A DNA stretch of 64,000 nucleotides from Sulfuricurvum sp. (lineage in GTDB: Bacteria > Campylobacterota > Campylobacteria > Campylobacterales > Sulfurimonadaceae), in contig JAUYUB010000001.1 in NCBI GenBank assembly GCA_030692765.1, positions 1-64,000 of the forward strand. Reading direction: 5' to 3'. A model generated the notes under the pieces. The model had not been told where the DNA came from. It did not search any database and saw only the letters and a list, made by a program, of their open reading frames with translations. This document shows, piece after piece, positions 1 through 64,000 of this stretch (positions within the stretch are counted from its first letter, which is position 1; every line of letters starts with the position of its first letter). The translations under genes were made by a program, and so were the position numbers.

Positions 1-153
1 TTTATAAAGATATTTATCCTGACCAAAATCAATATAAATACCATTGGTATCTTTATCGATTTTGTTGATTCTAGGCTTGAATGCCTCATCAGGCTGAAGA
101 AAACCGACTCCAAAAACAGCCATAGAAAAAAATATTAAAAATAAAAATCGCAT
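1..153 (-). CDS. dsbD: DsbD-type thiol:disulfide interchange protein, N-terminal fragment (runs off left edge)
   Basis: The first 51 codons of a minus-strand gene are visible; the rest lies beyond position 1. The protein opens with a hydrophobic signal peptide (MRFLFLIFFSMAVFG), then FLQPDEAFKP and a stretch ending DFGQDKYLYK. That pattern matches the start of the periplasmic N-terminal domain of DsbD, which receives electrons from the cytoplasm and reduces periplasmic disulfides. The ATG at 151-153 follows a purine-rich GGGTAGG site, which supports this start. The catalytic cysteines and membrane part are outside the window, so the family call rests on the N-terminal motif alone. It lies downstream of the hvf-like cluster on the same strand, about 90 nt away. 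Confidence 0.6.
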   Translation of the reverse strand, partial: MRFLFLIFFSMAVFGVGFLQPDEAFKPRINKIDKDTNGIYIDFGQDKYLYK

Positions 154-222
154 TACCTACCCTTTGATTACTTACAATGCGTTATTTTAGCATACGTTAG
201 TATAAGAACTGTAAAGTTGATG

Positions 223-237
223 ATTAACAATGTTAAT
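223..237. promoter_or_regulatory. Short palindrome between the DoxX gene and the dsbD-like gene
   Basis: ATTAAC and GTTAAT form a perfect 6-bp inverted repeat around AAT. It sits 5 nt past the DoxX stop codon and about 70 nt upstream of the dsbD-like start. It could be a weak transcript end for the four-gene cluster or an operator for the downstream gene. No U-run follows on the minus strand, so an operator fits slightly better. Short AT-rich palindromes are common by chance. Confidence 0.25.
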
Positions 238-242
238 GATTT

Positions 243-662
243 TTATTCTTTTTTCAAAAAATAATCCACACCAAACTTTCCACCACCATGTGTGGCCAGA
301 GTAAACAACATCAATAGGTAATACAATGGTATTTCAAATCCACTGTCTCCCGCAGAAAATCCGTTTGCCAAATGAACCGTTGTTATTGCCACTATCATAA
401 CCACCATCAAAGGTAATGCTATCAATCGTACACCAAGTCCCAATACCAGTAAAACTACGCCAGCCATCTCTGTTGATGCTGCCATATAGGCATTTAATAA
501 TGGAAATGGGATCCCTAAGTCCTGCTCAAACCATGTGGCAACAGCACCGATATCCGCCCATTTATTCATAGCAGGTGAATAAAAACCATACGCTAAAATA
601 AGACGTAATAACAACAAAGCCAAGTCTTGTCCTTCGTTAAACAACATTCCGATCTTTTTCAT
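243..662 (-). CDS. DoxX family membrane protein (HvfD-like)
   Basis: This 139-residue protein is strongly hydrophobic with about four membrane helices. The motif LRLILAYGFYSPAMNKW near residue 20 and the GVVLLVLGLGVRLIALPL segment are typical of DoxX proteins. DoxX proteins are small inner-membrane proteins, often tied to redox or metal stress; the exact activity is unknown. Here it is the last gene of a cluster with a Cys-rich precursor, a MNIO oxidase and its partner, 1 nt after the partner gene. In described MNIO clusters a DoxX gene (called HvfD in Haemophilus) occupies the same place, so a role in export or membrane handling of the modified peptide is inferred. Confidence 0.8.
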   Translation of the reverse strand: MKKIGMLFNEGQDLALLLLRLILAYGFYSPAMNKWADIGAVATWFEQDLGIPFPLLNAYMAASTEMAGVVLLVLGLGVRLIALPLMVVMIVAITTVHLANGFSAGDSGFEIPLYYLLMLFTLATHGGGKFGVDYFLKKE

Positions 663-663
663 T

Positions 664-1362
664 TTACACCTCCGTAAATTTGATTAACACACGTTGATTA
701 CACCATTTTTCCACTAATATTCTAACGCTTTGACGTAATGTCTCAACATCCAGTTCATACATCTCAGCCAAAGTACTAACGGCACTTTCGAGTGTCAAAT
801 TCTCCAGTTTTTCTACCAACTGTTGTGCAAATGGGGTTATCTCTTCAAAATAGACCCGTTTTTCATCGAAATGGTAGTAAAGCAGCAATGAAGATACACA
901 GGGTGATTCAAACTCACCGGTATGCACTTTATAACTAAGATTTCGCAGCAATGATGAGGATGAGAGTTTATAGTGTTGACTCCACTCTAGCCGTGCATGA
1001 GTATCGTTAAAATCTCTGCTTAATAGCTCTAATTCACCGTATTCGAACCACAATAAGTCTTCCAAAAAGAGAGTCGATGTCAGTTTAGGATGATGGCGTA
1101 AGAAATGTCCGAACTCTTCTGCCATTTTTGTTATGAACGGGCTTTTGGCACCAGAAGAAATAAACTCACATACGAGCTCATTCATCAACTCTGCCCCTAA
1201 TTTGGCAGATAGAATCGGATAAATATTTTCAAGTGTTTCAAAAAATCGAAAATACACCATATCGCGGTACACTTGCAATCGATTATTCAAGGGGTTTGAT
1301 ATCTCCTCATTGTTTTGAATGATTTGAACTAAACGCTCCATAACTGCCGTTTCGGTTTTCAT
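664..1362 (-). CDS. hvfC: MNIO partner protein, DUF2063 / HvfC-BufC family
   Basis: The protein has 232 residues. Its N-terminal half (about 5-95) shows the DUF2063 pattern: MERLVQIIQN, RLQVYRDMVYFRFFETLENIYPI, then a helical segment ending FLRHHPKL. This family was once called putative DNA-binding, but in MNIO systems it is the partner that helps the oxidase recognise the precursor leader. The start codon overlaps the hvfB stop as ATGA, so translation is probably coupled. The middle part contains WFEYGELELLSRDF, also typical of the family. The C-terminal 100 residues are less conserved and may form the second domain seen in BufC proteins. Confidence 0.82.
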   Translation of the reverse strand: MKTETAVMERLVQIIQNNEEISNPLNNRLQVYRDMVYFRFFETLENIYPILSAKLGAELMNELVCEFISSGAKSPFITKMAEEFGHFLRHHPKLTSTLFLEDLLWFEYGELELLSRDFNDTHARLEWSQHYKLSSSSLLRNLSYKVHTGEFESPCVSSLLLYYHFDEKRVYFEEITPFAQQLVEKLENLTLESAVSTLAEMYELDVETLRQSVRILVEKWCNQRVLIKFTEV

Positions 1363-2180
1363 TTTACACTTCTCTTAGCAACGATTTTACTGAGTTTTTT
1401 ATACTCTTTCATCAACTCGTGCAAAGGGGGAATGTTGTTATCCCGTTCGATCATCACAGGTGCATCTATTTTTTTAAGAGTTCGCTCCAACAGCTTCCAC
1501 ACATTCTTTGTAATAGCTTCACCATGGGTATCCAGTAGCAAAACTTCATCAGGATATTCAAGATGCCCTGCGATGTGCATGTATGCCACACGTGACGGTG
1601 ATATTTGAGCAATGTACTGATCGGGATCAAATCCATGATTGGCTGCATTGACATACACATTATTGACATCCAATAACAGCTTGGTATCAGCGTACTGCGC
1701 TATTTCATTGATAAAGTCCGCTTCAGCCATCTCACTGTAGGGCGTCAAATAATAGCTCGCATTTTCCAAGATCAATGGACGCTGTAAAAAATCCTCCACA
1801 TGTTTGATCTTATCTCCAATGTGTATGACCATCGCACGTGTCATCGGCAATGGAAGCAGTTCATATGTCTGCATCCCTCCCAACGTTGAAAAACTCAAAT
1901 GCTCCGAATAGTGCTCAATGTTGTAGCGATCCAAAAAAGCCTTAATTTCGCTCAAAAAACTTTTGTCGATCGCTTCGGGTGAACCGATGGAAAGTGATAC
2001 ACCATGAGCGACTACGGGCATTGAATCCATAATCTGCTCAAAAGTTTCACGATAACGATGTGGGGTGAAAATCCAATTTTCAGGGGTGATTTCGATCCAG
2101 TCGGGCTTTTTTTTTAAACTGCTAAAGTCTTCCAAAAATTCCCGACGTAATCCCAAGCCACACCCTGTGATAGTATTCAT
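1359..2180 (-). CDS. hvfB: MNIO family oxidase (DUF692, HvfB/BufB-like), modifies Cys-rich precursor peptide
   Basis: This is a 273-residue TIM-barrel metalloenzyme of the DUF692 (MNIO) family. These enzymes use two or three iron ions and O2 to modify cysteines of ribosomal peptides, giving for example oxazolone-thioamide groups. Likely metal-binding segments visible are ENWIF, VAHGVSLSIGS, YSEHLSF, LENASYYL, DVNNVYVNAANHG, MHIAGH, DTHGEA and IERDNN. I chose the ATG at 2178-2180 over the TTG at 2186 because AAAGG lies about 9 nt before the ATG but only 3 nt before the TTG. It starts 12 nt after the precursor gene. A run of nine A residues encodes three Lys near the N-terminus. Confidence 0.88.
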   Translation of the reverse strand: MNTITGCGLGLRREFLEDFSSLKKKPDWIEITPENWIFTPHRYRETFEQIMDSMPVVAHGVSLSIGSPEAIDKSFLSEIKAFLDRYNIEHYSEHLSFSTLGGMQTYELLPLPMTRAMVIHIGDKIKHVEDFLQRPLILENASYYLTPYSEMAEADFINEIAQYADTKLLLDVNNVYVNAANHGFDPDQYIAQISPSRVAYMHIAGHLEYPDEVLLLDTHGEAITKNVWKLLERTLKKIDAPVMIERDNNIPPLHELMKEYKKLSKIVAKRSVK

Positions 2181-2192
2181 CCCCAAATACCT

Positions 2193-2456
2193 TTACTTTT
2201 TAGCACCACATTTTGCTTCTGCTGCTTTTTCTTTTGCTGCTTTCTCTTTTGCTGTACCACATTTTGCTTCTGCTGCTTTCTCTTTTGCTGCACCACATTT
2301 GCCATCTGCAGCTTTCTCTAGCATTTTTGCGTTATCTTTTTTTGCCCCGCCACATTTACCAGCACCGCATTTTGCAGCTGCTTCATTAGCCATTGCCATT
2401 GGAGCACTCATTAATGATGCACCTAGTACGAGTGCTGCTACTTCTTTTTTTGCCAT
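2193..2456 (-). CDS. hvfA: Cys-rich RiPP precursor with repeated KCG motifs (HvfA/bufferin-like)
   Basis: The 87-residue product has a signal peptide (LVLGASLMSAPMAMA, likely cut after residue 23) and a Lys/Ala-rich mature part. It carries five cysteines at 30, 35, 54, 66 and 83, each in the context KCG. This matches the HvfA-type precursors (repeated GKCG units) whose cysteines are modified by the MNIO enzyme encoded next door. The mature peptide would be periplasmic and is likely to bind copper, as shown for related bufferins and oxazolone-thioamide peptides. It is first in the operon. The spacing of the last three KCG units (12 and 17 residues) reflects internal duplication. Confidence 0.82.
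   Translation of the reverse strand: MAKKEVAALVLGASLMSAPMAMANEAAAKCGAGKCGGAKKDNAKMLEKAADGKCGAAKEKAAEAKCGTAKEKAAKEKAAEAKCGAKK
2205..2290. repeat. Direct repeat inside the precursor gene
   Basis: A 35-nt unit starting ACCACATTTTGCTTCTGCTG occurs at 2205-2239 and again at 2256-2290 with one mismatch. The copies are offset by 51 nt, exactly 17 codons, so gain or loss of a unit keeps the frame and changes the number of KCG motifs. Confidence 0.7.
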
Positions 2457-2611
2457 TTTAAATCCTTTTATTTTGTTATTCGTTGTTAAGTATACACCAA
2501 TAATATTAATAAAATGTAAATAATCATATTTATTTAATTACTCAGTAAATAAGAAGTTAGACTCAAAAATGCTACACTATCGTATACTTCACAGAAATAC
2601 CAAGGAAAAAA

Positions 2612-2977
2612 ATGGCATATATTAATTTAACAAAAGAAACATTCAATGAGACCCTCGACAATAATGAAATAGTCATCATCGACTTTTGGGCAGAGTGGTG
2701 TGCCCCCTGTAAACAATTTGCCCCTATTTTTGAGAAGGTGGCAGAAAATAATCCCGACATTACCTTTGCAAAGGTTAATACAGAGGATGAGCAAGCCCTT
2801 GCAATGCGATACAACATTCAATCGATTCCAACACTCATGGTAACCAGAGATGGCATTATCTTGCTCAATCAAGGAGGGATGCTTCCGGAAGAAGCCTTTG
2901 ATAAGCTTATTAAACACGTTAAGGGACTTGATATGGACAAGATACGTGAAGAAATTGCGCAAGAAGAACAAGAATAG
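2612..2977 (+). CDS. Thioredoxin family protein
   Basis: This 121-residue protein has a thioredoxin fold. The active site WCAPC is at residues 29-33, the buried Asp at 24 (IDFWAEW), and the cis-Pro at SIPTL near residue 75. There is no signal peptide, so it acts in the cytoplasm as a dithiol reductant. CAPC differs from the CGPC of classical TrxA, and an acidic tail (EEIAQEEQE) follows the fold, so it is a dedicated paralogue rather than the main thioredoxin. AAGGA sits 6 nt before the ATG. It reads into the PPK2 gene 21 nt downstream, which suggests cotranscription. Confidence 0.9.
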   Translation: MAYINLTKETFNETLDNNEIVIIDFWAEWCAPCKQFAPIFEKVAENNPDITFAKVNTEDEQALAMRYNIQSIPTLMVTRDGIILLNQGGMLPEEAFDKLIKHVKGLDMDKIREEIAQEEQE

Positions 2978-2998
2978 GCACCACCATTAGGAGATCGT

Positions 2999-3940
2999 AT
3001 GCATGCAAAAGGTTCAATGGCCAGAGTTGAAATAGCCGAAACAGAAAAATTAGAAGACATTGTTCATTCAGACCGTCGCAAGAGCACTGAAGAAAACGCA
3101 GCTGAACACAAAAAGCGTGGGAGTAAAGAAGAGCGTCTTCCTCTTTGGATTAAAAAATCCGTTTTAGAATATGAATCACAGCTCAAAGATTTGCAAATTG
3201 AACTGCTAAAACTTCAAAATCATGTCAAAGACAAGGGACTTAAGGTTCTCATGATTTTTGAAGGGCGTGATGCCGCAGGAAAAGGGGGCACGATCAAGCG
3301 CATTACAGAGCATCTCAATCCCCGTGGTGCACGTGTCGTGGCATTGGACAAGCCCTCTGATGTGGAAAAAACTCAGTGGTATTTTCAGCGCTACACGACC
3401 CATCTCCCAAGTGCAGGTGAAATCGTACTGTTTGACCGCAGCTGGTACAACCGTGGAGGCGTTGAACCTGTTATGGGATTTTGTACTCCTCAAGAGCATC
3501 AGGAGTTCCTCGATGAAGTGAGTTCGTTTGAAAAGATGTTGGTCAACTCTGGGATCATCATCTTTAAGTTTTATTTTTCAGTTTCCAAAAAAGAGCAAGC
3601 TGCACGATTTAAACAACGTAAGACCGACCCGCTTAAACAATTTAAACTGTCACCTGTCGATGCAAAATCCCAAGACTTATGGGACAAATACACTACAGTG
3701 AAACACTCAATGTTACGTGCATCCCACACAGGTACAGCCCCATGGATCATCATCCGCTCAGATGATAAGAAAAAAGCCCGTATAAACTGTATCAAACATA
3801 TCTTATCAAACATTCAATATCCGAGAAAAAGTTCAATTGATCTCAAAACATCCAAAAGGATTCTTAGTTGGGGCGACGAAGAAATAAAACTAATGGAAAC
3901 CCATGCTTCATCAAGTATCAACGAAAATATTTCAAAATAA
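2999..3940 (+). CDS. ppk2: Polyphosphate kinase 2 (PPK2 family)
   Basis: This 313-residue kinase transfers phosphate between polyphosphate and nucleotides. The P-loop GRDAAGKGGT is at residues 89-98, followed by the ARVVALDKPS segment and the lid region FDRSWYNRGGVEPVMGF. WYFQRY and KFYFSVSKKEQAARF are also conserved PPK2 signatures. Length and a single PPK2 domain fit class I enzymes. The first 45 residues are charged and poorly conserved. AGGAG ends 5-6 nt before the ATG, which supports this start over the internal Met at residue 7. It sits between a thioredoxin and a SulP transporter, with only 12 nt to the latter. Confidence 0.92.
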   Translation: MHAKGSMARVEIAETEKLEDIVHSDRRKSTEENAAEHKKRGSKEERLPLWIKKSVLEYESQLKDLQIELLKLQNHVKDKGLKVLMIFEGRDAAGKGGTIKRITEHLNPRGARVVALDKPSDVEKTQWYFQRYTTHLPSAGEIVLFDRSWYNRGGVEPVMGFCTPQEHQEFLDEVSSFEKMLVNSGIIIFKFYFSVSKKEQAARFKQRKTDPLKQFKLSPVDAKSQDLWDKYTTVKHSMLRASHTGTAPWIIIRSDDKKKARINCIKHILSNIQYPRKSSIDLKTSKRILSWGDEEIKLMETHASSSINENISK

Positions 3941-3952
3941 GCAGTCTTAACA

Positions 3953-6148
3953 ATGTTCAGATCTAAAAACATACTAGGTGATTTTTGGGGCGGTACAGCT
4001 GCCATGCTCGTGGCGCTTCCTTCGGCTATTGCCTTTGGTGTAGCAATTGATGCAACACTTGGCGGGTATTATACAGCGTATGGAGCCATTGCAGGTATTT
4101 TAGGTGTTGCTGCCATAGGTATTGTGGCTCCTCTTTTGGGAGGGACGAACCGCCTAATCTCAGCGCCAAGCGCGCCTGCGGCAGCAGTTCTCTCAGCCTT
4201 TGCACTTGAATACGTCGCCCTAGGATTGGACAGTGACCTCATTTTTTTGATGCTGATGGTTATTGCACTGTTTGCGGGAATGTTTCAAATAGGATTTGGC
4301 GCCATAGGGTTGGGACGATTAATCAAATACATGCCCTTTACCGTAGTCAGCGGCTATCTTACCGGAATTGGTCTATACATTATCGCTGTACAAACCCCTA
4401 AATTTTTGGGGATATCCCAGGGTCATCATTTTTGGAACAGCATTCTAAATCCTGCTTTATGGCAGTGGCAGAGTATGATAGTTGGAATTTTTACTATTCT
4501 TACCATGATCATTGCCCCAAAGCTATTCAAAGCAATCCCTGCTGTTATAGCGGCACTTACTGTGGGTCTTGTTTCCTATTTTGTTTTGGGTCTTTGGGAT
4601 GCCACTTTACTCAATCTCAATAGTCCCTTTATCATCGGAACATTAGGCGGGGACAATGGGTTTAACTTTTTTGAAAGCATGAGTGAACATTTAATTAATC
4701 TCAAAACCCTCTCATACACTAACGTACAACTTCTTTTCTTCCCAGCATTGACATTGGCAGCTCTACTCTCTATCGATACCCTGAAAACCTGTGTTGTTTT
4801 GGATTCTATGACCCGCTCATTTCATGACTCCAACAAAGAACTCATTGCACAAGGGTGCGCGAATATCACCTCAACATTGATCGGCGGAATGCCTGGATCT
4901 GGAACGATGGGAGCATCACTTGTTAATATCACCAGCGGCGGTTCTTCACGCTTGTCAGGTCTTATTGAGGGGATTATGGCAATTATCGCTTTTGTCGCTC
5001 TTGGGACATTTATTGCATGGATTCCTATTGCTTCATTGGCAGGTATTTTGATCGTTATCGGTGCCCGTATGATCGATAAGCGCAGTATAAAACTACTCAA
5101 ATCACGTCAGACAGTGCTTGATCTTTTTATCATTGCTTCGGTTGCCATCACTGCCATTTCCATTAGTCTCATAGCAGCCGCAGGAGTGGGTGTTGTGCTC
5201 GCAATTATTTTGTACATCACACAACAAATTCGGATTTCTGTCGTCTATCGGCATCTCGATGGATTGGAAGCGAAAAGTAAACTTTTACGTAGACCCGAAG
5301 AAGCAGACCTCTTAAGTGAAAAGGGAGGTGCATTTTCCGTTTATGAGCTGCATGGAAGTCTGTTTTTCGGAACCTCCAATCAGCTTTACACTATGTTACA
5401 AGAGGATTTGAAAACCAAAAAGTACATTATTCTAGATATGAAACGGGTACAAACGGTTGATTTTACAGCAGCGCATATCCTGTTGCAAATTAAAGATATG
5501 CTACATGAAAAAAACGGTTATCTTATACTCAGTCGCCTGCCGCATAAACTTCCTACAGGAGATGATTTAGAGAAATATTTTAATCAAATAGGACTACTTA
5601 AACATCTCAGCCCAATAAAACTTTTTGACGATTTGGATAATGCCATTGAGTGGACTGAAAACAAGATTATTAAAGAAAATATGATTGAAAATGAGCAAGA
5701 AAAACTGCTTCAACTGCGTGACTTTGATCTTTTCAAAGACCGTAATGAAGATACGCTCTCAGAGATACAAAGCCTCGTCCTATGCCGATCTTTTCACAAA
5801 GGAGAAGTGATCTATACCTCAGGAAACTCCAGCGGTGAAATATTCCTAATACGCCGCGGATTGGTGCGTATCATGCTCCCATTTGAAGATCGTAAAAGTA
5901 TTCATCTCAGCACGATTGGACAAAATAACTTTTTTGGAGAGTTTTCATTTTTAGAAGGAAGTCCGCATTACACCAATGTTGTAGCTGCTACGGATACCGA
6001 TTTATACGTCATCTCACGAGAAGCATTCAGTGCGTTCTCAGTAAACCATAAAAAAGCATCTTTCCATTTTATGCAAAGCCTTGCAACCGAATTAGCCGAC
6101 AGACTGCGGCTCACACGATCGGAATTGGGTGCCGAAGTGGATGTCTAA
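3953..6148 (+). CDS. SulP family anion transporter with STAS and CRP-like domains
   Basis: The 731-residue protein has a SulP transport core (about 1-420) with GGTAAMLVALPSAIAFGVA, TNRLISAPSAPAAAV and SGYLTGIGLYI. A STAS domain follows (about 455-560: ELHGSLFFGTSNQL, ILDMKRVQTVDFTAAH), then a cyclic-nucleotide-binding-like domain (about 600-720: FFGEFSFLEGSPHYTNVVA). In CRP-type domains an Arg after the glycine-rich loop holds the nucleotide phosphate. Here that stretch reads SPHYTN, so nucleotide binding is doubtful. SulP members carry sulfate, bicarbonate or other anions; the substrate cannot be read from sequence. In an autotroph a bicarbonate role is possible. Its stop overlaps the thrC end by 4 nt in convergent arrangement. 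Confidence 0.88.
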   Translation: MFRSKNILGDFWGGTAAMLVALPSAIAFGVAIDATLGGYYTAYGAIAGILGVAAIGIVAPLLGGTNRLISAPSAPAAAVLSAFALEYVALGLDSDLIFLMLMVIALFAGMFQIGFGAIGLGRLIKYMPFTVVSGYLTGIGLYIIAVQTPKFLGISQGHHFWNSILNPALWQWQSMIVGIFTILTMIIAPKLFKAIPAVIAALTVGLVSYFVLGLWDATLLNLNSPFIIGTLGGDNGFNFFESMSEHLINLKTLSYTNVQLLFFPALTLAALLSIDTLKTCVVLDSMTRSFHDSNKELIAQGCANITSTLIGGMPGSGTMGASLVNITSGGSSRLSGLIEGIMAIIAFVALGTFIAWIPIASLAGILIVIGARMIDKRSIKLLKSRQTVLDLFIIASVAITAISISLIAAAGVGVVLAIILYITQQIRISVVYRHLDGLEAKSKLLRRPEEADLLSEKGGAFSVYELHGSLFFGTSNQLYTMLQEDLKTKKYIILDMKRVQTVDFTAAHILLQIKDMLHEKNGYLILSRLPHKLPTGDDLEKYFNQIGLLKHLSPIKLFDDLDNAIEWTENKIIKENMIENEQEKLLQLRDFDLFKDRNEDTLSEIQSLVLCRSFHKGEVIYTSGNSSGEIFLIRRGLVRIMLPFEDRKSIHLSTIGQNNFFGEFSFLEGSPHYTNVVAATDTDLYVISREAFSAFSVNHKKASFHFMQSLATELADRLRLTRSELGAEVDV

Positions 6149-7614
6149 AGAAATTTGAGGATTTCGGCTTCTATATTCTCTTTATCGATAACCGCGTCTT
6201 GAACGATTGGCTTGCTAAAAAGTTCTTGGATAACAGACGGTATAGCGATATTTGCAGTGTATGCGATTGATTTGAGCGCGTCAATGTCATTTGCATCATT
6301 TTCACCCGTCAATGCATTCGCAATTGTAGGTGAAAACTTTGTCCACTCTGCGGTTGAATAGACAATAGTTTTAAGCTGCTTTGTTGCACAACAGTCGTAT
6401 GCTTTAAAACATGTAGCCGTATGCGGATCCATCAAGTATCCTGAGTCATACGCCTCTTTGATGTAGCCTTTCCCCTCGGCACCATTACAATAATCTGCCG
6501 AAAATAACTCTTGTAACTTCATCGTCTCATCATCTGTAAGGGCATAATAACGGCTACTCTCCAATGACTGCATGAGTTCTTTTGTACGTTCTGCCCCAAA
6601 GAAGTCAAACAATATACGTTCAACATTACTGGAGATCAAAATGTCCATCGCAGGCGATGTCGTAGGAACAACCTTCTCACCGCGAAGATCATAGCGCCCA
6701 GTATTAATTAAACGTGTTAAAACATTATTTTCATTGGATGCGATGATGATCTTCTCTACCGGAAGCCCCATCTTGGTCGCATAGTATCCGCCAAGTGCAT
6801 TACCAAAGTTTCCGCTAGGAACATTGAGGTAAATCCTTTCACCCATCGTGATAACGTTTTGGCGGACAAGCTCTAGGTAACTGTGCACATGATAGATGGT
6901 TTGAAAAATAATACGTCCAAAATTGACCGAATTGGCTGCGGAGAGTTCAATGTTTTTAGATTTTAACGCCGCATTAAAACTTTCAGAACTCAACAAACGC
7001 TTTAACGCACTTTGAGCATCGTCAAAATCGCCGTGAATTCCGATCACTTTGAGATTAGGCGCATCTTCCGTCACCATTTGCAAACGCTGAACGTCCGATG
7101 TCCCGCCATCAGGATAGAGACATACTACGCGGACATTAGGACGATTTTTGAACGTCTCAAGTGCCGCAGGACCCGTATCGCCACTCGTTGCAGCAAGGAT
7201 TAAATACTCTTTCCCACGTTTTTGCGCCAATGAAGAAAGAACAACACCAAAAGGTTGTAACGCCATGTCTTTAAACGCGCGGGTAGGTCCATGATACAGT
7301 TCACTCACGTACAAATCATCACGTACTTTTACAACCGGAACGGGATTGGACGGATCGTCAAATTTATCGTACAGAGACAATGCTTGGGCAATCACCGAAG
7401 GCTCAATATCAATATCCAACGTCGCGAGAATATCCGAAGCCAGTTCTTTATAGCTGGAAGTCAAATGTTTACTTAAAAAAGTCTCACCCAAAGCAGGAAG
7501 TTCTTTAGGAACATACAACCCGCCAAAAGAGGCAATAGGACTCAAAATTGCTTCTGAAAAAGTTGTTTCCAGTGGATTAATTCCGTCATTTCCGCGTGTT
7601 TCAATAAATTTCAT
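6145..7614 (-). CDS. thrC: Threonine synthase
   Basis: This 489-residue PLP enzyme makes threonine from O-phosphohomoserine. The PLP lysine lies in GPTRAFKDMALQPFG (about residue 117), and the phosphate-binding loop in LAATSGDTGPAALETF and PSGNFGNALGGYYA. Its length fits the longer proteobacterial form of the family, with the N-terminal segment FIETRGNDG. It lies 56 nt downstream of argB on the same strand and is probably the last gene of the nadE-to-thrC unit. The same neighbourhood (nadE, lpxK, thrC) is found in Campylobacter, as far as I recall. Confidence 0.95.
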   Translation of the reverse strand: MKFIETRGNDGINPLETTFSEAILSPIASFGGLYVPKELPALGETFLSKHLTSSYKELASDILATLDIDIEPSVIAQALSLYDKFDDPSNPVPVVKVRDDLYVSELYHGPTRAFKDMALQPFGVVLSSLAQKRGKEYLILAATSGDTGPAALETFKNRPNVRVVCLYPDGGTSDVQRLQMVTEDAPNLKVIGIHGDFDDAQSALKRLLSSESFNAALKSKNIELSAANSVNFGRIIFQTIYHVHSYLELVRQNVITMGERIYLNVPSGNFGNALGGYYATKMGLPVEKIIIASNENNVLTRLINTGRYDLRGEKVVPTTSPAMDILISSNVERILFDFFGAERTKELMQSLESSRYYALTDDETMKLQELFSADYCNGAEGKGYIKEAYDSGYLMDPHTATCFKAYDCCATKQLKTIVYSTAEWTKFSPTIANALTGENDANDIDALKSIAYTANIAIPSVIQELFSKPIVQDAVIDKENIEAEILKFL

Positions 7615-7670
7615 GATACTACTTTAGTAAATTTTTTTGCCATTATAGCCAAGACCCTCAAAGTCATGGC

Positions 7671-8522
7671 TTAGAGGGTAATCTGGGTCCCGACACCATC
7701 GGAAGTGAAAATTTCAAGCAAGATAGCATGGTCGATTCGTCCATCAATAATATGCGCTTTTTGCACACCACCATCTACAGCTTCAAGACACGCATCTACT
7801 TTTGGCACCATTCCGCCATGAATCGTTCCATCACGTTTTAACGCTTCAACCTGTTCTTCACTCAGTGTTGAAAGAAGCTCTTTATCATTATTGAGAACGC
7901 CCGGAGTATCGGTCATAAAAATCACTTTGCATGCACCAATGGATGCTGCGATTGCGGAAGCTGCCAAATCAGCGTTGATGTTATATCCCGGATGCCCAAT
8001 TTCGTCATCTGCGCCGATAGGGGCAATAACAGGGATAAATCCTTCACGCAACAGATTGTGGATCACATCGGCTTTAACGCTCTCTACGCGCCCCGTTAGC
8101 CCAAATTTAACTGTATCTTTTGCTTTTGCCTTGAGAAAATGGGCATCTTTTCCACTGATACCGATTGCTTTTGCACCGTATGAGTTGAGCAACGAAGTGA
8201 TCTCTTTGTTGATCTCGCCACTGAGAACCATTTCAACAATACGCATAACCTCAGGTGTACTGACGCGCTCACCATCAATAAACTCTGTCGGAATTTTCAA
8301 ATCCTCTAACAGTTGACTGATACGACTCCCCCCACCATGCACAATCACCACTTTTACACCAACAAGGTGCAACAATACAATGTCTTGTGCAAATTTTGCT
8401 TTGAGCTCATCTGAACTTTGTGCCGAACCGCCATATTTTATAACGATAATTTCATCACGAAACTCTTTGATAAACGGCATCGCGTCCATCAGCGTTCGGA
8501 CGGTTTCAATCTTTTTTTGCAT
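7671..8522 (-). CDS. argB: Acetylglutamate kinase
   Basis: The enzyme (283 residues from this start) phosphorylates N-acetylglutamate, the second step of arginine synthesis. It shows IVIKYGGSAQ, IVHGGGSRIS, GINADLAASAIAAS-type NINADLAA and the GGMVPKVDAC segment typical of arginine-sensitive kinases. Two in-frame ATGs exist at 8528 and 8522. The second is preferred because AAGGG is about 9 nt before it but only 3 nt before the first. The gene overlaps the end of lpxK, so the two are translationally close. Another arginine gene, argD, lies 14 kb away. Confidence 0.95.
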   Translation of the reverse strand: MQKKIETVRTLMDAMPFIKEFRDEIIVIKYGGSAQSSDELKAKFAQDIVLLHLVGVKVVIVHGGGSRISQLLEDLKIPTEFIDGERVSTPEVMRIVEMVLSGEINKEITSLLNSYGAKAIGISGKDAHFLKAKAKDTVKFGLTGRVESVKADVIHNLLREGFIPVIAPIGADDEIGHPGYNINADLAASAIAASIGACKVIFMTDTPGVLNNDKELLSTLSEEQVEALKRDGTIHGGMVPKVDACLEAVDGGVQKAHIIDGRIDHAILLEIFTSDGVGTQITL

Positions 8523-9420
8523 GTACATATTCCCTTACGGTCTCAATTAATTCAGGATTCAACACAAGCGTTAGATCCAATAAAGATATGGGTAGGTTAA
8601 AAGGCGCTATTTTAACAAAGTCTTTCTGAGTAACAAGCAAACTCGTGGCTCCTGTTTGTCTCAAAATGGCTTCCAATTCCTCTTTTGTAAAGAAATGGTG
8701 ATCTTCAAAATAGATTTTAGCTGTTACTTCAGGTAAATAGGCATCAAGACGCTTCGGACGTGCGATGGCTGTCACCAGCACCATTTTTTGCGTTGGATTA
8801 TCTACACGAACTTGGCGAGAGAAAGAACGGTTTTCCTCCACCATAACCACCTTTTTCCCGTTCCATAAACGCTCACGGTACGGTCCGCTGGGAAGACAAA
8901 AGGAATTTGGCGTCTGGACACCGATCACTAAATCCAGTTTTTTAATCGAGTGTTTTCCATAACCGTCATCGAGAAAAACCACTTCGCATCCATAAGATTT
9001 TGCCATTTCGATGGCTGCATCACGTTTTTTACTCACGATCACAACGGCATGAGACAGATTTGTAGCGTACAGCATGGCCTCATCACCGCTTTGAGACACA
9101 TCGCACACAATACCGCGCTCATCTCTCACCACAACCAACCCTTGGCTCGCTCTACCATAACCGCGCAAGACAATCGCCGGTTTTACAAAATAAGTGGACA
9201 ACGCGCTGACCAAAGGGGTCTTTCCGCTTCCGCCTACTGTCAGATTTCCAACGCTCACGACAGGAATTCCATAATCTTTTGGGGTGCTGGACAGATAACG
9301 GATCCACGCTATAAAACAATACAGTAAACTCGATGGGTACAGGAGAAATGAAAGAAGTTTTTGAAAAGGAGAGGGATTATAAAAATACCCCTCTACCCAG
9401 AAGGTGACTAGCTGTTTCAA
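8506..9420 (-). CDS. lpxK: Tetraacyldisaccharide 4'-kinase
   Basis: This 304-residue inner-membrane-associated kinase adds the 4'-phosphate in lipid A synthesis. The N-terminus has a membrane-associating segment (LLSFLLYPSSLLYCFIAWI). The P-loop follows as VGNLTVGGSGKTPLV at about 56-70, and VVFLDDGYGKHSIKK carries the conserved Asp-Asp-Gly. The length fits LpxK. The start overlaps the stop of the DegT-family gene as ATGA, and its end overlaps argB. This argues for one transcript. Confidence 0.93.
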   Translation of the reverse strand: MKQLVTFWVEGYFYNPSPFQKLLSFLLYPSSLLYCFIAWIRYLSSTPKDYGIPVVSVGNLTVGGSGKTPLVSALSTYFVKPAIVLRGYGRASQGLVVVRDERGIVCDVSQSGDEAMLYATNLSHAVVIVSKKRDAAIEMAKSYGCEVVFLDDGYGKHSIKKLDLVIGVQTPNSFCLPSGPYRERLWNGKKVVMVEENRSFSRQVRVDNPTQKMVLVTAIARPKRLDAYLPEVTAKIYFEDHHFFTKEELEAILRQTGATSLLVTQKDFVKIAPFNLPISLLDLTLVLNPELIETVREYVHAKKD

Positions 9421-10535
9421 ACCCGCGTTGAAGCCACTTCTAAAATTGCATCACAGATTTCATTGACTTCATCATCCGATAATGCCGCATAATTAGGTAT
9501 CGACAATACTTGACTGTAATTGCGCAAAGCAATCGGAAAATCATTGATACGCAATGAGTACTTTGATTTATAGTAACTCATCAAATGCAATGGAATGTAA
9601 TGCAAACCCGTTTCAATACCCAAAACAGAGAGCTCACGTGCAAATGAATCTCTATTCTTATCGATTTTCAGGATATAAAGCGAATAGGCATGATCTTGCG
9701 TAACAACAGGAAGCGTAACATGCGGAGCTTCTGCCAGGCGCTCATTAAAAATCTCTGCAATTTCTTTTTGACGTTCAATAATGTCGTCTTGCTTTTCAAG
9801 CTGTACAAAGATCGTTGCAGCGTCCAGCGGACTCATCGTATACTCACTTCCAATATTAGTGACATCATAAACATATCCAAGAGCATCATCATCAACAGTC
9901 AGTGCATGATAACGCAACAATTTTGCCCGCTCGATAATATCTTCATCATCACTTACCAACATTCCGCCATTGCAAACATTACGGCGCAAGTGAGGACTAA
10001 AATCAAAACAGGTGATGTCTGCGCCCGTAGAACCGATCTTTTGCCCTTTATACGTTGCCCCTAGCGCATCAGATGCATCTTCAACTACTTTAACATCATA
10101 GGTTTTTGCGATTTCATACAAACGATCAAGATCAATACTCTGTCCAGCTGAGTGAGAGACGATGACTGCTTTGAGTTTTTTGGATTTATTAATTGATAAA
10201 TAACTTTCCAGCTTATCCAAATCAATAGCATAACTATCAGGATCAATGTCGATAAATGTCGGTTCCGCATCGAAATGACGCACAACCTCAGGAATAGAGG
10301 GAAATGCGTTAATGGAACATAAAACTTTATCTCCGCGTTTTAAATCAATCGCCAGCATCGCCAAATGCAGTGCACTGGTACCATGAGAGGTTGCAAGTGC
10401 ATACGTCGCACCGATGTAGGACTCAAATGCAGACTCTAGATCTTGAACAATATCCGGTGCTTCACCGTCCAATACTTCATCAATTTTTTCACGCTCATCA
10501 CCGCCAACGTCGACTCGATAAAATGGAATACTCAC
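9417..10535 (-). CDS. DegT/DnrJ/EryC1/StrS family protein without the PLP lysine
   Basis: The 372-residue protein aligns along its whole length with sugar aminotransferases of the DegT family: ATSHGTSALHLAML (about 48-61), VVEDASDALGATYKG (150-164) and a C-terminal GLHYIPLHLMSYY. The segment that normally holds the Schiff-base lysine (FHPxKxxTTGEGG) reads DFSPHLRRNVCNGGM at 178-192. It has no lysine. By alignment from the conserved Pro181 the lysine position is Leu183. It is therefore unlikely to act as a normal aminotransferase. The gene sits between nadE and lpxK, overlapping lpxK by 4 nt, so a cell-envelope sugar role is possible but not shown. Confidence 0.85.
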   Translation of the reverse strand: MSIPFYRVDVGGDEREKIDEVLDGEAPDIVQDLESAFESYIGATYALATSHGTSALHLAMLAIDLKRGDKVLCSINAFPSIPEVVRHFDAEPTFIDIDPDSYAIDLDKLESYLSINKSKKLKAVIVSHSAGQSIDLDRLYEIAKTYDVKVVEDASDALGATYKGQKIGSTGADITCFDFSPHLRRNVCNGGMLVSDDEDIIERAKLLRYHALTVDDDALGYVYDVTNIGSEYTMSPLDAATIFVQLEKQDDIIERQKEIAEIFNERLAEAPHVTLPVVTQDHAYSLYILKIDKNRDSFARELSVLGIETGLHYIPLHLMSYYKSKYSLRINDFPIALRNYSQVLSIPNYAALSDDEVNEICDAILEVASTRV

Positions 10536-10545
10536 AGGATGCTCC

Positions 10546-11346
10546 TTATAAAGTTATATCTCTAGGATAATTAAAATCATGATTGATTGTTCGTGATGTC
10601 AACTTTGCAATAATCGGCATCTTACGCTTGAATTGATTTTTGTAAATACGTTCAATCACCATAGTCACCAATTGCGGATCTTCACCCGCGCTAATCAATT
10701 CTTCTTTGGTATGACGCAGTTCAACATACCCTTTTAAAACACGGTCCAAATCAGCATACGCATAGCCGATTTCTGATTCATCACTCTGCCCTGCCCAGAG
10801 ATCTGCCGAGGGAGGCTTGGAAATAATAGAATCATTGACTTCCAAATAGCGAGCCAACTCAAAGACTTCTGTTTTATACAAGTCACCGATAGGATTGATA
10901 GCACTTGCCAAATCACCAAACAGTGTCCCGTATCCAAGCATGAGTTCACTTTTATTGCTCGTTCCTAAAACCAAAGCACCTTCTCGTGCCGATACATCAA
11001 ATAAAGTTGCCATTCGCAGACGGGCAGAAAAATTGCCTATTCTCAAAGGCGACATATCACTCGTTTCACATGCTCGCGACAACGGTTCTATACTGATGGT
11101 TTCACAGCGAATAGAAAATTTATCGCACAAAGCATCTGCATCATCGATGCTATTTTGAGATGAATAATGTGAAGGCAGTTTCACACACAGCAGATTATCA
11201 CCAAAAACTCTTTGTGCCAAAACCGCGACAACCGCTGAATCCAATCCGCCGCTAAGTCCAAGAACGACTTTTTGGATACCTGTCTTTCTCACTTCATCGC
11301 TTAAAAAGTTTTCCAAATGATGACTGATAAGTGCGTATCTATTCAC
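10546..11346 (-). CDS. nadE: NAD+ synthase, ammonia-dependent type
   Basis: This 266-residue synthetase amidates deamido-NAD with ATP. The ATP-pyrophosphatase loop GLSGGLDSAVVAVLAQ is at about 29-44. GTSNKSELMLGYGTLFGD and the LPPSADLW-like KPPSADLWAGQSDESEIG are NadE signatures. It lacks the N-terminal nitrilase domain, so it should use free ammonia. It is the first gene of a minus-strand unit continuing into the DegT-family gene 10 nt later. About 200 nt of AT-rich divergent promoter region separate it from fliL. Confidence 0.95.
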   Translation of the reverse strand: MNRYALISHHLENFLSDEVRKTGIQKVVLGLSGGLDSAVVAVLAQRVFGDNLLCVKLPSHYSSQNSIDDADALCDKFSIRCETISIEPLSRACETSDMSPLRIGNFSARLRMATLFDVSAREGALVLGTSNKSELMLGYGTLFGDLASAINPIGDLYKTEVFELARYLEVNDSIISKPPSADLWAGQSDESEIGYAYADLDRVLKGYVELRHTKEELISAGEDPQLVTMVIERIYKNQFKRKMPIIAKLTSRTINHDFNYPRDITL

Positions 11347-11509
11347 ATCAAAACCTTACTAATTTATAAACGTTTTGTATTATAACTAATATTTTGCATT
11401 AAGTTGTTAACAATCTCAAATGCCAAGTTTATTTTCATTATTTGGACACAATTACATGTTATAAAATTATCTAAAAATGAACAATTACAAATTTTCATCA
11501 CTATCTTGC

Positions 11510-11547
11510 TACAATATAAACAATTATTTTTAAATCAGGAGTAGTAA
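11510..11547 (+). promoter_or_regulatory. Probable extended -10 promoter and ribosome site of fliL
   Basis: TGCTACAAT reads as an extended -10 element about 30 nt before the fliL ATG. It is followed by CAGGAG 7 nt upstream of the start. No good -35 element is seen, which is usual in this phylum. I see no sigma-54 or sigma-28 consensus in the gap. Confidence 0.4.
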
Positions 11548-12114
11548 ATGGCTGGAAAAGAAAACGAAAATAAAGAAAATGCCCCTGAGGGTGAAGAAAA
11601 GAAAAAATCAGGAAATATGCTTCTAATTATCATCGTTGTTGTTTTGGTACTTATTCTAGTCATAGGTGGTGTTATTTTTGCATTAATGTCGGGTAACCAC
11701 GAAGCAGAAGCCGGATCAGAAGGTTCAGTACACAAAGAGGCACCTGCCCATGGTGAAGAAGCACCAGCCGAGGGTGAATCAGCAGGAAGTCATGAAAAAA
11801 TTTCAACAGAAGTAGGAATCATGTTTCCACTCGATTTATTTACCGTCAATCTCCTTTCCGAAAGCGGCAGACGCTACTTAAAAGTTGAAATGAACCTCGA
11901 ACTCGAAGGTGAAGAACTCGCTGTCGAACTCGAAAGTAAAAAGCCGGTATTGAGAGATGTGATTATCCGAATACTTTCAGGAAAATCACTCGAAGAAGTC
12001 TCCACCATAAAAGGTAAAGAAACACTCAAAGAGGAGATCGTGAACGATCTCAATCAGCGCGTTAAAGACGGAAAGATCAAAAACGTCTACTTCACCGATT
12101 TCGTAGTTCAATAA
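11548..12114 (+). CDS. fliL: Flagellar basal-body-associated protein FliL
   Basis: This 188-residue single-pass inner-membrane protein supports torque generation at the flagellar stator ring. A charged cytoplasmic N-terminus (1-27) precedes one membrane helix (about 29-50, a run of Leu/Ile/Val ending FALM). A Glu/Ala/Gly-rich linker follows. The periplasmic FliL domain begins near FPLDLFTVNL and contains RRYLKVEMNLELEG and VRDVIIRILS-like LRDVIIRILSGKS. The last residues VYFTDFVVQ match the typical FliL end. It lies 7 nt before acpS, an arrangement also known in Campylobacter jejuni. Confidence 0.95.
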   Translation: MAGKENENKENAPEGEEKKKSGNMLLIIIVVVLVLILVIGGVIFALMSGNHEAEAGSEGSVHKEAPAHGEEAPAEGESAGSHEKISTEVGIMFPLDLFTVNLLSESGRRYLKVEMNLELEGEELAVELESKKPVLRDVIIRILSGKSLEEVSTIKGKETLKEEIVNDLNQRVKDGKIKNVYFTDFVVQ

Positions 12115-12121
12115 ACTGCCT

Positions 12122-12487
12122 ATGATCGGTATCGATCTCATTAAAATCGATCGGATGAAACGCCTTATAGAGCGTTTCGGTGATCGTGGACTGCAAAAAT
12201 TTCTCTCTCCTGACGAAATGCTACTTATTAAGAGTCCTCGTAATGCTGCTGGTTTTTGGGCAGCCAAAGAGGCCTGCGCAAAGGCGCTTGGATGTGGAAT
12301 CGGAAGTGAGTGCGGATTTCACGATATTACCCTGACCAAAACAGATAAAGGGGCTCCACAACTCACACTGAGCGCCAAGGTTCAAGAACACTTCAACATC
12401 AGCCATACCTCCGTATCAATCACTCATGATGGCGACTATGCCATCGCTGTAGTAGCATTAGAATTAAATATAAAAGGAAAACAGTGA
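12122..12487 (+). CDS. acpS: Holo-[acyl-carrier-protein] synthase
   Basis: The 121-residue enzyme transfers phosphopantetheine from CoA to the acyl carrier protein. The Mg-binding Asp is in MIGIDLIKIDR at the N-terminus, and the Glu in FWAAKEACAKALG (about 41-53). The C-terminal VSITHDGDYAIAVV matches the family. It follows fliL by 7 nt. Its TGA overlaps the GTG start of the next gene. Confidence 0.95.
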   Translation: MIGIDLIKIDRMKRLIERFGDRGLQKFLSPDEMLLIKSPRNAAGFWAAKEACAKALGCGIGSECGFHDITLTKTDKGAPQLTLSAKVQEHFNISHTSVSITHDGDYAIAVVALELNIKGKQ

Positions 12488-13050
12488 GTATTCAAAAAAT
12501 ACTAGTCGATCGAAGCAACCATCAGTGTGAACTGTGTGCTTCAACAGAGAATCTAGACGTTCTTAATATCGGTGATGGAAGTATCGAACAATCTCTTTAT
12601 GCGTGTGATGTCTGCCGTACCCAAATTGCACATCCCGAGACTCTGGACCCCAACCACTGGCGCTGTCTAAACGACAGTATGTGGAGTGAGACACCTGCCG
12701 TACAAGTAATATCATACCGACTGCTCCAAGCACTTGGTAACCAAGAGCTGCTGGACATGATATATCTCGAAAATGACATCAAAGCATGGGCGGACTCAGT
12801 GACATTAAGCACAAACAGTACCGAAGAAGCTGGGGTCGTCATTCACCGTGACAGCAATGGCACTGTATTAGCAGAAGGCGACACCGTAACGCTGATCAAA
12901 GACCTCGACGTCAAAGGGGCAGGATTTACCGCAAAACGCGGTACCATCGTCAAAAATATCCATCTGACCGACGATGCAAAATTTATCGAAGGAAAAATAA
13001 ACGGAACCCAAATCGTTTTAGTCTCCGCCTATATGAAAAAGTCTTTATAG
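12484..13050 (+). CDS. PhnA/YjdM-like zinc-ribbon protein
   Basis: The 188-residue product starts with GTG overlapping the acpS stop (GTGA). Residues 10-45 form a zinc ribbon (CELC near 15 and CDVC near 39). The C-terminal 75 residues are the PhnA domain (DSNGTVLAEGDTVTLIKDLDVKGA, split here as two recognisable halves DSNGTVLAEGDTV and LIKDLDVKGAG). PhnA was named for alkylphosphonate use, but the E. coli protein is not needed for that and its role is unclear. The middle segment with WSETPAVQVISYRLL is longer than in E. coli PhnA, as in many marine and epsilon-type homologues. Confidence 0.85.
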   Translation: MSIQKILVDRSNHQCELCASTENLDVLNIGDGSIEQSLYACDVCRTQIAHPETLDPNHWRCLNDSMWSETPAVQVISYRLLQALGNQELLDMIYLENDIKAWADSVTLSTNSTEEAGVVIHRDSNGTVLAEGDTVTLIKDLDVKGAGFTAKRGTIVKNIHLTDDAKFIEGKINGTQIVLVSAYMKKSL

Positions 13051-13058
13051 ACCTAAAT

Positions 13059-15278
<2,220 letters not shown>

Positions 15279-15314
15279 TTACCAATAAACTTAAATAACA
15301 ATAACTTTTCTTTG

Positions 15315-16484
15315 TTATAGTCCAGGAATACGGGGGACAAATTTCATCTTAGTCCATTTATAATACCAGCCCCACGCGATCTTCATCCAATGACCCACAA
15401 TAGGCATAGGGATCAATAACGCTTTGGTATCATTTCGATACACAAATCCTGCACCATTGCCCATGTCCATCAGACATAAAATCGTCAAATGCTCTTGGTA
15501 CCCTTTTGGTACAGCATTTTTTAGACCCAATGCTATCGCGCTGTTATGCGCACTGTTTCGCGCCATTACTTCGGCGATGTGACCTTGCTTGGCTTTCCAA
15601 TCGGGGCCTTGGAGCGCTGCGACATCACCTATTGCATACCATCCCTCAATTCCCTCAATTTGGCAATAATCATCGATACGAATAAATCCTGCCTCATTTT
15701 GAGGCAGATCGCTTGATTTGATAATAGGATGACCATCACCTGCGGGAATGAACATCACAAGATCCGCTTCCAAAAAGCTCTCATCCTCAAACCTAACACC
15801 ATTGGCTTCAAATTCGGTAATTTTTTGACCGAATCTGGTGGCAATTTTGTCACGCTTGAACATCTCTCCCATCATAGAAAGTGCTTTCTCTCCCATACGT
15901 GCACCCGGCTGTGGCATCGGAGTAAAAAATGTCAGTTCAAATCGATCACGAATCCCCTTTGTGACCAGCATATGGTGAAGGTTAAAGAGCAGCTCAAATC
16001 CGGGACCGCCTCGTACACCGCTGCTGTCTTTTGGGTTTCCGCCAAAACCAAGCGCTATCTTTCCGCTACCCTTAGCAATAAGTTCATCAATACGCTCTTT
16101 GAGCAATACCGATTGCTCAGGTTCGCCGCAAATGGAGAGGCTATGCTCGAGCCCCTCGTGTTTCATTTTGCCTGATCCCATAGCAATAACGAGGTGTTCA
16201 GCGTTGCGAATTCCGCCGTTTTGCAGAGTAATACTTTTTTCTGTAGCGTTTATCTCAACAACACCATCATGGATAAAGGTAAATCCATGACGGCTTGCCA
16301 GTTTTGCAATCGACATTTTGGTATTTTCAAAAGTGCTCGTCCCGACAGGAATCCAAATCGAAATCGGATAGATAAAGAGATAGTCTCTAGGAGAAATCAA
16401 CTCAACCTTAAATCCCTCTTTTCGATAATAAATAGCTGCTTCTATGGCGGCAAAACCGCCACCTAGGATTAAAACACTCTGCAC
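15315..16484 (-). CDS. SQR-like NAD(P)/FAD-dependent oxidoreductase
   Basis: The 389-residue flavoprotein begins with a Rossmann motif (LILGGGFAAIEAA, about 5-17) and has the second FAD motif GWYAIGDVAA (281-290). The C-terminus, ending WGWYYKWTKMKFVPRIPGL, is amphipathic and suits attachment to the membrane face. Overall it resembles sulfide:quinone oxidoreductases and type II NADH dehydrogenases. Cys119 and Cys337 correspond in place to two SQR cysteines. The third, usually just before GPxxE, is missing: the segment reads GVRGGPGFELL (156-166). A canonical SQR mechanism is thus doubtful. It is followed by katG on the same strand. Confidence 0.75.
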   Translation of the reverse strand: MQSVLILGGGFAAIEAAIYYRKEGFKVELISPRDYLFIYPISIWIPVGTSTFENTKMSIAKLASRHGFTFIHDGVVEINATEKSITLQNGGIRNAEHLVIAMGSGKMKHEGLEHSLSICGEPEQSVLLKERIDELIAKGSGKIALGFGGNPKDSSGVRGGPGFELLFNLHHMLVTKGIRDRFELTFFTPMPQPGARMGEKALSMMGEMFKRDKIATRFGQKITEFEANGVRFEDESFLEADLVMFIPAGDGHPIIKSSDLPQNEAGFIRIDDYCQIEGIEGWYAIGDVAALQGPDWKAKQGHIAEVMARNSAHNSAIALGLKNAVPKGYQEHLTILCLMDMGNGAGFVYRNDTKALLIPMPIVGHWMKIAWGWYYKWTKMKFVPRIPGL

Positions 16485-16523
16485 TCACACTCTCCACTGA
16501 TTCTTAATAACATAATATAGCAT

Positions 16524-16553
16524 TATTTTAATTATAAATCTATAATTAAAATA
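16524..16553. promoter_or_regulatory. 13-bp perfect palindrome upstream of the SQR-like gene
   Basis: TATTTTAATTATA and TATAATTAAAATA form perfect 13-bp arms around a 4-nt spacer (AATC). It lies 12 nt beyond the stop of the HD-GYP gene and 40 nt before the SQR-like start, just upstream of a possible -10 (TATATT at about 16513-16518, read on the minus strand). It could be an operator resembling Fur/PerR-type AT-rich boxes, or a terminator hairpin of the HD-GYP operon. The lack of a GC stem makes an operator more likely. Confidence 0.5.
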
Positions 16554-16565
16554 GCTGAAGTAATG

Positions 16566-18095
16566 TTATATTACGTCTTTTAGACGATCTCGAATTACTA
16601 AGAATTCATCCAAATGGCCAAAAAAGATATCGATCAGTTTTGGATCAAAATGTTTGCCTCTCTCTTCTTTAAAAAAAGTAAATATACGTTCATCATCCCA
16701 CGCTTTTTTATACACACGGTCACTTCCAAGTGCATCAAAAACATCGGCCAAGGCCGTAATACGGCCATAGATATGAATATCTTCGCCGCTAAGGCCTCTT
16801 GGATATCCGCTTCCATCCCATTTCTCATGATGTTCATACGCAACGGTAGCCGCCATTTTGAGTAACGTTCGCTGCGAATTTTTAAGCATATCAAATCCAA
16901 GTGCCGCGTGCGTATCCATAATTTTTCGCTCTTCCTCATCAAATCGACCCGGCTTGTTTAGCACGGCATCGGGAATGGCTACTTTTCCAATATCGTGCAT
17001 CGGGGAAGCTTGTTTGAGCATTTCCGATTCGTCTTCATCCAACCCATAATGCAGTGCAAGTAATTTAGTGTATTCCGCAACCCTCTTGACATGATTTCCC
17101 GTCTCTTTGGATCGGCTCTCACCGATAGACCCCATCGTGAAAACAACCTCGCGCTGCGTATCTTCGATCTCGGTATTGAGCGCCGTAATTTCCTCCAGCG
17201 CGCGATCCATACCCCCGATCATCGTATTAAATGCATCGGAAAGTTGTCCTACCTCATCGTCTCGATCTACAGTGACTTTTTGCGTGTAGTCTTGAGTTCG
17301 GGTTATCTCCTTAGCAACATTTGAGAGGCTGATAACGGGACGAATAAGCAAAGTCGCAATGTAATAGGCGGCTGACGCGATAACCAGGGTTCCTGCAAGC
17401 AGCATGATGATAAACCACTTCTCATATTTATACAGGAGATGATAGGCGAACTCTTTTTTCTCTTCAAGAACGATCGTGGTATCTGTCTTATTTCCTAACT
17501 TTCGGGTAACTTTTAACGACTCTTTAAAAACACTGGGTCGCAGATGGATGCTTCCATCATGATGAACAACATAATAATGACGTTCCGGAGAGTTTGAAAA
17601 AAACGGTTTAAAGTTTTCCATTGGGTAGGTCAACACCAACTGACCGATTTTCTGCTGCGTCAAGCTCGATATTACGGGAACACTCAAAAATGTTTCCTTT
17701 TCTTGCTTTTTGAAAATCGGAGTAAAATTTTTAGAAATGGTAGTAAAATCACTGGATGCGACAATCATATTCTTTTGATCTACCACATAAAAATTACCTA
17801 TCATTTTCATGTCGAATTTTTTTGTTGATAACAGCGTTCCGATACGCTTATCCAAATCATTTGTATAGAGGTCATTCATTACATCAGATTTGGCCATAAA
17901 TTCCATATCTTTTTTAAGAGTGGCAAAGTGCTGATCCACACGTTGCACCGTTAGATCCAGTTGGGTATTCATCTCTCTGGTGACTGCATCATACTGCTCC
18001 GTACGAAACGAACTGCCTAGAAAGATCATCGTAAGGGCATACGGAACGAGACTGAGCGCTAAAAAAAGGAGAATCGCTTTAAGTCTAAAACTCAT
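16566..18095 (-). CDS. Membrane HD-GYP cyclic-di-GMP phosphodiesterase with HAMP domain
   Basis: The 509-residue receptor has a membrane helix at about 5-27, a periplasmic sensor (28-225) with PAS-like cache features (GNFYVVDQKNMIVASS), a second helix (228-250), a HAMP domain (250-305) and an HD-GYP domain (320-505). The catalytic HD is at 367-368 (PMHDIGK) and the GYP at 430-432 (WDGSGYPRG), with the other metal-binding His residues in YEHHEKW. It should hydrolyse c-di-GMP. Its start overlaps the binding-protein gene upstream by 11 nt. This suggests that the periplasmic protein and the sensor work together. Confidence 0.92.
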   Translation of the reverse strand: MSFRLKAILLFLALSLVPYALTMIFLGSSFRTEQYDAVTREMNTQLDLTVQRVDQHFATLKKDMEFMAKSDVMNDLYTNDLDKRIGTLLSTKKFDMKMIGNFYVVDQKNMIVASSDFTTISKNFTPIFKKQEKETFLSVPVISSLTQQKIGQLVLTYPMENFKPFFSNSPERHYYVVHHDGSIHLRPSVFKESLKVTRKLGNKTDTTIVLEEKKEFAYHLLYKYEKWFIIMLLAGTLVIASAAYYIATLLIRPVISLSNVAKEITRTQDYTQKVTVDRDDEVGQLSDAFNTMIGGMDRALEEITALNTEIEDTQREVVFTMGSIGESRSKETGNHVKRVAEYTKLLALHYGLDEDESEMLKQASPMHDIGKVAIPDAVLNKPGRFDEEERKIMDTHAALGFDMLKNSQRTLLKMAATVAYEHHEKWDGSGYPRGLSGEDIHIYGRITALADVFDALGSDRVYKKAWDDERIFTFFKEERGKHFDPKLIDIFFGHLDEFLVIRDRLKDVI

Positions 18096-18486
18096 AAACA
18101 GCCTTTACCGTCTTATCCACCATTGAAGAGGGGACATAGCCAATTGAACCTTCTACAGTTTGTACAAATACTTTTATCGATTCAAATGAACCCTGTGTCA
18201 ATGGAGGCGATACCCCCTCATAATGCTTTTTCACCCAATAGTTATTCAAATGTTCCCGATCCATCCCCAATACTGTGAACTCAAATAAACCGCGCGATTC
18301 ATGCTGTCCAAGCAAGTTTAGAGGAATCACCCGCTGACTTCCAACCGTATGGCGTTTTTGCAAAAAGATCTCTTTTACCTGCTGCATCGACAAGGTCCCT
18401 AAATCGCTTTTTTTTGAAACAATCAATGTGTACTGTGATCCCATGAGTGTTACGGAAAGTCCGATGGCAATCATAAGCGCTTTCAT
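18085..18486 (-). CDS. Small periplasmic PstS-like substrate-binding protein
   Basis: The 133-residue product has a signal peptide (MKALMIAIGLSVTLMGSQYT) and one PBP-like half: LGTLSMQQVKEIFLQKRHTV, VIPLNLLGQHESRGLFEFTVL, the YWVKKHYEGVSPP helix and GSIGYVPSSMVD. The last motif resembles the GAIGYV of phosphate-binding PstS proteins. It is much shorter than a full PstS (about 300 residues), so it is not an ordinary transport receptor. It may bind phosphate or another anion and report to the HD-GYP receptor encoded next. It overlaps the porin stop by 1 nt (TAATG). Confidence 0.75.
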   Translation of the reverse strand: MKALMIAIGLSVTLMGSQYTLIVSKKSDLGTLSMQQVKEIFLQKRHTVGSQRVIPLNLLGQHESRGLFEFTVLGMDREHLNNYWVKKHYEGVSPPLTQGSFESIKVFVQTVEGSIGYVPSSMVDKTVKAVYEF

Positions 18487-19475
18487 TAGAAAAGTACCGA
18501 AAACGAAATTAATGCCCGATTTTCATCGTGCTGTGAGTGCCATTGGTACTCGCCTTTTAGGGAGACGCAATACAGCGGTCGATAGCTATATCCCAAGACT
18601 CCGCTATTGTCTTCATACTGTGTATGGTGATCTTTGAAGTGCTCTACACGTGCAATAAAGGCATGTTGCGGTGTATAACGGTACATCCCCTGCGCATAAC
18701 CTGAGAGCGTGTAATCATCCACGTTTTGAGCATAGGTACTCTTGGCAACCAACGCTTCACTCATCACCTGCCACGTCGTGTCATCATATTTTACATTCGC
18801 CTGCACATAGCGGGTTCGCTGATCTCCAACAGCCGTGATATATTCGCCGACACTTCCCCCTGCTGCCCAATCGTTTGATATCTCTTTTTCGACTGCGAGT
18901 CCGAAGAAATGGGTATTGGGAATATTGATATAACCTTGATCCAAATCTCGATTCTTCTGTCCAAAAAGGTGATAACTCGTAGCTTCCATCCCTGGAATAA
19001 AGCCATTGATATCAATACCGGTCAAGAATTTTGGAAAAAGGAGCTTGCTGTACAGAGGATTAGAACTCGAATCACGCAAAACATTAATCGGCTCTTTATT
19101 CCAGTAGCCTACAGGTGTTATTTGTTTTCCAAAACGGATATTGTACGCATCCGAGAGCCAAAGATCACCAAATAGACGCTCTATATGAAACTTACGGTCT
19201 CCACTCTCTTCCCCATTAGTAAAATTTTTACTGTAAAAACCCACCGCTTCAAGTTCTACCAAGTAGGAAAACATAGGATTGATATCCCCATATGCCATAA
19301 CGGCAACATCATCCAATCTTGCAGTATCTTGACTTTCCTGCATCGTAAAATCACTCGAAAAATAGCCGCCGATATTGAGTATATCATCCACATGATAGCC
19401 CTGACCCAATACATAAGGCTCAGCGTGCAACGATACGGCCAACAGAACCGATAACCCTAATGCGTGAAGTCTCAT
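18486..19475 (-). CDS. Outer-membrane beta-barrel porin-like protein
   Basis: The 329-residue protein has a signal peptide ending LHA (about residue 18) and alternating hydrophobic strands with many aromatic residues through the rest. It ends with phenylalanine (ALISFSVLF), the usual signal for outer-membrane assembly. It resembles phosphate-type or general porins of proteobacteria (GKQITPVGYWNKEP). It is first in an operon with a PstS-like protein and an HD-GYP receptor. The substrate is unknown; an anion such as phosphate is a guess from the partner gene. Confidence 0.75.
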   Translation of the reverse strand: MRLHALGLSVLLAVSLHAEPYVLGQGYHVDDILNIGGYFSSDFTMQESQDTARLDDVAVMAYGDINPMFSYLVELEAVGFYSKNFTNGEESGDRKFHIERLFGDLWLSDAYNIRFGKQITPVGYWNKEPINVLRDSSSNPLYSKLLFPKFLTGIDINGFIPGMEATSYHLFGQKNRDLDQGYINIPNTHFFGLAVEKEISNDWAAGGSVGEYITAVGDQRTRYVQANVKYDDTTWQVMSEALVAKSTYAQNVDDYTLSGYAQGMYRYTPQHAFIARVEHFKDHHTQYEDNSGVLGYSYRPLYCVSLKGEYQWHSQHDENRALISFSVLF

Positions 19476-19637
19476 ATCTGTAAACTCTCCATCAATAATC
19501 TGAAGTCTTTTTCTGTCTTATAGTAGCACAAATTCTTTTAGTAACAGCAAATGCCTTTTATCCCCCGCTAACTCCTCCTATGATACCATTACGACATCCG
19601 TCACATAGCTTATTAATGGGACAAATCAGGGAAATAG

Positions 19638-20810
19638 ATGAAAAATGTCACCATTACCAAAAGCGCCTCTTATAAACTCAAAAGTTTTTTTTGCTGGGTC
19701 TATCAAAACGAGCTTGTCTCTCCTACGGACCTTCCAGATGGTGAAGTAATCGATGTCCTTTCCCACAACGGTGAGTTTTTAGGTCGCGGGTACATCAATC
19801 AAAAAAGTAAAATTTCTGTCCGTATTCTCACGTTTGAACAAAGAGAGATCAATCAAGCGTTTTTCACTGCACGCCTGCAACAAGCCCTAAAAAAACGGAC
19901 AAATATAACAAGTACTTCTGATGCCTATCGTGTCGTTCACTCTGAAGCCGATTTTCTTCCGGGACTCATCGTTGATTGGTACAACGGTTATGCCGCGATA
20001 CAGATCAATACTCTGGGAATGGAGTGCTTTCGCAAAGAGATTCTTCAATCACTCATTGAGGTACTCAATCCAAAAGGTATTTTTGACAAATCGGACATCA
20101 AAGTCCGTGTAAAAGAAGGTATCGAAACCCAAAACGATGTTATTTACGGCGAAGTACCCCAAGAGATCACCATCGCAGAAAATGGTATCTCCTTTGTCGT
20201 CAATCTCTACGAAGGGCAAAAAACTGGTTTTTATCTCGATCAACGCCGCAACCGCCAAGCCGTTGCCCAGTATATTCACAAAGACGATAAAGTACTCGAT
20301 ATCTTCTGCAATGCAGGTGGATTTGGCTTGTATGCCCTCAAAAATGGTGCTACAGTCCGTTTTGTCGATCTTGCCGATCATGCATTGGCACAAGTGGCAC
20401 AAAACATTACCCTCAACGGTTTTGAGACCTGTGAGATTATCAAACAAGACGCTTTTGATTTTTTAACCTTAGAGAAGATGACCAAAAATACCTATGACTG
20501 CATCGTCCTCGATCCCCCTCCCTTTGCCAAGACCAAAAAAGAAGCCGAAGGGGCGATCAAAGGGTTCAAATTTCTCCTCTCAGCGGCATTGAAACTTCTC
20601 AATGAAAATGGAATCGTTGCGGTGTTCTCATGCTCCCACCATGTCGCTTTGAGTGATCTGCTGGAGCTTTCACTGGAAGCATCAACAAAAGCACGTATCC
20701 CACTTGAAGTGATAGAAATGTTACGAGCCGATGAAGATCATCCTTATGTTCTAAATATCCCAAATTCTGCGTATTTAGCAGGTATCGTACTACGTAAAAC
20801 AGCTCTATAG
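19638..20810 (+). CDS. Class I SAM-dependent rRNA methyltransferase (RlmI-like)
   Basis: The 390-residue enzyme belongs to the YccW/RlmI group that methylates cytosine C5 in 23S rRNA. An N-terminal PUA-like domain (about 1-75) precedes the substrate-binding region (VVHSEADFLPGLIVDWY). A Rossmann domain follows, with the SAM motif VLDIFCNAGGFGLYAL (about 220) and the catalytic motif IVLDPPPFAK (about 290). CSCSHHV-like FSCSHHVAL near the end matches the family. GGGAAAT precedes the ATG. The exact target cannot be told from sequence. Confidence 0.88.
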   Translation: MKNVTITKSASYKLKSFFCWVYQNELVSPTDLPDGEVIDVLSHNGEFLGRGYINQKSKISVRILTFEQREINQAFFTARLQQALKKRTNITSTSDAYRVVHSEADFLPGLIVDWYNGYAAIQINTLGMECFRKEILQSLIEVLNPKGIFDKSDIKVRVKEGIETQNDVIYGEVPQEITIAENGISFVVNLYEGQKTGFYLDQRRNRQAVAQYIHKDDKVLDIFCNAGGFGLYALKNGATVRFVDLADHALAQVAQNITLNGFETCEIIKQDAFDFLTLEKMTKNTYDCIVLDPPPFAKTKKEAEGAIKGFKFLLSAALKLLNENGIVAVFSCSHHVALSDLLELSLEASTKARIPLEVIEMLRADEDHPYVLNIPNSAYLAGIVLRKTAL

Positions 20811-20817
20811 GAAAAAA

Positions 20818-21114
20818 ATGATGGAAGAATTAATAACAATACAAAAATACGCATCCCTCAATCGACTCAGCATCCACGCTGTCATCAAGAAAACGATGAA
20901 CGGTGAACTGCAAACGGCGGTCAAAGAAGAAAACGGTAAAGAAGTTACCTATATCCTCAATCCAAAAATCGAGAAAAAAGTCATTGAAGATTCTAGTACT
21001 GTTAACAATGATGAAGAGTTTGAGATTGATTACAAAAAAGAGTACGAGGAACTGCACAAACAGCACCTAATACTCAAAGCCAAATATGAGAAACTATTGT
21101 CAGCTCAAGCGTAG
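20818..21114 (+). CDS. Small protein with helix-turn-helix-like N-terminus and coiled coil
   Basis: I do not recognise a named family. The 98-residue product starts with a segment (ITIQKYASLNRLSIHAVIK, about 6-24) that looks like a MerR- or excisionase-type helix-turn-helix. A variable linker follows, and a charged C-terminus (about 68-96) has heptad-like leucines, suggesting a coiled coil. It follows the methyltransferase by 7 nt and is probably cotranscribed. It ends 2 nt from the thiS end on the other strand. A DNA-binding or adaptor role is only inferred. Confidence 0.6.
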   Translation: MMEELITIQKYASLNRLSIHAVIKKTMNGELQTAVKEENGKEVTYILNPKIEKKVIEDSSTVNNDEEFEIDYKKEYEELHKQHLILKAKYEKLLSAQA

Positions 21115-21115
21115 T

Positions 21116-21319
21116 TCACCCACCACCAACAAAGTCAAGCAATTCGATAGTGTCCCCATCGTTCAAAACTGCTTGATTCCATGCGTCTTGTTTTACGATT
21201 TCCATATTGACCGCAGCAGCCATTACTTTTGATTCTAGCCCAAGTGAGTGTATCAGTTGTTCAAGGGTTGTTGCTTGGGCAACTTCTCTTTCTTCTCCGT
21301 TTACTTTGATCTTCATCAT
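21116..21319 (-). CDS. thiS: Sulfur carrier protein ThiS
   Basis: The 67-residue beta-grasp protein carries sulfur for the thiazole ring of thiamine. It starts MKIKVNGEER, has the pattern TLEQLIHSLGL, and ends with the required Gly-Gly tail (LLDFVGGG; an extra Gly is present). No other thiamine gene lies nearby. It follows the MidA-like methyltransferase by about 15 nt on the same strand, so it shares its transcript. Confidence 0.9.
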   Translation of the reverse strand: MMKIKVNGEEREVAQATTLEQLIHSLGLESKVMAAAVNMEIVKQDAWNQAVLNDGDTIELLDFVGGG

Positions 21320-21334
21320 TTCCCCTATTTAATT

Positions 21335-22324
21335 TTATTCTTCTACAAAACGGATCATTTTAAACCGTTCTCCCATCAGCGATGGAGTGATAAGAACTTT
21401 AACCTTTTCAAGTTCTTGGATATAGATCTCATCGCTTGCTTTTTCTTTGAGCGTTGCGAGTAAATCCAAGACTCCCATCTCCACCAATGCAACCAGCTGT
21501 GTCGAATACTGCACACATTTCATCCCTTGCGCTTCAAAGGCCTCTTTCACGTGGGAAAAATTGACATCATAGGTAATATCCGTAGTGCCAAATGCTTTTT
21601 GCATATCCAGTTCTTCATCAAACAGCGGAAACACTTTGTGCTCTTGATAGACACGAATAGAAAAATCACTGCGTGCATCCAGCTCACCGTAATCAAAACT
21701 CATAAACTCAAATTTTCCAACGCTTTGTGCCATCGATTGTGCAAAAGATTCGTATCCAACCGCGATCTCACCACGATCTTTTTTATATTTTAGTGCATGT
21801 GCGGAACATTCAGGCGACTCTACGTCAAAGATTACTTTGCCCTCTTCCACTCTGCCTATTTTTCCTTTGTAGAAAAGTTCGCAAGCAAAGGCATCAAATA
21901 TTTCATTAGCCAAGAAAAAGGCACACGAAGCGTTTATCTCACTGACATCGTGATAATGTTCCAGTTTGATAACATCACCAAACGATTCTTCAAAATAGCT
22001 CTTCTGCTGGGCTTGCAGTGCATCAAAGCGTTCAACAATCCCAAAGCGGAGGGTTTGTAACAGTTGGGGTCTAAGCGTATACATAAATTCGATGATATCC
22101 GCCAACAAATAACCGTGGTGAGCACCGATCTCACAGATCAATGAGTCGGAAGCCAGGAATCCCTCATCGATACGTTTGATGATATGTTGTGCGATGGAAC
22201 CGCCAAAAAACTTGGAGGTACTGACCGCGGTGTAAAAATCCCCTTTTTTACCAATGGGATGATACGAGCCGTAATAGCCGTTTTCGCCATACAGCCACTC
22301 ATGCATATACTGACTAAAAAGCAT
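21335..22324 (-). CDS. SAM-dependent methyltransferase, MidA/NDUFAF7-like
   Basis: The 329-residue protein belongs to the COG1565 group. GDFYTAVSTSKFFGGSIAQ near the N-terminus, ICEIGAHHGYLLADI (the SAM loop) and FFLANEIFDAFACEL are diagnostic. The mitochondrial member NDUFAF7 methylates an Arg of a complex I subunit; the bacterial target is unknown. Complex I in these bacteria is a possible target. It lies between argD (8 nt) and thiS in a minus-strand operon. Confidence 0.88.
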   Translation of the reverse strand: MLFSQYMHEWLYGENGYYGSYHPIGKKGDFYTAVSTSKFFGGSIAQHIIKRIDEGFLASDSLICEIGAHHGYLLADIIEFMYTLRPQLLQTLRFGIVERFDALQAQQKSYFEESFGDVIKLEHYHDVSEINASCAFFLANEIFDAFACELFYKGKIGRVEEGKVIFDVESPECSAHALKYKKDRGEIAVGYESFAQSMAQSVGKFEFMSFDYGELDARSDFSIRVYQEHKVFPLFDEELDMQKAFGTTDITYDVNFSHVKEAFEAQGMKCVQYSTQLVALVEMGVLDLLATLKEKASDEIYIQELEKVKVLITPSLMGERFKMIRFVEE

Positions 22325-22332
22325 TCCCGACC

Positions 22333-23511
22333 TTAGAGACTTGCCATCGCTTTTTCAAGTCGCGCAAATCCTTCGCTGATGTCCTCTTTAGTAATCGTAA
22401 GAGGTGGAAGGAATCGAAGGGTATTACGTCCTGCTTTTAGTACGATAAGTCCCTCATTACGAGCATTGTTTATGATCTTACCCAAGGTATCCGCATCCAC
22501 AACACGCAACCCTCGCATAAGCCCAAATCCGACATGTTCCATGAAAATTGCAGGGTGTTTAGCGGCAAAACGGGATAATGCCTCTTCAAAATAGATCAAC
22601 GTCTCATCAAGCTCTCCGCTGTTCTTTAGTTCTTCGAGAATATCAAGCACTTCATTGGCAGCAGCCGTAGAGAGATAGTTACCGCCAAAGGTCGATCCAT
22701 GATCCCCTGCAGCAAAGATATCCAAACGATTGGTCATCACAACACCAATCGGAACTCCTCCACCTAGCCCTTTTGCCAGGGTAATGACATCCGGTTGAAT
22801 ATCATACAAATTTGAGGCCAAAAACTCACCCGTACGGTAGATACCCGTCTGAACTTCATCGACCATTAGCAAAATGTTTTTCGATTTCAGCAATGCCGCC
22901 AATGCCTGTACTTTTGCACGATCCAGAGGTTGAACTCCACCCTCTCCTTGGACCAGTTCAATCATTACCGCAACCGTATGTTCATCCAATAGCGACTCAA
23001 TCTCATCGATATTTTTAGCGTAAACAAATCCATCCGGAAAAGGACCGAAATAGTTGTGCATCGACTCTTGCCCTGTAGCTTTAAGTGCCGTAATCGTACG
23101 ACCGTGGAATGAGTGTTCCAACGTAATAATTTTATACCGCTTCGGTTCGCCATCCACTTCCCCATATTTTCGAGCAATCTTAATCGCACCCTCATTGGCT
23201 TCCGCACCGCTGTTGCCAAAAAAACATTTCATATCGTAGCCGCTCAGCTCTACAATACGACGGGCGCATTCACCCTGCGGCTCTATGTAATATAGGTTGG
23301 ATACATGAATCACTTTAGAGACTTGATCACAAATGGCTTTAGTCAAACGCTCATTGGCATGTCCTACACTGCACACGGCAATCCCTGCAGCAAAATCAAT
23401 GTATTCTTTACCCTCACTGTCCGTAAGACGGGCATTTTTTCCCTCTACAAAGCTCAAAGGCTGACGAGCGTACGTTGGAAGGACAAATTGATCAAAATTT
23501 TGTGTTAACAT
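22333..23511 (-). CDS. argD: Acetylornithine aminotransferase
   Basis: The 392-residue class III PLP aminotransferase makes acetylornithine in arginine synthesis. The PLP lysine is in ITLAKGLGGGVPIG (about 243), with LLMVDEVQTGIYRTG ahead of it. CFFGNSGAEANEGAIKIAR is the cofactor phosphate loop. It overlaps the molybdopterin oxidoreductase gene by 7 nt. The enzyme often also serves lysine synthesis as succinyl-diaminopimelate aminotransferase. Confidence 0.95.
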   Translation of the reverse strand: MLTQNFDQFVLPTYARQPLSFVEGKNARLTDSEGKEYIDFAAGIAVCSVGHANERLTKAICDQVSKVIHVSNLYYIEPQGECARRIVELSGYDMKCFFGNSGAEANEGAIKIARKYGEVDGEPKRYKIITLEHSFHGRTITALKATGQESMHNYFGPFPDGFVYAKNIDEIESLLDEHTVAVMIELVQGEGGVQPLDRAKVQALAALLKSKNILLMVDEVQTGIYRTGEFLASNLYDIQPDVITLAKGLGGGVPIGVVMTNRLDIFAAGDHGSTFGGNYLSTAAANEVLDILEELKNSGELDETLIYFEEALSRFAAKHPAIFMEHVGFGLMRGLRVVDADTLGKIINNARNEGLIVLKAGRNTLRFLPPLTITKEDISEGFARLEKAMASL

Positions 23512-25244
23512 TTTTCTACCTTTATTCTATTTTCTTGATAAACTGCGTTTTCACCATCATAACTCAACAAGCTTGGTGTTAGGTTATTTACTCCGGGTGT
23601 ACCGGCATAAATGATCGCACAGTCACGGCGTAAACGCTCATCATGCAGTACCGATAATTGTATTGATCCGCTTTTACTGGTGACCCTCACCCTATCCCCT
23701 AATTCAAAACCGCACTGCGGGTGCAGATAAATCCCATTTGAACGATGGAACTGTGAATTAAGCGATCTGGCAGATTTAGGCGTTATTAAAAACAGCCCTT
23801 CATCGTCATTAGACCCTAAATCCAACTGTTGCATAAATTCAAATTTACCGCTTTGCGTCTCAAATCCGTTTTCGTATGGGACATCAGGCATGTTCTTTCG
23901 ATAGTTTACTCCATTTTTACTTACCATCTGATCATAAAAGAGATCCAGACACTCCTGCTGCGAAGGGACAGAGAGATTAAAATGGCTGCACAGCCCGTAC
24001 GCCAAATCGTATTCGCTGATTCCTGTATCGCTATGGCGCAATTTTGACATTTTTTCAAAGCTGAAATCCCCATACGAGCTGCGCACATCTTCTTTTTCCA
24101 AAAAAGTTTTCGCAGGGATGATCAAATCAGATAAGCGTGAGGTTTCATTTTCATAGAGTCCGAAATATATTTTAAACCGCGATGCCGCAAACTCTTTGAC
24201 AACTTTGGTACTGTCAGGCATTTGCCCCAGTGGATTTCCCCCCTGTACAAACACCGTTTCAAATTTTGAGAAATCGATCGTGGCCTTAGGGACAGTTTTT
24301 TGAAATTTTTGAAATGGAAGTTCTAATCCTTGCGTCGATGAGCCCAAAAACCCTACCCCACATCCTATTTTTCCAAATAATCCCAACATTGCTCCAAATG
24401 CATCTATCGCCCGAAGAACCTCTGCCCCATTACGATATTTTTGTACCCCAACTCCGACTAAAATCACTGTTTTTTTACCCCGGATCAACTCCAATACCGA
24501 GCCTATCTGATCCATGGTCACATCAATCGCTTGAAGTGTAGTTATAAGTTCAAGTTTCTGCGTCAATTGATAAAATTCTGGATATTTATTTCCGTACTTT
24601 TCCAAAAATACTTTGTCATGCATGTCACCAGAGACCAGAAAACGAGATAAAATCACTGCAAGCTGCAAATCACAATGCGGTTTGATCTGCACATGAATAT
24701 CTGCCGTTTTTGCCAATTGCGTTTGGAGGGGATCAATCACAATGATCGTTTTATTTTTAAGGGATCCAAGTAAATGAGAATGAGTTACATGAGGATTTCT
24801 TCCCCATACAATCACGACTTCTGATGCATTGATCATCTGGGGGGAAAGTACATGATTCACTCCGCGGCCCGCAATTATCCCTGCTTCTCCCGCACCGTCA
24901 CATAATGAACCTCGTGTCCCTGTAGCGCCCATAAGTGTAAAAAAATGGTCCATACTGCGCTGCATCAGACCAATATTGCCACTGCCGCGATAAAACAGCA
25001 TCTTTTGAGGCTCGCTGATATGCAGTGATGTGTAGAGCTGTTGCATTGCTTCATTCATACTGATCGTCTTGCCATGTAATCGCGGTTCTAAAATTCGTTC
25101 AAACTCATCAAAATGGTTTAAATGAGGGCATAAATAACCTTGTGTAGTCGGATGGGTAAGATCGCCTTTTAATTTCCCATTACTATCGATTACAACTCTG
25201 CATGCATCATAACAATCCAACGGACAAGTGGTAGTTTGACTCAT
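23505..25244 (-). CDS. Cytoplasmic molybdopterin-dependent oxidoreductase
   Basis: The 579-residue protein belongs to the DMSO-reductase/formate-dehydrogenase superfamily. An N-terminal [4Fe-4S] site is formed by Cys7, Cys11, Cys15 and Cys39 (CPLDCYDAC). The active-site region reads LFYRGSGNIGLMQ and then TRGSLCDGAGEAG, and the C-terminal domain binds the pterin dinucleotide (GFELGDRVRVTSKSGSIQL). There is no TAT signal, so it should stay in the cytoplasm. No electron-transfer subunit gene is adjacent. At this length it is shorter than FdhA. The substrate cannot be assigned. It is first in an operon with argD, the MidA-like gene and thiS. Confidence 0.85.
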   Translation of the reverse strand: MSQTTTCPLDCYDACRVVIDSNGKLKGDLTHPTTQGYLCPHLNHFDEFERILEPRLHGKTISMNEAMQQLYTSLHISEPQKMLFYRGSGNIGLMQRSMDHFFTLMGATGTRGSLCDGAGEAGIIAGRGVNHVLSPQMINASEVVIVWGRNPHVTHSHLLGSLKNKTIIVIDPLQTQLAKTADIHVQIKPHCDLQLAVILSRFLVSGDMHDKVFLEKYGNKYPEFYQLTQKLELITTLQAIDVTMDQIGSVLELIRGKKTVILVGVGVQKYRNGAEVLRAIDAFGAMLGLFGKIGCGVGFLGSSTQGLELPFQKFQKTVPKATIDFSKFETVFVQGGNPLGQMPDSTKVVKEFAASRFKIYFGLYENETSRLSDLIIPAKTFLEKEDVRSSYGDFSFEKMSKLRHSDTGISEYDLAYGLCSHFNLSVPSQQECLDLFYDQMVSKNGVNYRKNMPDVPYENGFETQSGKFEFMQQLDLGSNDDEGLFLITPKSARSLNSQFHRSNGIYLHPQCGFELGDRVRVTSKSGSIQLSVLHDERLRRDCAIIYAGTPGVNNLTPSLLSYDGENAVYQENRIKVEKC

Positions 25245-25370
25245 TTTAGGTACACTGCGCCTTTAGCATTACGATTTTTATATATTTTACAGTGCTACGG
25301 CTTTACTTTTTAGTAAAAAAAAGCCCTTATTTGTGATATCATTAATACAATAAATTAGCAGAGGTTTAGA

Positions 25371-26336
25371 ATGTCTCTTTTAGAACATGTAGATGCGTCC
25401 ACTAACCTGGCGAAAAACAATGAGGTACAACTCCTCATATTCAAAGTTGATGTCGCCGAGACTTCTCCCTATTATGCTATTAACGTTTTTAAAACACGCG
25501 AAGTCGTTGAATCAAAGCATCATCATTTAACTCTTATTCCCGCCTCACATCCCCTTTTAGAGGGTACCATTGTTTTACGTGGACTTCAAATTCCGATTCT
25601 TAATTTGCCAAAATGGTTAAATTCGGAACTAAATAGTGAACAAAAGAAAGCTTCCAATCTTTTGATTTGTGATTTCAATGGGATCATTATTGGTATTCGT
25701 ATTATGTTCGCTCATCGTGTTATTAAAAAAAACTGGAGTGAGATGCACGCACCAGATAGCTATCGCTTGGGGGAAGATGGGCTTATTATCAATGATACCC
25801 GCTTGGATGACGGCAGTTTATGCTTAGTACTTGACTATGAAAAACTTCTAGCTGATGTTATTCCGCAAGCTATGGTCAACATACAAGAGTCACCCGAAAA
25901 TATACAAAATTTGGTCATACCTGACAAACTTCGTAACGGTACTGTACTCATAGCGGAAGATTCTAAAACAGCGCAACGGCATTTACGACAAATATTTGCC
26001 AATGCTAATCTCTCCTACCAAATGTTTAACAATGGAAAAGAACTAATCGATTATATTTCAGCACATCCAAATCCTTCTTCGATCCCCGCGATCATAACGG
26101 ACATTGAGATGCCAGAAATGTCTGGATTCACGGTTGTAAAAAAACTAAAAGCAAACAATGAAACTAAAAATATCCCTATTATCGTCAACAGTTCCATGAC
26201 TGGAGACAATAACAAACGTGAAGCGGCAGGACTTGGAGCGAATGGGTTTATCAATAAAACAAAAAGTCATGACATCATCCCGCTTATCATTGAAAAAATG
26301 CAAGAGTGTTCACAAACTAATTTATTGCCAAGATAA
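25371..26336 (+). CDS. cheV: Chemotaxis protein CheV (CheW-receiver fusion)
   Basis: The 321-residue protein joins a CheW-like coupling domain (about 15-165; YYAINVFKTREVVE, GTIVLRGLQIPILNLPKWL) to a response-regulator receiver (about 190-312). The phospho-acceptor Asp is in AIITDIEMPEMSG and the conserved Lys in GFINKTKS. CheV links receptors to CheA and adjusts signalling by phosphorylation. Campylobacterota often have several CheV paralogues. AGAGG precedes the ATG. It stands alone between divergent and convergent neighbours. Confidence 0.93.
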   Translation: MSLLEHVDASTNLAKNNEVQLLIFKVDVAETSPYYAINVFKTREVVESKHHHLTLIPASHPLLEGTIVLRGLQIPILNLPKWLNSELNSEQKKASNLLICDFNGIIIGIRIMFAHRVIKKNWSEMHAPDSYRLGEDGLIINDTRLDDGSLCLVLDYEKLLADVIPQAMVNIQESPENIQNLVIPDKLRNGTVLIAEDSKTAQRHLRQIFANANLSYQMFNNGKELIDYISAHPNPSSIPAIITDIEMPEMSGFTVVKKLKANNETKNIPIIVNSSMTGDNNKREAAGLGANGFINKTKSHDIIPLIIEKMQECSQTNLLPR

Positions 26337-26399
26337 AAAGGAAATAAGAATAAGAAGAGTTTCCCCACAGGGGAAAAGAAAGAAGATAAAAGTAAAAAA

Positions 26400-28226
26400 T
26401 TACTCTACGACAGCAAGTACTTGACCCGCTACAATTTTATCATTTGGCACAACGCTAAGGCTTGTTACTTTTCCTGCACGCGGCGCAAGAACATCAATCT
26501 CCATTTTCATAGCTTCCAAAATCATAATCTTGTCACCGACATTAACGCTGTCACCAACTGCTGTAAGAACCTTAAACACAGAACCTGGAAGTTCTGCACA
26601 AATTGCGTTTGCATTTGCAACCGGAGCTGCTACTACCGGTGCCGCAACAGCAGGTGCTACTGCTGCAACTTGTGCTACTGGTGTCACTGATTGAACATTT
26701 GCATTACCATCTACGATTTGCACGTTGTATTGTTGTCCGTCTACGATTACTGTGTAAGTACCATTTGCCATATTAAAATTCTCCTGTAGTGTTGATTGAA
26801 GTGGTTCTGGCACTTTCGGGCCATTTTTACGTACGTTAACTGTAGCTTCCCCTTTGAGGAAAGCAATTCCTTTTACATCACATGAAGCTGCGATGAAAAT
26901 ATTTTCATCCGTAGCTTCAATACCCTCGTCATTTAGAACATTTGTCCAATACGCAATCGATTTCTTTTCATCACGGTCTGCAATATCAATTGCATTCTCG
27001 GATGTAGGATCAAGCTTCAACTGCTCTGAAGCGATACGAATGACTTCAGCGTCAGGTGCGGTTGGTGTTTTACCAAAGTAACCCAATACCATTTTACCGT
27101 AACCCGGTGCAATTTTTTTCCATGGTCCCATCAATGCGTTGTTAAGCGCTTGTTGGAAATAAAACTGAGACACCGGAGTAACCGATGTACCATATCCACC
27201 TTTTTCAACCACTTCACGCATAGCACGAATAACTTCAGGATAACGGTCCAACATGTTGTTGTCACGCATCATTTGTGTATTTGCGGTCAATGCTCCACCC
27301 GGCATTGGCGAAAATGGAATCAAAGGTGAAACCTGTGTCGCTTCAGGCGGAATGAAATAATCTTTCAAACAATCACCCAAAACGTCTTCATATTGAAGAA
27401 TTTTTTCTAATTCCAAGCCACCGAGATCAAAATTCTTTCCCTTAACCGCATGCAGCATGGTCAAAATATCAGGCTGTGATGTACCACCACTCACGGGGCA
27501 AGCCGCCATATCAATACCATCGATACCTGCATCAAGTGCTGCAAGGTAACAGGCAACAGCCACACCTGCAGTCTCATGCGTATGAAGACGTAGATGTGTT
27601 CCTTCAGGAACCAATTTACGTGCCATTTTAATGGTTTCGTACACTTTTTGAGGACTTGATGTTCCACTAGCATCTTTAAAACAGATTGAGTGATAAGGAA
27701 TCCCAGAATCTAAAAGTGCGCGAAGTGTTTTCTCATAAAACGGAACATCATGAGCACCTACGCACCCTGGAGGAAGATCCATTAATGTAACAACTGCTTC
27801 ATGCTTCAATCCATGATGAACAATGCGCTCACCTGAGTACTTAAGATTTTCAATGTCATTGAGTGCATCAAAGTTTCGGATCGTTGTTGTTCCGTGCTTC
27901 TTAAACATTTTAGCGTGTAAATCTACCATCTCACGGCTTCCCGTATCAAGCATAACAGTATTTACACCCCGTGCAAGTGTTTGAAGATTTGCATCCGGTC
28001 CAACGATGGCACGAAACTTATCCATCATTTCAAATGCATTTTCATTTAGATAGAAAAAAAGACTTTGAAAACGTGCTCCGCCGCCGAATTCAAAATGGGT
28101 GATCCCTGCTTCTTTCGCAGCTTCAACGGCCGGAAAGAAATCGTTCATCAACACCCGTCCGCCAAATACGGATTGAAAACCGTCACGGAACGTAGTATCC
28201 ATTATGTCGATGTATTTTTTTGCCAT
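26400..28226 (-). CDS. pycB: Biotin-dependent carboxyltransferase subunit (PycB/OadA-like)
   Basis: The 608-residue protein has a carboxyltransferase barrel (about 1-300; MDTTFRDGFQSVFGG, LRLHTHETAGVAVACYLAALDAG), a conserved middle domain, an Ala/Val-rich linker (about 515-545) and a C-terminal biotin domain with the biotin lysine in LEAMKMEIDVLAP. It should move CO2 between biotin and pyruvate or oxaloacetate. In this phylum the homologue is usually called pyruvate carboxylase subunit B. The biotin carboxylase gene is not in the window. The upstream gene encodes an OadG-like protein, so a decarboxylase-type or 2-oxoglutarate carboxylase role is also possible. Confidence 0.88.
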   Translation of the reverse strand: MAKKYIDIMDTTFRDGFQSVFGGRVLMNDFFPAVEAAKEAGITHFEFGGGARFQSLFFYLNENAFEMMDKFRAIVGPDANLQTLARGVNTVMLDTGSREMVDLHAKMFKKHGTTTIRNFDALNDIENLKYSGERIVHHGLKHEAVVTLMDLPPGCVGAHDVPFYEKTLRALLDSGIPYHSICFKDASGTSSPQKVYETIKMARKLVPEGTHLRLHTHETAGVAVACYLAALDAGIDGIDMAACPVSGGTSQPDILTMLHAVKGKNFDLGGLELEKILQYEDVLGDCLKDYFIPPEATQVSPLIPFSPMPGGALTANTQMMRDNNMLDRYPEVIRAMREVVEKGGYGTSVTPVSQFYFQQALNNALMGPWKKIAPGYGKMVLGYFGKTPTAPDAEVIRIASEQLKLDPTSENAIDIADRDEKKSIAYWTNVLNDEGIEATDENIFIAASCDVKGIAFLKGEATVNVRKNGPKVPEPLQSTLQENFNMANGTYTVIVDGQQYNVQIVDGNANVQSVTPVAQVAAVAPAVAAPVVAAPVANANAICAELPGSVFKVLTAVGDSVNVGDKIMILEAMKMEIDVLAPRAGKVTSLSVVPNDKIVAGQVLAVVE

Positions 28227-28238
28227 TTATCAGCTTCC

Positions 28239-28589
28239 CTACTTCTTTGTATTTTTGTGGTGGTGAATCGCGGCAACGAGAGCAGCAAGCCCCCATGAAC
28301 CATTCTTCTGTGACGCTGTTTGCAATTCGTGATGATGCAATGCGACTGCAATTGCAGCCACTTTCGCTCTTACATCATTCTCAACAGTCTCATGATGGTG
28401 CAATGCCGCAGCGATTGCCGCAACTCTTGCACCGTTAGAACGATCATCAGGGAGTGAATCACATTCTGTGTTTTGGTTTTTACCCGTACACACCTGTAAC
28501 TCTGAGAGATTTTTATCTTGAAATACATTTAAATATTTCATTACTTTGGTTAGTAACTCCACGTCCCACTGCCCTTGTATAATTTCCAC
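28239..28589 (-). CDS. OadG-like small protein with three VAAIA-type His-His-His repeats
   Basis: The 116-residue protein lies 12 nt upstream of the carboxyltransferase gene. Residues 54-67, 75-88 and 101-111 carry three copies of one motif: ARVAAIAAALHHHE, AKVAAIAVALHHHE and LAALVAAIHHH. The motif resembles the end of oxaloacetate decarboxylase gamma chains and related biotin-enzyme partners, which bind metal and the carboxyltransferase. No membrane helix is present, unlike OadG. The first 50 residues are not recognised and contain two Cys (34, 43). I infer a soluble scaffold or metal-delivery partner of the biotin enzyme. Confidence 0.7.
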   Translation of the reverse strand: MEIIQGQWDVELLTKVMKYLNVFQDKNLSELQVCTGKNQNTECDSLPDDRSNGARVAAIAAALHHHETVENDVRAKVAAIAVALHHHELQTASQKNGSWGLAALVAAIHHHKNTKK

Positions 28590-28643
28590 GTGTTAATACG
28601 TTGACGTGATTTTAGTATAAAGTTCATTAAAAAAGTTTTACTC

Positions 28644-28683
28644 TATAGGTTTCAATTAACCTATAAGAATATTGCGTTACAAT
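28644..28683 (+). promoter_or_regulatory. Inverted repeat and -10 element upstream of ppa
   Basis: TATAGGTT (28644-28651) and AACCTATA (28658-28665) are perfect 8-bp arms with a 6-nt spacer. A -10-like TACAAT lies at 28678-28683. The repeat covers the -35 region of ppa and the space shared with the divergent OadG-like gene, so it could be an operator for either. No regulator gene is nearby. Confidence 0.4.
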
Positions 28684-28718
28684 CCGCGCCAATTATTACA
28701 TAATAGAAAAGGTGCCCT

Positions 28719-29240
28719 ATGGATCTTAATAAAATCGGATACGGTGAAAATCCGGATAAAATAAAAGCGATTATAGAAATTGCGTGCGGTTCAAACATTA
28801 AATACGAAGTTGAAAAAGAAAGCGGTGCTTTAGTGCTTGATCGTGTTATGCACTCAGCAATGTATTATCCGGCGAACTACGGTTTTGTGAATAAAACACT
28901 TTCACAAGACGGTGATCCGGCTGACATTTTGATTCTTACTGAATATCCTATGGTTGAGGGATGTGTCACCAACTGTCGTTTAGTAGGTGTTTTAATCATG
29001 GAAGACGAAAGCGGTATCGATGAGAAATTGCTTGCAGTTCCAACATCTAAAATCGATCCAACTTTCGAGGAAATCCAAGATCTTGGAGATATTCCAAAGC
29101 ATACTTTGGCAAAAATCAAAAACTTTTTTGAAACCTATAAAATGCTTGAACCAAATAAATGGGTAAAAGTAAAAGGGTTTGAAGACAAAGCAAGCGCGAC
29201 TAAAATTTTACAAGACGCTATTAATAATTATAAAGAGTAA
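28719..29240 (+). CDS. ppa: Inorganic pyrophosphatase, family I
   Basis: The 173-residue soluble enzyme splits pyrophosphate and pulls biosynthetic reactions forward. It shows the family I set: YEVEKESGALVLDR, YYPANYGFVNKTL and the metal-binding DGDPADILIL. The C-terminal KVKGFEDKASA fits the bacterial form. GGTGC sits upstream of the ATG. A small membrane-protein gene follows after 9 nt. Confidence 0.96.
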   Translation: MDLNKIGYGENPDKIKAIIEIACGSNIKYEVEKESGALVLDRVMHSAMYYPANYGFVNKTLSQDGDPADILILTEYPMVEGCVTNCRLVGVLIMEDESGIDEKLLAVPTSKIDPTFEEIQDLGDIPKHTLAKIKNFFETYKMLEPNKWVKVKGFEDKASATKILQDAINNYKE

Positions 29241-29249
29241 GATAAGACT

Positions 29250-29537
29250 ATGATAGACTTAACTTCAAGCGAATTTTATTCTTATACTATTTTCGGCGTC
29301 ATTCTTAATTTTGTTTTTTCAATGGCACTTGGAGTATATCTTAGTAAAAATATCGGCATAGAAGAGATGGTCCTCTCAAAAGGGGACCAAGAACAGCCAT
29401 GGTGGATGTTCTTTAGCCTTATTGTCCCTTTTGCAAAAATGATCATAACCCTTTATCGGGTTGCCATCTTGCAGTTTTACTTTCTTAATGAAGGAAAGAC
29501 GCATAAAGACTTTTGGATTTACCTCACCAGCAAGTAG
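29250..29537 (+). CDS. Small membrane protein of unknown function
   Basis: I do not recognise a named family. The 95-residue product has two hydrophobic stretches (about 12-32 and 50-75). Between them lies a polar loop with GDQEQPWW, and a charged end follows (GKTHKDFW). Similar small proteins occur next to ppa in related genomes as far as I recall, but no role is known. It is probably cotranscribed with ppa. Confidence 0.6.
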   Translation: MIDLTSSEFYSYTIFGVILNFVFSMALGVYLSKNIGIEEMVLSKGDQEQPWWMFFSLIVPFAKMIITLYRVAILQFYFLNEGKTHKDFWIYLTSK

Positions 29538-29548
29538 ACCAAAAACCC

Positions 29549-30067
29549 TTAGCGCTTCTTCTCAATGCATTTTTCTAAAATGTCGCTGCTGTGAATACTC
29601 TCTTTTTTCTTTTGTCCTCGTACAGAAGCCCGTTTCAATTTCTCATTCCACCCACGGTTATTATATTTTTCATCCACGATTGCCAACCCCTCGTTCAATA
29701 GCATCTCACTGTAACTCTCAGGACCGTTTGCATATAGAATACACCCTCCTGCGTCATCTTTTTCATAATGGTATCTCTGATAAAGATGTAAATGCTCTTG
29801 AGCGTACAGTCTTTCGTGCGGATGCGCATCATAAAAAGCATCCACACTTTTCTGACACTCACCAGAAGATGCAGCATCACGTATCAGCCATTCCAATGTT
29901 TTTATCCCATGAGGCTCACATTTCACCGGATTATTATTGTCCAAAAGAGACATAACGGAGTTGTTGTTGATACTTTTCAACTCACCTAGCATAATTTTTG
30001 CATGCAACGAGATGGATAAACAAAAAAATACGATATAAAGTTTAAACAATGTTTCTTTTTTACACAT
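29549..30067 (-). CDS. Exported SNase-like fold protein lacking the usual catalytic residues
   Basis: The 172-residue product has a signal peptide (ending SLHA, about residue 23). The C-terminal half shows the staphylococcal-nuclease pattern: CILYANGPESYSEMLLNEG and WNEKLKRASVRGQKKKE. The N-terminal part (KIMLGELKSI, NNPVKCEPHGIKTLEWL) fits the first barrel strands, but the Asp-Gly-Asp and Arg residues that bind calcium and cleave DNA in active SNases are not visible. Four Cys (49, about 70, 108, 168) may form disulfides. It is likely a periplasmic non-catalytic member. It converges on the small membrane-protein gene. Confidence 0.6.
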   Translation of the reverse strand: MCKKETLFKLYIVFFCLSISLHAKIMLGELKSINNNSVMSLLDNNNPVKCEPHGIKTLEWLIRDAASSGECQKSVDAFYDAHPHERLYAQEHLHLYQRYHYEKDDAGGCILYANGPESYSEMLLNEGLAIVDEKYNNRGWNEKLKRASVRGQKKKESIHSSDILEKCIEKKR

Positions 30068-30198
30068 TATTATTTTTTTCCTTCATTTTTAGCTTAAATA
30101 TAGCTTGATTTTTTCTCCAAACTTAAACCACCCAACACATAAGTCACGTACAATAACAATAAAGACCCGTATATTCAGCGAAACTTAATATTAGTTTT

Positions 30199-30212
30199 CC
30201 CTATGGATAGGG
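30199..30212. promoter_or_regulatory. CCCTAT palindrome in the divergent region 30068-30328
   Basis: CCCTAT-GG-ATAGGG is the only strong symmetry in this 261-nt divergent gap. It sits 117 nt before the transglycosylase start and 132 nt from the SNase-like start, so it may be an operator. I see no small ORF or riboswitch core here. Confidence 0.25.
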
Positions 30213-30328
30213 ACAAAGTGATGATATTGATAACTTTATCTTAACTCAAACAGTTACCAGCTTCACACACCGCTTGGAGGTCATTCAATCGTTTAAAATT
30301 TCACTACCAAAATAAGGAGGTATTAATT

Positions 30329-30868
30329 TTGAAATTAATTTCGTTAATAATACTTTTAACCCTGTCATCGTTTGCAAAAGACATGCAAACGAAAATGACA
30401 GCAAAACAACTGCATGTATTGCAGACAATACGCGACGTAGCTAAAAGTATACCTGATAAACATGGGACAACTTACGAAAATACGTTAAGTGCCATCTGTA
30501 TCACAGAAAGTGATGCCGGAGAAGCTTTAGTTGGTGATTATCATCATAAAAAATCCATTACAAAAGCCTCTTTAGGTGCTATGCAAATCCGTGTTAATAC
30601 AGCACGGCATGTATCTCAATACGTCAAAAAACTTCGCTGGCTCAATAAGCTAAGTGATATTCAACTTGCCGCCCGTTTATTAGGCGACACACGTCTCTCA
30701 GCTAAAATAGCCACTCATTATCTTGTCCTCTTGCATGAGCAGCGCAGTAACTCATTTCATGCCGTTAGCGGATACAATGGTGGAATGAACAACCACCCCT
30801 ACTACAATCGAGTTATGAAAAACATGGCGATTGTTGACCGCCTCGTCTCTGCAGGTAAACTATCCTAA
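30329..30868 (+). CDS. Lytic transglycosylase (SLT-type) like protein
   Basis: The 179-residue product starts at TTG, chosen because AAGGAGG lies 8 nt upstream. It has a short signal peptide (LISLIILLTLSSFA). The lysozyme-like core has the catalytic Glu in ICITESDAG, then SLGAMQIRVNTA (the GxMQI element) and VSGYNGGM, which match SLT domains. It should cut peptidoglycan in the periplasm. It lacks the additional domains of full-length Slt enzymes, as is common for secretion- or flagellum-linked transglycosylases. Confidence 0.8.
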   Translation: MKLISLIILLTLSSFAKDMQTKMTAKQLHVLQTIRDVAKSIPDKHGTTYENTLSAICITESDAGEALVGDYHHKKSITKASLGAMQIRVNTARHVSQYVKKLRWLNKLSDIQLAARLLGDTRLSAKIATHYLVLLHEQRSNSFHAVSGYNGGMNNHPYYNRVMKNMAIVDRLVSAGKLS

Positions 30869-30892
30869 TTTTTAACTATCCTCAAAATAAGC

Positions 30893-30920
30893 TATAATAT
30901 TCCTAATATGATTAGGAAGG
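30893..30920 (+). promoter_or_regulatory. -10 element followed by palindrome covering the ribosome site
   Basis: TATAAT at 30893-30898 is followed by TTCCTAAT (30900-30907), ATG, and ATTAGGAA (30911-30918), perfect 8-bp arms. The right arm runs into AGGAAGG, the ribosome site of the gene starting at 30928. The symmetry could be an operator at the transcription start or, if transcripts start upstream, a hairpin hiding the ribosome site. Confidence 0.45.
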
Positions 30921-30927
30921 CTATTCT

Positions 30928-31140
30928 ATGGATGATGATAAACTAAAACTTATTCTTGCAGTGTTGGGCGGATTGGTTTTTAGTCTGATTTTTATTTTAC
31001 TCGCCTTCGTTTTACCGCTTCAGAATAATTCTGTCAATCAAACCCTTCAAGCTAAACATACCCTAGAAAAAATATCCAAAGGGATCAAAGATGGCCAATA
31101 TCGTCCGCCTCCGGGTGAAAAGAAAGTACAGAAGCACTAG
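30928..31140 (+). CDS. Single-pass small membrane protein
   Basis: No known family is recognised. The 70-residue product has one membrane helix (about 8-30, LAVLGGLVFSLIFILLAFVL), then a short basic region ending with RPPPGEKKVQKH. It precedes the glutathione-peroxidase-like gene by 3 nt, so the two are one transcript. It could be a membrane partner of the peroxidase, but nothing in the sequence shows this. Confidence 0.6.
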   Translation: MDDDKLKLILAVLGGLVFSLIFILLAFVLPLQNNSVNQTLQAKHTLEKISKGIKDGQYRPPPGEKKVQKH

Positions 31141-31143
31141 GCT

Positions 31144-31677
31144 ATGAAAGCTTTGCTTATTTTTATAACATTATGGAGTACCCTTATGGCAACACCATCG
31201 ATTTATGACTTTGATGTCACAACTATCCATCATGATAAAACAACTTTGGCCTCTTATCGCGGCAACGTAATACTGATCGTCAATACTGCTAGCGGCTGTG
31301 GTTTCACGCCTCAGTTTGAAGGTTTGGAAAAATTGTACAAAACCTATAAGACCAAAGGGTTTGTCGTGCTCGGATTTCCTTGCAACCAGTTCGCGGGACA
31401 AGAGCCCCTCAATGAAGCAGGGATTGAAAATTTTTGTCGTATCAACTATGGGGTCACCTTTCCTATGTTTTCAAAAATTGACGTCAACGGGGTAAAAACA
31501 CATCCACTCTACCAATATCTTAAACACCAAGCACCAGGAGTTCTTGGAAGTGAGACCATAAAATGGAATTTCACCAAGTTTCTCGTGGATAAAAAGGGGA
31601 AAGTCGTTCACCGCTACGCTCCCTCTACGACACCAGAATCGATCGCAGCAGATATCGAAAAACTACTCTTAAAATAA
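31144..31677 (+). CDS. Glutathione-peroxidase-family thiol peroxidase, exported
   Basis: The 177-residue enzyme has a signal peptide-like N-terminus (MKALLIFITLWSTLMA). The peroxidatic Cys52 is in NTASGCGFTPQFEGLEKLY, a Cys rather than selenocysteine. Gln82 lies in FPCNQFAGQEP, and the Trp in IKWNFTKFLVD, completing the family's catalytic set. Cys80 of FPCNQF fits the resolving cysteine. Such enzymes usually use thioredoxin, not glutathione, as reductant. In the periplasm the reductant would have to come from a DsbD-like system, fitting the partial gene at 1-153 only by inference. Confidence 0.9.
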   Translation: MKALLIFITLWSTLMATPSIYDFDVTTIHHDKTTLASYRGNVILIVNTASGCGFTPQFEGLEKLYKTYKTKGFVVLGFPCNQFAGQEPLNEAGIENFCRINYGVTFPMFSKIDVNGVKTHPLYQYLKHQAPGVLGSETIKWNFTKFLVDKKGKVVHRYAPSTTPESIAADIEKLLLK

Positions 31678-31777
31678 ACTTTCGCATTTAAAGACTAAAT
31701 ACTAATTTCAACTGCTAAAGAATTAAGTTTTGTTATACTAAATGCATTAAAACGGCTATATATAGGAATAAAATATT

Positions 31778-33097
31778 ATGATAAATACACAATCTGAAAG
31801 TATTAATAACCATTGTAAAGTAATTAAACACATTTTAATTATTGAAGACTCTAAAAGTTTAGCAAATCATCTAAAAGAAACTATTGATAAGGGTTTGTCT
31901 TTTAGGTGTGATGTTGCATATGATGAAAACAGTGCTCGGGATATGATTCCACGAAAGCGGTATGATCTTATCATAATTGATATCCATCTTCCAGACAGCA
32001 GCGGTAATTTTATCGGTGAATTGCTCCGTAATGATCACCGTCTAATTGTTATGACCGGGCAGGATAACGAAGAGTGCCGATCGAAACTTATTGCTCTTAC
32101 TCTTGTGGATTACGTCATCAAAAGTGACGCGAAAACGCTTACCTCTTATTTGATTAAAACAATCAAAAGACTCAATGAAAATCGCTACACCGTAATCGGG
32201 GTATGTGATGATTCCAAGCTTGCACGAACGCAAATAGCGAATGCACTCAAATTGCAAAATATCGGCTATATCGAATTTGAAGATGGACAGCAGGTGTTAG
32301 ATTGTATAAATGGTCAAGATGCCAATATTGATATTTTGTTAACCGATTATGAGATGCCAAAAGTGAACGGGCTTGAACTCATCCGCCGTATCCGTCATAC
32401 TTTTTCGGAGGATACACTTCCTATTATCGCCCTCTCTGCTTCCGGTAAAAACCATCTTCTCGCCCAATTTCTAAAAATTGGAGCCAACGATTATCTCCCA
32501 AAGCCTTTCACGAATGAAGAGTTCTTGACCCGTCTTAATTTAACACTGGATTACTTGTACATTCTCCGCCGTCACAACAAACTAATCGAAGAGTTGGAAC
32601 ATATCTCCATACGCGATTTTTTGACAAAACTCTACAACCGTCATTACTTTTTTTCAAATATCAAACATATCACATCTAATGCCATTCGCAATAGTACTCC
32701 TTATGCTATTATGATGATCGATATCGATTTTTTTAAAAAAGTGAATGATACCTATGGTCACCATGCAGGAGATGTTGCTATCCAGCATCTCGCAAACGTA
32801 TTAAAAGATACTGCTCGCGCATCTGACTACTGTTTTCGCTGGGGCGGAGAGGAATTCTTGATTCTTATTCCAACTAGTTCGCATGATGAAAGCTACCAAT
32901 TTGCAGAGCGTTTGAGAAAAGCTGTCGAAATATCCAGCGTATTTGTTGAAGATGAAGATTTAACATTTAATATTACCATTAGTATTGGGATCGCATTGGG
33001 ACTTGATAAAGATGCCAATCATCTTATATCAAAAGCCGATGGGATGCTGTATGAAGCAAAACTCTCAGGACGAAATTGCGTCAAAATAACTGACTGA
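31778..33097 (+). CDS. Response regulator with two receiver domains and a GGDEF output
   Basis: The 439-residue protein has two receivers (about 18-130 and 145-265) and a GGDEF domain (275-439). Phospho-acceptor Asp residues are in LIIIDIHLPDSSG and ILLTDYEMPKVNG. The cyclase motif reads FRWGGEEFLILIP, with an RxxD inhibitory site (RASD) five residues ahead, so c-di-GMP synthesis under product feedback is expected. No kinase gene is adjacent. The layout resembles PleD with two receivers. Confidence 0.92.
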   Translation: MINTQSESINNHCKVIKHILIIEDSKSLANHLKETIDKGLSFRCDVAYDENSARDMIPRKRYDLIIIDIHLPDSSGNFIGELLRNDHRLIVMTGQDNEECRSKLIALTLVDYVIKSDAKTLTSYLIKTIKRLNENRYTVIGVCDDSKLARTQIANALKLQNIGYIEFEDGQQVLDCINGQDANIDILLTDYEMPKVNGLELIRRIRHTFSEDTLPIIALSASGKNHLLAQFLKIGANDYLPKPFTNEEFLTRLNLTLDYLYILRRHNKLIEELEHISIRDFLTKLYNRHYFFSNIKHITSNAIRNSTPYAIMMIDIDFFKKVNDTYGHHAGDVAIQHLANVLKDTARASDYCFRWGGEEFLILIPTSSHDESYQFAERLRKAVEISSVFVEDEDLTFNITISIGIALGLDKDANHLISKADGMLYEAKLSGRNCVKITD

Positions 33098-33161
33098 TTG
33101 TAAGTATTCATTATCCATTTAGCGCTACTATGTCGTTTCATTTTTATTTTTTGAGGACGAC

Positions 33162-33923
33162 ATGACACAAATTTTTCTTCTCGCCTTTTTAGTCGCGATT
33201 TTTTACTGGATATCCAAAGGGTATTCAAAATACGAGGGAAGCGAATATTCCCAAAAACAGTTCAGAGGTTTTGTTCTCACCAAAGAATCCCTTGCCAAAA
33301 GTGAATTGGGGCTTTTCGTCGCCCTTACGGCAAAAGTTGCCAAAGCCGATGGGAGGGTCGATGAACTCGAAGCAGAACTGGTAGGCAATATGTTCAATGA
33401 CATCAGCTCACTGTTCCCAGACCCGAATGCTGCTAAACAACTACTCAAAGAGATTTTTGACATTGAAAAACAAGTACCTCATAATCTCGATACCGTAGCA
33501 GTTGCACTGTACGCTATCATCCAAAACGATTCGCACAAACGCATCCAGATGATGCAGTTTCTCGTCAATCTCGCCTACATCGACGGAACTCTCAGCCACA
33601 GCGAAGAAGCAATGCTTGCAAAAATATCCGCATTTTTGCATTTCAATCCCAATGAACTTACAGCCATGCTGCAGCAATTTGGATCGTTTCACCACAAAAG
33701 CGTCAAGGAAAGCTCTATCGATCAAGCCTACTCCCTTTTGGGAATCACCAAAGAGGCCTCCAATGATGATCTCAAACGTGCCTATCGTGCCCTAGTCAAA
33801 CAATACCATCCCGACATTGTCAAAGCACAAGGGTCCAGCGAGGATTATATCCAAGCGGCAACGGCCAAGGTGCAGGAGATCAATGGCGCATACGAGATGA
33901 TCAAAAAACAACGTGGAATTTAG
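33162..33923 (+). CDS. DjlA-like protein: membrane anchor, TerB domain, J domain
   Basis: The 253-residue protein has an N-terminal membrane helix (IFLLAFLVAIFYWI), a TerB-like helical domain (about 45-170; ALTAKVAKADGRVDELEAE) and a C-terminal J domain. The HPD motif is in VKQYHPDIVKA. It should recruit DnaK to the inner membrane, like DjlA. The order anchor-TerB-J matches the DjlA family. GAGGACG precedes the ATG. Its stop overlaps a small ORF on the other strand. Confidence 0.9.
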   Translation: MTQIFLLAFLVAIFYWISKGYSKYEGSEYSQKQFRGFVLTKESLAKSELGLFVALTAKVAKADGRVDELEAELVGNMFNDISSLFPDPNAAKQLLKEIFDIEKQVPHNLDTVAVALYAIIQNDSHKRIQMMQFLVNLAYIDGTLSHSEEAMLAKISAFLHFNPNELTAMLQQFGSFHHKSVKESSIDQAYSLLGITKEASNDDLKRAYRALVKQYHPDIVKAQGSSEDYIQAATAKVQEINGAYEMIKKQRGI

Positions 33924-34084
33924 CGAAGAATAAAATACCCATTGTTGTACATAGTGTCAGGTAATATAGGTGTAGTCACTCGGAATAAGGTTATCATGGC
34001 CAAGGTAAGATACAAAACCACAGAGTAAGAAAGGCAACCGCCTATGCACATTAAGCAGAGTGGAACGTGTTTTTTACACAACAT
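33920..34084 (-). CDS. Candidate 54-residue Cys-rich membrane protein
   Basis: This ORF is in the gap between the DjlA-like and FliK-like genes. It has an ATG at 34082-34084 with AAGGAG six nt upstream. The product starts MLCKKHVPLCLMCIGGC, so four cysteines lie in the first 17 residues, and one hydrophobic stretch (about 14-35) suits a membrane helix. The stop overlaps the DjlA-like stop by a few bases, tail to tail. The strong ribosome site and the Cys pattern argue for a real gene; I know of no family. Confidence 0.5.
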   Translation of the reverse strand: MLCKKHVPLCLMCIGGCLSYSVVLYLTLAMITLFRVTTPILPDTMYNNGYFILR

Positions 34085-34211
34085 TAAAAACTCCTTGCAT
34101 TAAAAAAAGTTAAAAATTGTACATCAGTAATTTAAAATTAATTTTTAATTGCATTAGTTAGTTATAGTTTATATCTATCAGTTCCCTTTTAAATATGCTA
34201 GACTATTATCC

Positions 34212-35468
34212 ATGATAACTTTAAAGCCAGATGCAAAAATCTCTATTTTGATGCCCCATCAAAACAAAGCGCTCAATCTCGCACTGCAACAAGCCACTCC
34301 TCAACAATTGGAATCGCTAAAAGAGGGAAAAGATTTAAAATCGCTTCTAAGTTCCCTTTTCCAAGCCAAACTCACCCATATAAAATCGGATCAGGTGCTT
34401 CTGGATATTCTTAAAAGCAACAATACCTTTAAACAGTTTGGAAATTTTTCGAAGGAACTTAAAAACGTCATCACAACCCTAAAAGCAGAACCAAATCTTG
34501 CACCAAAACTCTCTAAACTCGAACATTCACTGCAATCCATAACAACCCTCACTGCTCCTGTTTTAAAAGAAAAAGTTGCAAATTCCGGTATCTTTATGGA
34601 ATCAAAAATCGCATCAGCGGCCCTTACGGTACAAACAATTGGCGAAACACTCCAAAAACTTCAGCACGCATTGGTTCAAACCAATCACAGTGAAGCCAAA
34701 AATCTTTCTCAAAGTCTTGCAGAGTTTCTGGAACATCCTGTTCTTACAAAAGCAAGTGAAGATATGAGTTCCGCGCGTATTCTCATAAAAACCATCCAAA
34801 CGCTTACCGATACGGTTGAACGCATCCTCCCAAAAATAGATCCACAGACACCCCATCAGGCCAAAGCGGTAGAAGAGGTTCATGTAAGCATTAAACAATT
34901 GGCATCTTTTACCAAACCCGAGCACCTTTTGATACAAACCCAACTCGAAGAGCACCTGGGACATGATATAAAATCTCAACTCATGCAGCTTAGTGATGAT
35001 ATCAAAGCGCTTTCTACCCCCATTTTCAATGATCTGCAGACACAAATCGATAAACTTGTAACCCATATCGATTATCATCAACTGCTTTCGCATCTTGACG
35101 GTTCTAATACTCTGTATTTCCCCTTTTCATGGGACATGCTCGAAGAGGGATCTCTTGCTTTCAAAAAACGTGAAGAAAAAAAGTTTTATTGCGAAGTACA
35201 TCTTCAACTCAAAGAATACGGAAAAATTGATCTCATGATGGCACTGTATGAGGGAAATCAGCTCGAGATACAAGCACACACGCAAAACCCTGAATTTAAA
35301 AAACTCATACAAGAGCATCTAGGCACTCTAAGAACGCTTCTGACACAAGCTGGTATTAATCCTAGAACTATACGGGTATATGACGCTACAGAGTCCCAAG
35401 CACCTTCTAAGAGTGCTTATGCACCAGAGGATACTGATTTTCAATCAGGATTTGAGGTCAAGGTATGA
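34212..35468 (+). CDS. FliK-like flagellar hook-length control protein
   Basis: The 418-residue protein is mainly helical and Lys/Gln-rich in its first 290 residues. Its C-terminus (about 300-400: LYFPFSWDMLEEGSLAFKK, KIDLMMALYEGNQLEIQAH, LGTLRTLLTQAGINPRTI) resembles the FliK hook domain. FliK proteins measure hook length and switch FlhB from hook to filament export. The next gene, overlapping by 4 nt, encodes the FlhB-like C-terminal domain, the known FliK partner, which strengthens the call. Other flagellar genes are not adjacent. Confidence 0.65.
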   Translation: MITLKPDAKISILMPHQNKALNLALQQATPQQLESLKEGKDLKSLLSSLFQAKLTHIKSDQVLLDILKSNNTFKQFGNFSKELKNVITTLKAEPNLAPKLSKLEHSLQSITTLTAPVLKEKVANSGIFMESKIASAALTVQTIGETLQKLQHALVQTNHSEAKNLSQSLAEFLEHPVLTKASEDMSSARILIKTIQTLTDTVERILPKIDPQTPHQAKAVEEVHVSIKQLASFTKPEHLLIQTQLEEHLGHDIKSQLMQLSDDIKALSTPIFNDLQTQIDKLVTHIDYHQLLSHLDGSNTLYFPFSWDMLEEGSLAFKKREEKKFYCEVHLQLKEYGKIDLMMALYEGNQLEIQAHTQNPEFKKLIQEHLGTLRTLLTQAGINPRTIRVYDATESQAPSKSAYAPEDTDFQSGFEVKV

Positions 35469-35716
35469 AAAAAGCAGTTGCTCTACGATATGACCCATCC
35501 AAAGAAGACTCTCCGCGTGTCATTGCAACAGGCAAGGGAATAAGCGCAGAAAATATCATCAAGATTGCCGAGCTTCATAATCTACCCATCCAAGAAGACG
35601 CTGACCTCGTTGAGCTATTAAGTAAAGTAGAACTCGATAAAGAGATACCTGAGAAACTTTACATTGCCGTTGCGGAAGTGTTTCGATTTTTATACGACAT
35701 TACACGCAAGGAATAA
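35465..35716 (+). CDS. FhlB, stand-alone FlhB C-terminal-domain protein
   Basis: The 83-residue protein matches the cytoplasmic C-terminal domain of FlhB-type export proteins (COG2257): AVALRYDPSKEDSPRVIATGKG-type start (seen as VALRYDPSKEDSPRV), LHNLPIQEDADLVELL and PEKLYIAVAEVFRFLY. It lacks the membrane part and the N-P-T-H cleavage site. Such proteins can replace the processed FlhB-C fragment. It is translationally coupled to the FliK-like gene. Confidence 0.88.
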   Translation: MKKAVALRYDPSKEDSPRVIATGKGISAENIIKIAELHNLPIQEDADLVELLSKVELDKEIPEKLYIAVAEVFRFLYDITRKE

Positions 35717-35767
35717 TTGGACTGTTTTTTGCTCTAACTTTTCATATAAAATGAATAAGGAGCATAA

Positions 35768-36025
35768 GTGCAGGTTCAGTCAAATAACGTGCCCCCTTCT
35801 TTTAATCCCTATGAAATACAAAACGACCCCACACAAGAACAGCTAAAAGGGAGCTTTATTACGGTTGCTGAACAGTTGACCCCATCTGAAAAGCGTCTCT
35901 ATAATTCCATGATGTACACCCAAAACTATGAAGGGGCAGAAGAGATCATCAATATCGGATTTATGCGTGCTACCGATATGGAAAAAGCCAAACAGCCTAC
36001 TCGACTGTTGGATATTAAAGCTTAA
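35768..36025 (+). CDS. Small protein of unknown function downstream of fhlB
   Basis: No family is recognised. The 85-residue product starts at GTG with AAGGAG five nt upstream. It is hydrophilic, with TPSEKRLYNSMMYTQNYEGAEEIINIGFMRA in two recognisable halves, predicted helical. No membrane helix or metal motif is seen. Its position suggests cotranscription with the FliK-like/FhlB pair, so a flagellar link is possible. Confidence 0.6.
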   Translation: MQVQSNNVPPSFNPYEIQNDPTQEQLKGSFITVAEQLTPSEKRLYNSMMYTQNYEGAEEIINIGFMRATDMEKAKQPTRLLDIKA

Positions 36026-36030
36026 CTATC

Positions 36031-38160
36031 CTAATCATTTGTAAGCACAAGTATAGTGCTTGGATATTCTTTGGTCTCATAGCCTCTTTCGTTGGCACTT
36101 TTATCATCAAGTCTTAGCATGTTGTTAAACTTTTGTGTTTTGGCCAAATAGAATAATTCATTATCTACCCCAAACAAAGCCGTATATTGCTTAATCGTCC
36201 GCCCAAAATCAAGACTTGAAGAACGCGTTTCACACGCCTGTCTAAATTCTTGAAGATATGACTTTTTGATAATCTGTCCTATAGTATGCATTGTACACTC
36301 TTGTCTGACATACGGTGATAAGTTTTGTACTATCCATGCTGAATTACCCTGTTTTGCATATTCCCACGCCTGTTTTTCTAAAGCGCGGAATGCCTCATGA
36401 TAACGGATAAATGGTTCAATCGATTCGAGCTCTCTGTATGTATTGACACTCTCATAGACTTTGCTGATCTGATTTTGATGTATCCATAATATCATCTGTT
36501 TGATCAAATTCAGTAGTTCAACAGCACTGGCGACCTTTTCCCGTAACGGTGTAAAGTCTTTTAAATACATGGCAACTTTTAATGCATCATCATACTGTTC
36601 TTCTTTTTGAAGTGCCTTAAGTTTATCATACGTCTGGTTAGCAATTTGAATGACACGGTTATACATCTCTTCAGACTTTAAAAATGAATTGTTACCTACC
36701 AATTCAAAATACCCCTTAAAATTCCGTTCGCGTATGTACTCATCAGCTTTCATAAATGTCTTATATTCTGAATGTAGATTTTCAATCAATATTTTTTTAC
36801 TGGGAACCGATAAATAAGGTTTTAGCATAGCCTTGGCACTGGCATGAGAAGTCGAATCGTTTTTAAAATAAAGATGCTTAGAGGATTGAAAGAGGCTGAT
36901 CCATTGCTTATCCAGCACTTCATACTCTTTAGTCTGCTTGAGATATGTATACTCGTCACAATAAGCATGAGCCTCGACATATTTTTTCTCTTCTATAAAC
37001 TCAAATAACTGCTGAAAGCTGTCAATATTGCCCAGGCAAAAATTGTACTGCTCTTCTTTACGCGGATCAAGGAAAAAGGGATTCGCCATCTCAAATGCTT
37101 CATCGATTTTACCCGTAAAAATCAGTTGCTTAACCTTCTCTAATGTCGATGGCCATAGCTTATCGTACTTATTTACCATTTCTTTGGTCAATAAAAACAG
37201 ATTTTGACGGATTTTGGCGGTCGCTTCCTTGAAGTCATTAATACGTAGATGCCCAGCCAGCTCTTTGGCATACAATTGTGTGTTGATGATCTGAACTTCA
37301 CCATCTAAATAACTGATATACAAATAGTCATTTTGTAATACCATCTTTGTGACACCAGCATTACTTAAAGTCAGTGATGTTGTTATTTTAAATGTAGTGT
37401 GATCGATAATGTAAAGCTTTTGTGCTTTGGTTGCAACAATAACATGATTGGACCCTATTGCCACGATCTGTGTCGGCCATCCCTCAATTTCAAACAAACT
37501 GATAGAAGTTGCACGTGACTGGACGTCATACATTACCAAAGTCTTATGACGCGTCAAACCAATTAGTTTAGTGTCATTAGCGACAAAAAGTGACTGTTCG
37601 ATCGCAAAATCTTCAAGTTTAAAATCTCTAAAAACAACATTGCGATCAAGATTGAATATAACCGTTCCCTTATCAAAGGAACTTACGGCAACAAAACGTT
37701 TATCCTCAGAATAGGTGATTGCAGAAATTGAATCGGGCACTGTCTTAAGTGAACCTATCAACTGCTTTTGCTGCATATCATAAAAAAATACCTTGCCATC
37801 CTCTCCACCGATGGTAAGTATTCTATTATCATGACTAAAACGGCTACATGAGACAGACTTGTCATTATAATCTAATGTCTCTATGACTTCTGGTTTACTG
37901 GTATAACGTACCAAAAACGATTTCGCATCATCAGGAGAAGCGATTATTAGCTCAAGGTTCGATGATATACTCAAAGCATTATCATAGGGGTGGCGTATTG
38001 AAAATTTGGATGCAATAGGGATCGGTTTGCTAAATTCGAATGTCGACTTGTCTAGAATGTACAAATTACAACTATTGTCAATCAAATAAAGGAGTTTGTC
38101 ATCACCATTCATTGCAATTACAGACGATCCTAAGCGAAATTCCTTATCTATTGTCATCAT
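36031..38160 (-). CDS. Beta-propeller plus helical-repeat protein of unknown function
   Basis: The 709-residue cytoplasmic protein has WD40-like blades over about 1-300 (for example SRFSHDNRILTIGGEDGKVFFYD and AITYSEDKRFVAVSSFDKG, each a blade). The remaining 400 residues are all helical, with TPR/clathrin-like repeats (KIDEAFEMANPFFLDP, KKYVEAHAYCDEYTYLK, QYDDALKVAMYLKDF). There is no signal peptide. The order of propeller then solenoid recalls eukaryotic coat and intraflagellar-transport proteins. The role is unknown; the flagellar-type genes just before it are convergent, not in its operon. Confidence 0.75.
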   Translation of the reverse strand: MMTIDKEFRLGSSVIAMNGDDKLLYLIDNSCNLYILDKSTFEFSKPIPIASKFSIRHPYDNALSISSNLELIIASPDDAKSFLVRYTSKPEVIETLDYNDKSVSCSRFSHDNRILTIGGEDGKVFFYDMQQKQLIGSLKTVPDSISAITYSEDKRFVAVSSFDKGTVIFNLDRNVVFRDFKLEDFAIEQSLFVANDTKLIGLTRHKTLVMYDVQSRATSISLFEIEGWPTQIVAIGSNHVIVATKAQKLYIIDHTTFKITTSLTLSNAGVTKMVLQNDYLYISYLDGEVQIINTQLYAKELAGHLRINDFKEATAKIRQNLFLLTKEMVNKYDKLWPSTLEKVKQLIFTGKIDEAFEMANPFFLDPRKEEQYNFCLGNIDSFQQLFEFIEEKKYVEAHAYCDEYTYLKQTKEYEVLDKQWISLFQSSKHLYFKNDSTSHASAKAMLKPYLSVPSKKILIENLHSEYKTFMKADEYIRERNFKGYFELVGNNSFLKSEEMYNRVIQIANQTYDKLKALQKEEQYDDALKVAMYLKDFTPLREKVASAVELLNLIKQMILWIHQNQISKVYESVNTYRELESIEPFIRYHEAFRALEKQAWEYAKQGNSAWIVQNLSPYVRQECTMHTIGQIIKKSYLQEFRQACETRSSSLDFGRTIKQYTALFGVDNELFYLAKTQKFNNMLRLDDKSANERGYETKEYPSTILVLTND

Positions 38161-38189
38161 AAACGCTGCCTTAAGTGTAATTATGATGA

Positions 38190-38458
38190 TTATAACATAA
38201 GCGTATTGAGCAAATCTTTTGCGTGTTGGTCTCGATCGGTAAGCGATTTTAGATCATAATGCTGCTCAATCATTTTTAAAATTGAAGTCGTATCGTAAGA
38301 CGTATCCCCATTTGGCATATGGTGAGATGATGACAGCGGGTATACGCTTTTGTCGAATGATCTGAAGTATCAGCACCCTCAAAACCCCGAAAGAGGTTAT
38401 CAAAACTGCGATTTTCAAGATAGACCACTATAATATGGTCAATATTGCAGAAATGAGA
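38190..38458 (-). pseudogene. Relic of a phosphoesterase (AcpA / phospholipase C family)
   Basis: The 345-nt gap between the propeller gene and htrA holds a decayed minus-strand gene. Three conserved pieces lie in three frames: HIIVVYLENRSFDNLF and GFEGAD (about 38369-38437, the N-terminal motif), RIPAVIISPYAKWGYV (38299-38346, near the C-terminus) and YDTTSILKMIEQHYDLKSL to a stop at 38190 (38190-38297, the extreme C-terminus). In intact family members several hundred residues separate the first two pieces; here only 22 nt do. So a large internal deletion and at least two frameshifts have occurred, and the N-terminal piece has a stop just upstream and no start. Confidence 0.8.
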
Positions 38459-38505
38459 TTCTGCTTAGCTCTAGTAGACTTCAAGAAAATAAGGAAATTT
38501 TTATC

Positions 38506-39795
38506 GTGAACCTATCTCGTATACTTCCTCTTCTACTCGCATTATTTTCTTACACGCTGATGGCTGAACCATTGGTGAGTATTGCGGCATCATCAGGTAA
38601 GCTGTTGCCCTCCGTCGTCAAGATTAAAATTCAGCGCAGTGAGAGCACGTCTGAGGAGAGTGAACTAATTCAAAACGACTCTGGAGGATCGGGATTCATA
38701 TTTGACAGTTCTCATCACATCCTCACCAATGCCCATGTTATCAGAGATGCCAAAAAAATAGCCGTTGTAGATATCAATAACACCGAGCACCCTGCCACGT
38801 TACTCGCAAAAGATGAAAAAGCCGATATTGCTATTTTGGAAGTACCGACGCTCAATGCTGCGATGATTCCTTTTGGCAACAGCACACAAGTATCACTGGG
38901 GGATAATGTCTTTGTTATCGGTGCCCCCTATTCACTGGGACTTGGGGTTACGGTAGGAGTTATCAGTGCATTGGAGCGTTATCTTCCTAATTATCCCTAT
39001 CAGTATTTTATACAAACCGATGCTGCAATCAATCCCGGTAATTCAGGCGGTCCGCTCTTTAACCAAAAAGGAGAGCTCATAGGAGTGGCCACCATGACAT
39101 TCTCTAAATCTGGAACGTATACCAATATTGGATTTGCCATCCCTATTAACGAAGCCTTTAGAATTGCAAACCTTTTGGTCTCTAAGCATAAAATTGATCG
39201 TGGTTATTTGGGAGCCGACTTGCTCATCAGCGATAAAGTATCCCGAAAATCAGGCTATCAGTCTTCCTTGCTGATCACCCATATCGATCCTATTGGACCT
39301 TCTCAAACAGCGGGGCTAAAAGCCGGAGACATCCTTACGCAGCTCAATGATGAAAAATTTACCGACAACGGGATGCTTCACCGATACATGGAACAGTCAA
39401 AACCAGGCGATAGTCTAAAGTTGACCTACATTCGGGATAAGAAATACGCCAACACTATGATCTCGTTGGGCATAGTGCCAAATTTTACTACCCCAATAAG
39501 TAATATAGGAACAGCAGACCAAGCCGAAAAATTGGGACTGATTTTGGAAGAAAAAGAGCGCGAGATAGCGACCATTATCAGCTATGGTTCAGCCAAAACA
39601 TCAGGATTCGTCAAAGGGGACAAAATCATTAAAATCAATGGTTCCAGTATTAAAACACTCCAAGAGTTTAATACGCAACTCTCAAAGCTCAAAGACAATG
39701 AGATCGCCATGATCTCTGTGTACCGAAATAAAGATCTTATAACACTTCCACTTGGATCAAAAACAGCCCTTGGAGGCAATACGACCAGTAACTAA
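38506..39795 (+). CDS. DegP/HtrA-type periplasmic serine protease
   Basis: The 429-residue protein starts at GTG with AAGGAA nine nt upstream. A signal peptide (ending LMA, residue 20) precedes a trypsin-like domain with His77 (LTNAHVIRD), Asp107 (EKADIAIL) and Ser180 (INPGNSGGPLF). Two PDZ domains follow (about 225-315 and 335-420; GLKAGDILTQLND, GFVKGDKIIKING). It degrades or refolds damaged periplasmic proteins. The start codon lies 48 nt past the phosphoesterase relic, on the opposite strand. Confidence 0.93.
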   Translation: MNLSRILPLLLALFSYTLMAEPLVSIAASSGKLLPSVVKIKIQRSESTSEESELIQNDSGGSGFIFDSSHHILTNAHVIRDAKKIAVVDINNTEHPATLLAKDEKADIAILEVPTLNAAMIPFGNSTQVSLGDNVFVIGAPYSLGLGVTVGVISALERYLPNYPYQYFIQTDAAINPGNSGGPLFNQKGELIGVATMTFSKSGTYTNIGFAIPINEAFRIANLLVSKHKIDRGYLGADLLISDKVSRKSGYQSSLLITHIDPIGPSQTAGLKAGDILTQLNDEKFTDNGMLHRYMEQSKPGDSLKLTYIRDKKYANTMISLGIVPNFTTPISNIGTADQAEKLGLILEEKEREIATIISYGSAKTSGFVKGDKIIKINGSSIKTLQEFNTQLSKLKDNEIAMISVYRNKDLITLPLGSKTALGGNTTSN

Positions 39796-39798
39796 TGG

Positions 39799-39825
39799 AA
39801 TCAAAAGCCCTCCTTGATTATTATT
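39799..39825 (+). terminator. Weak hairpin after the HtrA-type gene
   Basis: AATCAA and TTGATT form a 6-bp stem around a 9-nt loop, followed by TATTATT. It is the only stem in the 44-nt gap before the AEC transporter gene. The stem is AT-rich, so termination would be partial at best. Confidence 0.25.
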
Positions 39826-39851
39826 CAACACAATAATGAGTGGGAGAGCGT

Positions 39852-40739
39852 ATGGAACAATTTGTATTTATCATCGCACTGCTACTGATCGGAATACTGC
39901 TTCAAAAAGCGGATGCTCCTGCTGATTTTTCCAAAAGCCTCAATTTTTTCGTCATCTACGTCTCTCTTCCTGCAACGGTTTTGATTCAAGTTCCAAAAAT
40001 CGTCTTGAACGGTTCCGCCCTCAGTAGCATCTTGATCCCATGGCTCTTGCTTCCCATAATGTTCTACCTCGTGATCCTGATGACGAAAAACTATGCGACG
40101 GATGTCAGAGCAGCCCTTTTACTTGTCATTCCGCTGGGAAACACATCATTTGTCGGAATACCGATTATCAAGACCCTTGTAGGTGCTGATGCGATTGGCT
40201 ATGTACTCATGTATGACCAGTTTGGGACATTTTTAATACTGGCTTTGTATGGAAGCGCTGTCATCTCCTATTATGAAATTGGCAAAGTACATAAACGTCT
40301 TATTCTTAAAAAGCTGTTCATGTTTCCACCATTTTTTTTCCTGCTTTTTGCTCTGTTTTTTGGAAAAATGCCTTTATCACTTTCTCCCTATCTCGAGATA
40401 CTCGCTTCTACACTGGTGCCTCTCGCCTTGGTCTCGGTAGGCTATTCACTACGCCTGAGCGGTGAGATCGATTATCCCCTCCTCTCAAAAGCGCTGGTAC
40501 TCAAACTCATCGTGATGCCACTCATCGCATTTGGATTGTTATTTAAACTGGGAGTTGACCCCATCGCTATGCAAGTGTCTGTTTTGGAGTCCGGAATGCC
40601 CTCTATGATCACGGCAGGGGCATTAGCAATCGCTGCGGGCTTTGCCCCTGCATTGAGTGCGGCAATGGTCGGATACGGGATCATTTTGTGTTTGATCACC
40701 CTTCCCCTGATTGCCTATGCAATGCAGAGCTTTTTATAA
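39852..40739 (+). CDS. AEC family transporter (auxin efflux carrier type)
   Basis: The protein has 295 residues from the ATG at 39852, preferred over the GTG at 39840 because the GGGAG ribosome site lies inside that GTG region, 5-6 nt before the ATG. It is almost wholly hydrophobic with about ten membrane helices in two halves. IPLGNTSFVGIPIIKTLVG and the second-half LESGMPSMITAGALA are the crossing motifs of AEC carriers. These carry organic acids such as malate in bacteria. The substrate here is unknown. Confidence 0.85.
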   Translation: MEQFVFIIALLLIGILLQKADAPADFSKSLNFFVIYVSLPATVLIQVPKIVLNGSALSSILIPWLLLPIMFYLVILMTKNYATDVRAALLLVIPLGNTSFVGIPIIKTLVGADAIGYVLMYDQFGTFLILALYGSAVISYYEIGKVHKRLILKKLFMFPPFFFLLFALFFGKMPLSLSPYLEILASTLVPLALVSVGYSLRLSGEIDYPLLSKALVLKLIVMPLIAFGLLFKLGVDPIAMQVSVLESGMPSMITAGALAIAAGFAPALSAAMVGYGIILCLITLPLIAYAMQSFL

Positions 40740-40745
40740 AACTGC

Positions 40746-41459
40746 CTATCGTCTCATCGGTACTTCAAAAAGGATGAGATGAGACTCGCTCATCGCATGA
40801 ATACTAAACGCTTGCGTCTCTTGTGTCTGCAGTTCATCACGCCGTCCCAACGTCTCATCCATGCACTGGATCTCTCCTTCGATTACCAGCAACAATCTTC
40901 CGTATCCTACTGAAGTTTCATCACAGAGTAAATCGGAACCTGCATTTAAACGTGCCATTTTGATATTGGCATCCTGAGCAATTTTCATCGATCCCTCACG
41001 CCCATCACCGCTGACAAGCACGCCCCATACAGCTAATACTGAAGCATCGCGAAAATCCCGCTGTTCATAATGCGGAGTCAGATTGTGCATATTAGGGAAA
41101 ATCCAGATTTGAAACAATTCCAATGTCTCATCCATAGACGGATTGCGTTCGGAATGCTCAATCCCACTGCCTGCCGATATCATCTGTATCTCACCTGCAT
41201 TCGTAAATCCATGGTGACCTAATGAATCGGTGTGTTCAATGGAACCTTTTAACACGATAGTAATGATTTCCATATCACGATGGGGATGCATCCCAAATCC
41301 GCTTTGCGGTTCGATAACATCATCATTAATAACACGAAGTACTCCAAAACCCATTCGTTCACGGTTATGATAATCGGCAAAACTAAAACTAAATCGGCTA
41401 TGAAGCCAGCCATGCTCAGCGAGTCCCCGCTCATTGGCTCTATGAATCGTATGGTTCAT
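40746..41459 (-). CDS. Pirin family protein
   Basis: The 237-residue bicupin starts at the ATG at 41457-41459, 1 nt after the rubredoxin stop; an in-frame upstream extension only overlaps the rubredoxin gene. HGWLHSRFSFSFADYHN, the metal-site GMHPHRDMEIITIVLKG, and MISAGSGIEHSERN are pirin signatures (two His, a His and a Glu bind iron). Bacterial pirins can act as quercetinases or regulate pyruvate metabolism; the role here is not fixed. It shares a transcript with rubredoxin and is divergent from a TetR regulator. Confidence 0.92.
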   Translation of the reverse strand: MNHTIHRANERGLAEHGWLHSRFSFSFADYHNRERMGFGVLRVINDDVIEPQSGFGMHPHRDMEIITIVLKGSIEHTDSLGHHGFTNAGEIQMISAGSGIEHSERNPSMDETLELFQIWIFPNMHNLTPHYEQRDFRDASVLAVWGVLVSGDGREGSMKIAQDANIKMARLNAGSDLLCDETSVGYGRLLLVIEGEIQCMDETLGRRDELQTQETQAFSIHAMSESHLILFEVPMRR

Positions 41460-41460
41460 C

Positions 41461-41628
41461 TCACGCTTCTTCGAGTTGCGAAAACTCCTCTTTGTGTGCA
41501 CCGCAATCAGGACATTCCCAGTCTTCAGGCAGATCCTCAAACGGCGTTCCTGGTGCTATACCATTTTCAGGATCTCCTAAAAGCGGATCATAAATGTACC
41601 CACATCGATCACATTCATACTTTTTCAT
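41461..41628 (-). CDS. Rubredoxin
   Basis: The 55-residue iron protein has the two Cys pairs that hold one Fe: [12 protein letters not shown] near the start and [13 protein letters not shown] near the end. PFEDLPEDW is the conserved middle. It is a small cytoplasmic electron carrier, often feeding peroxide- or superoxide-reducing enzymes. TAAGGA precedes the ATG (41626-41628). Its stop is 1 nt from the pirin start, so the pair is one transcript. Confidence 0.95.
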
Positions 41629-41676
41629 AATAAATCCTTATGCGATAAGTTCCCATATCTTGCCTCGAAAAACATC

Positions 41677-41706
41677 ATAATAAAATTAAAAATAAAATTA
41701 CCTCAA
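41677..41706 (-). promoter_or_regulatory. Possible promoter of rubredoxin-pirin
   Basis: Read on the minus strand, TTGAGG (41701-41706) and TATTAT (41677-41682) are 18 nt apart. They lie about 50 nt ahead of the rubredoxin start. The -35 is within 14 nt of the TetR-type operator, so one regulator could affect both directions. Confidence 0.35.
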
Positions 41707-41717
41707 AACAGCATCCA

Positions 41718-41746
41718 TTGACAAGTGTGCTTGTCTGATGTAGAAT
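41718..41746 (+). promoter_or_regulatory. Sigma-70 promoter with TetR-type operator
   Basis: TTGACA (41718-41723) and TAGAAT (41741-41746) are exactly 17 nt apart. Overlapping the -35 and spacer is the perfect inverted repeat GACAAG-TGTG-CTTGTC (41720-41735), a typical TetR-family operator. The TetR gene starts 39 nt after the -10, so autorepression is the simplest reading. Confidence 0.75.
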
Positions 41747-41784
41747 GCTTGCAACAAACCATAAAGTTTGTCATTGGAGAACCC

Positions 41785-42438
41785 ATGAAAAACGATGTTC
41801 GAGCACAGCTCATACATACCATGTTCACCTCCCTCTATCATGAGGGCTATCACGCCTGTAACCTTATTGATCTTTTGAAGCGTGCAGGATCTTCCAAAGG
41901 TGGACTCTACCACTACTTCGGCTCCAAAAAAGAGCTCGCACTCGAATCGATTAAAGATGTACTAGAAGCGTTTATCGATCGTTTTTGGGTACAGGGTCTA
42001 CAAATGCATAACGATCCCATTGTCGCGCTTGAGTCACTGCTCAAAGAACTCCCCCGTACGACACTTACTCAAAACGTCCTTTTTGAGATCCAATACGGAT
42101 GCCCGATAAACAATCTAATCCATGAACTCAGTGCCAATGATGAAGAATTTTCAACCCTTTTAGCCGCCATAATGGACACCTGGCACGATGCGATCACAGA
42201 TGCTTTACAGCGGGGTATCAATGCCAATATCATTCGCTCCGATGTCAATGTACAGCAACTCGCCCAGTTTATCATCGCTTCCATCCAAGGGTCACTCTCT
42301 ATCGCAAAAGGGTATCGTGATGAAGAGACCTATCATTCCAATATTGCTATTTTAATAACCTACTTAAATATTTTGAAAATCGTTAAAAAAACAACTGCAC
42401 CTAAGAAACAGCCAACACATCAATCGCTATTCGAATAA
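41785..42438 (+). CDS. TetR family transcriptional regulator
   Basis: The protein has 217 residues from the ATG at 41785. An upstream in-frame ATG at 41725 is rejected because it lies inside the promoter. The N-terminal helix-turn-helix (about 5-55) includes MFTSLYHEGYHACNLIDLL and SSKGGLYHYFGSKKELAL, the TetR signature. The C-terminal ligand domain resembles the AcrR/YxaF type (QYGCPINNLIHELS). GGAG precedes the start. It is divergent from rubredoxin-pirin, so regulation of those genes as well as itself is likely. Confidence 0.92.
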   Translation: MKNDVRAQLIHTMFTSLYHEGYHACNLIDLLKRAGSSKGGLYHYFGSKKELALESIKDVLEAFIDRFWVQGLQMHNDPIVALESLLKELPRTTLTQNVLFEIQYGCPINNLIHELSANDEEFSTLLAAIMDTWHDAITDALQRGINANIIRSDVNVQQLAQFIIASIQGSLSIAKGYRDEETYHSNIAILITYLNILKIVKKTTAPKKQPTHQSLFE

Positions 42439-42493
42439 AAAGTATCATCAAGAAAACGCTACAATCATGCATCTATAATTACAGGAGTAGATC

Positions 42494-43036
42494 ATGCGTT
42501 TTTCTTCATTTATTTCTTCCCTTGTGTTGCTTGGAACTACTACGCTATTTGCAGGTGGATTCACCCTGCACAGTACTGAGCTGTCCGGTCAACTGACAAA
42601 AACGCAAGAATTTTCAGGGTTTGGATGCGATGGACAAAACATCTCTCCTTCGCTTATGTGGCACAATGCGCCAAAAGGGACTAAAAGCTTTGCTATAACC
42701 GTCTATGATCCCGATGCACCGACAGGAAGCGGATGGTGGCACTGGGTCGTTTTCAATATCCCCTCTACAGTAATGTCTCTTCCCTCAGATTTTGGCAATA
42801 TTGCAAAAGCGCAAAATATGAATGCGACCCAAAGTATCACTGATTATGGCAAAGTTGGATTTGGTGGAGCATGTCCGCCAAAAGGTGACAAGCCGCATCG
42901 CTACATGTTTACCGTTCATGCTTTGAATGTCGATCATCTCGATCTTGATGCAAAAGCCTCTCCAGCTCTTGTAGGCTATATGCTGGGAATGCACTCTTTA
43001 GGTAAAGCAACCCTCGTATCCTATTATGGACGATAA
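42494..43036 (+). CDS. YbhB/YbcL family (PEBP-like) exported protein
   Basis: The 180-residue protein has a signal peptide (ending FAGG, about residue 22). FGCDGQNISPSLMW, AITVYDPDAPTGSGWWHW and CPPKGDKPHRYMFTVHAL are the core of the phosphatidylethanolamine-binding-protein fold. Bacterial members are often labelled Raf-kinase-inhibitor-like, but no kinase link is known. The periplasmic ligand is unknown. Confidence 0.9.
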   Translation: MRFSSFISSLVLLGTTTLFAGGFTLHSTELSGQLTKTQEFSGFGCDGQNISPSLMWHNAPKGTKSFAITVYDPDAPTGSGWWHWVVFNIPSTVMSLPSDFGNIAKAQNMNATQSITDYGKVGFGGACPPKGDKPHRYMFTVHALNVDHLDLDAKASPALVGYMLGMHSLGKATLVSYYGR

Positions 43037-43048
43037 ACGATACTTCTT

Positions 43049-43927
43049 TTGAAACACACTACCGATACCCGTCGCGGCGTAGTGCTTATGCTTGCCGCAT
43101 CGTTTTTGTTCGCACTGACCATGCTCTTTGCCAAACTCCTCTCACACTCGATGGGCTCTGTCGAAGTCACCTTTTGGCGTAATGCTATAGGCTTAATTGT
43201 CCTCTTGTTGGTTGTTCTGAAAAAACCGATCAAAAACAGTGGAGGACGACCGTTTACCCTTATGTTCCGCGGAATTATTGGGACGGTTGCCTTGCTCACC
43301 TTTTTTTATACCATCAGCGCTACCTCACTTTCCAATGCAATCATATATGCGAAAACCGAACCTATTTTTACCGCCCTTCTCGCCTTTTTTTTATTAGGTG
43401 AGAAGCTAAAAGCTAAATCTATAATTGCGATCTTTATTGGATTTTTAGGAGTTGCAGTCTTAAGCGGTTTGCATTTTGATTACCTGCATGTTGTGGGGAT
43501 CTTGACGGGTTTTCTCTCAGCGCTGGCCTATACCAGTGTTCGAAGTCTCAAAGCCTACTACGATGCGCGCACGGTTGTTTTGTCCTTCATGTTTTTTGGT
43601 GTGATCATCCCCTGTATCCTTATGATCGCTTCGGAAGTTTACACTTCACAATTTTTTGCATTTGCCCTTAGCCCTTTTATAATGCCCAAAGGCAATGATT
43701 GGATTTGGATTATTCTAATGGGGCTTGCAGCGGCATATGGTCAGCTGTTCATGACTAGAGCTTATTTTTACGCAAAAGCAGGATTAGTCAGTACAGTGAG
43801 TTATTCAGTCGTATTGTTCGCGTCACTGTTTGGAATACTTTTGGGGGATATACTGCCTACTGCGATGATGCTCGCAGGGGCTATTTTGATTGTATTTAGC
43901 GGTATTTTACTCTCACGAGAAAAATAA
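43049..43927 (+). CDS. DMT/EamA family transporter
   Basis: The 292-residue protein has about ten membrane helices in two EamA repeats (about 10-140 and 150-290). It starts at TTG 12 nt after the YbhB-like gene. SHSMGSVEVTFWRNAIGL, NAIIYAKTEPIFTALLAFF and TVSYSVVLFASLFGILLGD are the repeat signatures. Such carriers export amino acids or other metabolites; the substrate is not evident. Confidence 0.88.
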   Translation: MKHTTDTRRGVVLMLAASFLFALTMLFAKLLSHSMGSVEVTFWRNAIGLIVLLLVVLKKPIKNSGGRPFTLMFRGIIGTVALLTFFYTISATSLSNAIIYAKTEPIFTALLAFFLLGEKLKAKSIIAIFIGFLGVAVLSGLHFDYLHVVGILTGFLSALAYTSVRSLKAYYDARTVVLSFMFFGVIIPCILMIASEVYTSQFFAFALSPFIMPKGNDWIWIILMGLAAAYGQLFMTRAYFYAKAGLVSTVSYSVVLFASLFGILLGDILPTAMMLAGAILIVFSGILLSREK

Positions 43928-43929
43928 TA

Positions 43930-44232
43930 TTATTTAACTTTGATTTTATCTTTTAAAGAATCACCAATACTGTCTCCCAATCGATCAATTGGCATACCTT
44001 TTCTACTTTGCCATCCTGTTTTGTTATTCTCATCCGTATTTGTGGCTTTTACAGGTTCAGCCGGTACAACGGCTTGAGGCTCTGGCTCAATAACTTCAGG
44101 AGCTTGCGTTGATGTATTCACCTCTGCGGGAATCTCTTTTTCTTGATAATCATAATAAAATGTTTTATACAGCATTGCCACTGCTGCCAAAATAAGGATA
44201 TATTTAACTATTCGTATCACGGTTTCTCCCAT
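43930..44232 (-). CDS. Small membrane-anchored proline-rich protein
   Basis: No family is recognised. The 100-residue product has an N-terminal membrane helix (about 8-24), then a Pro/Glu/Ala/Val-rich stretch (residues 35-63), and a basic end. The rest would be in the periplasm. It is tail to tail with the DMT transporter gene. Confidence 0.55.
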   Translation of the reverse strand: MGETVIRIVKYILILAAVAMLYKTFYYDYQEKEIPAEVNTSTQAPEVIEPEPQAVVPAEPVKATNTDENNKTGWQSRKGMPIDRLGDSIGDSLKDKIKVK

Positions 44233-44317
44233 ACTTCTAAAAAGTTAATTCGCAGATGTCATAAAATTGTATTATATTAGTTAGTATACCAAAGATATTC
44301 AATGCTATACTTTCATT

Positions 44318-44779
44318 ATGAAAAAGAATGATACTCCATTTTGGGAAACGAAGCAACTAAGCGAACTCTCTCACGATGAGTGGGAAGCTTTGTGTGATGG
44401 CTGTGGATTGTGCTGTTTGCATAAACTTCAAGATGAAGAAGATGATAATGCTCCCGTCTTAATGACCCGTGTTGTCTGCCACTGTTATGACATCAACGCA
44501 AGCCAATGCAGTGATTATGCCAACCGCCACATCAAAGTACCCGAATGTACCGCATTAACGCTCAGTCGTGCTGCCGAGTTTGATTGGCTTCCGGCCACTT
44601 GTGCGTATCGTTTGCGTCATCATAATCTCCCTTTGCCCTCATGGCATCCGCTCATAACCGGATCAAAGGAAAGTGTAAGACCCTATAGTGTACATTCCCT
44701 AAATCCTGTATTGGAAACCCAGAACATTGATTTGGAAGATTATCTCATCGAAATAAAACCCACCTTGGCAGCAGACTAG
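44318..44779 (+). CDS. YcgN family cysteine-cluster protein (UPF0260)
   Basis: The 153-residue protein has the YcgN Cys cluster: LCDGCGLCCLHKL near residue 28, VVCHCYD near 53 and VPECTAL near 75. WLPATCAYRL and WHPLITGS follow, both diagnostic. The cluster probably holds zinc or an Fe-S centre; the function is not known. A 6-nt gap leads to the Hpt gene. Confidence 0.9.
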   Translation: MKKNDTPFWETKQLSELSHDEWEALCDGCGLCCLHKLQDEEDDNAPVLMTRVVCHCYDINASQCSDYANRHIKVPECTALTLSRAAEFDWLPATCAYRLRHHNLPLPSWHPLITGSKESVRPYSVHSLNPVLETQNIDLEDYLIEIKPTLAAD

Positions 44780-44785
44780 TATTCC

Positions 44786-45160
44786 ATGCAAAAAGAGTTC
44801 TCCTATTACGATCAATGTTTTATAGAAATGAGAGAGATGTTTAATCTTCCGGATGACGTTTTTTTTGAGCTTAATGACGCATTTTTTGAGATTGCATCTG
44901 AGCAGATCGAACTGCTTAGAGTTGCCCTATTGCAAAAAAATATGGAACAAATCATTTTACACTCCCACACGCTCAAGGGAAGTGCCGCATCACTGCGTCA
45001 TCTCTCTATCAGTAAGGCATCGGCAGAAATTGAACATTATGCAAAACTCAAGGGATCATTTGATTATGCAACGGCTATTTATAAACTTTCAGAAACGCTT
45101 GCCCTGCTTAGAAGCCAATATATGAATTGGAAGCCGCATCATCAATCAACTACTTCTTAA
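44786..45160 (+). CDS. Hpt (histidine phosphotransfer) domain protein
   Basis: The 124-residue helical protein has the Hpt signature HSHTLKGSAASLR with the phosphorylated His in it. The rest fits one four-helix bundle, so it is a stand-alone phosphorelay carrier. No hybrid kinase gene is in the window. It is cotranscribed with the YcgN and GIY-YIG genes. Confidence 0.88.
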   Translation: MQKEFSYYDQCFIEMREMFNLPDDVFFELNDAFFEIASEQIELLRVALLQKNMEQIILHSHTLKGSAASLRHLSISKASAEIEHYAKLKGSFDYATAIYKLSETLALLRSQYMNWKPHHQSTTS

Positions 45161-45169
45161 GTTATTCTC

Positions 45170-45448
45170 ATGGTTACGGTAGAAACCTCCTATACACTCT
45201 ATCTCCTGCGATGCAGCGATGAAACCCTCTATACCGGCATCACTGCTGATCTGAAACGAAGAATCCATGAGCATAATACCTCCGATAAAGGGGCAAAGTA
45301 TACCCGAAGCAGACGTCCATGCGTATTGGTGTATTGTGAACAATTAGAGAGTAGAAGCGCTGCATTAAAACGTGAAATAGCCATTAAAAAGATGACTAAA
45401 GCTAAAAAAGAACTGTTGTTGTTAAATTCCACGTTCAATATGATATGA
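45170..45448 (+). CDS. GIY-YIG nuclease-fold protein (YhbQ/UPF0213)
   Basis: The 92-residue protein shows YTLYLLRCSDETLYTGITAD (the GIY and YIG elements) and the catalytic-type RRIHEHN, then AKYTRSRRP and LKREIAIKK. It matches the YhbQ group, small stand-alone GIY-YIG domains linked to DNA damage repair. It starts 9 nt after the Hpt stop. Confidence 0.93.
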   Translation: MVTVETSYTLYLLRCSDETLYTGITADLKRRIHEHNTSDKGAKYTRSRRPCVLVYCEQLESRSAALKREIAIKKMTKAKKELLLLNSTFNMI

Positions 45449-45482
45449 TTACTATCATAATATGCGCATACGGGAGTTTTGA

Positions 45483-46364
45483 ATGAGCCATTCATCAGAC
45501 AGTATCATCTCTGAAATCGAAAATAATGAGTGGAGTAAGCTTTTTGCCTCTGCAATCGATACCCAAAAAGATCTCGTTGTCTTGATGCATAAACATACTC
45601 CTATTCTTTTTAACAAAGCGTTTAAAGATTTTTCCGGTGTTTCTTCTGTCAAAGAGTTTTTGCGGGAATTCGGTCCTTTGCATGACCGTTTTGTTCCGCA
45701 CAACTCCTATTTTCACAGCGGTAAAACAGACAATCCTGATGAATGGACCGTAGCCCTCATGGAGTTGCCGGAACATGATCGAATCGTCAGTATGTTCAAT
45801 TCACGAACGGAACCGTATGCATTTTCCGTAGGTGTTGACAACTGTGTCAACGACTATGAGATCATCACCTTTACCGATATTTCTCAAGATTTCATCAAAC
45901 GCATCATGATTGAAAATGATGTCAGTATCGACAAAGAAAGCGGTGCATATGATAAAGAGTACTTTATTCATACGTCAAAAAGTTTTAATGATGCAGCAGA
46001 GTTTAATCAAAAGGCGATTGGAATTACAATGATCGAGCTCATGTCTACCGACCATGAAGCTGAACAATTCCTACGAGATTTTACGGCAAGCATCAAAAGC
46101 AATATCCGACAAAGTGATATGCTCGTACGATGGGATAAAAAGACTTTTCTCCTCGCATATCTTGCAAATAGCGCAGGCGATGTCATAGCATTTAGCCAAA
46201 AACTGTTACTCGTCATGCGCCAAGAACCCTTTGAGCGCTTAAATACGATCAGTATGCGTATGGGGGCAACCATTCAAAATAACAAAGAAGACATCACTGT
46301 CATTATCAAACGTGCCCAAATGGCTCTAGAACAATCCGATAACTTGCAAGTCACCCTGCTCTAG
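45483..46364 (+). CDS. PAS-like protein with degenerate GGDEF domain
   Basis: The 293-residue protein has a PAS-like N-terminal part (about 20-140; DLVVLMHKHTPILFNKAFKDF) and a C-terminal part with GGDEF topology (about 150-290). At the active-site loop it reads LVRWDKKTFLLAY instead of RxGGDEF, so it cannot make c-di-GMP. It may be a sensor or receptor that uses the fold for protein contacts. It lies downstream of the Hpt/GIY-YIG genes. Confidence 0.7.
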   Translation: MSHSSDSIISEIENNEWSKLFASAIDTQKDLVVLMHKHTPILFNKAFKDFSGVSSVKEFLREFGPLHDRFVPHNSYFHSGKTDNPDEWTVALMELPEHDRIVSMFNSRTEPYAFSVGVDNCVNDYEIITFTDISQDFIKRIMIENDVSIDKESGAYDKEYFIHTSKSFNDAAEFNQKAIGITMIELMSTDHEAEQFLRDFTASIKSNIRQSDMLVRWDKKTFLLAYLANSAGDVIAFSQKLLLVMRQEPFERLNTISMRMGATIQNNKEDITVIIKRAQMALEQSDNLQVTLL

Positions 46365-46370
46365 CGGTAT

Positions 46371-47183
46371 TTAGACGAGCAGTTGGGTAATGCTTTGTAT
46401 CTCTAGTCCTGAAAGCTCAAACTCAAAAATATTCATATCCTGAGTCATATGTTCTTGTGAAGTTGAACCAATGAGGGGAGTAATACCTACATGATTCAAA
46501 TAACGATAGAGTATTTGAGCAGGTGTTTTAGTGTATTTAACCGCCATATCCCCTATGATTTTATTCCCCAAGATATGCGGATTGGCCGTCAGACTCCAAA
46601 AGCTTTGATAAATAATCCCATGTTCACTGCACAACTGCCGCAAAGCAATATCATAACCACTCTCACTGTAGAAACGATTTTGTACTACAGAAGGTTTAAT
46701 CTCGGCATCCTGATAAAGCCGTTTTAAAAGCTCCAAGTCATAGCAGTTACTGATTCCAAGCGCGCGGGCACCGCCGTTATTATAAATTTCTTCCATCGCT
46801 TTCCACACCATCCAAAGATTGGAATAAGGAAACAGTGGAGAATGCAGTACCAGTGAATCTACATAATCCGTACCTAAGTTACGCTTTGATGCTTCAAAAG
46901 AGTGTGCAACTTGCCCGTCCAAGGGTAGATTAGGATCATACGGAATACGTTGCGGATCTTGTCCTGAGAGCGGAGTGAACTTGGTCTGGACAAACAGTTC
47001 CTCTCGCATAACCCCATGTATGGCAAGACGTTTTAGAGCTTCACCCACCAACGGTTCATTATAGTGTTTAGGCTGACAGGCCGTATCAATACCTCGAAAT
47101 CCGCTCAAAACAGCCTGAACAACCAAATCTGCGGTGCGCTCTTTTTTCCATGCCGTACCATACATCAAAGAAGGCATTTTCAT
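46371..47183 (-). CDS. Aldo/keto reductase
   Basis: The 270-residue NADPH-dependent barrel enzyme shows GFRGIDTACQPKHYNEPLVG (Asp and Tyr of the catalytic set), FVQTKFTP (Lys) and SLVLHSP (His). The C-terminus has the cofactor motif ITPLIGSTSQEHMTQD. The substrate is not known. It overlaps the upstream FmdE-like gene by 4 nt (ATGA), so the two are coupled. Confidence 0.92.
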   Translation of the reverse strand: MKMPSLMYGTAWKKERTADLVVQAVLSGFRGIDTACQPKHYNEPLVGEALKRLAIHGVMREELFVQTKFTPLSGQDPQRIPYDPNLPLDGQVAHSFEASKRNLGTDYVDSLVLHSPLFPYSNLWMVWKAMEEIYNNGGARALGISNCYDLELLKRLYQDAEIKPSVVQNRFYSESGYDIALRQLCSEHGIIYQSFWSLTANPHILGNKIIGDMAVKYTKTPAQILYRYLNHVGITPLIGSTSQEHMTQDMNIFEFELSGLEIQSITQLLV

Positions 47184-47806
47184 TGTATTACCTCATACTT
47201 CACTAATCGCGGATCATTTTTATACTCTATTAATATGCGTTTTACCCGATCTTGCCACAAACTTCCAAAAAGCTCTCTATCCTCAGCATCTGCACTACCT
47301 GAGGCAATCCGTACCAATAATTCGCCCATACGCTCATCCGTAGTGACAAAAGAAGGATCATAACTAAGCTCTACGCGCCCACCGGTATCGATACGTTCGA
47401 GTATCATATCCACGTCCATATTCGGTACGTAAAAAAGTAAATCACGCCGATCAAAGTGCCCCGCTAACCCGTGAAAACCGCTTATGGTGGTTGCGCCCGT
47501 GATCATCGATGCAACATTAGAGATGACGCCTACGACCCCCTCGCCCAGTTTCCCTTTGATAAAAACCTTGATAGCTCCGCGTACAGGAGTTTCCTGCGTA
47601 TAAAGAGCACTTAAGCCTTTTTCCACCATCAAATACGTACCGGCTACCGTAGGGCACGCATGACCTGCAAGTTTCACTACATCGGAATAGGTATATTCTA
47701 TCATTCCCCCACGTGCAGCACCCAGGACTTGGGCCAAGGGATCATGCATGGTAATAGGAGTAATGTCATTAAAAAAATCAGGTGCTATCATCTGAACTGT
47801 CTCCAT
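47180..47806 (-). CDS. FmdE-like protein of unknown function
   Basis: The 208-residue protein has VKLAGHACPTVAGTYLMVEK (about 44-63), which looks like the GHxCPG motif of FmdE-fold proteins. GEGVVGVISNVASMITG and GFHGLAGHFDRRDLLFY follow. FmdE was first found with formylmethanofuran dehydrogenase, but most bacterial members are uncharacterised. The Cys and His of the motif could bind metal. It heads a two-gene operon with the aldo/keto reductase. Confidence 0.6.
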   Translation of the reverse strand: METVQMIAPDFFNDITPITMHDPLAQVLGAARGGMIEYTYSDVVKLAGHACPTVAGTYLMVEKGLSALYTQETPVRGAIKVFIKGKLGEGVVGVISNVASMITGATTISGFHGLAGHFDRRDLLFYVPNMDVDMILERIDTGGRVELSYDPSFVTTDERMGELLVRIASGSADAEDRELFGSLWQDRVKRILIEYKNDPRLVKYEVIQ

Positions 47807-47862
47807 CTAAAAAGTAAATTATAATCTCTAACACTACCGCTTAGGTTGAAATAATTCAACTA

Positions 47863-48588
47863 TTATTTAACACGCGTACCCACAATATCTCCAAATAACA
47901 AAACATCTTCCAATACTGCTTTTTCACACAGCCACTGTGCGTCTAGATTGATCAACAACTCACCATTACGACTTGCGAAGATGCGATCATTTAGAACTAC
48001 TTTTAAAAAGCTTCCTTCATCCATTTCCAGCGATTTTTTGGTCTTTGATAACTCTTCATTTTTTGGATACATAGCATCGATACGGCCATCTTTTTTATTT
48101 CCGCCAATCGCGTAAAATGTATAGTATTCTTGCTGTTTGGTGTAATATTTCAAATTAAAAAATAAACTCAAAAAATCATCATGGGCATAATAATCATTTT
48201 TCTCTTTTTTAGGACGCGATGGAACTTTCTTTCCTTCTGCCACTTGGAACCATACTTCCTTTTTTTCATGATCAAACGTATAGGTTTTTACATTTTTACT
48301 CGAATTTGTTTGACGTATTTTTATAAAAATAGACGGAATGAGCCTGCCGTCCTTGACGATTCCACGACTCTCATAGATTTCAATACGATTGTTAGAAAGT
48401 ATCTTTGCAACTCCTCTTGTTTTTGCACTGACATAAATCCGATACGTATGATCCTCATTTTCTTCAAATGTAGTTTCTGCTATCCCCATCGTTTGAAGTA
48501 TTCCAAAAGAAACCTCGTACCTTGCACTCAAAACTTTACCGCTTACGATTTGTGCCAATAATAAAAACAGCCATAGTGTTTTTTTCAT
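47863..48588 (-). CDS. DUF3108 periplasmic protein
   Basis: The 241-residue protein has a signal peptide (MKKTLWLFLLLAQIVSG). The segment LSARYEVSFGILQTMGIAE, then SARYEV-type strands and DDFLSLFFNLKYY, fit DUF3108, a periplasmic beta-rich domain. Its role is unknown; relatives are linked to the outer membrane. It stands alone on the minus strand. Confidence 0.8.
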   Translation of the reverse strand: MKKTLWLFLLLAQIVSGKVLSARYEVSFGILQTMGIAETTFEENEDHTYRIYVSAKTRGVAKILSNNRIEIYESRGIVKDGRLIPSIFIKIRQTNSSKNVKTYTFDHEKKEVWFQVAEGKKVPSRPKKEKNDYYAHDDFLSLFFNLKYYTKQQEYYTFYAIGGNKKDGRIDAMYPKNEELSKTKKSLEMDEGSFLKVVLNDRIFASRNGELLINLDAQWLCEKAVLEDVLLFGDIVGTRVK

Positions 48589-48695
48589 CTTAAGATCCTT
48601 TTTTATCCAAAATATTATAGTCTAATTGTGAAGAAATAAATTGTATTATTCAAGATATTATATTTATGTACATGAAAAAGAGATAGGGAGCCATC

Positions 48696-48839
48696 ATGAG
48701 CGAAGCAGAAAAACTAACCATCTATCTTGAAAAACTAAAAGCTCTATCCTTTGAAAATCTCCAAGAGAAAAATACAACCGCCATACAGGCATTAAAAGAA
48801 GCGCTCAATTATATTGAAGGTGAAATGATTGGATACTAA
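48696..48839 (+). CDS. Candidate 47-residue helical protein
   Basis: The ORF has an ATG at 48696 with AGGGAG five nt upstream. The product (MSEAEKLTIYLEKLKALSFE at the start) is amphipathic helical throughout. It overlaps the cupin gene start by 11 nt, so the two are coupled. I know of no family. Confidence 0.6.
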   Translation: MSEAEKLTIYLEKLKALSFENLQEKNTTAIQALKEALNYIEGEMIGY

Positions 48840-49467
48840 ATACGAGTTCAGCCTGAATAGCAATTATGATGAAAAAGTATTAGTCGATACCACAATATTA
48901 GAATGGGAAGCAACAGAAGTAAAAGGTGTTTTCCAAAAACTTCTATCGTCCAAAGATGACACTCAAACAGCCCTCATAAAGCTAGAAGAAAACAGTGTAT
49001 TGTCCCAAGTGCCTCAATCAAACAGCGTAGAAATTTTTGTCCTTGAGGGGACCTATCTCAATGAATTTGGAGAGTTTGCACAAGGCACCTATCTACGACT
49101 GCCAAAAGAAGACGAATCCCTTGTCAAATCAATCGATGGATGTGTTGTATTTCGTAAAATCAACTATTTTGACGATGATCAAACCACGATTGTACCTACT
49201 TCCTCCTCGCAGTGGCTAAGCGGGCATGGAAATCTAGAAGTACTGCCTTTGCATCAACAAACCGCACTGGTAAAATGGCCTAAAAACGAAAAGTTTGCCC
49301 AGCATAAGCACTGGGGAGGGGAAGAGATTTTCGTGTTAAAAGGGATTTTCATGGATGAGCATGGAAAATATCCGCAAGGCAGCTGGATTCGAAATCCCCA
49401 CCTGAGCGTCCATTTTCCCTATGTCGAGGAAGAAACAATTATTTTTGTCAAAACAGGGCATCTTTAG
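48829..49467 (+). CDS. Double-cupin ChrR-like protein
   Basis: The 212-residue protein starts at TTG overlapping the small helical ORF. It has two cupin copies. The C-terminal one (about 115-210) has the metal-binding HKHWGGEEIFVLKG and DEHGKYPQGSWIRNP, typical of ChrR-type anti-sigma cupins. The N-terminal copy (about 20-110) has EIFVLEGTYLNEFGEFAQG but lacks the His residues, so it is likely structural. No sigma factor gene is adjacent. Confidence 0.85.
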   Translation: MDTKYEFSLNSNYDEKVLVDTTILEWEATEVKGVFQKLLSSKDDTQTALIKLEENSVLSQVPQSNSVEIFVLEGTYLNEFGEFAQGTYLRLPKEDESLVKSIDGCVVFRKINYFDDDQTTIVPTSSSQWLSGHGNLEVLPLHQQTALVKWPKNEKFAQHKHWGGEEIFVLKGIFMDEHGKYPQGSWIRNPHLSVHFPYVEEETIIFVKTGHL

Positions 49468-49524
49468 AAAACGATAGAAACCTCTTCTAAATAAGTAGCC
49501 TTGCCTCTTTATCTTTTTCTCAAT

Positions 49525-50403
49525 TTACGCTTCTTCTACTTCTTCAGTATAGGTTATGCTTTTTTTAAAATAAGCCAAACCAACAAACATAATGGTTGTT
49601 CCCAAAAGAAGGTAAAACGCAGAGAGCATATTTCTATAATCATCCAATACAATTTTAAAAACAACCATAAGTGTCTCAATGGAGAGTGCTATAATGATGG
49701 ATATCAAAAATTTACCCAGCATCTTAAACTCGCGCTCTTCTTCTTTGTGGAAAGATTTAAAAAGCACTTCATTCTCCATAACCTGGCGTGAGAGATCAAA
49801 CATAGCCAGACCAATAGTAACCGCGACAATAGACTTAAATACATCATGCAAGAAATCGTTTACAGACAGAGACAGCATAATTGCAATCAAAATATATGCT
49901 CCATACCCAATAAGAAAGAATGAAATCAATCCCAGTATACTCGCACCAAAAATATAAACAAATTTGATCACGCTTGCATGCAAGCTATTGTATTCAATGA
50001 GCCTGAGCTCCTCTAGAAGAAATATCATATTTATGTCCATCACATAGTAGGTATCCTCAACTCTATGAATAACAGATATGCTTGGTTTTCCAGAGGTTTG
50101 ATGTATGTATGGGCTTGAGATGAAGACATCATTATGTTTGAGATTTAGATTAGTAAAGTATTGGCTCTTGTCACTTCCAAGACTCTCTTGCGTCACTTTA
50201 TGTCTATGAATCGAAGGACTGTTTTGTTTATACTCACTGTCTACACTGTAAATCATATCAATATATTTATGTTTTTTGAAAATGCTTCGAGACTCTTTTA
50301 AAAAGTCTTTAGGCAGAGAATTAACCATACCTCTTATGTGACCTACGATATGTTGTTGGTCTTTTTTATAAATCTGTATAATTTTTTTCATCTTAGTCTC
50401 CAA
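49525..50403 (-). CDS. Membrane protein with PDC-like sensor and four or five helices
   Basis: The 292-residue protein has an N-terminal PDC/cache-like domain (about 10-140; KSQYFTNLNLKHNDVFIS, SVIHRVEDTYYVMDINMIF), but no leading membrane helix. About five helices follow (145-290), with an acidic tail. No output domain such as GGDEF or kinase is present. The second Met (residue 5) is an alternative start. The role is not known. Confidence 0.65.
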   Translation of the reverse strand: METKMKKIIQIYKKDQQHIVGHIRGMVNSLPKDFLKESRSIFKKHKYIDMIYSVDSEYKQNSPSIHRHKVTQESLGSDKSQYFTNLNLKHNDVFISSPYIHQTSGKPSISVIHRVEDTYYVMDINMIFLLEELRLIEYNSLHASVIKFVYIFGASILGLISFFLIGYGAYILIAIMLSLSVNDFLHDVFKSIVAVTIGLAMFDLSRQVMENEVLFKSFHKEEEREFKMLGKFLISIIIALSIETLMVVFKIVLDDYRNMLSAFYLLLGTTIMFVGLAYFKKSITYTEEVEEA

Positions 50404-50523
50404 AATGGGTTATGAATATTACTGTGTATATCATAGCATTATTGCTATAAATCTTGAAGGTGCAAACCTCCCCTAAAGCCCAAACTCCCTAAAATACGTT
50501 TATTACTTATGAGGACTTATTTC

Positions 50524-51756
50524 ATGTCATTTACAGCACTCGGTCTCTCACCACAAATTCTGCGCGCATTAGATAAAAGCGGCTACAATAAACCTACCCT
50601 CATTCAAAACGAAGTGATCCCTCTCGTACTCGCTCATCATGATGTCTTGGCACGCGCGCAAACGGGAAGCGGTAAGAGTGCGAGTTTCGTATTGCCTATC
50701 TTGCAGCTTTGGTCGAAAAATGTCGGTGAGGGGAAGAGCAAGATTAAAGCGCTAGTACTCACCCCTACACGCGAGCTAACCCTCCAAGTAGCGCAGACGT
50801 TCGAAACAATGGGAGAATTTTTACCGCAAAAGCCAAAGATTGTGAGCATTATCGGGGGAGAGAGCATCGGTGATCAGCTTTTCGCTATCCAAAAAGGGTG
50901 TGACATCGTCGTAGCCACTGCTGGAAGGTTTATCGATGTACTGAATAAAAAACAGATGAATTTGTCTCATCTGGAATTTTTGGTCCTCGATGAAGCGGAC
51001 AAGATGCTGGATCTGGGCTTCGCCGAAGAACTCGAACTGATTTTAAAAGAGATCCCTGCCAAACGTCAAAACCTCTTATTCTCCGCAACCTATCCGCCGA
51101 AAATGCAGATGATAGCCTCACTCATCACTCAAAACCCTATCGAAGTAACCATAGAGTCTGATGTACCAACGGTTCAGACCATTCATCAGCGTGTTATACA
51201 AGTCAATCATGCCAATCGCGGTCCTTTGCTGCGTCATCTGCTCGAGTCAGAGAAATGGGAGCAGGTGCTCGTCTTTATGGCTAACAAAAGAGCCACCGAT
51301 AACATCGCCGCCAAGTTTAAAAAATACGGTTTTTTAGCCGAATCGTTTCATGGGGATTTGCTTCAAGAGGATCGTAACTATACCCTCGATGCTTTTAAAG
51401 CTAAAAAAATCCGTATCCTGTTCGCTACCGATATCGCGGCACGAGGACTGGACATCGATAACATCACCTGCGTTATCAATTTCGATCTGCCGCGATCCCC
51501 TGCGGATTACATCCACCGCATCGGACGCACCGGAAGAGCGGGAAAATCAGGGATTGCGGTCTCTTTTATCGATCACGAGGATTTCGACCATTTTAAACTC
51601 ATCGAAAAACGCTCCCAGATAAAACTTCCCCGAGAAGAGATAGAAGGGTTTGAACTAACAGGTACTGCTCCCGTAAAAGTGAAAGGACCCGAACCCCTCA
51701 AAGGAAAGGGAAAAAGCAAGAAAGACAAGCTCAGAGAACAGGCGGGAAAATTTTAA
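50524..51756 (+). CDS. DEAD-box RNA helicase
   Basis: The protein has 410 residues from the ATG at 50524, chosen because GAGGA lies 8 nt upstream and the protein then starts MSFTALGLSPQILRAL as in RhlE-type helicases. All core motifs are present: the Q motif TLIQNEVIP, ARAQTGSGKSA (I), VLDEADKML (II), FSATYP (III) and HRIGRTGRAGK (VI). A Lys-rich tail (KGKGKSKKDK) probably binds RNA. It should act in ribosome assembly or RNA turnover, notably in the cold. Confidence 0.95.
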   Translation: MSFTALGLSPQILRALDKSGYNKPTLIQNEVIPLVLAHHDVLARAQTGSGKSASFVLPILQLWSKNVGEGKSKIKALVLTPTRELTLQVAQTFETMGEFLPQKPKIVSIIGGESIGDQLFAIQKGCDIVVATAGRFIDVLNKKQMNLSHLEFLVLDEADKMLDLGFAEELELILKEIPAKRQNLLFSATYPPKMQMIASLITQNPIEVTIESDVPTVQTIHQRVIQVNHANRGPLLRHLLESEKWEQVLVFMANKRATDNIAAKFKKYGFLAESFHGDLLQEDRNYTLDAFKAKKIRILFATDIAARGLDIDNITCVINFDLPRSPADYIHRIGRTGRAGKSGIAVSFIDHEDFDHFKLIEKRSQIKLPREEIEGFELTGTAPVKVKGPEPLKGKGKSKKDKLREQAGKF

Positions 51757-51799
51757 ATGCCGTGCCTTTCATACTACTTAGCAAAATAACTAACAATTA

Positions 51800-51815
51800 T
51801 TGCTATAATTAGCAA
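51800..51815 (+). promoter_or_regulatory. Extended -10 promoter inside an inverted repeat
   Basis: TTGCTA-TAAT-TAGCAA is a perfect 6-bp inverted repeat. It contains the extended -10 TGCTATAAT (51801-51809). Transcription would start near 51816, about 36 nt before the chosen start of the EAL-HDOD gene. A repressor binding here would cover the -10. Confidence 0.5.
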
Positions 51816-51851
51816 ATTATATACATTAAAGAAAAGAAGTTGGTTGAAAAT

Positions 51852-53063
51852 ATGAATAATGTTTACTTGGCAAAACAAAAAATATTCAACCAACTAGGAG
51901 AAGTTGTTGCGTATGAACTTCTTTTTAGGGACCATAAGCTTGGTATCAAAGAATTCCCAAGTAACTTGCAAGCAACTTCTCACGTTATCTTAAATACACT
52001 TACCAACATCAGTACCCGTGAGCTCCTAGGAGATAAAGCCATTGCTTTTATCAATGTGGATTGTCATGCGCTTACTTCCGGAATTATCGATCTATTGGAT
52101 AAAAGTAGATTTGTTTTAGAAATTTTAGAAACAACGGACCTCAATGATAAAGTGATTGGAAGAATCAAACAATATCACAAAAGAGGATTCCAAATTGCCA
52201 TCGACGACTTTGATTGCAGTACCCAGATGATCCAAAAATTTGCCCCTATACTGAAATATGTCCACTACCTAAAAATGGATGTGATGGTTGCAGAGGAAGA
52301 AAATCTAAAAAATGTTATGAAAAAAGTCAAACAACTTGGGATCAAAGTACTCGCTGAAAAAATTGAAACAGCAGAAGAATACAAACTCTATGTCAGAATG
52401 GGATTTGATCTTTTTCAAGGGTACCATCTTCATAAACCTGAGGTCATAGAAATTGACAGATTTAAAGATGCCACGAAGCTTGTACTTTTAAATTTGATTA
52501 AACTCATCAGAGATGATGGTCATACCGTAGAGATAGAATCTTTTATCAAACAACGAGTGGAACTCTCCTATAAACTAGTCAAATTTATCAATAACGAAGC
52601 GAAATTTGAGACCAGAGTTGAATCAATCACTCAGATCATTACTCTACTAGGAAGAGATAAACTGTTACGATGGTTGCTTCTTTTCCTGCACTCTGAACTT
52701 TCAAATAATCCGATTTCAGAAAGCACAATGCAAATCGCGATAAAAAGAGCAGAAAGAATGGAAGCGGATGCCAAGCCCGCAGAAAAAGACAAAGCTTATA
52801 TTGCAGGGATGTTTTCAATGCTCGATTCTCTGTTTGAAACCGATATGAAATCGGTGATGAAAGGCGTTAAAGTCGATAAGGACATCAGCGATCTTGTGAT
52901 TGATAAAAAAGGTAAATTCTTGGAAAGTTTTCAAAACGCGGTACTTTCCGAACGCGAATATTTAAAACAGCTCATGATCAATAACTTTGACAAACTTGAT
53001 ATTAGTTTTATAAGCAAGGCATTAGAACTCAGTAACATACAGATTGATAAGAGTAGACTGTAG
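51852..53063 (+). CDS. EAL-HDOD (YuxH-type) signalling protein
   Basis: The protein has 403 residues from the ATG at 51852; a TTG at 51840 would add four. An EAL-type domain (about 1-195) starts AKQKIFNQLGEVVAYELLFRD and has IAIDDFDCS and LAEKIET. An HDOD domain (about 200-400) follows. In such proteins the EAL site is usually incomplete: here ELLFRD replaces the EAL signature, so c-di-GMP turnover is unlikely and binding or scaffolding is the expected role. Confidence 0.88.
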   Translation: MNNVYLAKQKIFNQLGEVVAYELLFRDHKLGIKEFPSNLQATSHVILNTLTNISTRELLGDKAIAFINVDCHALTSGIIDLLDKSRFVLEILETTDLNDKVIGRIKQYHKRGFQIAIDDFDCSTQMIQKFAPILKYVHYLKMDVMVAEEENLKNVMKKVKQLGIKVLAEKIETAEEYKLYVRMGFDLFQGYHLHKPEVIEIDRFKDATKLVLLNLIKLIRDDGHTVEIESFIKQRVELSYKLVKFINNEAKFETRVESITQIITLLGRDKLLRWLLLFLHSELSNNPISESTMQIAIKRAERMEADAKPAEKDKAYIAGMFSMLDSLFETDMKSVMKGVKVDKDISDLVIDKKGKFLESFQNAVLSEREYLKQLMINNFDKLDISFISKALELSNIQIDKSRL

Positions 53064-53136
53064 GCGTATTACGCCGTAAAAACCTTGTCAAACTCTTGGG
53101 CTGTCTTAGAAATACTTACCAAGCAATCGTATCCTT

Positions 53137-53556
53137 TTATTCCCCTTTATTAACTTTCCCCCGCATCTTCTTGATATTCCCGTGCTTTGTTTTGCTGTCC
53201 ATCCGACGTTTCTGCGAGTTTCTCGTCGGTTTGGTCGCTGTGCGTTTTTTCTGGGTCACCATGACACTTTTGATCAGTTCTTTGAGCCGCTGTAGCGCCG
53301 CTTCTTTGTTCTCTTCTTGACTTCGCGATTCTTGGGATTTGATGTTGAGTATTCCCTCTTTGGTAATGCGGTGATCCGTGAGCGCTAATAGCCGTTCTTT
53401 GTAGAGTTCGGGAAGTGTCGAGGTGTTGATGTCAAAGCGCAGATGGATCGCGGTGGAGACTTTGTTAACGTTTTGCCCCCCTGCTCCTTGGGAGCGGATG
53501 GCCGTGATCTCGATCTCTGAATCAGGAATAGATACTGTGTGTGAAATTTGTAGCAT
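53137..53556 (-). CDS. arfB: Peptidyl-tRNA hydrolase ArfB (ribosome rescue)
   Basis: The 139-residue protein has the GGQ loop RSQGAGGQNVNKVSTA (about 22-37), which hydrolyses peptidyl-tRNA on stalled ribosomes. The C-terminus is a Lys/Arg-rich tail (TKPTRNSQKRRMDSKTKHGN) that enters the empty mRNA channel. Size and tail match ArfB/YaeJ, not release factors. It is tail to tail with the EAL-HDOD gene. Confidence 0.95.
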   Translation of the reverse strand: MLQISHTVSIPDSEIEITAIRSQGAGGQNVNKVSTAIHLRFDINTSTLPELYKERLLALTDHRITKEGILNIKSQESRSQEENKEAALQRLKELIKSVMVTQKKRTATKPTRNSQKRRMDSKTKHGNIKKMRGKVNKGE

Positions 53557-53765
53557 TTTTTACCCTATGTTTACATGATTGTATCATAGTATATGGGTCA
53601 ATCTGTATTGAAGAAGATTGTTACGAAAGCGGCAACGCATTATAGTTAAGTAGGGATGTTGTATAGTGAGGCATAGTATTCTATAAAATAGATATAAGCA
53701 ATATAATAATTTATGAGAGATAGATAATTGACATGTAAAGGTATTTAATTTATATTAAAGAAATC

Positions 53766-54110
53766 CTATTCTTCCATCTCCAAACTCATCAACATCATAT
53801 CTTCGCCATCAACGACCTGAATATCAATGCTTTGACACACGGGGCACAGATAATGTGGCTGATCCAATACACTCTCTTTTTGACAATCGGTACACCTAAT
53901 CACCAGCGGTTGTAGGATCATCACAAATTCGGCATTGGTACAAACTGTTTGGTCTTTAAAGGTATCAAACGCGGTTTCCAGCAAATGGGGTTCAACTCCG
54001 CTGTATTGTCCTATTTTGACCACTACTTTGGTAACGCTCGTAGCTTTGTTGCTCCTTGCTAGTTCTTCGCATTGATCGATCAATGCCTGTACGATCGAGT
54101 ATTCATGCAT
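53766..54110 (-). CDS. hypA: Hydrogenase nickel incorporation protein HypA
   Basis: The 114-residue protein passes nickel to the hydrogenase large subunit with HypB. It starts MHEYSIVQALID, with the nickel-binding His2-Glu3. The zinc site is CTDCQKE (about 74) and YLCPVC (about 88). It is the last gene of the hydrogenase operon; its start overlaps the hypE end by 1 nt. About 209 nt of AT-rich sequence without an ORF follow. Confidence 0.96.
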   Translation of the reverse strand: MHEYSIVQALIDQCEELARSNKATSVTKVVVKIGQYSGVEPHLLETAFDTFKDQTVCTNAEFVMILQPLVIRCTDCQKESVLDQPHYLCPVCQSIDIQVVDGEDMMLMSLEMEE

Positions 54111-55108
54111 CAGCAGATCCTAGGTAGCAGCTCGCCCTTGGGACGCTCAAGATAACGCGAACTTCCCCAGGGCGATTTTAGTATCACCCGTTTTGCTTTG
54201 TGCCTCGTTACCTTTCCTATAATCGAAGCATTCGCACACATGTTGAATCGATGCAATATTTCGATTGCTCTTTTGGCATCCGATGGATGAATGGCCAGAA
54301 TAAATGTCCCTTCATTGGCAAACTCGAACGGTTCCATCCCCAAAAGTTCGCAAATCCCCCGTACCTCATCACAAACCTCAACCGTCTGCTCCTCTATTTC
54401 GATGCATACATCACTCGCTACCGCCCACTCGTTTAATACCGCTGCGACACCTCCGCGCGTTGCATCACGCATGGCACGTATGCCAATATTTTCACCGATC
54501 AATGCCTCAACAGCCGGCCATAAGGTGGCGCAATCGCTACATAAAGCACTTTCTAGGTCAATTCCCTCACGAGAAGCCAGTATAGTTGCTCCATGCGTAC
54601 CGATATCACGTGAGACGATGATAATGTCGTCTTCTTGGATATTATGCGCTGAGAGCCCTTCTAGAACTATCTCACCGATCCCTGAGGTATTGATAAAGAG
54701 TTGATCAACAGAGCCTTTTGGAACGACTTTGGTATCACCACAGACAATTTTAGCTCCACTGTGAGAAAGCTCATCTTTCATAGAGAGTACAATGCGTTCT
54801 AATACCTCATATGAAAGACCTTCTTCGATGATAAATGCACAGCTGAGGTACAGCGGTCGAGCACCCATCATGGCCAGATCATTGAGTGTCCCTGCAACGG
54901 CAATTTTACCGATATCACCGCCATTGAAAAACAAAGGGGTCACCGTATAGCTGTCGGTTGTAAAAGCGATCTTGCCGTTTATCTCCAAAACCGCCGCATC
55001 TTCACTGAGCAACAAAATATCATTGGAGAAATGGCGATAGAAGAGATCACGGATAAGGCTGTCCATCTCTTCCCCCCCTCCCCCTTGCGAAAGCTGTAAT
55101 CGCTTCAT
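54110..55108 (-). CDS. hypE: Carbamoyl dehydratase HypE
   Basis: The 332-residue enzyme turns the carbamoyl group into the cyanide ligand of the NiFe site. The start at 55106-55108 overlaps the hypD stop as ATGA; an upstream in-frame extension is rejected. The N-terminal LSQGGGGEEM matches the HypE glycine motif and is encoded by a G5-A-G7 tract (55072-55084). The active C-terminal cysteine is the last residue (LLPRIC). ATP-binding motifs such as VAGTLNDLAMMGA are present. Confidence 0.96.
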   Translation of the reverse strand: MKRLQLSQGGGGEEMDSLIRDLFYRHFSNDILLLSEDAAVLEINGKIAFTTDSYTVTPLFFNGGDIGKIAVAGTLNDLAMMGARPLYLSCAFIIEEGLSYEVLERIVLSMKDELSHSGAKIVCGDTKVVPKGSVDQLFINTSGIGEIVLEGLSAHNIQEDDIIIVSRDIGTHGATILASREGIDLESALCSDCATLWPAVEALIGENIGIRAMRDATRGGVAAVLNEWAVASDVCIEIEEQTVEVCDEVRGICELLGMEPFEFANEGTFILAIHPSDAKRAIEILHRFNMCANASIIGKVTRHKAKRVILKSPWGSSRYLERPKGELLPRIC

Positions 55109-56223
55109 AAAGCACTCCCATAACGATAATAGGCATTGCATGAACCCTCTGAGCTTACCATACAGCTTCCAAGCGGAGAATTGGGGGTACATGCCGTACC
55201 AAATACCGTGCACTCTATGGGTTTTGCCAACCCTTTTAGTATCGAGCCGCAGATACAGAGTTTATGATCGTCGATGGGTTCATAAGAGAGAACTTGCGAA
55301 AACACAACTTCAGCATCAAAATGAGCATATTCATCGCGCAATCTTAATGCGCTGTGAGCAATATCTCCAAGACCGCGCCATCGAAAGTTCTCTCGTACCG
55401 ACATGGTTTCGTCAATCATCGCCTGAGCTTTGTGATTTCCCCCCTGCGTAACGGCACGGCTGTATTGCACCTCTACTTCACTGCGGTTTTCGTTTTTTTG
55501 ACCGATAATTTTAAGAATCCCTTCCATCACATCCACCGGCTCAAAACCACTGACAACCACAGGTGTGCCGTAACGCTTAGCGATAGGTTCATAGATCTGT
55601 GATCCCGTAATGACACTCACGTGTGAGGGGCCGATAAACGCATCGATACGGTTTTGGGAATCATCCATGATAGCACAAACGGCAGGAGGGACAAGAACAT
55701 GGTTGATATGAAAATAGAGGTTGTGAAGATTCTCCTGATCGGCTCTTAAAATCACAGCCGCTGTCATAGGGGTCGTCGTCTCAAAACCGATGGCAAAAAA
55801 AATGACGTTTTTGGTCGGATTCTCTCGGGCTATCTTCAATGCATCCATAGGCGAATACAGCGGTCGTATATCATAGCCATTAGCGCGCTCCTGTACCAAT
55901 GAGCTCTGTGATCCGGGGACACGTATCATATCTCCCAGTGTCAGAAGAATCGTATCGCTCATACGTGCCAATGCTATCGCCTGATCAATCCGCTCTTTTG
56001 GCATGATGCACACAGGACATCCGGGACCGTGGATAAATTCTATCATCTGGGGCAGGAGCTGTTTGAGGCCGTACTTCATGATGGTGTGGGTATGCCCGCC
56101 ACACACTTCCATGATCTTCAGCGGTTGAGAGAGTTTGAGCGCTTCTTGATGGATCTTATGTGACAGTGCTCTGATAGTCTGAGGATGACGGAAGATGTCA
56201 AAAAGCGCTTTATCGTCCTGCAT
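55105..56223 (-). CDS. hypD: Hydrogenase formation protein HypD
   Basis: The 372-residue [4Fe-4S] protein is the scaffold with HypC on which the Fe(CN)2CO unit is built. MEVCGGHTHTIMKYG (about 38-52) and FIHGPGCPVCIMPK (about 64-77) hold active cysteines. FFAIGFETTTPMTA and the C-terminal Cys-rich segment (KLCICGSILKG, FGTACTP) complete the family pattern. It overlaps hypE by 4 nt and follows hypC by 2 nt. Confidence 0.97.
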   Translation of the reverse strand: MQDDKALFDIFRHPQTIRALSHKIHQEALKLSQPLKIMEVCGGHTHTIMKYGLKQLLPQMIEFIHGPGCPVCIMPKERIDQAIALARMSDTILLTLGDMIRVPGSQSSLVQERANGYDIRPLYSPMDALKIARENPTKNVIFFAIGFETTTPMTAAVILRADQENLHNLYFHINHVLVPPAVCAIMDDSQNRIDAFIGPSHVSVITGSQIYEPIAKRYGTPVVVSGFEPVDVMEGILKIIGQKNENRSEVEVQYSRAVTQGGNHKAQAMIDETMSVRENFRWRGLGDIAHSALRLRDEYAHFDAEVVFSQVLSYEPIDDHKLCICGSILKGLAKPIECTVFGTACTPNSPLGSCMVSSEGSCNAYYRYGSAL

Positions 56224-56225
56224 TC

Positions 56226-56510
56226 TTATAAGCTCCGATTAGAGCAATGGTCATCTTGGTCAATCAACGCTTTGCGTTCTTCCTCGTCCATGGCGATAAT
56301 CATCTGCTCATAGACCTTGAGACTCTCCAGTGCGTCCTCGTGGTCGATCTTGCCCATCGCAAAACCGATATGGATCAACACGTAGTCGCCAATGGCTGCC
56401 TCATCACTCATCAGATCCAAGCTCACTTTTCGCCGTACGCCCATCGTATCAACCGTTGCCATGTTATCCTCGTCTATCTCAACGATTTTTGAGGGGATAG
56501 AGAGACACAT
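56226..56510 (-). CDS. hypC: Hydrogenase maturation chaperone HypC
   Basis: The 94-residue chaperone starts MCLSIPSKIVEI, with the essential Cys2 that holds the iron unit. VDTMGVRRKVSLDLM and IGDYVLIHIGFAMGKID are standard. The C-terminus is longer and acidic. Its ATG overlaps the hypB stop by 1 nt (TGATG), so translation is coupled. Confidence 0.96.
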   Translation of the reverse strand: MCLSIPSKIVEIDEDNMATVDTMGVRRKVSLDLMSDEAAIGDYVLIHIGFAMGKIDHEDALESLKVYEQMIIAMDEEERKALIDQDDHCSNRSL

Positions 56511-57298
56511 CAGCTTCTCATACTTTTTTTGAAACTAATCCACTGTATGACGTTTTGGATGCTTTTAGGGTCTTTGATCGAGACTTCTATAATGTCCACA
56601 GAGGGTTTGATCTTGCGTGCTTGTTCTTTGGCATGCGCCATGTCAAAATTGATATAGGGGAGCAGATCGCACTTGGTGATAAGCACTAAATCTGCGGTAC
56701 GAAACATCACAGGGTATTTTTCAACTTTGTCCTCTCCCTCAGGGACAGATACGAGAACGATGTTGAGATGCGCACCCACATCGTAACTCGCTGGACAGAC
56801 CAGATTACCGACATTTTCAACAAAACAGACCTCAAGGTCTGCAATGGGAAGTTCATGCAATGCATGATGGACCATAAACGCATCGAGATGGCAGGCACTT
56901 CCGGTTTGGATCTGATGTGCAGGGATTCCTTTTGCTCGGATACGATCGGCATCGCGCGATGTCTCCAAATCACCCTCAATGACTCCAAATTTAAAAGGTG
57001 CAGCATCGGCAATGGCTTCCAAAAGAGCGGTTTTACCGCTGCCGGGACTGCTCATCAAGTTAATAGCAAGGACACCATGAGACTCAAAGTGCTCTCGATT
57101 ATGATCCGCTTCATGATCGTTTTTTGCCAATATCTTAGTAATAACCGAAATTGTTTTAGGATCGTTGAGCTGTGGATTGTGGTGCAATGTCTCGTGCATA
57201 TGGTGATGATGTCCGTGGTCATGGTCATGATGATGGTGCTCATTATGATCGTAATGATGATCCATATCCGTGATTGAACAGCCGCAGTCTTTGCACAT
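56510..57298 (-). CDS. hypB: Hydrogenase nickel GTPase HypB with His-rich nickel store
   Basis: The 262-residue GTPase inserts nickel. The N-terminus has CKDCGCS (residues 2-8) followed by a His-rich region with 16 His between 14 and 40, able to store nickel. The P-loop is in LMSSPGSGKTALLEA, with VIEGDLETSRDADRI, VENVGNLVCPA and ITKCDLLPY as GTPase and metal-site motifs. It follows hypF after a gap holding a palindromic repeat. Confidence 0.97.
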   Translation of the reverse strand: MCKDCGCSITDMDHHYDHNEHHHHDHDHGHHHHMHETLHHNPQLNDPKTISVITKILAKNDHEADHNREHFESHGVLAINLMSSPGSGKTALLEAIADAAPFKFGVIEGDLETSRDADRIRAKGIPAHQIQTGSACHLDAFMVHHALHELPIADLEVCFVENVGNLVCPASYDVGAHLNIVLVSVPEGEDKVEKYPVMFRTADLVLITKCDLLPYINFDMAHAKEQARKIKPSVDIIEVSIKDPKSIQNVIQWISFKKSMRS

Positions 57299-57335
57299 AG
57301 TGATTTCCTCGATTTGTTATCATAAACTTTTTTTT

Positions 57336-57399
57336 CGTTCGTGGTGAGCTTGTCGAACCATGAATGAAAACACCCTTCGACGGGCTCAGGGCGAACGGA
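57336..57399. repeat. REP/REPIN-like imperfect hairpin between hypF and hypB
   Basis: Two related units face each other: GTTCGTGGTGAGCTTGTCG continuing to AACC (57337-57360), and CCCTTCGACGGGCTCAGGGC continuing to GAACGG (57373-57398). Each unit is itself a small palindrome (GTTCG...CGAAC; TTCG...CGAA), and the two pair imperfectly over about 25 bases. The core TGAGCnnGTCGAA is a widespread bacterial repeat. It is the only such copy I found in the window. Confidence 0.65.
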
Positions 57400-57414
57400 A
57401 CCATATTATAAACA

Positions 57415-59655
57415 TTAAAGGTTATAAATACCCCACCATGCTTGACCAAGCGCGATGGAGCCGTCATTGAGTGGCGTTTTTTGCTGAAAATAGAAGTCTC
57501 GATCACCTAGTGAGCGTTGGAGTCTTTCCATGAGCACACGGTTTTGAAAGACTCCTCCCGACACGACGATCGGTAAATGACTGTATTGGTTGGCAAAACT
57601 GTGAATGATTGCATCCACCGTAGCGATAAATCGGCTGGCGATAATCCGTTTTGCTTCTTCTTTATCCGACATGGACGATTCGAGATCAATAATCTGCTGT
57701 ATCATGAGTGCAACATCCACTTGCTCTCCCACGATATGAAAGTCAAAGGGCTCACAGATCGTATTATCAACGTATTTTTCCATCATCAGTCCTGCTTGCG
57801 CTTCATATTCCAGCATTTGAACAAAGCCTCCCAGACTCGCGACACCGTCAAACAGCCGCCCCATAGAACTGCACATTGGAGAATTAAGTTTTTTAGACCA
57901 CATATAATGCAACTGGGCTATCTCATGCGGTAAAAATGCGTCTACTGCAGGAGATGAGAGTGATAAAACCTCATCAAGCGTATGCGATTCGAACAGCAAT
58001 GAGAGGGCAATACGGCGAGGTTCTTTGATCGCACGCTCACCACCCAGCAAGGCAAAAGGTCTCAACCAGCCTATACGCTCAAAGGAATGGGCATCCGCAA
58101 TCATCACCTCTCCCCCCCACAGCGTTTTATCTCCACCATATCCCGTCCCGTCGAACCCAAATCCTAGAACTTTTTGGGTCAATGAATGTTCGGCCATACA
58201 GGCTAATATATGGGCATAATGGTGTTGAATCGCGTGATGTTGATAGTTGTGTTCCAATGCGTAGCGGGTTGAATAATAGTTGGGGTGCAAATCATGCATT
58301 ATCACAATTTTTTCACTGGGATAAAACCGCTCAAACGTATGGATGGTACGCTCAAAATATTCCTGCGTCCCAATGGTTTCTAAGTCTCCAATATGACCGC
58401 TTAGAACGAGGTTGTCTCCAGAAGCAATCGCAACCGCATTTTTTTGGTGTGCACCAAGAGCTAAAATACGTTTAGACATTGTTTTTTGAATTTGGCTTGT
58501 GTAGGGTGTATGGCCCCTACCCATACGCAACATCACTGTTTTACCATCGACCGCTTGAACAACAGAATCATCCACAGCGTTTACGATCACACGGTTATGA
58601 TTAATAATCCCACCCAAAGCATTTCCAAAACATGCAATAACTTCTTTGGAGCGAATCATAATCGGTTCATCGCTCACATTGGCACTTGTGACAATAAGGG
58701 GGAAATTGATGATGTCAAATAGCAACCGATGCAACGATGTATAGGGGAGAAAGACACCCATACGATTCAATTCTGGGGCAATTTTCACCGAAAGGTTTGT
58801 TGAACTTTTTTTGTCTACGATGACTATGGGTTTGATGGTATCATCTATTAATTGTTCTTCATATTTATTAATATAAGAATATTTATGAGCCTCTTGAAGC
58901 GAATCAAACATCACCGCTAATGGCTTGCTGGGACGATGTTTAATACGACGCAGTTCTTTTACCGCCTGATCATTGGTGGCATCGCACAGCAGGTTAAATC
59001 CGCCCAACCCCTTAAGTGCAATAATTTTTCCCGATGCAAGCATTTCTGCAGCCAGGCCAATGGGATCACCCTCTATCATAGAACCCTCTCCATCCATAAA
59101 TGAGAGACTTGGCCCACAATCAGGGCAACAAATCGGTTGGGCATGATAACGACGTGAATTGGGATCCAGATATTCAAGCCGACATGCATCACACATACTA
59201 AAATGCTTCATAGAGGTACGTACGCGGTCATAGGGAGGGATTTGCATGATGGTATATCTCGGACCGCAATGGCAGCAATTGATAAATGGATATCCGTATC
59301 GCCGATCAGCGGGATCGTGCATCTCTCTCTCACATTGGGCACACAGTGCAGTATCCACTGGAATTGCCGTATTTCCATCACCCTGCTGACTTTTACGTAT
59401 CTCAAAATCAGTGTAGTGCCCTGTATCGATCATAACTCTATGCATCGTATCAATACGAGCGCCCATAGGAAGATTATGGTGTAATGCATTTATAAACGGC
59501 TCTAGATCATTACCTTGTACTTCGACAACTGCTCCATCGACTGTATTGGCAACAAATCCGGCGAGATGATGACGTTTGGCTTCCCGATACACAAACGGGC
59601 GAAACCCAACCCCTTGTACCAATCCTGCGATTTCCAGTCGCAATGACTGCATCAT
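57415..59655 (-). CDS. hypF: Carbamoyltransferase HypF
   Basis: The 746-residue enzyme makes the carbamoyl group for the cyanide ligands. In order it has an acylphosphatase domain (VQGVGFRPFVYREAKRH, about 13), two zinc-finger motifs (CAQCEREMHDPADRR and CDACRLEYLDPNSRR with their CCHC/CCPDC partners), a YrdC-like domain (ALKGLGGFNLLCDATND), and a Kae1-like domain (HHYAHILACMAEH, GFGFDGTGYGGD, VSGGVFQNRVLMERL). It overlaps the protease gene by 4 nt. Confidence 0.97.
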   Translation of the reverse strand: MMQSLRLEIAGLVQGVGFRPFVYREAKRHHLAGFVANTVDGAVVEVQGNDLEPFINALHHNLPMGARIDTMHRVMIDTGHYTDFEIRKSQQGDGNTAIPVDTALCAQCEREMHDPADRRYGYPFINCCHCGPRYTIMQIPPYDRVRTSMKHFSMCDACRLEYLDPNSRRYHAQPICCPDCGPSLSFMDGEGSMIEGDPIGLAAEMLASGKIIALKGLGGFNLLCDATNDQAVKELRRIKHRPSKPLAVMFDSLQEAHKYSYINKYEEQLIDDTIKPIVIVDKKSSTNLSVKIAPELNRMGVFLPYTSLHRLLFDIINFPLIVTSANVSDEPIMIRSKEVIACFGNALGGIINHNRVIVNAVDDSVVQAVDGKTVMLRMGRGHTPYTSQIQKTMSKRILALGAHQKNAVAIASGDNLVLSGHIGDLETIGTQEYFERTIHTFERFYPSEKIVIMHDLHPNYYSTRYALEHNYQHHAIQHHYAHILACMAEHSLTQKVLGFGFDGTGYGGDKTLWGGEVMIADAHSFERIGWLRPFALLGGERAIKEPRRIALSLLFESHTLDEVLSLSSPAVDAFLPHEIAQLHYMWSKKLNSPMCSSMGRLFDGVASLGGFVQMLEYEAQAGLMMEKYVDNTICEPFDFHIVGEQVDVALMIQQIIDLESSMSDKEEAKRIIASRFIATVDAIIHSFANQYSHLPIVVSGGVFQNRVLMERLQRSLGDRDFYFQQKTPLNDGSIALGQAWWGIYNL

Positions 59656-60191
59656 CGATCAACCTTTGGATCACGATAAGAGTCTATGATCCCATCCAGG
59701 GATCGTAAATCATCATTGGGTGTTACGGTGATCCCTGTCTCTTCCACTATTTTGAGGAGAGTTTGGATAAATGGACCAAATTGTTCTTTGACTGTAGGGC
59801 TTAAATCCATCGCAACGGTGTGTATGTCCCAGGGAATGATCCCCAGAACGCTGATGCGTGCCCTCTCATCCATCAAAGACGCAAGCTCGATCATTTGGGT
59901 AACTTCTACCTCATGAACCGTTTTACGTGTATCTCCAAGCCCCAGAAGTACCTCCGAGGGGAGATGATAAATAGTTCCTGCCGCTTCGTCGGTTGAAAGG
60001 GTATCAAGGATAATCACCTGATCATAATGGGTAAAATAGCGCATCAGATTAAATCCAAGCGTCCCCCCGTCAATGATGTCGATTGCAGGTTCAAACCCGT
60101 AGTTTATTTCCAGATACTTAGCCGCATAAACCCCTATCCCATCATCACAAAAGAGGATGTTTCCCACCCCGATGACTGCGATACTGCTCAT
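59652..60191 (-). CDS. Hydrogenase maturation protease (HyaD/HupD-like)
   Basis: The 179-residue endopeptidase trims the large subunit after nickel insertion. VIGVGNILFCDDGIGVYAAK has the nickel-sensing Asp, with DIIDGGTLGFNL and VHEVEVTQM following. It sits directly after the large subunit (9 nt), whose C-terminal tail is its expected substrate. Confidence 0.93.
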   Translation of the reverse strand: MSSIAVIGVGNILFCDDGIGVYAAKYLEINYGFEPAIDIIDGGTLGFNLMRYFTHYDQVIILDTLSTDEAAGTIYHLPSEVLLGLGDTRKTVHEVEVTQMIELASLMDERARISVLGIIPWDIHTVAMDLSPTVKEQFGPFIQTLLKIVEETGITVTPNDDLRSLDGIIDSYRDPKVDR

Positions 60192-60200
60192 GTTATTCGC

Positions 60201-61895
60201 CTATACAGAACAAACGGTCTGTATTTTGTAGTGTGAGAGTTCACGGCCTTTGGTATCGATCACATGAACCGCACACGCCAAACACGGATCAAATGAGTGG
60301 ACAACCCGTAAGACTTCCAGCGGACGTGAGGGATCACTCAATTTGACCCCTATGAGTGCCTCTTCATACGGTCCGCGCTGACCCGTTGCGTCTTTGGGCG
60401 ATGCGTTCCATGTTGTGGGTGCGACGACTTGATAATTAGCAACTTTAGCTTCTTCGATACGGACAAAATGGCTCAAAATTCCTCTAGGTACTTCGAAAAT
60501 TCCTGCCCCCTTGGTGGTTTTCGGCATCTCCTCAAAAACATACTTCGTCCACGTCGTCTCATCGTAATATTTGATATTTTCGATCAATTCACTCATAAAA
60601 TCAAAGAGATAATCACAGCAAATCTGAGCTTCTATCGCACGAGCCGCATTGCGCCCCACACTGCTGGAAAAATCGATCAGTTTCATCCCAGTCTCGCTCA
60701 TAAAACGGTCCATATAGGGTTTGATCACTGGAGAGTTTTTCACTGCACCCACGATCATACGCGCAACGGGACCCACTTCCATCACTTTGCCCTCATAGCG
60801 CGGCGCTTTTACCCAGCTGTATTTTCCCTCGGATTTAAGAGTTCCGTCTTCATTTAAATCGGTATAAAATGGGGTGCTGTCTTGATCGTATGGCGAACAT
60901 GGCTTATCGCTTTCATACCACGCTCGTGAAGCCTCTTCGGTAATTTTTTCAGGATCAAACGCCTCTACCGCATCAAAATCATGCCCCGTGATGACACCGC
61001 CCTCAAATAGCTGGTTTTTGTTAGGCAAACGGTATCCGCCACAACACAAAAAGTTCCCGCTTCCGCGTCCTTCACCGCGCTGTATAGATTCTCCATACGC
61101 CTTGACCACCATTTTGATATCAGGGATATAGGCACGTTCTAAAAACTCCCTGACCTCTTTGATAATAAACATAAAATCATTGAGCCGTTGGGGGTTGAGC
61201 ATATCGGCAACACTCGTCACCCCGCCTACCACGAGATTTTGGGGATGTGGTGTCTTACCTGCAAAAATAGCGATCGCTTTGGAGATGTCGTGCTGGATGC
61301 GCAGAGCTTCGAGGTAATGGTTCATGTGCACCAGATTCTCTTCAGGACTTAGCCGATACGTCTCATGTCCCCAATAGCCGTTTGAAAACAGCCCCAAACG
61401 CCCTGCTTTGACAAAACTGCCCAGTTTCTCTTTGACACTTTCTAAATGTCCCTCAGAGTTACGATACGGATTCTCGTGATACAGTTGTGCCATCGTGACC
61501 GCTTTTGCGCAATCGGCTTGCAGCGCGCTGGTAATGTCCACAAAATCAAGAGAGTGCAGATGGTAATAATGGATAATATGATCTTGTACAAATAGGGCTA
61601 AAGTGACAAGATTACGAATGATCTCGGCATTTTTGGGGATAGTGATCGAGTAGGCGTCTTCAACGGCACTGATGGAGGCACGATAATGAACATTGGTACA
61701 TACACCGCATATGCGCTGTGCAATCAGCCCGATATCTCTTGGATCTCGCCCTTTTAAAATGATTTCTATACCTCTAAAAAGCTGTCCTGAAGCCCATGCT
61801 TCAGTGACAACATTATCCTCATCTACTTCTACTTCGATACGCAGATGCCCTTCGATACGGGTAACGGGGTCGATGACTATTTTATTCTTACTCAT
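60201..61895 (-). CDS. NiFe hydrogenase large subunit
   Basis: The subunit (564 residues from the ATG at 61893-61895, with AAGGA six nt upstream) carries the NiFe site. Nickel is held by RICGVC (Cys63, Cys66) near the start and DPCLACAVH (Cys538, Cys541) near the end. The 20-residue tail after His544 is removed by the protease. The start overlaps the small-subunit stop by 8 nt. Absence of an export partner signal suggests a cytoplasmic enzyme, as in group 2 hydrogenases. Confidence 0.96.
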   Translation of the reverse strand: MSKNKIVIDPVTRIEGHLRIEVEVDEDNVVTEAWASGQLFRGIEIILKGRDPRDIGLIAQRICGVCTNVHYRASISAVEDAYSITIPKNAEIIRNLVTLALFVQDHIIHYYHLHSLDFVDITSALQADCAKAVTMAQLYHENPYRNSEGHLESVKEKLGSFVKAGRLGLFSNGYWGHETYRLSPEENLVHMNHYLEALRIQHDISKAIAIFAGKTPHPQNLVVGGVTSVADMLNPQRLNDFMFIIKEVREFLERAYIPDIKMVVKAYGESIQRGEGRGSGNFLCCGGYRLPNKNQLFEGGVITGHDFDAVEAFDPEKITEEASRAWYESDKPCSPYDQDSTPFYTDLNEDGTLKSEGKYSWVKAPRYEGKVMEVGPVARMIVGAVKNSPVIKPYMDRFMSETGMKLIDFSSSVGRNAARAIEAQICCDYLFDFMSELIENIKYYDETTWTKYVFEEMPKTTKGAGIFEVPRGILSHFVRIEEAKVANYQVVAPTTWNASPKDATGQRGPYEEALIGVKLSDPSRPLEVLRVVHSFDPCLACAVHVIDTKGRELSHYKIQTVCSV

Positions 61896-64000
61896 GTGGT
61901 TCCTTGGCAAGAGGCCGATGATTGGCGTATTGATCGAATGCTATTTTTCCGGCACCACAGGCAAAACAGCCATGACCTGCCTGAACAGGCCAACTGGTCC
62001 CCTCATTAAACTTCACCTGAGAACAGTTCATCTGCGCATACGGTCCTTTACAACCCATCATAAACAAACACCATCCTTTTTTAGCCCCTTCATCTCCCCA
62101 TTCGAGGACAAATTCACCCAGATCAAAATGACCGCGCCGCTCACAGTTGTCATGTACTCTTGTGCTATACGCCCAAAGGGGACGATTTTTTTCATCGAGT
62201 TTTGGAAACTCCTCAAACATCATAAAATGCAGCAGTGTCCCTACGATGTTGATCGGATTGACAGGACAACCCGGTAAATTGATAATGTCCGTACGCCCCA
62301 GTGCCTCAGCAACTCCGACAGCCCCCGTAGGATTGGGAGCTGCGGCAACGACTCCCCCATCATAGGCACATGACCCTACCGCGATCACTGCTGCCGCATT
62401 TTGCGCCACACGCTGAAGCAGCGCATGTCCCGTTTCTCCTTTGGTACCGATACGCAAAAACTTCCCATCAAGCCCAAGAGGGACCGCCCCCTCGACAATC
62501 AGGACGTATTTCCCTGAGTCATATTTTATAATATCATCCAGTACCGTCTCTGACTGATCGCCTGAGCCAGCCATCAATAGCTCATGATAGTCCAATGAGA
62601 TGTATTTGAGTATCAGATCATCGATTTTGGGATGGGATGATTTGATAAATCCTTCTGAGTTTCCACTGCAATCGGCCAGTTCGAGCCAGATGATCGGAAT
62701 CTTATTGAGCTGTGCGACCCCTTCTTTGACCACGTCCTCGTATCCTGGATGCAGGTTCATGGTTGCGGTAATCATCGAAACCCATTTGTTGAATTCCTGA
62801 CTCATATCAAAAGAGTCCATCGCCTCTTCCAAATTCTCAAAACTGAGCTGATTTTTGGGATGAATTGCATTGTATTTTTCTATGCGCGCACGCACCAATG
62901 CCATTTCGACTTCTTTTGCATCCGCTTCTCTTTGCGTCCGTAGCTGTTTAGCCATTACGGCATCTACGGGTGTTGCCGCAATCAACGCAGAGATATCTTG
63001 TTTACAGCGACCGCAGACTCGTCCTGCCTGAGTATAGGGTTTCAGCTCTCCAAAAGAAGTAATAGCATTGAGTTTGATGATATCGATAAGTTCATTTTCA
63101 TAAACACTCTCACAGCTACACACAAGACGTCCTTTACCACTGTGTAAGCGATTTGAATACAGATAGTTTGCATCAATGGATTGATTCATTTCTATGAGCT
63201 GCTTTAAACGCATTAAATCTAAATTGGTATTGATTCCGATAAAGCGCTTTAGCCTGTCATGATTGACGATGTATTGGTCAATTCGATTTTCATGGGTTAT
63301 TAAAATCGTTTCATTTTGAGGATCTTTTGGATCATAATCAGGTGAACTGACATCCGCAAAAAGAAATGAACCCACTTTTAATCCATCAATAGATACATCT
63401 TGAACAAACTTTTTATTTTCCAATCCCAACATGTTAAAAATTGCAACATCTGCTTGCAATGTACACTCTTTTACACGTCCTGCTATAAAACCGCTGCTAC
63501 GTAGCTGTGCCGCTTCACCCACACAAAAAATATCGGGATTAGAGGTGCACATACTATCGTCCACCAAAATACCTTTATCACACTCAAGCGCTCGACGTGC
63601 AAAATCAATATTAGGTTCAATCCCGACACCAAAGATGAGAAATGGGTCTTCAATGATTCTCTCTCGTGTCTGTAAACTCGTAATAGTGTTATCAGAGATA
63701 GTTTTATCGATAATCTCATCATTAAATTCAATATGTATACGAGGATCCTGCTCAAAAATACCCTGGAGTAAGGCGACTCCCTCTCGGCTTAAATCCTGCG
63801 AATAAAGATATTCTTTTCGAGCGAGCAAGGTGATTGATTTGGCAGATGGGCTTTGCATCAATGTATCAAGTAATTCTAGGCCAATTGGTCCTACTCCAAC
63901 AATGACAACATTTTTTTCAACTATTCCATCCGCTATTTTTTCACTGTCTTTTTCACTTCGAAACGTTGATGCATTGGTAATATGCTCTATATCGAACAGT
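61888..64000 (-). CDS. Fusion: NirB-like FAD/NAD(P) module, BFD-type [2Fe-2S] module, NiFe hydrogenase small subunit (runs off right edge)
   Basis: At least 703 residues are visible in one open frame. Near 63890-63930 is a Rossmann loop (VVIVGVGPIGLELL), then the FAD motif DIFCVGEAAQL (about 63530), as in NirB-type reductases. A [2Fe-2S] module follows, with CSC at 63109-63120 and CGRC near 63003-63015. After a helical linker, the hydrogenase small subunit starts near 62709: DCSGNSEG, VGSCAYDGG, LPGCPVNP, HDNCERRGHFD, CLFMMGCKGP, MNCSQVKF and HGCFACG. These are all cluster ligands except one proximal Cys, replaced by Asn. It has no C-terminal anchor. Confidence 0.92.
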   Translation of the reverse strand, partial: LFDIEHITNASTFRSEKDSEKIADGIVEKNVVIVGVGPIGLELLDTLMQSPSAKSITLLARKEYLYSQDLSREGVALLQGIFEQDPRIHIEFNDEIIDKTISDNTITSLQTRERIIEDPFLIFGVGIEPNIDFARRALECDKGILVDDSMCTSNPDIFCVGEAAQLRSSGFIAGRVKECTLQADVAIFNMLGLENKKFVQDVSIDGLKVGSFLFADVSSPDYDPKDPQNETILITHENRIDQYIVNHDRLKRFIGINTNLDLMRLKQLIEMNQSIDANYLYSNRLHSGKGRLVCSCESVYENELIDIIKLNAITSFGELKPYTQAGRVCGRCKQDISALIAATPVDAVMAKQLRTQREADAKEVEMALVRARIEKYNAIHPKNQLSFENLEEAMDSFDMSQEFNKWVSMITATMNLHPGYEDVVKEGVAQLNKIPIIWLELADCSGNSEGFIKSSHPKIDDLILKYISLDYHELLMAGSGDQSETVLDDIIKYDSGKYVLIVEGAVPLGLDGKFLRIGTKGETGHALLQRVAQNAAAVIAVGSCAYDGGVVAAAPNPTGAVGVAEALGRTDIINLPGCPVNPINIVGTLLHFMMFEEFPKLDEKNRPLWAYSTRVHDNCERRGHFDLGEFVLEWGDEGAKKGWCLFMMGCKGPYAQMNCSQVKFNEGTSWPVQAGHGCFACGAGKIAFDQYANHRPLAKEPHE

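Follow-up and report, generated by a model that had tools for sequence, protein, structure and literature searches.

The analysed window, which spans the opening 64 kb of contig C13 in a 2.15-Mb Sulfuricurvum genome, carries a complete gene set A-B-C-D of a sulfur-oxidising Campylobacterota bacterium, with all four genes on the minus strand from 2456 to 243. We read this cluster, with a probability of roughly 0.85, as a captophorin RiPP operon whose product would be a secreted thiooxazole peptide buffering Cu(I) in the periplasm. The cluster belongs to the HvfABCX (oxazolin, "captophorin") class and, within it, to the Lys-Cys/EGKCG branch, not to Buf1 or Buf2. It is no new kind of system, and its differences in peptide and enzyme are small and lineage-specific. 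The features of the locus are as follows.

2193..2456, minus strand: gene A, RiPP precursor, HvfA-like, 87 aa (NCBIfam NF050137, 25.6 bits vs 19.5)
1359..2180, minus strand: gene B, MNIO (DUF692) oxidase, 273 aa (PF05114, conserved ligand motifs, predicted fold similar to 3bww)
664..1362, minus strand: gene C, DUF2063/PME1 partner with a C-terminal RRE fold (PF09836 and PF22106 over cut-off; model best match 3dee)
243..662, minus strand: gene D, HvfX-family DoxX membrane protein (NF050144, 126 bits vs 80)
2488..2500, minus strand: tentative candidate promoter element upstream of A (upstream-region alignment)
1..153, minus strand: N-terminus of dsbD, cut at the contig end; a neighbour outside the cluster (65-76% identity to the full DsbD of relatives)
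2612..2977, plus strand: thioredoxin gene, divergent neighbour, context only (TIGR01068, 108 bits vs 96.8)

A and B are separated by 12 bases, the B and C genes share 4 bases and C and D are 1 base apart. Coordinates, minus strand and family profiles all agree with the four-gene MNIO operon that the first-pass annotation had placed at 243-2456. The order A-B-C-D is kept in five of the six cluster-bearing Sulfuricurvum genomes, the exception being L007, which is without D. DoxX is thus not a constant part of the cluster; it was also absent from the stretch examined at each of the nine loci of one branch in another family.

Three features of the class are present: an MNIO with conserved metal-binding and catalytic residues, an adjoining PME1 protein with an RRE and a signal-peptide-like precursor with KCG repeats. 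B matched PF05114 with 312 bits (cut-off 25). It starts at the ATG at 2180, with an in-frame TTG at 2186. Its DxNN, DxH and ERD motifs are conserved and correspond to the sites of HvfB N175, D242 and H244 and of the catalytic Asp (FonB D249), whose functional roles were reported previously (PMC13419390, PMC12668002). The model of B (pLDDT 87.5) was structurally most similar to the Histophilus MNIO 3bww (Z 28.8, rmsd 1.9, 239 aligned residues), followed by TglH and MbnB (MbnABC 7dz9, Z 25.8). C exceeded the cut-offs for DUF2063 (41.6 vs 27.2) and NGO1945_C (27.4 vs 27), and the best match of its predicted structure (pLDDT 86.6) was 3dee, which is NGO1945 (Z 17.2, rmsd 3.0, 196 aligned residues), the partner protein of the gonophorin system (PMC12668002). 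Next came the MNIO partner TglI and stand-alone leader-binding RREs of RiPP pathways. D was recognized both as DoxX (61.5 vs 23.6) and as NCBIfam HvfX.

Among the NCBIfam Hvf models, only the HvfA-family domain (25.6 vs 19.5) and HvfX (126 vs 80) were passed. The strict equivalog scores stayed below cut-off for HvfA (23.7 vs 95), HvfB (321.6 vs 360) and HvfC (84.7 vs 142), so that the cluster is a relative of Hvf and not a strict ortholog. A gave no match to DUF2282 in the profile search and contains no Cys-Lys motifs, and the pocket of B holds Asn and not the Asp of Buf2-type enzymes. In the phylogenetic tree, all 30 sampled Campylobacterota MNIOs formed one clade (support 100/98). This clade, B included, lies beside the Lys-Cys (HvfB-type) enzymes and apart from those of Buf1- and Buf2-type, a sister relation that is loosely placed because it depends on only two Lys-Cys outsiders and a long-branch Acidobacteriota row. 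The earlier assignment to an HvfABCD/bufferin type is therefore narrowed by profiles, residues and tree: its HvfABCD half stands and its bufferin half, in the sense of Buf1 or Buf2, falls.

The start of A (MAKKEVAALVLGASLMSAPMAMA; residues 1-23) resembles a signal peptide, judged by sequence from a charged n-region, a hydrophobic core and an AMA-N site. The remaining 64 residues are rich in Ala and Lys. All five cysteines lie in KCG, as had been noticed at first reading, and none of 200,000 shuffles of A's own residues equalled this number. The first two form the only C-x4-C pair (KCGAGKCG), while the three remaining cysteines each stand in a lone KCG, at distances of 12-19 residues. Compared with the EGKCG tandem consensus, A thus keeps KCG throughout and the tandem spacing in the first pair only. 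Other Sulfuricurvum peptides are built similarly: the first two or three cysteines are five residues apart, as in EGKCG repeats, and most later ones are 12-27 apart. Across 22 Campylobacterota precursors with 145 cysteines, Gly follows in 139 cases and Lys precedes in 118, and the first motif position is Ala in 49, Asp in 43 and Glu in only 12. The HvfA-family domain model matched all 20 aligned Campylobacterota precursors. A search of the whole genome with the HvfA domain gave zero matches and also missed the known copy, A.

For the related FonBC enzyme it was reported that a single-repeat substrate is left unmodified, a two-repeat substrate is modified and most substitutions are tolerated (PMC12668002). 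Given the mostly spaced single motifs of A, modification may thus be partial. B might then act only on a subset of cysteines, namely the N-terminal KCGAGKCG pair, leaving the spaced KCG motifs as free thiols in a mixed thiooxazole/thiol peptide that nearby DsbD and thioredoxin-type proteins would keep reduced. Such a division of the peptide would suit the preference of FonBC for two repeats over one, the single early C-x4-C pair or triplet followed by mostly spaced KCG in the Sulfuricurvum peptides, and the thioredoxin-fold genes around the cluster. Nevertheless, we regard it as rather doubtful: all five motifs have Lys before and Gly after the Cys, as expected if all of them are substrates, FonBC tolerates Ala at the Glu position of the motif, and the thiol-related neighbours are present without the cluster too.

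Phe250 of FonB touches the substrate around the modified Cys. This site is Asn in B and in 30/30 Campylobacterota enzymes, and likewise in one Acidobacteriota enzyme; it is Phe in 3bww, in HvfB and in the Moraxella enzyme, whereas three Buf2-type enzymes have Asp there. The pocket Phe is typical of a branch and does not define the class, and Asn weakens a strict HvfB identity but not class membership. This distribution, with its consistent Asn, is also what could be put forward for a different Cys modification caused by the exchange of Phe. Such a change in chemistry appears highly improbable, since the FonB variants F250A and F250D remain active and yield a product absorbing at about 305 nm that is consistent with 5-thiooxazole (PMC12668002). 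The unchanged product argues that the Phe250 site tunes the choice of substrate and not the reaction; together with the substitution tolerance of FonBC, it leads us to expect the same reaction with a shifted substrate preference.

Two further deviations were seen in related clusters. At L035 (2300-2560, minus strand), the precursor beside intact MNIO and DUF2063 genes contains just one Cys (..ADGKHATSKCG), as if the substrate had decayed and the enzymes had been kept. At L026, L028-L034 and L037, which belong to one branch of another family, the second Arg of the MNIO (the site of FonB Arg16) is Ser and about half of the cysteines lie in SCG or ACG and not in KCG, so that enzyme and motif changes co-occur.

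Every characterised MNIO-PME1 system makes 5-thiooxazole, and binding of Cu is the general rule among them (PMC12668002); the modification of oxazolin (HvfA) has been re-assigned to 5-thiooxazole (PMC12668002, PMC13419390). From these relatives, 5-thiooxazole is the product to expect of this cluster. Of the two groups initially proposed, oxazolone-thioamide or thiooxazole, the former is outdated by this revision and not expected here, and the latter is the form that relationship predicts.

For the mechanism, gene content and order, family, conserved catalytic residues, the predicted folds of B and C and the lineage distribution were observed; from characterised relatives we infer RRE-guided modification, Sec export, copper binding and a role in stress, and regulation of the cluster is presumed. 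A would be made in the cytoplasm, where C may bind it through its RRE domain and present it to B. B, an iron oxidase, would use O2 to convert the KCG cysteines to 5-thiooxazole groups, with a predicted loss of four H (about 4 Da) per Cys, or about 20 Da should all five be converted. Export by Sec and removal of the signal peptide would follow, and the mature peptide would bind Cu(I) in the periplasm and so act as a buffer against copper excess or related thiophilic-metal and oxidative stress. In this scheme, D (DoxX) is an accessory membrane protein.

No copper regulator, transporter or exporter was found beside the cluster, and a Cu P-type ATPase is encoded on another contig. This lack of an adjoining copper gene could mean that not copper but a different soft metal is bound, or that the peptide serves in the response to sulfide or oxidative stress, which would fit the sulfur-oxidising host. 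Such pathways are often induced by an excess of heavy metals in general (PMC12668002), and DoxX has been linked to oxidative or sulfur stress and MerC-bufferin fusions have been discussed (PMC12452194). Against these points stands the binding of Cu(I) by the characterised members, and we consider a role other than copper buffering unlikely.

Upstream of A, a candidate promoter element reads TTGGTGTATACTT in the window and TTGATATATACT or TTAATATATACT in five relatives; it is tentative because a generic sigma-70 scan did not list 2488..2500. A CueR/CsoR-type operator was not established: GTTAAC-like elements are common to the upstream regions of relatives but do not occur in the corresponding region of the window. 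About 80 bases before dsbD, the palindrome TTAACA[CT]TGTTAA or TTAACATGGTTAA occurs in the window (154-242) and at L004, L005, L008, L043 and L065, and TTAACAATGTT is present upstream of dsbD in many cluster-free relatives. The palindrome is a candidate operator.

As contig C13 ends at base 1, the window contains only the first 51 codons of dsbD (153-1). In relatives, a full dsbD with recognizable DsbD domains is located directly downstream of the cluster. The distribution of the two differs clearly: dsbD is present in 40/41 Sulfuricurvum genomes and the cluster in 6/41. Among 24 cluster-free loci, a yyaL/DUF255 gene with a thioredoxin domain lies divergently beside dsbD in 15, and the gap between yyaL and dsbD is about 130 bp in the clearest cases. 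At L004 the cluster sits exactly between yyaL and dsbD, and 24 bases in its upstream region are identical to the yyaL-dsbD gap of the cluster-free arrangement; they are probably the yyaL promoter. A promoter-like sequence of the TGCTAAAAT type precedes dsbD and is of the same kind whether the cluster is there or not. On the simplest interpretation, a resident thiol-redox locus has either gained the cluster by insertion or lost it, and the link to dsbD is therefore positional. Since cluster-free genomes keep yyaL beside dsbD with its own promoter-like sequence (TGCTAAAAT), dsbD was ruled out as a core component. A dsbD-like gene is thus indeed the next gene on the same strand, as annotated at first, but it is not part of the cluster; a functional link may exist.

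The beginning of contig C9 (C9:3-1808) encodes most of a DsbD, and its overlap with dsbD of the window (1-153) is similar and not identical, which suggests a strain mixture or a second copy. A simple join of C13 and C9 through dsbD was discarded for these non-identical ends. Contig C4 of the same genome ends (L003:4276-4795) in a divergent second precursor of 78 aa, with four KCG motifs plus one KCA, and behind it the start of an MNIO. Over 80 residues this MNIO start is 55% identical to B, and its last 24 bases up to the contig end contain two in-frame TAG codons. A second DUF2063 gene was not found. The C4 locus is possibly a decayed paralogous cluster or a contig-end error.

A plasmid origin of the cluster was rejected, as positions 1-3000 of the window gave no DNA match in the plasmid collection; the best plasmid-borne protein relative, from Moraxella, is 46% identical. 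On the 11-kb Moraxella plasmid NZ_CP135142.1 (L073, 1-5459), a six-KCG precursor and an MNIO are encoded, an IS4 element separates the MNIO and DUF2063 genes, and DoxX is divergent. Viral carriage was likewise rejected, no relative having been found in viral contigs.

Counting MNIOs above the Pfam cut-off, as was also done for the 6/41 Sulfuricurvum genomes, the family was detected in 26 of the 397 genomes of the phylum that were sampled, and thus is not rare in Campylobacterota. Published work on these peptides concerns mainly Pseudomonadota. The literature searched, the main MNIO papers included, described no member from Campylobacterota, and to that extent the first-pass view of the product as uncharacterised in this phylum holds; the supplementary tables of two large surveys (PMC12452194, PMC12668002) could well include Campylobacterota genomes. 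The Campylobacterota set (26/397 genomes) offers, as a natural series, precursors that carry 4-10 Cys in paired or spaced arrangement, combined with a fixed change in the enzyme pocket. Thus, what an MNIO needs around the modified Cys becomes testable without designed variants. We tentatively raise the possibility, itself some way short of even odds, that Campylobacterota hold a distinct captophorin sub-branch, in which one Asn-pocket MNIO clade is matched to Glu-poor, often singly spaced [A/D][G/A]KCG motifs, and that in Sulfuricurvum, where the cluster lies in a resident thiol-redox locus (thioredoxin-family gene by dsbD), thiooxazole peptide and periplasmic thiol reduction may cooperate.

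Among known systems, HvfABCX/oxazolin of nontypeable Haemophilus influenzae shares the precursor-MNIO-DUF2063-DoxX set, the secreted KCG-repeat precursor, the enzyme folds and the catalytic residues. The Sulfuricurvum cluster differs from it by [A/D][G/A]KCG in place of EGKCG, by mostly spaced single motifs, by Asn for Phe in the pocket and by sequences under the strict Hvf equivalog cut-offs. Gonophorin (ngo) and fontiphorin (fon) have in common with it an MNIO, a PME1 protein and a KCG precursor, and the fold of the partner is nearest to NgoC (3DEE); their characterised hosts, however, are Pseudomonadota and their products are proven 5-thiooxazoles. With the bufferins Buf1 (DUF2282) and Buf2 (Cys-Lys), the cluster shares the operon logic and, as proposed here, a copper-stress role, whereas A is neither DUF2282 nor Cys-Lys and B falls outside both MNIO groups in the tree. 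Methanobactin MbnABC, finally, resembles it in the MNIO fold (7dz9, Z 25.8) and in acting on Cys, but makes oxazolone-thioamide, employs another partner family, serves copper acquisition and starts from a precursor without a signal peptide.
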